Positions 1 to 33,664 of a stretch of 33,664 nt of DNA are shown piece by piece. Source of the DNA: an uncultured PS1 clade bacterium (GTDB taxonomy: Bacteria > Pseudomonadota > Gammaproteobacteria > PS1 > Pseudothioglobaceae). The translations under genes were made by a program, and so were the position numbers. The stretch lies in the NCBI GenBank assembly GCA_938086805.1, contig CALKDH010000109.1:1-33664 (forward strand), in the 5' to 3' direction. Below the pieces are notes generated by a model. The model did not search any database and was not told the origin of the DNA. It saw only the letters and a list, made by a program, of their open reading frames with translations. Numbering within the stretch: position 1 is the stretch's first letter; each line of letters starts with the position of its first letter.

Positions 1-468
1 GGTGATGAAATCGAAATCGTAGGTATTAAAGACACTCAGTTGACAACTTGTACGGGTGTTGAGATGTTTAGAAAGTTGCTTGACTCAGGTGAAGCAGGTG
101 ATAACGTAGGTGTTCTTCTTCGTGGTACGAAGCGTGAGGAAGTTGAGCGTGGTCAAGTACTAGCAAAGAAAGGTACGATCACTCCACACACTAAGTTTGA
201 AGCTGAAGTATATATCTTAAGTAAAGAGGAAGGTGGACGTCATACTCCATTCTTCAACAACTATCGTCCACAGTTCTACTTTAGAACAACAGACGTTACC
301 GGCGCAGTTGAGTTGCCATCAGGCACTGAAATGGTCATGCCAGGTGACAATGTGAAGATGACAGTTGAGCTTCTTGCTCCGATTGCAATGGAAGAAGGAT
401 TAAGATTTGCAATTAGAGAAGGTGGACGCACAGTAGGTGCTGGTGTCGTCTCGAAGATTACCAACTGA
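1..468 (+). CDS. tuf: Elongation factor Tu, C-terminal part (5' end outside window)
   Basis: Frame open from base 1 ([54 protein letters not shown]...); domain 2/3 EF-Tu sequence, ends ...GVVSKITN, directly upstream of rpsJ. Confidence 0.97.
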
Positions 469-472
469 TTAG

Positions 473-503
473 TTGAATTAAGACCGTCGAATTATTGTAT
501 AAT
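473..503 (+). promoter_or_regulatory. Candidate promoter for S10 operon overlapping the tuf terminator
   Basis: TTGAAT (473-478), 19-bp spacer, consensus -10 TATAAT (498-503) within the terminator loop/first stem base. Confidence 0.4.
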
Positions 504-516
504 CGACGGTTTTTTC
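483..516 (+). terminator. Rho-independent terminator after tuf
   Basis: ACCGTCGA (483-490) - 12 nt loop - TCGACGGT (503-510) perfect 8-bp stem followed by TTTTTTCG. Confidence 0.85.
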
Positions 517-547
517 GTTTTGGAAGATAGATAAGGCAAATAGGCAA

Positions 548-859
548 ATGAGCAATCAAAATATTAGAATTAAATTAAAGGCATTTGATCATCGTTTAAT
601 CGATAAATCAGCCGTAGAGATTGTAGAAACAGCTAAGCGCACAGGCGCTAGTGTAAGGGGTCCTATCCCTTTGCCTACAAAGAAAGAGCGCTTTACCGTG
701 TTGACCTCTCCGCATGTAAATAAAGATGCGAGAGACCAGTACGAGTTAAAGACATATGTTAGGTTGATGGATGTTATAAGTCCAACTGATAAAACGGTAG
801 ACGCATTAATGAAGCTAGATCTTGCTGCCGGTGTAGATGTAAAAATCCAACTTAACTAA
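548..859 (+). CDS. rpsJ: 30S ribosomal protein S10
   Basis: 103 aa, [47 protein letters not shown]. Confidence 0.99.
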
Positions 860-883
860 TTAGAATAGAAAGGATTAAGAAAA

Positions 884-1714
884 ATGGCAATTGCATTAGT
901 AGGACAAAAAATCGGAATGACTCGCTTAATGTCAGATGATGGTTCAGCTTCATCAGTCAGCGTAATTAAAATAGAGCCAAATCGTATAGTGCAGACTAAA
1001 TCCATTGAAACAGATGGTTACAATGCAGTTCAAGTTACGACTGGAAAAAAAGTAAATAAAAAAGGCGAAGCAAAAATTGGTCGTGTCAGTAGCTCACTTA
1101 AGGGCCATTATGCCAAAGCATCTCAGGAGATAGGGCTAGGACTTTGGGAAATGAGGCTCAATGAAAATGAAATTAACGCTATGCCAAATCTTGATATTTC
1201 CTTTTTTGGTGCTGGCCACTATATTAATGTAACTGGCCAATCAAAAGGTAAAGGTTTTCAGGGTGGTGTAAAGCGACATAACTTCAGTATGCAAGATGCC
1301 ACTCATGGTAACTCTATTTCTCATAGAGCAATTGGTTCAACTGGTCAGTGTCAAGAGCCTGGAAGAGTTTTTAAAGGCAAGAAAATGGCTGGTCAAATGG
1401 GAAATGTTCAAGTAACTGAAGAGTGCCTTGAGGTATTAAGAGTAGACAATGATCGTAACCTATTATTAGTCAAGGGTGCAATACCTGGCTCAAAAAATGG
1501 CTTTGTTAAAGTATTTTTGTCGGATAAGAAAAATAATATTAATTCTAAGATAAGCAAAGAACTCTCTGAGAAACAAGCGGCTGATTTGGCAGAAGCTCAA
1601 TTGGCAGAAGCTGAAGATGTAGCTCCAGTAGAAGAAGCAGCTCCAGTAGAAGAAGCTAAAACTGAGGCAACTGAAGTTGAAGGTGAAAGTAAAGATAAAG
1701 AGCCGGAAGCTTAA
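884..1714 (+). CDS. rplC: 50S ribosomal protein L3 with C-terminal acidic extension
   Basis: L3 core ([14 protein letters not shown]..., [39 protein letters not shown]) followed by about 60 aa of Glu/Ala-rich tail; 276 aa total. Confidence 0.98.
1622..1657 (+). repeat. 2 x 18-bp in-frame tandem repeat (GCTCCAGTAGAAGAAGCW) in rplC tail
   Basis: 1622-1639 and 1640-1657 differ only at the last base. Confidence 0.9.
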
Positions 1715-1732
1715 CAAATTTAAATAGGTCTA

Positions 1733-2350
1733 GTGATGAAAGTAAAAGTATTAAATTTAAAAACTAACAAATCTACTTCACAAGAAGTTTCTGAAGATAT
1801 TTTTGGTCGTGACTACAATGAATCACTAGTCCACCAGATCACTACTGCATATATGGCTGGTGGAAGAAGTGGAACTAAAGCTCAAAAAAATCGTTCAGCA
1901 GTCAGTGGTGGTGGAAAGAAGCCATGGAAACAAAAAGGAACTGGTCGTGCGAGAGCTGGAACTTCAAGAGGTCCTATCTGGAGAAGTGGTGGAGTAACCT
2001 TTGCTGCTCAGCCACGTAATTACTCTCAAAAAGTAAACAAAAAAATGTACAAGGGTGCAATCAGTGTAATTCTTTCAGAATTACTTCGTAAAGACCGCTT
2101 AAAAGTTGTATCAGATCTAGAAATTAAAGAACCTAAAACAAAAAATATTACCTCACTAATGAAATCCTTAGATTTAAAAGACGCTCTTTTAATGACAGAT
2201 GAGCTAGATGAGAATTTGTATTTATCTTCTCGTAATTTGTACCATGTTGGCGTTTGTGATACTCAAAGTATTGATCCAGTAAGTTTAATTGGTTATGAAA
2301 ATGTAGTCCTTACAAAGGCTGCATTGAAGAAAGTAGAGGCAATGTTATGA
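1733..2350 (+). CDS. rplD: 50S ribosomal protein L4 (GTG at 1733 or ATG at 1736)
   Basis: [32 protein letters not shown] signature; follows rplC. Confidence 0.98.
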
Positions 2351-2637
2351 ATCAAGAAAAAGTACTAAGTGTCCTTTTAGGGCCAATTGTTTCTGAAAAG
2401 ACTACTTTGGCAACAGCCAACAACCAATATGTCTTTAAGGTAAGAACAGACAGCAACAAAAGAGAAATCTCTGCAGCTGTTGAAGAATTATTTGGTGTTA
2501 CTGTTGAGGCTGTAACTACCTCTAATGTAAAAGGAAAAAAGAAAATTTATAGAGGCAAAAAAGGACAGCGAGTTAATTGGAAAAAAGCAGTCGTTAAAGT
2601 ATCTGAAGGTCAGATGATTGACGCTACTGCATCATAG
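2347..2637 (+). CDS. rplW: 50S ribosomal protein L23
   Basis: 96 aa; [11 protein letters not shown]...[35 protein letters not shown] overlap with rplD. Confidence 0.98.
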
Positions 2638-2647
2638 AGAATTTATT

Positions 2648-3472
2648 ATGGCAACAGTAATTAAAAGAAAACCAACTTCACCCGGCAGACGTTTTGTTGT
2701 AAGCGTCGTTGATAATGATCTGCATAAAGGCAAGCCATTTGCTGCATTAACTGAGAGCAAAAATAGAATTAACGGAAGAAACAACCGTGGAAAGATTACT
2801 GTCAGGCATAGAGGTGGAGGTCATAAGCAAAGATATCGTATTATTGATTTCAAAAGAAATAAAGATGATATTCAAGCAACTGTAGAGAGAATTGAGTATG
2901 ACCCAAATAGAAGTGCAAACATTGCCCTTGTTTTATATGCCGATGGTGAGCGTCGCTACATTATTGCTCCTAAAGGCCTCAAATCAGGTGACAAGATTAT
3001 TTCTGGTAACTCTGTTGCTATTCAGAAAGGGAACTCTCTTCCTCTAAGCAATATTCCGCTTGGAAGTGTGATTCATTGTGTTGAATTAAAGCCAAAAAAA
3101 GGTGCTCAAATTGCTAGAAGCGCTGGAACTTCTGTTCAGTTGGTGGCTAAAGAAGGAAATTATGTAACAATCAGGCTTCGCTCTGGAGAAGTCAGAAAAG
3201 TTTTAGCTGATTGTCGTGCTACATTAGGTGAGGTTTCTAAATCAGAGCATAGTTTAAGAAAACTTGGAAAGGCGGGTGCTACTCGCTGGAGAGGTTTTAG
3301 GCCTACAGTCAGAGGTGTTGTTATGAATCCAGTTGATCATCCACATGGTGGTGGTGAAGGTAAGACGAGTGGAGGAAGACACCCTGTTTCACCTTGGGGT
3401 ACACCGACTAAAGGTTATAAAACTAGAACTAATAAGCGTACTGATAAATTAATAGTACGAAGAAGAAAATAA
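2648..3472 (+). CDS. rplB: 50S ribosomal protein L2 (start corrected from ORF 2618)
   Basis: [18 protein letters not shown]...[37 protein letters not shown]. Upstream 10 codons overlap rplW and are not L2-like. Confidence 0.98.
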
Positions 3473-3481
3473 AGGGTAATT

Positions 3482-3748
3482 ATGGCAAGATCACTTAGAA
3501 AAGGTCCATTTGTAGACGAGCACTTAATTCAAAAAGTAATGAAGGCTCAAGATAGTAATGATAGAAAACCTATTAAAACATGGTCACGTCGTTCGGTAAT
3601 TGTTCCTGAAATGATTGGTCTTACAATTGCAGTTCATAATGGCCGAGTTCATGTTCCTGTTTCTATCAACGAGAATATGATTGGACATAAGTTGGGTGAA
3701 TTTGCCGTAACAAGAACATTTAAAAGTCACTCAGGTGACCGTAAATAG
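3482..3748 (+). CDS. rpsS: 30S ribosomal protein S19
   Basis: [15 protein letters not shown]...[29 protein letters not shown]. Confidence 0.99.
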
Positions 3749-3769
3749 TATTAGCAAAGGGTTTAGAAA

Positions 3770-4102
3770 ATGAAAGAAGTTAAAGCAATTCATAAGTATG
3801 CAAAAATCTCCCCTTTCAAGGTGAGATTAATTGCTGATCAAATAAGGAACAAGCCTGTAGAGGAGGCTTTAAACATTTTGACATTTAGCAATAAGAAAGC
3901 TGCAGTCTTAGTCAAAAAAGTTTTAAGTTCTGCAATTTCTAATGCTGAGCATAATGACGGTCTTGATATTGATGAGTTAAAAGTAAGCAGTGTCTTCGTT
4001 AATGAAGGCTCAACAATGAAACGAATTCGCCCTAGAGCTAAGGGAAGAGCAAATCGAATTCTTAAACGAACCAGCCACATTAGTGTCGGCGTAAGCGAGT
4101 AA
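3770..4102 (+). CDS. rplV: 50S ribosomal protein L22
   Basis: [23 protein letters not shown]...[26 protein letters not shown]. Confidence 0.99.
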
Positions 4103-4108
4103 ATAATT

Positions 4109-4801
4109 ATGGGTCAAAAAGTAAATCCAGTAGGTATCAGGTTAGGAATTGTAAAGGATTGGGATTCTAAGTGGTATGCCAACAGTAAAGATTATTCTGA
4201 GTATTTGTTATCTGATATTGCAGTAAGAGACTTCTTATTTAAAGAATTGACTTCAGCATCCGTTAGTCGCATCTCTATTGAGAGACTCTCTAACACTGCA
4301 AAGGTTATTATTCATACTGCAAGACCTGGAATCGTTATTGGTAAAAAAGGTGCTGACATTGAAAGACTAAAGAACATTGTTTCAGAAAAGATGGGTGTGC
4401 CTGTTCATATAAGTATTGAAGAGGTTAAACAACCTGAGTTAGACGCACGTTTGGTTGCTGAAAATATTGCTCAACAATTAGAAAAACGTGTGATGTACAG
4501 ACGTGCAGTTAAGAGAGTTCTTGGTAATGCAACGAGATTAGGCGCACTTGGTATTAAAGTCATGGTAAGTGGTCGACTTAACGGTGCTGAAATTGCTCGT
4601 TCTGAATGGTATCGTGAGGGAAGAGTGCCTCTCCATACTTTTAGAGCTGATGTTGATTATAGTAGTTTTAGAGCCAATACTCAGTATGGTGTTATAGGCA
4701 TTAAAGTTTGGATTTTTAAGGGTGAGATTCTCGACCATAATAAAGGCACCATTGAAGAAGTATCAAAGCGTGGTGCTACAAAACAAATAGGCAAGAAGTA
4801 A
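4109..4801 (+). CDS. rpsC: 30S ribosomal protein S3
   Basis: [24 protein letters not shown]...[15 protein letters not shown]...[11 protein letters not shown]-like C terminus. Confidence 0.99.
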
Positions 4802-4813
4802 AGGAATAAAGCG

Positions 4814-5224
4814 ATGTTACAACCTAAACGTACAAAATATAGAAAGATTATGAAAAGCCGCAACCGCGGTTTAGCTGCTGGTCATAACGTCAGCTTTGGT
4901 GAAATTGGACTTCAAGCTACGGGCAGGTGTCGAATGACTGCAAGACAAATTGAGGCGGCAAGACGAGCAATGACTAGACATGTAAAACGTCAGGGGAAGA
5001 TATGGATTCGTGTTTTTCCAGATAAACCTATTACTAAGAAGCCACTTGAGGTTCGAATGGGTAAAGGTAAAGGTAGTGTTGAATATTGGGTTGCTCAAAT
5101 TAAGCCCGGACAGATGTTATTTGAAATGCAGGGTGTGGATGAAGTTGTAGCCAGAGAGGCTTTTGAGCTTGCTGCAGCAAAACTCCCAGTTAAAACGACA
5201 GTTATTAAACGGACAATAATGTAA
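4814..5224 (+). CDS. rplP: 50S ribosomal protein L16
   Basis: [19 protein letters not shown]...[32 protein letters not shown]. Confidence 0.99.
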
Positions 5225-5412
5225 TGGATGTTAAAGAATTAAGAGATCAAGACGTGACTCAGTTAAATGAGCAGCTTATTACTTTGCTTAAAGAGCACTT
5301 TGAGCTGCGCATGCAAAAAAGCACGTCGCAATTAACTGATTTATCAAAGCTTGGTAAAACAAAAAAAGCGATTGCACAAATTAAAACAATTATTAACGAG
5401 AAAAGCTCATGA
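5224..5412 (+). CDS. rpmC: 50S ribosomal protein L29
   Basis: 62 aa between rplP and rps[33 protein letters not shown]. Confidence 0.96.
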
Positions 5413-5678
5413 GTGAAACTAACACGGTAGAAAGAGTCCTTACAGGAAAAGTTGTGAGCAATAGTCGCGATAAAACAATTGCTGTTTTAGTTGAGCGTAA
5501 AGTGCGTCATCCAATTTATAAAAAATACATTAAGCGAAGCACAAAAGTTCATGCACATGATGAAAAAAATGAGTGTGGTCTTGGTGATGTTGTAAGAGTT
5601 TCTGAATCAAAGCCATTTTCTAAAACAAAGAATTGGGCATTGGTAGAAGTTGTTGAAAAATCTGTGAGTATTGATTAG
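5409..5678 (+). CDS. rpsQ: 30S ribosomal protein S17
   Basis: [44 protein letters not shown]. Confidence 0.98.
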
Positions 5679-5704
5679 ATAGTCGCTTTTAAGAGAGAAA
5701 GAAT

Positions 5705-6073
5705 ATGATTCAAATGCAAACAAAATTAAATATAGCTGATAACAGTGGCGGTGTTAGAGCTATGTGTATTAAAGTGCTTGGTGGTTCTAAAAGACGCTAT
5801 GCAAACATAGGCGATGTTATCAAAGTAAGTATCAAGGAAGCTTCACCTCGTGGCAAGGTTAAAAAAGGTGATGTATATGATGCGGTCGTTGTTCGAACTG
5901 CTCAAGGTGTTCGTCGTAAAGATGGCTCTCGTATTCGTTTTGATACTAATGCAGTAGTCCTTCTCAATACTAAGTTAGAGCCTATTGGTACGCGTATTTT
6001 TGGGCCAGTTACTCGTGAATTAAGGGGCGCTCAGTTTATGAAAATTGTTTCACTTGCGCCAGAGGTGTTGTAA
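5705..6073 (+). CDS. rplN: 50S ribosomal protein L14
   Basis: [37 protein letters not shown]...[24 protein letters not shown]. Confidence 0.99.
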
Positions 6074-6384
6074 TGATGAAAATTAAACAAAATGATGAAG
6101 TAATCGTCATTGCTGGAAAAGATAAAGGCTCTGTTGGTACGGTGACTAAAGTGCTTGGAGAAAAGTTGATTGTTGAAGGTTATAACTTAGCAAAAAAACA
6201 CGTCCGCCCTAACCCTCAAGAAGGTATCCAAGGTGGAATAGAAGAAAAAGAAATGCCGTTGAGTATTTCGAATGTTGCAATCTACAATCCTACTACTAAA
6301 AAGGCTGATCGTATCGGCATAAGGGTTAATGATGAAGGCGTTAAAGAAAGATTTTTTAAATCAAACGGTGAAACCGTAATTTGA
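6073..6384 (+). CDS. rplX: 50S ribosomal protein L24 (ATG 6073 or 6076)
   Basis: [45 protein letters not shown]. Confidence 0.98.
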
Positions 6385-6407
6385 TGAAACGAATAAGTAG
6401 GTGATAA

Positions 6408-6959
6408 GTGGCTAGATTACAAGAACAATATAAAAATGAAATTATCCCTAAGCTTCAAAAAGAGCTTGGAGTTTCTAATACAATGTCTGTACCCAAAATT
6501 GAAAAAATTACAATCAATATGGGACTTGGCAAAGCTCTAGGAGATAAAAAGGTATTAGAAAGCGCTTTAGAAGAGTTGGGTTTAATCTCTTCTCAGAAAC
6601 CGGTAACGTGTTTAGCAAGGAAATCAGTTGCTAGTTTCAAGTTAAGAGAAGGTAATGCTATTGGTTGTAAGGTGACTCTTAGAAAAGAGAGAATGTATGA
6701 ATTTCTTGACCGACTAGTTAATGTTGCTATTCCACGTATTAGAGATTTCCGAGGATTAAATGATAAATCCTTTGATGGCAAAGGTAATTACAACATGGGA
6801 ATTACAGAACAAATTGTATTTCCTGAAATTGAATTTGAAAAGGTAACAAGCGTGCGAGGAATGGATATAGCTATTACCACAAACGCACAAAATGATGAAG
6901 ATGCTAAGAAACTATTAGCGATGTTTAATTTCCCATTTAAAGGAGGAAATAATGGCTAA
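6408..6959 (+). CDS. rplE: 50S ribosomal protein L5 (GTG start)
   Basis: [21 protein letters not shown]...[14 protein letters not shown]...[32 protein letters not shown]. Confidence 0.99.
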
Positions 6960-7257
6960 AAAGTCTATGATACATAGAGATGTAAAGCGAGCTAAGTTGG
7001 TCGAAAAATATAAAGAGAAGCGCCTTGAATTAAAAAAAATAATCAAGAGTGTTCATACTTCCGATGAGGATCGTTTTCAAGCTGTAATAAAATTACAGTC
7101 ACTTCCTAGAGATGCTTCGCCAGTCCGTCAACGTAATCGTTGTGGATTGTCAGGTCGTCCTCATGGTTTTTACAGAAAGTTTGGTTTGGCAAAAACTCAA
7201 CTTAGGGAGCGCACTATGAATGGTGAAGTTCCTGGATTATCTAAAGCTAGTTGGTAG
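6952..7257 (+). CDS. rpsN: 30S ribosomal protein S14 (long form, no zinc CxxC motifs)
   Basis: 101 aa; [51 protein letters not shown]. Confidence 0.98.
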
Positions 7258-7266
7258 GAGGTTAAT

Positions 7267-7662
7267 ATGAGTATGTCTGATCCAATAGCTGATATGTTGA
7301 CAAGAATTAGAAACGCACAATCAGTTAACAAAGAGCAGGTTAGCATCCCTGCATCAAATTTAAAGGCTGCAATTGCCAGTGTTATGCAAGATGAAGGTTA
7401 TATTACTTCCTTCTCAGTTGAAGGTGAGTCTGCTAACAAATCACTAGTCATTAAATTGAAGTATTTTGACAACCAGCCAGTGATTGAAACACTTGATAGA
7501 ATCTCAAAGCCTAGTTTAAGACAGTATGCTGGCAAAGATGATATGCCAAGTGTCATGAATGGCCTTGGAATAGTGATTGTCTCTACACCAAAAGGTGTAA
7601 TGACAGGTCAATCTGCTAAAGCTCAAAATATTGGCGGCGAAGTTTTGTGTAGCGTTTCATAA
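7267..7662 (+). CDS. rpsH: 30S ribosomal protein S8 (ATG 7267 or 7273)
   Basis: [18 protein letters not shown]...[34 protein letters not shown]. Confidence 0.98.
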
Positions 7663-7678
7663 TAGTTGGAGATTTAAA

Positions 7679-8224
7679 ATGTCTAGAGTAGCTAAAGCAC
7701 CAATAACAATTCCTGAAGGCGTTAATATTACGCAAGAATCAGGTCTTCTTTCTGTTAAAGGAAAGTTGGGTGAAATGACTATGCATGTCAATTCATCTGT
7801 TCAGATTTCTACAGCTGATAATGTATTAACATTTGCTCCAAATGATGTAACTAAGAAAGAGGAAAAAGCGGCATGGGCTCAAGCTGGAACTGCTAGAGCA
7901 AATACAGCTAACTTAATTAAAGGTGTGACCGAAGGTTGGGAGAAAAAATTAACCCTAATTGGAGTCGGTTATAGAGCACAAGCAAAGGGAAAGGTTTTGA
8001 ACCTTACTCTAGGCTTCTCTCACCCTGTTGACTACAAACTGCCTGAAGGGATCACTGTAGAAACTCCTTCACAGACTGAAGTCATAGTTAAGGGAATTGA
8101 TAAGCAGAAAGTTGGCCAAGCTGCCGCTGAAATTAGAGCATTTCGTCCGCCAGAGCCATATAAAGGCAAGGGTGTTCGTTATTCAGATGAGCAGGTTGTT
8201 CGAAAAGCTGCTAAGAAAAAATAA
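7679..8224 (+). CDS. rplF: 50S ribosomal protein L6 (start corrected from ORF 7631)
   Basis: [17 protein letters not shown]...[27 protein letters not shown]...; upstream 16 codons overlap rpsH and are not L6-like. Confidence 0.98.
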
Positions 8225-8242
8225 TTGATAGAAGGTAGTTAA

Positions 8243-8590
8243 ATGAAATTATCAAAAAAAGATGCTCGCATAAGAAGAGCAACAAAATTTAGAGCTAAGC
8301 ATTCTGAGAGAGATTTAGAACGTTTGTGTGTTTATAAATCATCTCAACATATTTATGCACAAATTATAAGTAGTTGTGGAACTAAGACAATTGCATCTGC
8401 CTCTAGCGTTTCATCTAAGATGAAAAATGGTGGTAATGTTGAAGCTGCATCAAAGGTTGGAGATTTAATAGCGCAAGCTGCTAAGAAAGCTAAAGTTTCT
8501 AAGGTCGCATTTGATCGTTCTGGTTTTAAATACCATGGAAGAGTTAAAGCACTTGCTGAGGCAGCAAGGGAAGGCGGATTAGATTTTTAA
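8243..8590 (+). CDS. rplR: 50S ribosomal protein L18
   Basis: 115 aa; [26 protein letters not shown]...[26 protein letters not shown]. Confidence 0.98.
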
Positions 8591-8614
8591 TAAAAAGAAC
8601 TTAAGGTTTAAAGA

Positions 8615-9133
8615 ATGGCTGAAAATAATAGAAATAATTACAAAGAAGAAAGTGAATTCATAGAGAAGTTGGTAAATATTCGCCGCGTCGTTAAAGTAGT
8701 AAAAGGTGGTAGAATTTTTGGCTTTTCAGCTTTAGTAGTTGTTGGCGACGGTAATGGTAAAGTCGGCTACGGAACTGGTAAGGCTCGTGAAGTACCTTTG
8801 GCTATTCAAAAAGCAATGGATAAAGCTAAAAGATCAATGAAGCCTGTTCCACTAATTAATGGTACCCTTCACTACCCTGTCACTTCCAGAGTTGGAGCTG
8901 CAAAAGTCTATATGCAGCCAGCCTCTGAAGGAACTGGAGTTATTGCTGGTGGTCCTATGAGAAGTGTTTTGGAAGCTGTTGGTGTTCACAACATACTAGC
9001 TAAGTGCAATGGAACTCGTAATCCAATTAGTGTTGTAAGAGCAACAGTTGATGGCCTTACTAAAATGTCATCACCACAAATTGTTGCTGCAAAGCGAGGC
9101 AAAACTGTTGAACAAATTATGGGAGAAGTCTGA
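8615..9133 (+). CDS. rpsE: 30S ribosomal protein S5
   Basis: [46 protein letters not shown]. Confidence 0.99.
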
Positions 9134-9465
9134 TGGCTGAGGAAAAATTAGAAAAGAAAGCAGCAGCTCCTAAGAAAGCAGCAGCTCCTAAGAAAGCAGC
9201 AGCTCCTAAGAAAGCAGCAGAAGTAAAAGTTGAGTCTTCTAAGGTCGTTGAAACTAAAAAAGCGCCTACTAAAAAGACATCTCCTAAGAAGAAAACAGTT
9301 AGTGTTACTTTGGTTAAAAGTTTTTACGGCAGATTACCTAAACATCGTGCTACTGTGACTGGTCTAGGTTTAAAAAGAATCAACCATACTGTTGAGCTTG
9401 AGGATACACCAGAAGTAAGAGGCATGATTAACAAGGTTTCTTACCTATTAAAAGTTGAGGGTTAA
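9133..9465 (+). CDS. rpmD: 50S ribosomal protein L30 with Lys/Ala/Pro-rich N-terminal extension
   Basis: C-terminal about 55 aa is L30 ([55 protein letters not shown]); preceded by about 55 aa of (K)AAAPK repeats; start codon overlaps rpsE stop. Confidence 0.95.
9157..9220 (+). repeat. 18-bp in-frame tandem repeat AAAGCAGCAGCTCCTAAG (about 3.5 copies) in rpmD
   Basis: Identical copies at 9157-9174, 9175-9192, 9193-9210, plus partial 9211-9220. Confidence 0.95.
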
Positions 9466-9469
9466 TCAA

Positions 9470-9904
9470 ATGAATTTAAATACATTAAAGCCTGCCTTGG
9501 GTGAAAAGTCTCTAAGAAAACGTGTAGGAAGAGGCATGGGTTCTGGAATGGGAAAAACATCTGGAAGGGGCCATAAAGGGCAAAAATCACGTTCAGGTGG
9601 ATTTACAAAGATTGGTTTTGAGGGTGGTCAAATGCCACTTCAAAGAAGATTACCGAAGGTAGGATTTACATCACGCGTGTCTTCTATTACTTCACAGGTC
9701 ACTTTATCTCAACTTGATAAATTGTCTGAGAAAGATATTACTATTGATGTTTTAAAAAAACACAATCTTGTGACCAAAAACATTTTAAGAGTCAAAGTTA
9801 TGCTCTCTGGAGAGATTAATCGTCCAATTAATTTGGTCGGAATTAAGCCCACTAAAGGTGCTAGAGCAGCAATTGAGGCTGCAAAAGGAACTATAAGCGA
9901 GTAA
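9470..9904 (+). CDS. rplO: 50S ribosomal protein L15 (start corrected from ORF 9455)
   Basis: [44 protein letters not shown]. Confidence 0.98.
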
Positions 9905-9907
9905 TTC

Positions 9908-11188
9908 ATGAGTGAAGATCTATTAAAACGCATCCTTTATCTAATTGGTGCATTGATCGTTTTCAGACTGGGAACACATATTGTGATCCCTTTTATATCT
10001 CAGACTGCGCTTGCATCTCTTGTTGAAGATAACAGAACAGGCATTTTAGGTATGATGAACATGTTCTCTGGTGGAGCACTAGAGAGGCTGTCAATCTTCA
10101 CCCTGGGGATTATGCCTTACATTTCCTCTTCAATCATCATGAACCTGATGACATCGGTTGTTCCAAGATTTGAACAACTTAAGAAAGAGGGTGAGCGAGG
10201 CAGAAGAACAATTACACAGTACACACGTATGGGAACTGTTCTATTAGCAGTTTTCCAATCGTATGGAATTTCAATTGCACTCCAGTCTCAAATGGGTGGC
10301 GGAGTTGCGTTAGTCACAAATCCTGGATTAACCTTTAGTTTTGTAACCGTGGTGACTTTAACTACTGGCACACTATTCTTAATGTGGCTAGGTGAGCAAA
10401 TTAGTGAAAAAGGTATTGGTAATGGTATCTCTATGATTATTTTTGCAGGTATTGTTGCTGGTTTGCCTGCTTCATTTGGAAATACCTTGAGTATGGTTGG
10501 TACAGGTGAGTTAAGTGTCTTTACTGTAGTAATTATGCTCATAATGGTGGTATTAGTAATGGCTTTTGTTGTCTTCATGGAACGAGGCCAGAGACGAATT
10601 GCTGTCAATTATGCTAAACGCCAGCAAGGCAGAAAAATGGTTGGTGGACAGACTTCATATTTGCCTCTTAAGATTAATATGGCTGGAGTCATACCTCCAA
10701 TTTTTGCATCGAGTATTATTCTATTTCCTGCTACATTAGGCGGATGGTTTTCTCAATCAGAGGGTATGGGATGGTTGGCAGATATTACCTCGAGTATTTC
10801 ACCTGGACAGCCTTTATATATTATGTTTTATGGTGCTGCTATTATCTTCTTTACTTTCTTTTATACAGCACTTACATTTAATGCAAAAGATACAGCAGAT
10901 AATCTTCGTAAGTCTGGTGGTTTTATTCCAGGTATAAGGCCAGGACAGCATTCAGCTGACTACATAGATGCTGTTACTTCAAGGCTGACCGCGGTGGGTG
11001 CTATTTATATTACAGCAGTATGTCTACTCCCAGAGTTCTTGATTTTATACTGGAATGTTCCTTTCTATTTTGGTGGAACGAGTCTACTGATTATTGTTGT
11101 TGTTGTTATGGATTTTATTGCTCAAGCTCAATCTCATATGATGTCAAATCAATATGAAGGATTAATGCGTAAGGCAAATTTAAAGTAA
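9908..11188 (+). CDS. secY: Preprotein translocase subunit SecY
   Basis: Polytopic; [93 protein letters not shown]. Confidence 0.99.
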
Positions 11189-11197
11189 GGGTAGGTT

Positions 11198-11311
11198 ATG
11201 AAAGTAAGAGCGTCAGTTAAAAAGATTTGTAAAGATTGCAAAATTATTAAGAGACATGGAGTCATCCGTGTGATCTGTAAAGAGCCACGTCACAAGCAAA
11301 GGCAGGGCTGA
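11198..11311 (+). CDS. rpmJ: 50S ribosomal protein L36, 37 aa (not in supplied ORF track)
   Basis: ATG 11198, TGA 11309-11311; [37 protein letters not shown]; retains C-x2-C...C...H zinc ligands; standard secY-rpmJ-rpsM location. Confidence 0.98.
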
Positions 11312-11316
11312 TTACA

Positions 11317-11345
11317 TTGACAGAGCTTAATTTACAAAGTAAAAT
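11317..11345 (+). promoter_or_regulatory. Sigma70-type promoter for the alpha operon
   Basis: TTGACA (11317-11322), 17-bp spacer, TAAAAT (11340-11345). Confidence 0.7.
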
Positions 11346-11351
11346 TGCACG

Positions 11352-11424
11352 ATTTTTCAGCTTTAAAAAATTGAGCGGAATAGCTGTTCAAAATTATTAT
11401 TTATTTGAGGTATAGGAAGAGTAT
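11352..11424 (+). promoter_or_regulatory. Candidate structured alpha-operon mRNA leader (possible S4-type control element)
   Basis: Located between predicted start site and rpsM; TTGAGC (11371-11376)/GTTCAA (11386-11391) hairpin with AGCT in its loop complementary to upstream CAGCT (11358-11362), giving pseudoknot topology. Confidence 0.4.
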
Positions 11425-11778
11425 ATGGCACGTATTGCAGGAATAAATATTCCAACAAATAAGCACATTGTTATTGGCTTACAGTCTATCTTTGGAATTG
11501 GAGAAACTAGATCTAAGTTGATATGTCAATCATTGAAATTAGACCCAAGTACAAAGGTATCAGCTTTGACTGAAGATCAGTTAGATTTGATTCGTGATGC
11601 GGTGTCAAAATATGAAGTTGAAGGTGACTTAAGACGTGAGGTCGCAATGAGTATTAAGCGTCTAAGAGATTTAGGCTGTTATCGTGGCATTAGACATAGA
11701 AAAGGATTGCCACTTCGTGGTCAGAGAACTAAAACAAACGCTAGAACTAGAAAAGGTCCGCGTCGTTTAATTAAATAA
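11425..11778 (+). CDS. rpsM: 30S ribosomal protein S13
   Basis: [26 protein letters not shown]...[28 protein letters not shown]. Confidence 0.99.
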
Positions 11779-11794
11779 AAAGGCATAAGATATT

Positions 11795-12181
11795 ATGGCA
11801 AAAGAGCAAGCTTCTAAGAAGAAATCAAAAAAAATCGTCTCAGACGGTATTGCGCACATACACGCAACCTTTAATAATACTATCGTGATGATTACTGACC
11901 GACATGGTAATACCCTTTGCTGGGCAACTTCTGGAGGAGCTGGATTTAGAGGCTCAAGGAAATCGACTCCATTTGCGGCACAAGTTGCTGCTGGAAATTG
12001 TGGAGAAAAGGCACAGGCTTTTGGAATGAAAAATCTTGATGTAAGGGTTAAAGGACCAGGTCCAGGACGTGATTCTGCAATTAGAGGCCTTAACGCACAA
12101 GGTTTAAAAATTCAATCAATAACAGATGTGACGCCAATACCTCATAACGGTTGTCGTCCCTCTAAGAAAAGAAGAGTATAA
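11795..12181 (+). CDS. rpsK: 30S ribosomal protein S11
   Basis: [46 protein letters not shown]...[13 protein letters not shown]. Confidence 0.99.
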
Positions 12182-12190
12182 GGATAAATT

Positions 12191-12817
12191 ATGGCAAGAT
12201 ATACAGGCCCTACATGTAAATTAGCACGTCGTGAAGGCGTTGACTTAGAGCTTAAGAGCGGAATCCGTTCTATAGATTCAAAATGTAAATTAACACAACT
12301 TCCTGGAATGCATGGTGCAAATGCTCGTCGTCAAAAGGGAAGTGAGTATGGTTTACAGTTAAGAGAGAAGCAAAAAGTCAGACGAATTTATGGCATCTTA
12401 GAAAAACAGTTTAGTCTTTACTATAAGAAAGCTAGCTCAAGAAAAGGACCAACAGGTGAAAACCTTTTATCACTCTTAGAATGCCGTTTAGATAATGTCG
12501 TTTATAGAATGGGTTTTGCTTCAACACGTGCTGAGGCTAGACAATTGGTTTCACATAAGTCAATTTTAGTGAATGGAAAGGTTGTGAATATCCCATCTTT
12601 TCAGGTCAGTGCTAATGATGAAATTTCAGTAAGAGAAAAAGCGAAAAAACAAAGCCGTATCCAACTTGCAGTTGAGATCTCTGGTCAAAATGGAGTAGCT
12701 GAATGGGTCGATGTTGATAACAAAGCATTGAAAGGTATCTTTAAGAGCGTACCAGCGCGCGATGAACTATCTTCTGATATTTCAGAGCAATTAATCGTTG
12801 AACTATATTCTAAATAG
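12191..12817 (+). CDS. rpsD: 30S ribosomal protein S4
   Basis: [24 protein letters not shown]...[39 protein letters not shown]. Confidence 0.99.
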
Positions 12818-12826
12818 GAATTAAAT

Positions 12827-13807
12827 ATGCAAGGAAGTGCAAGAGATTTTTTAAAACCAAAACTAGTAGATTCTGTTGAAATATCTAAGAATGAATATCG
12901 CGTTGTTCTTGAGCCTTTTGAGCGTGGATTTGGCCATACTCTAGGAAACTCTATAAGAAGAACATTGTTATCCTCAATGGTTGGCTCTGCTATTACAGAG
13001 GTCGCTATTGATGGTGTCATGCATGAATTCTCAACCATAGAAAGTGTACAAGAAGATGTACTTGATATCCTTCTAAACCTCAAAGAGGCTTCAATTGGAC
13101 TGAATGCAAGTGACAGTGCTACTGTGATTATTGAAAAAGAAGGCCCCTGTGAGCTTACGGTTGCGGACATTGAGGCTAATGGAACAGATGTCTCCGTTTT
13201 TAATCCTGAAAAAGTTATTGCTACGGTAAATGAAGGTGGCAAAATCAGAATGACACTGGGTATTGGAACAGGTGTTGGTTATGATGTTGCGGTTGCAAGA
13301 TCAGTAGATTCTGAAACTATTGGTAGTATCCAATTAGATGCCAGCTTTTCACCGATTAAAAGAGTAAGTTTTACTGTTGAAGCAGCTAGGGTTGAGCAGA
13401 AGGTAAACCTTGACAGGCTGAATATAGTTATCGAGACTAATGGCTCAGTAGACGCTGAAGAAGCAGTCAAAAGAGCTGCTACTATCCTTCAAGATCAGCT
13501 CTCATCATTTGTTGAATTAGAGCCAGTTATTGAAGAGGAGCCACAACCTACATCTGACGACTTCCCTCCAATGTATCTGTCTGCAGTTGATGAACTTGAG
13601 CTTACTGTTCGTTCGGCAAATTGCCTTAAAGCAGAGCAAATATATTATATTGGCGATCTAATACAAAAATCAGAGCAGGACTTATTAAGAACTCCAAACT
13701 TAGGACGTAAGTCGCTAAATGAAATTAAAGAAGTTTTAACTGAAAAGAACTTAGAGCTAGGTACTGAAATTGAAAACTGGCCACCAGTTGACTTAATGAG
13801 TGAATAA
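12827..13807 (+). CDS. rpoA: DNA-directed RNA polymerase subunit alpha
   Basis: [40 protein letters not shown]...; [28 protein letters not shown]...[13 protein letters not shown]. Confidence 0.99.
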
Positions 13808-13816
13808 GGATATACG

Positions 13817-14293
13817 ATGAGACACAGAAAGTCAGGAAGACAACTTAATAGAAATGCATCGCACAGAAAAGCTATGTTCAAGAATATGGCTAATTCGTTG
13901 ATTTTGCATGAAACAATTAAAACTACATTACCAAAAGCTAAAGAGCTTAGACGAGTAATTGAGCCTCTTATAACAAGAGCTAAGGCTGATAGTGTTGCAA
14001 ATCGTCGCCACATCTTCTCGAAGTTGAGAGATGACGCTATGGTTGCTAAATTATTTACACAAGTTGGTCCTTTCTATAAAGATCGACCTGGTGGTTATGT
14101 ACGTATATTAAAAGCAGGTTTTCGTACAGGGGACAAAGCCCCAATGGCTTTGGTTCAATTAGTAGACTTTGATGGACAAGAAGAAGTTGTATTAGAGGCT
14201 CCAAAGAAAGAAGCTAAAGCAGCGGCTCCAAAGAAAGAAGCTAAAGCAGCGGCTCCAAAGAAAGAAGCTAAAGCAGCAAAAAAAGAATCTTAA
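13817..14293 (+). CDS. rplQ: 50S ribosomal protein L17 with C-terminal Lys/Ala repeat tail
   Basis: [56 protein letters not shown] core; tail [31 protein letters not shown]. Confidence 0.98.
14198..14278 (+). repeat. 3 x 27-bp in-frame tandem repeat GCTCCAAAGAAAGAAGCTAAAGCAGCR in rplQ
   Basis: 14198-14224, 14225-14251, 14252-14278; third differs only at its last base. Confidence 0.95.
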
Positions 14294-14307
14294 AGGGATA
14301 AATATAT

Positions 14308-14523
14308 ATGCCAGCAATTAAAGTAAGAGAGAACGAACCATTTGACATCGCACTTCGTCGTTTCAGACGCTTATGTGACAGAGCAGGTGTTATTACCGAT
14401 GTAAGAAAAAAAGAATTTTTCGAAAAGCCTACATGGGTTAATAAGCGTAAAAAAGCCGCTGCAGTAAAAAGAACTCATAAGGAAATGTCAAAAAACAGAA
14501 TTCATCGTAAACGTATGTACTAA
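14308..14523 (+). CDS. rpsU: 30S ribosomal protein S21
   Basis: 71 aa [55 protein letters not shown]. Confidence 0.98.
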
Positions 14524-14552
14524 AGCTATTTAGTACTCAAGTAATTAATCAA

Positions 14553-14999
14553 ATGTCTCAGCTCAAACAACTCATAACCGATGATATGAAGTTGGCTCTG
14601 AAGGCTCAAGACAAATCTGCCCTTAAAGCCATTAGAATGATCCTTGGGGCAATCAAGCAAAAAGAAATAGACGAACGCATTGAACTTAATGATAGTCAGG
14701 TTATGGCTGTTATTCAGAAAATGGTTAAACAGCGTAAAGACTCTATTTCTCAATTTTCTGAGGCTGGCAGAACAGATCTGGTAGAGGTTGAAGAGGAAGA
14801 GTTATCTATCATAAATAATTACATGCCCAAGCAACTTAGTGAATCAGAAATTGAAGCCGCAGTCATTAAAGCCATTTCTGACACTGGTGCTAATTCAATG
14901 AAAGATATGGGCAAACTAATGGGAATACTCAAAGGTCAGCTTGATGGCCAGGCAGATATGGGGCAGGTGTCTCAATTTATTAAGTCTAAACTATCTTAA
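14553..14999 (+). CDS. yqeY: GatB/YqeY domain protein
   Basis: KQLITDDMKLALKAQDKSALKAIRMILGAIKQKEIDER...; MGKLMGILKGQLDGQADMGQVSQFIKSKL typical YqeY; follows rpsU. Confidence 0.93.
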   Translation: MSQLKQLITDDMKLALKAQDKSALKAIRMILGAIKQKEIDERIELNDSQVMAVIQKMVKQRKDSISQFSEAGRTDLVEVEEEELSIINNYMPKQLSESEIEAAVIKAISDTGANSMKDMGKLMGILKGQLDGQADMGQVSQFIKSKLS

Positions 15000-15007
15000 T
15001 AATTAAA

Positions 15008-15457
15008 TTAAACGCTTGTAATAACCTCCTCCATTACAACAAAAGTCGAGCTATTTTGGACGTGAGGAAGGGCAGAGATTTTTTCTCCTAGAACTTTTCT
15101 GTAGCTATCCATATTCTCAGTCCTTACCTTTAACAAATAATCAAAGTTTGAAGCAATCATATGGCATTGCTCTACCTCGGAGACTTCTTTAACAGCTTTA
15201 TTGAAAGCGTTAAGAGCCATTGTTTTAGTATCATTGAGCTTTATTTGTACAAATGCAATATGATTATTATCTATTAAGTCGTGATTGATAATTGCCTGAT
15301 ATCCTTTGATATAGCCTGCTATCTCTAGCTTCTGTACTCGTTTTAAGCAAGGTGTTTTTGATAAACCAATATGGTTAGATAACTCAGTAATTGTCATTCG
15401 TCCATCACTTTGTAAAAGCTCAAGTATTTTATGATCGAAGCTGTCAATATTAGTCAT
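15008..15457 (-). CDS. Lrp/AsnC-family transcriptional regulator (possible PutR-type activator of putA)
   Basis: 149 aa; FDHKILELLQSDGRMTITELSNHIGLSKTPCLKRVQKLEIAGYIKGYQAIIN HTH plus RAM-like C terminus; divergent from putA. Confidence 0.92.
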   Translation of the reverse strand: MTNIDSFDHKILELLQSDGRMTITELSNHIGLSKTPCLKRVQKLEIAGYIKGYQAIINHDLIDNNHIAFVQIKLNDTKTMALNAFNKAVKEVSEVEQCHMIASNFDYLLKVRTENMDSYRKVLGEKISALPHVQNSSTFVVMEEVITSV

Positions 15458-15487
15458 AATTCCTATTATTTATAAAAATTTAGTTAT

Positions 15488-15503
15488 TTATATAATTATA
15501 TAA
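15488..15503. repeat. 16-bp AT-only perfect palindrome TTATATAATTATATAA
   Basis: Reverse complement of itself; in lrp-putA intergenic region. Confidence 0.8.
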
Positions 15504-15542
15504 TAGAAAATTGTAATAAAGTGCTTTTATTATATTAATTAT

Positions 15543-15557
15543 CAGTCATTTTGACTA
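15543..15557. promoter_or_regulatory. Candidate Lrp-type operator CAGTCATTTTGACTA
   Basis: Inverted repeat AGTCA-TTT-TGACT (15544-15556); 12 of 15 positions fit the E. coli Lrp consensus YAGHAWATTWTDCTR. Confidence 0.5.
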
Positions 15558-15601
15558 TCACATATAAAATAAAATAGCATTATTATGTATTTAAACTCAG
15601 T

Positions 15602-18600
15602 ATGAAAAGCTATTCACATCTAGAATTTGAAGTTGACTACTCCCCACTAAGAAATAATATAAGAGAGTCAAGGGTCATGAGAGAGCTTGATGCACTGGAG
15701 TATCTCAAAGAATTTGATCAGACTAACTTAGATCAGCGAGCTATTTTTCAATCAAAAACGTCTGAAATTATAAAACAGCTCAGGAATTCGAGTCAGCCTG
15801 ACTTGTTGTCATTATTCGTCTCTGAGTACAATTTAACAAGTGAAGAGGGTCTTTCACTAATGACGCTAGTTGAGGCTTTTTTGAGGGTCCCTGATAACAA
15901 AACTAGAGATAAATTGTTTATTGATAAAGTTGCAAGTAAGGGATGGTCTCAGCATATTGGGACTAGTAATTCTTCTATGGTCAATATAGCAACGATAGCA
16001 CTAAATATTGCTGACAAAATGATAGCCCATGGAAGTAATAAAGAAATAAAGAGCAGGATTAAAAAGGCTATTGAGATTCTTTCAAGGCCGGGTATACGTT
16101 TTAGTGCGAACAACGTCATGCAGTTTTTTGCCAAACAGTTTGTTTTTGCAGAGACTATTGAGAGTGCTTTGAGAGGTCGAAAAGTAAAAAATAATCTCTA
16201 TTCATTTGATATGCTTGGTGAAGCCGCCTGGACAATGAATGATGCCGATAAGTACTTTAGAGCATATAAAAGTGCATTGATTGCAATAGGAAAGGGCAAC
16301 AAAAAAAAATCTGTTTCAGGCGCCAATGGAATATCAGTTAAACTCTCTGCACTTCACCCAAAGTACGACTTTTTGCATCGAGAAAGAGTTATGTCAGAAC
16401 TACTTCCTAGAGTCCTAGAGCTGGTTCAAATTGCACAGAGATACAACATAGGAATCAATATTGATGCGGAAGAAGCGGATCGCTTAGAGATATCACTAGA
16501 CATCATCGCTCAGGTAATGAAGATTATTGCAAATTCTTCATGGGAGGGTTTTGGTGTTGTTGTGCAGGCATACCAAAAGCGTGCATCGTCTGTGATTGAC
16601 TGGTTAAATCATAATTGTCAAAAACATAATATTAAAATTATGGTGAGACTTGTTAAAGGTGCCTACTGGGATAGCGAAATTAAGAATTCTCAAACGCTTG
16701 GAGATGTTGATTTTCCAGTGTTTACGAAGAAAATAAATACTGACTATTCCTTCTTGGTGTGCTCTCAAAAACTTCTCAGAATGAGAGAAAATATTTTCCC
16801 TCAATTTGCAAGTCATAATGCACACTCGCTTGTTAGTATCTGTGAGATGGCAGGAAATAGTATAGGCTATGAAGTTCAGAGACTGCATGGAATGGGTGAG
16901 TCATTGCATCAAGCTATTTCAAAAAAGTATGGAGTTGAATCGAGGGTTTATGCTCCAATTGGAAGCCACAAAGAGTTATTGGCCTATTTGATGAGACGTC
17001 TACTTGAAAACGGTGCAAACAGTTCTTTCATTAATCACTTGTTTGATGAAAATATAAGTCCTGAAAGCTTAGCTAGTGATGTTTTATCTCTTGTTGAGCA
17101 GGATTCTGAAAAGTCACACCCAAAGATTAAACTGCCAAAAGATATTTTTAATAATAGTCATCAAAATTCAAGCAGTGTGGTTCTCACTGAGCAGTTTGAT
17201 GTTGATGAGCTTTATAAAAGACAAAGTATTTGGCTTGATAATCAATGGAATGCAAAATCAATCATTGGTGGGTGTCTTATTAAAGGCATACCAGACCAAG
17301 AGGTTAGAAGTCCTTCTGATAGAAATGATATTGTTGGGCATGTTCTTTATGCAAGCCAGAGTCAATTAGAAAGATCAATCGAATCTGCAAATCATGCTTT
17401 TGATGAAGGTTTGACTGATAGAAAAAAAATTCTTAAGAGCTTGGAGCGAGCTGCAGAACTATATGAAGAAAACCAATATGAGTTGATGAGTCTAGCTATG
17501 AGAGAGGCTGGAAAAACGTATCAAGATGCAACAGATGAAGTTCGTGAAGCCGTTGATTTTCTTCGATACTATGCAAATTTATCAAGAGGCGTAATGCCAG
17601 GCCAAAGAAAGGCGAAAGGTATTTTTGTTTGCATTAGTCCCTGGAATTTTCCGCTAGCAATTTTTACAGGACAAATAGCTGCAGCGCTTTCCGTAGGAAA
17701 TGCTGTCATTGCAAAGCCTGCAGAAAGTACATCACTAATTGCTTACAGGGCCTCTGAACTTTTAATCGAAGCAGGAATTCCTGTTGGACTGTTTCAGCTA
17801 TGTTTGGGTAAGGGTTCTCAGGTTGGTTCATATCTCACTGGCAATAAGCAAATTTCTGGTGTTGCGTTCACAGGCTCAACACAAGTAGCAAAGCAGATCA
17901 AGCAAAGCTTAATTGATTGTGGCAATATTGAAGCAAGACTCATTGCTGAAACTGGTGGCTTGAATGCTATGGTAGTAGACTCTACTGCACTTTGCGAACA
18001 AGTTACAAGGGATGTTATTGATGGCGCATTTAAAAGTGCTGGGCAGCGCTGCTCAGCACTTAGAATTCTTCTTCTTCAAGATGATTGCTATGAAGAAGCT
18101 ATTTCTATGATTAAGGGCGCTATGAAAGAGATAGGTTTTGGAAATCCAAAACATCTTGATATAGAGTGTGGTCCTGTCATCAGTTCAGCTGCCCAAATTA
18201 AACTACAGAAATACATTGATAAAGCAAGACAAAAAAATCAGATTATTCAGGAGTTGGACTTTAAACCAGAAAGTGGTTTCTTTGTATCGCCGACATTAAT
18301 CCGTCTTGACACGATTGATGATATTAATGAGGAGTTCTTTGGCCCTATTTTGCATGTCCTGTCTTATAAGAATAATGAACTTGAAAAAACTATAGATCAG
18401 TTAAATTCAAAAGGGTTTGGACTAACCTTTGGAATTCACTCAAGAATTGAAAATAGAGTCAATGATATTTCATTGAGAGTGAATGTAGGAAACATATATA
18501 TTAATCGGAATCAGATTGGTGCTGTAGTTGGCTCTCAACCTTTTGGTGGTGAAGGTTTGTCTGGAACAGGCCCTAAAGCAGGAGGTCCAAACTCACTTCA

Positions 18601-19234
18601 CGGTTACAGCCAAAACCTTCTTTGTAGTGAAATATCAAATCATAAAATAATATTTAGTAATGAGCCTATAGTTGTTCAAGAGCTTCTTATTCCAACACTC
18701 AAGCTAAGTAGTGAATTGCTATTAAAAATGAAGATAGCGCTTCCAAATATAGAAGAGGAATTCTTTGAATTTTTATATCAAGAAGTTTTTAAATATACTA
18801 ATGAGATTAAATTGCCAGGACCTACAGGAGAATCAAACCAGTTAAGTTATAAACCCAAAGGAACAGTTTTGTGTCTTGGCCCTGAGTCAGATGTATTATT
18901 AAAGCAGACACTCTTGTCACTTTTTTTAGGAAATAGTGTCATTACTCAAATTTCTAGTAAGGACTTCGATATCTTGATTGAACTTGGATTAAAAAAAGAA
19001 AATATACACAGACTCAATGACTCTCCAAGCATTAGTTTATTAGAGAGTAGCTCATACAACGCCGTATTCTATTTTGGCAATTCCACTTCACTCCAAGAAC
19101 TTATACTGAGGTCACGAAGAGAGCTAATACCAATAGTAAGTTCAATTTATGAGCCCTGGGAGCTTATCAAAGAGAAAGTAATAACGGAGGACACAACCGC
19201 ATCAGGAGGCAATGCAAATCTTCTTGCGCTCTAA
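15602..19234 (+). CDS. putA: Bifunctional proline dehydrogenase / L-glutamate-gamma-semialdehyde dehydrogenase (PutA lacking the N-terminal RHH DNA-binding domain)
   Basis: 1210 aa; PRODH motifs ([40 protein letters not shown]) and ALDH motifs ([67 protein letters not shown]). Confidence 0.97.
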
Positions 19235-20223
19235 AGCGAGTTAATTTTAAATGCAGTCGGTGTGAGTTGAGTTTGTCCTGTAAACCATCTCACAAAAGAG
19301 GAAGGTTCTGAATAACCTAAATGATATGAGATAACCTTAATAGAAAGTCCGCCCTTTATCATATGCTTTGATTTTTTTAATTTGAAGTCATTAAATACCT
19401 TACGAAAAGTTGTATTCTCTTTTAGCAATTGATTACGGAGTGAATTTTTACTTAATCCAAGATAGTTTGAAATTTCTTCAATATTGATTAAGTTGTAATG
19501 ATCCTCATAGTTATTCATAACCCTCTCAATCTTATCTCTGAGACTTAAGTTTGAATTAACTTTATCAGCCTTTTGTTTCAGAATACTGGTCAGATAATTC
19601 ACAAGATGAGGGTTGGAAAGGCTATTCTTTTTTATATAGTTTTTCTTGCTAATAAAAAGAGATGTTTCATCACAAGAGCAGTAGATAGGACAGTTAAACA
19701 GCGATTTTTCATTTATTCCTTGAGCTTGACTGCTTGTTTTTGTTTTAATCTGTTTAATTTGAAACCGTTTTGAGCGGATAAAAGATGCGACTATCGAAAG
19801 CCCTATGTTTTCATAAATAGATGGATGTTTAATTATTGGATCAGCAACTGATTGAATTTTTATTAATTTATCTTCATCAGTAATTAGAAAGTTTATGCCC
19901 TCAAGTTCAGTTCCAATAAAAGATTGAAGCAATGTTATGCCTTCCTTTAGATTTTTCGAGTAAATAAATGCTTGACCAAATGCCTCTCCATAGTTTGGTA
20001 TCACTTGCGCCATCCGACCAAAATTGATTGATACTAATTCATCCTCAAAAACTGATTCTGCATCAATCACGAATTTTAGAATTTTCTCGACAGGTATAGA
20101 TACATTTTGATTATCTAATAAACTCTTTGCTATTCCAACCCTTTCGAAAATTACCTCTACCTCAAAAGGATAGATTTGATGTAATCTTTGTATGCATCTC
20201 CAAACGCCACTATAAGTATTCAA
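19231..20223 (-). CDS. AraC-family transcriptional regulator with N-terminal arabinose-binding-like domain
   Basis: 330 aa; C-terminal HTH_18 (ISNYLGLSKNSLRNQLLKENTTFRKVFNDFKLKKSKHMIKGGLSIKVISYHLGYSEPSSFVRWFTGQTQLTPTAFK); N-terminal VIPNYGEAFGQAFIYSKNLKEGITLLQSFI. Confidence 0.92.
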   Translation of the reverse strand: MNTYSGVWRCIQRLHQIYPFEVEVIFERVGIAKSLLDNQNVSIPVEKILKFVIDAESVFEDELVSINFGRMAQVIPNYGEAFGQAFIYSKNLKEGITLLQSFIGTELEGINFLITDEDKLIKIQSVADPIIKHPSIYENIGLSIVASFIRSKRFQIKQIKTKTSSQAQGINEKSLFNCPIYCSCDETSLFISKKNYIKKNSLSNPHLVNYLTSILKQKADKVNSNLSLRDKIERVMNNYEDHYNLINIEEISNYLGLSKNSLRNQLLKENTTFRKVFNDFKLKKSKHMIKGGLSIKVISYHLGYSEPSSFVRWFTGQTQLTPTAFKINSL

Positions 20224-20240
20224 GATTTAAGTTAAATTAC

Positions 20241-20278
20241 AATAAAATGTTAATATTTTATAATAATATGTTAATTTT
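20241..20278. promoter_or_regulatory. Candidate AraC-type operator: 17-bp direct repeat with 21-bp period
   Basis: AATAAAATGTTAATATT (20241-20257) and AATAATATGTTAATTTT (20262-20278): 15/17 identical, offset 21 bp. Confidence 0.5.
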
Positions 20279-20391
20279 AATTTGATATTTGTATTTATAC
20301 TAAACGCTATCAAAATAAGTTTATAGAGCCAATAATGAAGTTAAACAAAGGCCTTTGATTACTTTTACGTTTTTAATCAGGATTAAGATTT

Positions 20392-22848
20392 ATGTTAGAA
20401 AATATATTTGAATATTCTTTACTCTCTTTTCTTTTATCAATAGTATTGATTCTGTTGGTTCTCGTTAAGACAAATATAAAGATGTGGCAGTTGTGGCTAT
20501 TAGCGGTTGGATTAACTTATCCAGGAGCCGTTATTGCTAATCACTTTGGAGCTCAATTTCTCTTGCTTATTCTACTTGCAGTTGGAGCCCTTTTGGTTCC
20601 AACAATTAGACAGCTACTTTTCACAAAGCCACTTTACAAGATAATGCGAAAATCTTTGCCTCCGATTGGTGTAACAGAAAGTATTGCCCTAGAGGCTGGA
20701 AGTGTATGGTGGGACGCTGAACTTTTTCAGGGCGATCCAAATTGGAAAGAGTTGACCGAATTACAGGCAACAGAATTAACCGAAGAGGAGCAAAGCTTTG
20801 TTGATAATGAAGTTGAGATATTATGTGCAATGGTTGACTCTCATGAAATTCAATCCTCTCATGATTTACCTAAGGAAGTATGGAAATATATCTTTGAAAA
20901 AGGATTTTTAGGCTTAATTATTCCAAAAGAGTTTAATGGAAAAGGTTTTTCTCATTTTGCTCATGCAATTATTGTAGGCAAGCTCTCTTCAGCATCTCAA
21001 TTTTTAGGTATTGCAGTTATGGTTCCTAATTCTCTTGGTCCAGGAGAATTGCTTTTGAAATATGGCACCGATGAACAAAAGCAGCATTACCTTCCTCGAC
21101 TTGCAGAGGGCAAAGAAATCCCATGCTTTGGACTCACCTCGACTGTTGCTGGATCAGATGCAGGGTCTTTAATAGATAACGGAATAGTTTGCTATGACAA
21201 GTTTGAAGGAAAAGAGGTCTTGGGCTTAAAGCTGAATTGGGAAAAGCGTTATATCACTCTAGCACCAATTGCAACAGTTATTGGTTTAGCTTTTAAAGCT
21301 TATGATCCAGATAATTTACTTCCAGAGGATCACCCTCTTCACAGACAAAATGATCTAGGAATAACCTGTGCATTGATACCTCGAAAAACTAAAGGCCTGA
21401 GTATTGGTACAAGACACAAGCCAATTGGTGAGCCATTTCAAAATGGTCCAATCTTCGGAAAGGATGTATTTATACCAATGGATTGGGTTATTGGAGGAGA
21501 TAAAATGCTTGGACATGGTTGGAGGATGCTTATGGAATGCCTCAGTGTTGGAAGAGGAATTTCACTTCCAGTAACCGGTGCCTCAGCAACTCAAGCAATG
21601 CTCCTTACAACAAGTACATACTCTCAAACACGTGAGCAATTTGGAATACCCATTGCAAAAATGGAAGGAATTCAGGAAAAACTTTCAAATCTAGCTAGCA
21701 ATGCATATAGAGCTACTGCCAATATAAATCTTTCTACATGGGCTCTTGATGCAGGACACAGGCCTTCAATTATTTCTGCAATAGTGAAATATAGGAATAC
21801 ACAGCTACTTCAAAGCTCATCAATCGACGCCATGGATGTACATGGAGGTAGAGCGGTAATGGAGGGTAAAAGAAATTATGTATCCAAAGTTTATTCTGGC
21901 GCGCCCGTTGCAATAACCGTAGAGGGGGCAAATATTCTAACAAGAAGTCTGATGATTTTTGGTCAAGGACTCATTAGATGTCATAAAACGATGCTGGATG
22001 AGTTAAGAGCACTTCATGATGAAAGCAAAGATTCAATTAGTAAGTTTGATAAGGCACTTGTGACTCATGTGGGTAGTTTTATTAACAATATTGCTAGAGC
22101 AATTTTATTTTCTTGGACGCGTGGACGTCTAGCTAAACCCTATGGAGACCACACGACCAAAGTTTATTATAGAAATCTTTCAGTTTTGTCAGCTAAGTTT
22201 GCTTGTTTGACTGATATTGCCTCACTCCTTCTTGGAGGAGCGCTTAAGAGAAAGGAAATGATATCTGGAAGATTTGCAGATTCGATTTCAGCAATGTATG
22301 AAATTAGTGCTTGTATAAAACTTTATGAAGAGCAGTTTCAGGATGATGAAAATGCAAAGAATCTTCTTAAGCTTTCAGTCTTAACTCTGATTAAAGAGGC
22401 AGATACATCGATGCTTCAAAATATTGAAAGCATGCCAATCAATAGAGTAGCGAAATGGCTTTTGAGATTTTTATTTTTTCCACTCTCTGTTACAACTTCA
22501 AAAATTGATGACAAGTTAATTATCAACACTTCAAAATCTGTTCTTGATATTGATTGGATTGAAAGTAACCTAGCCACTTGTATATGTTCAAATCTAAAAG
22601 ATAAACCAGAACATCCATTCAATATACTTTTTCAAGGCTTTGAGGCTGGAAAGGAGTTAAAAGTATTGAGGGATAAAGCTAAAAAAGCTGGTTATAAATA
22701 TCAGCCAAGTATTACTTTAGAGTTTTGGCTTCAGGGTCTAGTTGATAATAAAACTTTATCTAAAGAGGATAAAGAGAATTGGTTAAGGTTGAATGATTTA
22801 GTTCTTGAAGCATTGAAGGTTGATGATTTCGAGAGTCTTGATAAATAA
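20392..22848 (+). CDS. fadE: Acyl-CoA dehydrogenase, FadE type (N-terminal membrane segment)
   Basis: 818 aa; hydrophobic N terminus, then FGLTSTVAGSDAGSLIDNG, LNWEKRYITLAPIATVIGLAFKAYDPD, VMEGKRNYVSKVYSGAPVAITVEGANILTRSLMIFGQG typical of E. coli-like long FadE. Confidence 0.96.
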   Translation: MLENIFEYSLLSFLLSIVLILLVLVKTNIKMWQLWLLAVGLTYPGAVIANHFGAQFLLLILLAVGALLVPTIRQLLFTKPLYKIMRKSLPPIGVTESIALEAGSVWWDAELFQGDPNWKELTELQATELTEEEQSFVDNEVEILCAMVDSHEIQSSHDLPKEVWKYIFEKGFLGLIIPKEFNGKGFSHFAHAIIVGKLSSASQFLGIAVMVPNSLGPGELLLKYGTDEQKQHYLPRLAEGKEIPCFGLTSTVAGSDAGSLIDNGIVCYDKFEGKEVLGLKLNWEKRYITLAPIATVIGLAFKAYDPDNLLPEDHPLHRQNDLGITCALIPRKTKGLSIGTRHKPIGEPFQNGPIFGKDVFIPMDWVIGGDKMLGHGWRMLMECLSVGRGISLPVTGASATQAMLLTTSTYSQTREQFGIPIAKMEGIQEKLSNLASNAYRATANINLSTWALDAGHRPSIISAIVKYRNTQLLQSSSIDAMDVHGGRAVMEGKRNYVSKVYSGAPVAITVEGANILTRSLMIFGQGLIRCHKTMLDELRALHDESKDSISKFDKALVTHVGSFINNIARAILFSWTRGRLAKPYGDHTTKVYYRNLSVLSAKFACLTDIASLLLGGALKRKEMISGRFADSISAMYEISACIKLYEEQFQDDENAKNLLKLSVLTLIKEADTSMLQNIESMPINRVAKWLLRFLFFPLSVTTSKIDDKLIINTSKSVLDIDWIESNLATCICSNLKDKPEHPFNILFQGFEAGKELKVLRDKAKKAGYKYQPSITLEFWLQGLVDNKTLSKEDKENWLRLNDLVLEALKVDDFESLDK

Positions 22849-22863
22849 GGATTTGGGGTAGGT

Positions 22864-25302
22864 ATGAAAGAATATTTTGATAAAGCATTTACTAAAATTG
22901 CTGTACTTGGTTCAGGCACAATGGGAGGCCAAATAGCTGCCCATTTTGCTAACTTAGGTTTTGATACCACAATGTTTGATACTAGCGAGGAAGCACTATC
23001 AAAATCGATAGCAATGATGAAAAAGTTAAAGCCTACTCCTTTTGCAAGTCCTTCTGTATCTGGATTAATTAAGACATCTACCTACGATGATTTAACTACT
23101 ATTTCTGGCTGTGACTTCATCATAGAGTCGATTGTTGAGAATCTAGATATCAAAAAAAAGCTCTTCAAGCAAATATCTCCTCACATCAATGACAATGCTA
23201 TTTTGGTAACGAATACATCTGGTTTGTCGATTCAAAAAATAGCTGAGTCAGCTCCAGATAGTTTAAGGAGTCGAATCTTTGGTGTTCATTTCTTTAATCC
23301 TCCTAGGTATTTGCCGCTCGTTGAGTTAATAAGAACGTCATATAGTGATGAAAGTTTATTAACGAAGGCTGAGGGTTTTATTACTTCAGCTCTAGGTAAA
23401 GAGGTTGTTTATGCAAAAGATAGTCCGGCTTTCGTAGCAAACAGGATTGGTGTATTTTCCTTTATGGCAGTTTTGAAACATGCTGAAAACTTTAACCTCT
23501 CAGCTGACACTGTAGATGCTCTCACTGGAAAGAGAATTGGAAGACCTGCAAGCGCTACGTTTAGAACTCTAGATGTTGTTGGCCTTGATGTCATGGCAAA
23601 CGTAGTAAAAAATATTTATGAAAACGCAAAGGATGATCCTTGGATTGAATTATTTCAGCTTCCAGATTGGATTGAGGCTCTAATTGAGAAAGGCTCGTTA
23701 GGAAGTAAAACACGAAAGGGAATCTATGAAAAAGTTGGTAAAGACATTTTTGTCTTCGACCCTAAAAAAGGAGAATATAGGCTCTCTGATAAAACTATTA
23801 GCTCTAAAGTAAAGAAGATAATAAAAGATAGTAGAACCATAGAAAATGCTCTTCTGGAGCTCTCAAAATGTGATGATCCTCAAGCTCAGTTCTTGTGGTC
23901 AGTTCATCGTGATGTATTTCACTACACTGCCTATCATCTTGAGCATGTTGCTGAAACTGCAAGATGCGTTGATATAGCTTTAAAGTCTGGATTTGCCTGG
24001 CAAAAAGGAATCTTTGAACAAGTTCAGATAACTGGTTGGTCTGAGGTAAGAGAGTTACTTAATCAAGATATTAAGAATGGAAAAACTCTTTCAAATCAAG
24101 CATTGCCTTCATGGGTCATGGATCAGGCTTTTGTCTACTCTGAGGATGGCGCATTCAATCCAAATAATAACCAGTTTATTCCAAGGTCCTCTCACCCAGT
24201 TTATGAAAGACAATTAAATAAGACGCTACTTAGTGGAGAGAAGAAGAGCCAATTAGATGTCTTGAAAGATGGTGAATCTATAAAATTGATTGATATCGGA
24301 AATGGTATTGCTAGCGTCTCTTTTAAGACAAAGATGAATGTATTGAGTTCAAGTGTTTTAACCGAGCTACCTGAATGCCTAGACTATCTGGAAAGCAATG
24401 GTTTTCATGCTCTGATTATCAAACAAGAGCAGGAGCATTTTTGTGCAGGTGCAAACCTTTATGAGGTTATCTCAGCAATTAAGCTTGGCCTACTTGAGAA
24501 GGATCCAGGTTTGTCTTCCAAAGCAAAAAAGAAGGCTTTTGAGGTTATGCACCCTGAGCTTCCTAAACTTGGAAAACTTTACTCAATCAAAAAAACTGTC
24601 CGCATGCTCCAAGATTTATTAATGCGACTAAAGCATGGAAAAATTCTAACAATTGCAGCTGTTGATGGGCTTGCACTTGGAGGAGGCTGTGAACTTTTAC
24701 TCCACTGCAATAGAGTGGTTGCCTCAATGAATTCCTTTATTGGACTTGTAGAGGTTGGCATTGGAGGAATCCCTGCTGGATGCGGTAGTAAGGAAATGGC
24801 GCTTAGGGCTTATTTAAACAAAGAGTCTGATGACATCTTTCCTCTGTTATCTAAGCATTTTGAGCAAATCGCAATGGCAAAGGTGTCAGCTAGTGCCCTA
24901 GAGGCAAAGGAAATGGGTTATCTCAAGAGTGAAGATGTCATCATCGCTAATCCAAGTGAGTTACTGTACGTTGCAAAACAGCAAGCTTTATCAATGCTTG
25001 AGTCAGGATTCAGATCTCCTCTTGATGACACATTTAAAGTGGTGGGTAAGGCTGGATATGCAAACATTATGGCTCAGGTTGCTAACCTATTTGAGGGCAA
25101 CTTCATGTCCGAACACGACAAATATTGCATATCCTCATTAGCCAAAGTGATGACAGGCTCGCTGGTTGAGGAGAACACGGTAGTCAATTCAAAAATGCTA
25201 CTAGACCTTGAAAGGAAATACTTTGTTGAACTTTTGGGCACAAAGAAAACTCAAGACAGAATTGAGTTTATGCTCAGAAATAGTAAACCCCTTCGTAATT
25301 AA
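22864..25302 (+). CDS. fadN: 3-hydroxyacyl-CoA dehydrogenase / enoyl-CoA hydratase fusion, FadN-like domain order
   Basis: N-terminal Rossmann FTKIAVLGSGTMGGQIAAHFANLGFDTTMFDTSE and HAD signature FGVHFFNPPRYLPLVELI; C-terminal crotonase HFCAGANLYEV, AAVDGLALGGGCELLLHCNRVVAS. Confidence 0.93.
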   Translation: MKEYFDKAFTKIAVLGSGTMGGQIAAHFANLGFDTTMFDTSEEALSKSIAMMKKLKPTPFASPSVSGLIKTSTYDDLTTISGCDFIIESIVENLDIKKKLFKQISPHINDNAILVTNTSGLSIQKIAESAPDSLRSRIFGVHFFNPPRYLPLVELIRTSYSDESLLTKAEGFITSALGKEVVYAKDSPAFVANRIGVFSFMAVLKHAENFNLSADTVDALTGKRIGRPASATFRTLDVVGLDVMANVVKNIYENAKDDPWIELFQLPDWIEALIEKGSLGSKTRKGIYEKVGKDIFVFDPKKGEYRLSDKTISSKVKKIIKDSRTIENALLELSKCDDPQAQFLWSVHRDVFHYTAYHLEHVAETARCVDIALKSGFAWQKGIFEQVQITGWSEVRELLNQDIKNGKTLSNQALPSWVMDQAFVYSEDGAFNPNNNQFIPRSSHPVYERQLNKTLLSGEKKSQLDVLKDGESIKLIDIGNGIASVSFKTKMNVLSSSVLTELPECLDYLESNGFHALIIKQEQEHFCAGANLYEVISAIKLGLLEKDPGLSSKAKKKAFEVMHPELPKLGKLYSIKKTVRMLQDLLMRLKHGKILTIAAVDGLALGGGCELLLHCNRVVASMNSFIGLVEVGIGGIPAGCGSKEMALRAYLNKESDDIFPLLSKHFEQIAMAKVSASALEAKEMGYLKSEDVIIANPSELLYVAKQQALSMLESGFRSPLDDTFKVVGKAGYANIMAQVANLFEGNFMSEHDKYCISSLAKVMTGSLVEENTVVNSKMLLDLERKYFVELLGTKKTQDRIEFMLRNSKPLRN

Positions 25303-25311
25303 CTGGAGAAT

Positions 25312-26502
25312 ATGATGAGAAAAGCTTATATTATTGATGCAAAAAGAACTCCAGTTGGAAAAGCCAGAGGTTTGCTGTCTAAGACTAGGGCAGATGACCT
25401 ATTGGTTCATGCAATTCAAAGTGTGCTCAAGGCATCGGATTCAAATGAAAAAATAAATAGTAGTATTGATGATATTATTGTTGGCTGTGCAATGCCAGAA
25501 GGGCCTCAAGGCTTAAATATTGCACGAATCGCAACTTTGCTTGCTGGCCTGCCTGATTCGACTCCCGCATACACTCTCAACAGATTCTGCTCTTCAGGAC
25601 TTCAATCAGTCTCTAATGCTGCCGACCTCATTAAGTCTGGCTCATCTGACCTAGTCATTGCTGCTGGTGTCGAAAGCATGAGTAGTGTCCCGATGACTGG
25701 CTTTAAGCCATCAATGAATCCTAAAATTTTGTCAGATGAGAATATTTCGATTGCTTATGGTATGGGCCTAACAGCAGAGAAAGTAGTTCAGAAATATAAT
25801 ATTTCTAGAGAGGCGCAAGATCAATTCGCTTATGAGAGTCACCAAAAAGCAATAAAAGCAAACAATAGCGGTTTATTTGAAAATGAAATTGTTCCGATTT
25901 CAACTGTCGAGGATAGCTACTCAGTTGAATCAAATGAATATTTAAAAAACACTAATCTTGTTGCTAAGGATGAAGGCCCAAGAGAAGATACTAGCCTTGA
26001 AGTTTTGGCAAAACTGAGAACCGTATTTGCTCAAGATGGGTCAGTCACTGCGGGAAACAGCTCCCAAATGTCAGATGCAGCGGCAGCTGTTCTTGTTGCT
26101 AGTGAAGAGGCAGTTGAGAAATATAATCTAACACCTAAGGCCGAGTTTTTGGGATTTTCTGTAGCAGGAGTTCCTGCTGAAATAATGGGAATTGGTCCAG
26201 TAAAGGCAGTGCCTAAAGTGCTTGATTCGTTGGATCTTTCTCTTGATGATATTAGTTGGATTGAGTTGAATGAGGCATTTGCAGCCCAATCTTTAGCAGT
26301 TATTCAGGAGTTGAAACTTGACCCAGAAAAGGTAAATCCCCTAGGAGGAGCTATAGCTCTTGGTCACCCCCTGGGCGCTACAGGGGCAATTAGAGTTGCT
26401 ACACTTGTTTCTGCAATGCAAAGAGAAAAGTTTGATTACGGAATGGTGACCATGTGTATTGGAACAGGTATGGGTGCAGCGGGAATAATTAAGAGATGCT
26501 AA
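25312..26502 (+). CDS. fadA: Acetyl-CoA C-acyltransferase (thiolase); ATG 25312 or 25315
   Basis: KAYIIDAKRTPVGKARG, catalytic NRFCSSGLQSVSNAA, NPLGGAIALGHPLGATGAIR, CIGTGMGAAGI. Confidence 0.96.
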   Translation: MMRKAYIIDAKRTPVGKARGLLSKTRADDLLVHAIQSVLKASDSNEKINSSIDDIIVGCAMPEGPQGLNIARIATLLAGLPDSTPAYTLNRFCSSGLQSVSNAADLIKSGSSDLVIAAGVESMSSVPMTGFKPSMNPKILSDENISIAYGMGLTAEKVVQKYNISREAQDQFAYESHQKAIKANNSGLFENEIVPISTVEDSYSVESNEYLKNTNLVAKDEGPREDTSLEVLAKLRTVFAQDGSVTAGNSSQMSDAAAAVLVASEEAVEKYNLTPKAEFLGFSVAGVPAEIMGIGPVKAVPKVLDSLDLSLDDISWIELNEAFAAQSLAVIQELKLDPEKVNPLGGAIALGHPLGATGAIRVATLVSAMQREKFDYGMVTMCIGTGMGAAGIIKRC

Positions 26503-26509
26503 ATCATTT

Positions 26510-27490
26510 ATGACAAATAAAAACTTTATCGAAAACCTTAAACTCCCAATTATTCAGTCACCTATGTTTATTGTCTCGAATGCGAGACTTGTCATAGCAT
26601 CCTCTAAGGCAGGAATTATTGGATCCTTTCCGACAGCCAACTGTCGAACTCTAGAAGCCTTAGATCAAGAATTTAGTCAAATAACAGAGTCCTTGGGTTC
26701 TGGGGATGATGCAATGCCTTGGGCTGTAAATATAATTGTAAGCAAGATGTATGCTAGAAGTAATGATGATATAGAGCTCATTCTTAAACATAAACCCCCT
26801 ATTGTTATTACCTCACTTGGAAACCCTAAAGATGTCGTTAAAAAGGTCCATGAGTATGGCGGTTTAGTCTATTCGGATGTAATTAATTTGTACCATTCAA
26901 AAAAAGCAATTAGTGCTGGGGTAGACGGACTGATTTTAGTCTGCAATGGTGCTGGTGGACATACCGGTGACCTCTCTCCGTTTGCTTTTGTAGCTGAAGT
27001 GAGAAGCATATTTGATGGAACAATTATAGTGGGCGGAAGCATAAGTTCTGGTGATTCAGTTCTAGCAATTCAAGCCTTGGGTGCTGATATGGCTTATATG
27101 GGTACTCGATTTATTGCAACCGAAGAGAGTGACGCGACTGAAGAATATAAGCAAATGATCTTAAATGCATCAGCTAGTGATATTATTAAGTCTAACAAGA
27201 TTACAGGAGTTAATGGAAATTGGTTAGAGCAATCCCTAAATAATGCTGGTATCAATCCAAATTCAGGTGGAATTCAATCAACTATCTCTGATTTTAAGAA
27301 AATGATTATGCCACTCATAAAACAAAAACTTAAGGTAGATTTTGATGTTAGCAAAGCCTCAGCAAAGAGATGGAGGGATATTTTTTCAGCTGGACAAGGA
27401 GTCGGCTCTATCGCCAATGTGCCAAGTGTTGAGGATTTGGTGTTAGAATTAGAGCAACAATATCTTGAATCAAAAAATCGAATTTCATAA
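26510..27490 (+). CDS. Nitronate monooxygenase / 2-nitropropane dioxygenase-like flavoprotein
   Basis: 326 aa; LKLPIIQSPMFIVSNARLVIASSKAGIIGSFPTANCRT, GLILVCNGAGGHTGDLSPFAFVAEVR, GGSISSGDSVLAIQALGADMAYMGTRFIATEES. Confidence 0.9.
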   Translation: MTNKNFIENLKLPIIQSPMFIVSNARLVIASSKAGIIGSFPTANCRTLEALDQEFSQITESLGSGDDAMPWAVNIIVSKMYARSNDDIELILKHKPPIVITSLGNPKDVVKKVHEYGGLVYSDVINLYHSKKAISAGVDGLILVCNGAGGHTGDLSPFAFVAEVRSIFDGTIIVGGSISSGDSVLAIQALGADMAYMGTRFIATEESDATEEYKQMILNASASDIIKSNKITGVNGNWLEQSLNNAGINPNSGGIQSTISDFKKMIMPLIKQKLKVDFDVSKASAKRWRDIFSAGQGVGSIANVPSVEDLVLELEQQYLESKNRIS

Positions 27491-27500
27491 GGATCAAAAC

Positions 27501-28070
27501 ATGTTATCTAAGCCAGCCAGGAGAGACCTACAACATAATAGAACGATTGAAGGCAAAGGCTATAAAAGAGAAGATGGAATGTGGGATATTGAAGTTTTTC
27601 TTATTGATAGCAAAACCTACTCTTTTAACAATATGCATCGAGGATATATCAGTGCCGGAGAGCCTCTTCATGATATGGCACTCAGATTAACTCTGGATGA
27701 CAAAAGACAAATTATCGATATAGAGGCATCAATAAATGCCTCTCCATACAATATTTGCCCGCAAGCAGTTAAAAACTGCCAAAAACTAAAGGGCGAGCAT
27801 GTCGTTGCTGGTTTTAATAGAAAAGTTATAAAGGCTTTAGGGGGAGAAAAGGGGTGCAGACACATTACTGATCTCTTGGCATACGCTGGAACTATTGCTT
27901 ATCAAACACTTTGGAAAGAAAAAACAGGGGGCGAGTCAGAAACCATAACTCTTGAAGAGGCTAAATCAATAGAAAAGAAATTTGCCAACTCATGTTTTGC
28001 TTTCAAAAAGGATGGAGAGGTTTATAATGAATATAAGGAAATATTAATTGGCAAAGTAAAAAATAACTAA
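27501..28070 (+). CDS. DUF2889 domain protein (start corrected from ORF 27465)
   Basis: RRDLQHNRTIEGKGYKREDGMWDIEVFLIDSKTYSF...RGYISAGEPLHDMALRLTLDDKRQIIDIEASINASPYNICPQA...GCRHITDLLAYAGTIAYQT; family recalled from pattern, not searched. Confidence 0.75.
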   Translation: MLSKPARRDLQHNRTIEGKGYKREDGMWDIEVFLIDSKTYSFNNMHRGYISAGEPLHDMALRLTLDDKRQIIDIEASINASPYNICPQAVKNCQKLKGEHVVAGFNRKVIKALGGEKGCRHITDLLAYAGTIAYQTLWKEKTGGESETITLEEAKSIEKKFANSCFAFKKDGEVYNEYKEILIGKVKNN

Positions 28071-28087
28071 CAAACTGAGGGAATCTA

Positions 28088-29734
28088 ATGACAGTCAACA
28101 TACCAAATAAACTTGAAGAGACAGATTTTTTTAAAGAGCATGGAAACTTAGTAGAGTTTTTTGATAACTGTTGTAATGAGCATCAAGAGAAAATAGCTTT
28201 TGAAAGCTTTGGAGTTGAGATGTCTTACAATGATCTATCAGCTCAGGTTGACTCTTTTGCCACTTGGCTGAGTAGCAACTTCCAGGTTGGTGATAGGGTT
28301 GCAGTCATGATGCCTAACATGCTGGTTTACCCTGTAATCGTCTATGGTGCATTGAAAGCAGGTATTGTAGTAGTCAACATTAATCCTCTTTACACACAAA
28401 GAGAGCTTGAACATGTTCTCAGGGATAGTGAAGCTAAATTGTTGCTGGTTTGGGAAGGTGTTGCTAATGTCGCTGCAAAATCAGATCTTGCAAATGTAGA
28501 AAAAGTCCTAGTAACAACTGTTGGTGATCTTCTAGGTTTCAAGGGAAAGATTATTAATTTGGTTACTAGGAAAGTTAAGAAGTTAGTCCCTAAGTACCAA
28601 ATTGATGGTGCAAAAATGTTTCTTGAGGTTTTGAAAGAGAATGAAGGCTCAAAGGCTGATTCGTTGGATATACCAATTGAGAGCACTGCATTCCTTCAAT
28701 ACACTGGAGGAACTACAGGAGTTTCTAAAGGCGCTACTCTGACCCATCGAAATATTCTGGCTAACATTATCCAAGCCTTCTTTACAATTGATCCTAAAAT
28801 GTATGATGACTCAAGAAAAGAGCAAAGAATCGCTATCTGCCCTCTCCCTTTGTATCACATTTTTGCTCTAACCGTCCATAATTTCATGCTGTTCCATATT
28901 GGTGGAAGGAGTGTACTGATTACTAATCCTAGGGACTTAAAAACTTTTGTTTCAATAATGAAAAAACATAAGTTTCATATGATTTCAGGTGTGAATACGC
29001 TTTATGAGGCACTATTGAATTATGATGGTTTTAAGGAACTAGATTTTAGCAATCTGCTTATGTCTTTGAGTGGCGGTATGGCAGCACTTGATACAACTGC
29101 AAAAAGATGGGTAGAGTTAACTAAATCAGTAATCTGGCAGGCATATGGGCTTACTGAAACATCTCCTCTGGTTAGTGTAAACGACTATAAACAGACTGAA
29201 TTTACAGGTTCTGTTGGTCTACCTGCAGCCTATACAGAAATTGAGATTAGAGATGAAAATGGAAATGTACTTAAAGAAACGAATGCCGTTGGAGAGCTTT
29301 GCGTTAGAGGTCCACAGGTTATGAGTGGATATTGGAAGTCTGAAGTGTCAGGTCTTGATGAGAATAATTGGTTTATGACCGGCGACATTGCTCGAATTGA
29401 TGAAACTGGTAATATTTTTATAGTTGATAGAAAAAAGGACATGATTATTGTCTCAGGCTTTAACGTCTTTCCAAATGAAGTTGAAGCAGTTGTTAATGAG
29501 CACCCCGCTGTTCTTGAATGTGGCTGCGTTGGAATAGAGGGCGAGGGGTCGCAAGAGCTCGTAAAAGTATTTATTGTTCTTCATGATGGACAAACTGCAA
29601 CTGAGGATGAAATTATCAGTTTTTGCAGGGAAAAGCTAACCGCTTATAAAGTTCCAAAGCACATAGAATTTATCAAGGAGATTCCAAAAACTAATGTTGG
29701 TAAAGTTTTAAGAAGAGAACTTAAAGAAAATTAA
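28088..29734 (+). CDS. fadD: Long-chain fatty-acid-CoA ligase
   Basis: 548 aa; LQYTGGTTGVSKGATLTHRN, WQAYGLTETSPLVSVN, WFMTGDIARIDETGNIFIVDRKKDMIIVSGFNVFPNEVE, PKTNVGKVLRREL. Confidence 0.94.
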   Translation: MTVNIPNKLEETDFFKEHGNLVEFFDNCCNEHQEKIAFESFGVEMSYNDLSAQVDSFATWLSSNFQVGDRVAVMMPNMLVYPVIVYGALKAGIVVVNINPLYTQRELEHVLRDSEAKLLLVWEGVANVAAKSDLANVEKVLVTTVGDLLGFKGKIINLVTRKVKKLVPKYQIDGAKMFLEVLKENEGSKADSLDIPIESTAFLQYTGGTTGVSKGATLTHRNILANIIQAFFTIDPKMYDDSRKEQRIAICPLPLYHIFALTVHNFMLFHIGGRSVLITNPRDLKTFVSIMKKHKFHMISGVNTLYEALLNYDGFKELDFSNLLMSLSGGMAALDTTAKRWVELTKSVIWQAYGLTETSPLVSVNDYKQTEFTGSVGLPAAYTEIEIRDENGNVLKETNAVGELCVRGPQVMSGYWKSEVSGLDENNWFMTGDIARIDETGNIFIVDRKKDMIIVSGFNVFPNEVEAVVNEHPAVLECGCVGIEGEGSQELVKVFIVLHDGQTATEDEIISFCREKLTAYKVPKHIEFIKEIPKTNVGKVLRRELKEN

Positions 29735-29858
29735 TATACCCACTTTTCAAACTATATTTTTATATCGGGCATAAAATCAATGAGAGCCAGAATGATGTAA
29801 ATTTCTAAATAGTCCCAAGGGTTATAATATTACTTTAATTATAATTTTGGTTTTTGGT

Positions 29859-30440
29859 GTGGCTAAGCTTTACTTTTATTATTCTGCGATGAATGCAGGT
29901 AAATCAACCTCTCTTCTTCAATCAGCATATAACTATAAAGAGAGAGGAATGACTCCATTTATACTCTCAGCTGCAATTGATAATCGATACAGTGTTGGAA
30001 AAGTTACTTCTAGAATTGGTCTTGAAGCCGAGGCCCATCTTTTTCATAAAGATGATGACTTATTCAAAATATTAATAGATCAAAATCATAAAAATTCAAT
30101 AGACTGCGTATTGATTGATGAAAGTCAATTTTTAAGTAGAGAACAGGTTAAACAACTTGCACAATCTGTTGATCAATTAAATATTCCGGTGCTTTGTTAT
30201 GGAATTAGAACTGACTTTAGAGGTGAACTATTCCCAGGAAGTCAGCATCTTCTCGCATGGGCAGATAATCTGATTGAGCTGAAAACTATTTGTCATTGTG
30301 GAAGTAAGGCAACTATGGTTGTTCGAATTGACGAGCATGGAAATGTTATTGAGGATGGTGACCAGGTGGTTATTGGAGGTAATGATCGCTATCAATCAAT
30401 GTGCAGAAAGCATTTCGCTGAACATATTTGGAAGATTTGA
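29859..30440 (+). CDS. tdk: Thymidine kinase (GTG start proposed; ORF track starts at TTG 29847)
   Basis: [74 protein letters not shown], zinc-binding Cys set. Confidence 0.95.
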
Positions 30441-30456
30441 GTATTCCGAATAAATA

Positions 30457-31242
30457 ATGAACGAATCAATAATCCTTTTTATTCTTCTTGGTGCTTTTTC
30501 AGGATTTGTAGCTGGTCTATTGGGCGTTGGGGGCGGACTGATAATTGTCCCAGTATTGCTATACCTATTGGCGCCATCCATAGATCAATCAATTTTAATG
30601 CATACTTCGATAGGAACAGCATTAGCGGCAATAGTATTTACCTCTATCTCAAGTTTGTATGCACATCATCGTCATGGGGCGATACTTTGGAGAAATTTTC
30701 TAAAACTAACACCAACCATTTTATTAGGTTCTTATAGTGGTGCTATTCTTGCTAAATATTTAAGCTTTGATTTTTTGCGTGTTTTCTTTGCTTTATTTGA
30801 AATAACTGTTGCATTGATTATGTGGTTTGGTGTTAGCGCTTCAACCCATGCAGATAACTTGTCTAGGTGGGTTTGGTCAGTTACAGGTTATGTGATTGGA
30901 CTAGTTTCAGCGATGGTTGGTATTGGTGGTGGGACAATGACAACGCCATTTTTAGTTTATAACAATGTGAAAATTAAAAATGCCATCGCCACATCAGCAG
31001 CAGTGGGCATGCCAATTGCAATTGCTGGAAGTATTGGTTTTATGATAGCAGGATCCTCACAGGCTCTTCCAACAGGAGGGATTGGCTTTGTAAACTTTCA
31101 AGCTTTATTTGCAATAGTTGCTGCGAGTATTTTTTTTGCTCCGCTTGGTGCAAAAGTTACTCATATAATGGATAGCAAAAAACTTAAAAAAGGTTTTTCA
31201 GTTTTTCTTGGTTTCTTAGCCGCTATGGTGCTTTTATTTTAG
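30457..31242 (+). CDS. TauE/SafE (TSUP) family membrane permease
   Basis: 261 aa polytopic; FSGFVAGLLGVGGGLIIVPVLLYLL and VSAMVGIGGGTMTTPFLVYNNVKIKNAIATSAAVGMPIAIAGSIGFM. Confidence 0.93.
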   Translation: MNESIILFILLGAFSGFVAGLLGVGGGLIIVPVLLYLLAPSIDQSILMHTSIGTALAAIVFTSISSLYAHHRHGAILWRNFLKLTPTILLGSYSGAILAKYLSFDFLRVFFALFEITVALIMWFGVSASTHADNLSRWVWSVTGYVIGLVSAMVGIGGGTMTTPFLVYNNVKIKNAIATSAAVGMPIAIAGSIGFMIAGSSQALPTGGIGFVNFQALFAIVAASIFFAPLGAKVTHIMDSKKLKKGFSVFLGFLAAMVLLF

Positions 31243-31254
31243 AAAAATCTGAAA

Positions 31255-31629
31255 CTAAGACTCGTCACCAGAAAAGTTGAGTGCAACTGAGTTTATGCAG
31301 TAGCGCTTGCCCGTTGGCTGAGGTCCATCAGGGAAGACATGGCCTAGATGTGCATCACAAGATGAGCATCTTACTTCTATCCTCATATAACCTAAGGAAT
31401 CATCTTCCAGCTGTCTAATACACCCACTATTTGCAAGATCATAGAAGCTGGGCCAGCCACTCCCAGAGTCATATTTTGTAGAAGATTCAAATAATAGAGC
31501 ATCACAACAGATGCAATGGTAGTTTCCTGTTTCAGTATGGTTATAATATTCGCCAGTGAAAGGCGGTTCTGTTCCGCATTCCTGTGTAATACGGTATGCT
31601 TCGGGTGATAAATTCTTCTTGTTATTCAT
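31255..31629 (-). CDS. msrB: Peptide-methionine (R)-S-oxide reductase MsrB (internal ATG preferred over ORF start 31665)
   Basis: [78 protein letters not shown]. Confidence 0.96.
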
Positions 31630-31681
31630 TCGTGTATTATAAGAGAAATTTAAGACCAACATCAATATCTAGAGTTTAAAT

Positions 31682-32761
31682 ATGCAAGAATATTTAGTTG
31701 GTGGTGCAATCCGAGATAAGATTTTAGGTGTCGCCACCGATACTACTGAAAAAGACTATGTCGTTGTAGATTCATCTCCTGAAGAAATGCAGTCTTTAGG
31801 TTTTCGTCAGGTTGGAAAGGAGTTTCCCGTTTTTCTTCATCCTCACTCTAAAGAAGAGTATGCACTTGCTCGATTGGAGAGAAAAGTTGGTAAGGGATAC
31901 AAGGGGTTTGAATTTGATACATCGAAATCAGTTACATTAGAGCAGGATCTTTCGAGGAGAGATTTAACAATTAACGCAATTGCACAAAATAAGGATGGCT
32001 CTGGTGACTACATTGATCCTTTTGGAGGTTTAGAGGATATCAAAGAAAAAAAACTAAGGCATGTATCAGAAGCATTCGCTGAAGACCCAGTTAGAATCCT
32101 CAGAACAGCAAGGTTTGCATCCCGTTTTAATCATCTTGGATTTACTATAGATTCTAGGACGCTTGATTTAATGAAAATGATGGTAAGTTCTGGTGAGGTT
32201 GACGCGTTAACTCCAGAGAGAGTCTTTAAAGAAATTACTCTATCAATGAATTCAGAATCACCATCTACTTTTTTTGAAGTTTTGGTTGAAACTGGTGCCT
32301 ATCAAAGATTATTTCCTATGCTTGAAATGTCTCCAGATGAAAACTTTAAGTATTTAGATCAGCAAAACCTAACTACCGAAGTAACCTTTGCTTTGTGGCT
32401 ATATAATCAAACATCAAGCAATATTGGACTACTTTGCGAACATCTTAAATGTCCCAAAGATATGCAACATATTGCTGAACTAGTTTCAATCTGGCATAAA
32501 TTTGCTTCAGATTTTTTAGCTTATGAGTCCGAAGAGATTCTAAACTTCTACCTTAAAACTGATGGATTAAGAAGACAAAAGAGATTTGATTTAATCTTGA
32601 ATTCTTTTGAAAATTTAAATATAGATATCTCCATGATAGATCAATTAAAAATCCAGCTAAACTCAATCAAGATATCAGATTTAAAGAATATTAATATTGC
32701 TCAAGAGTTAACTGAAGAGCGTTTATCAGTCATTAGCAGATTTATCAATTCTGCAAAGTAA
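31682..32761 (+). CDS. cca: CCA tRNA nucleotidyltransferase (no C-terminal HD domain apparent)
   Basis: MQEYLVGGAIRDKILG...GKEFPVFLHPHSKEEYALARLERKVG, RRDLTINAIAQ, DPVRILRTARFASRF; E. coli-type N terminus but 359 aa. Confidence 0.94.
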   Translation: MQEYLVGGAIRDKILGVATDTTEKDYVVVDSSPEEMQSLGFRQVGKEFPVFLHPHSKEEYALARLERKVGKGYKGFEFDTSKSVTLEQDLSRRDLTINAIAQNKDGSGDYIDPFGGLEDIKEKKLRHVSEAFAEDPVRILRTARFASRFNHLGFTIDSRTLDLMKMMVSSGEVDALTPERVFKEITLSMNSESPSTFFEVLVETGAYQRLFPMLEMSPDENFKYLDQQNLTTEVTFALWLYNQTSSNIGLLCEHLKCPKDMQHIAELVSIWHKFASDFLAYESEEILNFYLKTDGLRRQKRFDLILNSFENLNIDISMIDQLKIQLNSIKISDLKNINIAQELTEERLSVISRFINSAK

Positions 32762-33664
32762 ATCGTAATCACAGAAGTCGCAAGCATGCAAAGAAGGTAA
32801 AACTTTAGCATTGCCATTTTGAAACTGTTGGCTAGCTTTGACTAGTTCTTCTTTCCAATCAGAGACTTGCTTTTTCCATTCAGGCATTCTATTGATTGAT
32901 TGACTACTCATTGGAAGATCATGTTTATTTTTTGTAATCGCTTTAAATTGACAGTTCTGAGGGTTGATTGTTGCAAATGCTACTCCACTGACCTCATTTG
33001 TAATTGCATAAATTGGAAGTTGGGCTTGCTCTAAGGGCTGATTAATCAGCTTGCTTAGCCCTATGTTCTTTCCAGTCTTGTAATCAATAATAAGTTTTGA
33101 GCCATCTTTTAATCTGTCCATTCGATCAATACGTGTAGAGAATTTTAAGCCATCAATCTCAACTTTAGTTTCAGACTCAGTTTTAATAACTTCAAAAAAT
33201 TCTCTATCTTTTTCAAGATCTATGTATTTTTTAATTACCCTTTTTACTCTTTCCTTTTCGTTGTTCTTAAAATTTGATTCAGGTATTTCTCTGAGAGCAG
33301 TTTCTGAGTGGGCATCTATTAACTCATCGAGTGTATTGTCTGATAACTGCTTCAAATCTGAGCTTGATTGAACTTCATTAAAAAATCTCTCTAATATATT
33401 ATGAATGATGTTCCCTTGCTCAAGCTTACTAAGGCCTATCGATGGATCACTACTCTCTGTAAAATTGAGTCGATTAGCAAATCCTTTAAATTGGCAGCCC
33501 ATTTGATCTTGAAGTGATTTAACACCTTTCTTAATTTCTAAATTTTTAATTTTTGGTGCATTAAAATCTTCAATCAGCTCCATCTCTCTAGGTATTAAAC
33601 GAAGATCTTGAATCTGGGTTGAATCCTTAAATAAAAGATAGGGTGTGGGTAGCTGCTCTCGACT
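32726..33664 (-). CDS. AddB/RecB-like PD-(D/E)XK nuclease with Fe-S cluster Cys motif, C-terminal part (5' end outside window)
   Basis: Frame stays open upstream of the listed Met at 33583 to the window end (SREQLPTPYLLFKDSTQIQDLRLIPRE-MELIEDF...). Nuclease motif KLIIDYKTGK; Cys ligands GCQFKGFANRL and CDFCDYDLLC. Confidence 0.88.
   Translation of the reverse strand, partial: SREQLPTPYLLFKDSTQIQDLRLIPREMELIEDFNAPKIKNLEIKKGVKSLQDQMGCQFKGFANRLNFTESSDPSIGLSKLEQGNIIHNILERFFNEVQSSSDLKQLSDNTLDELIDAHSETALREIPESNFKNNEKERVKRVIKKYIDLEKDREFFEVIKTESETKVEIDGLKFSTRIDRMDRLKDGSKLIIDYKTGKNIGLSKLINQPLEQAQLPIYAITNEVSGVAFATINPQNCQFKAITKNKHDLPMSSQSINRMPEWKKQVSDWKEELVKASQQFQNGNAKVLPSLHACDFCDYDLLCRIDKSAND

Follow-up and report, generated by a model that had tools for sequence, protein, structure and literature searches.

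Comparison of one stretch of DNA with its relatives leads us to infer, with high confidence, that positions 20241-20278 of the window constitute the operator of an AraC-family protein that is encoded divergently from fadE (19231..20223, minus strand) and would bind there and activate the fadE operon in the manner of a class II activator. The window is the whole stretch analysed, 33,664 nucleotides in length; it corresponds to contig C109 of a genome that is 70% complete and was compared within a set of 83 Thioglobaceae genomes. In this family every genome that encodes the regulator has the site beside its gene, and the position of the site relative to the -10 element of the promoters it accompanies is constant.

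Repeat and promoter elements in the window

The spacer between the regulator gene and fadE is 168 bp long and 81% A+T. On its plus strand it carries a distal half-site, AATAAAATGTTAATATT (20241..20257), and a proximal half-site, AATAATATGTTAATTTT (20262..20278), which on direct reading are identical at 15 of 17 positions and offset by 21 bp. Scored against the half-site consensus AATAAAGTGTTAA, the distal half is strong (12/13) and the proximal one weaker (11/13). The latter overlaps the -35 position of the fadE promoter (20273..20278, plus strand), where AATTTT has no match to TTGACA. The -10 hexamer TATACT (20296..20301, plus strand) follows 17 bp after the end of the proximal half-site and hence of the -35 hexamer. 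The original prediction had described this repeat, its 21 bp offset and both hexamers, and every coordinate proved correct. By itself the window is nevertheless suggestive rather than decisive, because repeats of at least 15/17 arose in 12 of 400 dinucleotide shuffles of the spacer (3%) when any spacing from 10 to 60 bp was allowed, and in one of 400 (0.25%) at exactly 21 bp.

The distal half is also surrounded by partial inverted symmetry, AATAAAAT...ATTTTAT, within A+T-rich sequence. An inverted-repeat operator was considered on this account and rejected, as the symmetry is confined to the distal half and the direct spacing of 21 prevails over whole sites: half-versus-half column identity, computed over 32 sites, peaks sharply at this spacing (0.62, the runner-up reaching 0.47), and the site before a lipase/BipL-like hydrolase gene (L088) is a perfect 17/17 repeat in which AATAAAGTGTTAATTTT occurs twice, 21 bp apart. 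No Rfam families were found in positions 19000-21500.

The genes downstream of the promoter, all on the plus strand and named by profile matches, begin with a fadE-type acyl-CoA dehydrogenase, the first gene of the operon (20392..22848; NCBIfam NF009586, E=2.5e-273, over cut-off). It is followed by a FadB-like 3-hydroxyacyl-CoA dehydrogenase/enoyl-CoA hydratase (22864..25302; Pfam 3HCDH_N and ECH_1) and a FadA-like acetyl-CoA acyltransferase (25312..26502; NCBIfam NF006553, over cut-off). The same gene run continues with a nitronate monooxygenase/FabK-like flavoprotein (26510..27490; Pfam NMO, PF03060) and a DUF2889 protein (27465..28070; Pfam PF11136, E=4.3e-36), and the presumed operon ends with a FadD-like long-chain acyl-CoA ligase (28088..29734; Pfam AMP-binding; NCBIfam NF005463, E=8.7e-196, below cut-off). 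Between operator and fadE, three relatives (L014, L015, L016) have a short open frame (MEKDIKNIKDQVGLIWITIVGYITYLEFFKG, about 30 residues) that possibly encodes a small membrane protein.

Conservation of the site with the regulator

Orthologues of the regulator are found in 22 further genomes of the family, so that, the window's genome counted, 23 of the 83 encode it. The original prediction had named absence of the repeat from relatives with the same divergent gene pair as evidence against it; in fact the paired site stands beside the regulator gene in all 23. Among 22 orthologous loci examined closely, whose regulators are 42-100% identical, the paired motif is present at 21 bp between the regulator and the neighbouring gene in every one and is the best conserved noncoding block. 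Alignment of 21 loci to the -10 revealed 24 invariant columns across operator and -10, and the mean majority-base frequency is 0.88 in the operator and 0.84 in the -10 block, as against 0.51 further downstream; no other block is strongly conserved. The similarity of one half to the other falls as low as 7/17 in some members of the fadE clade; each half is conserved in itself.

It is this conservation across relatives that makes the repeat real. The one point in favour of a chance partial repeat in an A+T-rich spacer, namely that 3% of the shuffles reach 15/17 at some spacing, has to be set against invariant columns that are kept with regulators down to about 42% identity, and against the recurrence of the pattern at unlinked promoters. 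A site model built from the 22 loci (R1) and its refined version (R2) were used to find such sites, and with R2 the E-values per genome, unlinked promoters included, are as low as 2e-11. We consider the probability of a chance origin practically nil and the explanation ruled out by the cross-genome conservation.

In L017, from a single-cell genome (G014:C5), an apparent fragment of a trimethylamine-methyltransferase-like gene, recognised by eye only, is inserted between the proximal half and the -10; it is most likely an amplification chimera.

Absence of an intact site where the regulator is missing

None of the 60 family genomes without the regulator has an intact site, the best match among them being 8e-5 (G028), although the 23 and 60 genomes are not independent counts, given that only two genera have the regulator. 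One regulator-bearing genome, G022, has a weak R2 score, yet the full site is visible in L010. Most regulator-less genomes of the genus are incomplete and also without a contig carrying fadE, so G028, which is complete, is the sole comparable one with an intact fadE upstream region. In this genome the putA-fadE neighbourhood is the same but the regulator gene between the two is missing: putA is followed directly by the fadE promoter, in which the distal half can still be made out but the proximal half has been lost (L119, that is G028:C1:6300-12300, positions 110-300). G028 thus reads as a natural case of regulator loss with a decayed proximal half-site.

Could the motif belong to another regulator, for instance a TetR- or GntR-type fatty-acid repressor that binds an inverted repeat, with the AraC gene adjacent by coincidence? 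Of the 29 genus genomes, 19 contain TetR-type genes, and the partial inverted symmetry around the distal half would suit a protein of this kind. However, TetR genes are found in genomes without the site as well (G025, G023), whereas all 23 genomes with the AraC gene have the site beside it, including those in which the neighbouring gene is a different one. Moreover, the peak of direct-repeat identity at 21 bp and the perfect direct repeat of L088 are at odds with an inverted repeat. We therefore regard ownership by another regulator as very unlikely and assign the operator to the AraC-family protein.

Promoter geometry and probable mode of action

In the window's clade the 17 unbroken promoters on the fadE side were compared, and each has TATACT at a distance of 19 bp from the proximal half. 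In the sister lineage, described below, a TATAAT-like hexamer (5 or 6 of 6) is located exactly 20 bp after the proximal half in 7/7 promoter types, and the -10 is at 20 bp in 16 of 16 sites. The background of TATAAT-like hexamers in the same stretches is 1.4% per position, and in 5000 shuffles at most four of the seven promoter types coincided in hexamer position. The -35 region (spacers of 16-18), on the other hand, matches TTGACA at 2.4 of 6 bases versus 2.5 of 6 for random positions. Distal halves agree with the consensus at 11-13 of 13 positions and proximal halves at 8-13 of 13. The architecture first proposed from the window, in which the proximal half lies over a poor -35, the -10 follows at a set distance and an AraC-family protein is encoded alongside, has thereby been extended to eight promoter types of constant geometry.

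This combination of a fixed -10 distance and no -35 is characteristic of activators that bind over the -35 position and contact polymerase from there. As judged from the arrangement of sites, the geometry corresponds to a class II activator of the AraC type sitting on the DNA as a tandem dimer. Since the proximal half is weaker than the distal one in most sites, its occupancy would be the regulated step.

Alternatively, the AraC-family protein might use the same operator to repress fadE until a ligand releases it. A protein sitting over the -35 can block RNA polymerase, and many regulators of fatty-acid degradation, among them FadR, PsrA and FadP, are described as repressors. Yet steric blocking would not demand the strict 19 or 20 bp to the -10 that is seen at eight promoter types and that contact with polymerase does demand. 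No recognisable -35 remains for an unaided polymerase to use, and in G028, where the regulator was lost, the proximal half is missing too and the promoter is altered. Repression of fadE is for these reasons improbable, and we continue with activation as the preferred reading.

In the mechanism we propose, two regulator subunits would bind head-to-tail on one helix face, one at the strong distal half and the other at the weaker proximal half over the -35. A signal, probably a fatty acid or a derived acyl-CoA, would occupy the N-terminal domain of the regulator; the proximal subunit would then contact RNA polymerase and promote transcription from TATACT, with a start predicted at about 20308, and fadE-fadB-fadA-...-fadD would be switched on. 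Binding to the same operator probably also limits transcription of the regulator itself. The site lies 19-53 bp upstream of the regulator start codon in the window and within about 100 bp of it in all loci, so near that the regulator's own promoter must overlap or adjoin it. Comparison of the loci points to no one conserved promoter that would serve the regulator gene. The original prediction had held self-control by the regulator probable; repression by occlusion of its own promoter is the simpler expectation and the more likely form of autoregulation.

Sites at other promoters

The sister lineage comprises G001, G019 and G026 (same genus), G032 and G073 (another genus) and the contig L083. 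Here the regulator faces a gene for a FadH/old-yellow-enzyme-type reductase (fadH/OYE) and not fadE. The site nevertheless accompanies the regulator, and directly before fadE, two genes on, there is another copy wherever the contig or locus reaches that far. About four copies are found in a sister-lineage genome. With R1, unlinked copies were detected before malate synthase G (G026, G001), a TRAP transporter operon (G026), the lipase/phospholipase BipL-like hydrolase mentioned above (G019) and, in G001, a gntR gene that is followed by an acetyl-CoA-synthetase-like gene; another copy, which scores better with R2, precedes a PAF-acetylhydrolase-like gene (G019). The functions of these targets are coherent: fatty acids are freed from lipids and oxidised, and malate synthase allows the acetyl-CoA to be used.

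The original prediction had suggested looking for the motif near other fad genes. This expectation holds for the sister lineage, where other fatty-acid and lipid genes carry it, but not for the window's genome, which has one strong site. As far as this 70% complete genome shows, the evident target there is the fadE promoter rather than a broader set of fad genes. No malate synthase G gene of the window's clade was found with a site; the window's genome encodes the enzyme (G000:C74), and the surroundings of that gene contain none. The fadH/OYE gene is absent from this clade.

Some further matches deserve mention. In G001 the operator stretch TTGGAGTAATAAAGTGTTAATTTTATGTAATATTTTGTTAACTGTTTAG is identical before the gntR gene (L090:5587-5629) and malate synthase G (L091:5531-5573), as if the promoter had been copied. 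A weak match in G008:C1 was dismissed as a chance reading, as it is inside an open frame and covers part of the pattern only. At the very end of G009:C32 there is a match resembling a distal half (L092:4367-4390) that is clipped by the contig end and may be where a second site begins in this genome of the fadE clade. The contig L083 (DUBF01000091.1), labelled Rhodospirillales, has the same regulator-fadH locus with two sites and is probably a misbinned Thioglobaceae contig.

Relation to known systems

At the araBAD promoter of E. coli the half-site I1 is stronger and distal, and I2 is weaker, proximal and overlaps a poor -35. The arrangement described here is like araI1-I2 in its direct-repeat half-sites offset by 21 bp, in the order of their strengths over a poor -35 and in the divergent regulator; it differs in the half-site sequence, in the sensor domain and in its fatty-acid targets.

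With regard to fatty-acid degradation, a survey of proteobacterial regulons lists FadR (GntR) and PsrA and FadP (TetR), with AraC unmentioned, and reports that the PsrA regulons of Shewanella extend to glyoxylate and TCA genes (PMC5343134). The system described here shares with these regulons the (in our case predicted) control of beta-oxidation genes, and its malate synthase sites are comparable with the glyoxylate/TCA reach of Shewanella PsrA. It is unlike them in being AraC-type, with tandem direct-repeat sites and activator geometry. A gamma-type FadR (TIGR02812) over the NCBIfam cut-off was found in none of 29 genus genomes, the control set having one over cut-off. In the open-access literature we found nothing to the point on AraC regulators of Thioglobus or on AraC-type control of fad genes, and the fatty-acid/lipid regulon predicted here is apparently undescribed.

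We are inclined to believe that an undescribed AraC-family activator is the main fatty-acid/lipid switch in Pseudothioglobus and its sister genus, where it would replace FadR, PsrA and FadP. It would govern a multi-promoter regulon (beta-oxidation, a 2,4-dienoyl-type reductase, lipases, TRAP transport and malate synthase G) in one lineage and the single divergent fadE promoter in the other, with a sensor that reads a fatty acid or acyl-CoA. Such an activator would join a function whose catalogued regulators are of the GntR and TetR types, and it would offer a clean case of change in regulon size and of operator decay after regulator loss. Members of Pseudothioglobus, which are relatives of SUP05/Arctic96BD-19, are abundant in the sea and difficult to handle experimentally. 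Once the operator of such a regulator is defined and its regulon and transcription start are predicted, one can forecast when these bacteria burn lipids and test the forecast in a heterologous host.

The regulator protein

The regulator has 330 amino acids, and HTH_18 (PF12833, E=1.2e-11, above cut-off), at residues 252-325, is the only domain reported by a Pfam scan. A structure model built from 18 orthologues is of middling confidence (pLDDT 75, pTM 0.52) and matches structures of GadX, CdpR and Rns. The match to CdpR (5chh) extends over the whole length (E=3.5e-11); the N-terminal fragment of VirS (8rcw) is matched with E=2.5e-4, and matches to H-NOX domains are weaker. The predicted N-terminal domain is closest to those of CdpR and VirS, which have the same helix-turn-helix type, and the sensor domain is thus probably of the CdpR/VirS kind. 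The regulator is only 8-13% identical to these proteins, which belong to other bacteria and other genes. VirS controls the mycobacterial mymA lipid operon, so that the analogy is a loose one.

The regulator also shares an AraC-type DNA-binding domain with ToxT and Rns, for which structures with bound fatty acids exist (6p7r, 6xiu), but its best sensor-domain matches are of the other kind. The ToxT and Rns matches to the model are shorter than that of CdpR and apparently fall on the DNA-binding part, so that they give no grounds for assuming a fatty-acid ligand; that the ligand is a fatty acid or acyl-CoA is our guess from the target genes.

In the window the regulator gene begins with TTG (20221-20223, minus strand), as it does in the two closest relatives, and most other orthologues have ATG at the same residue; the TTG start possibly results in low translation.
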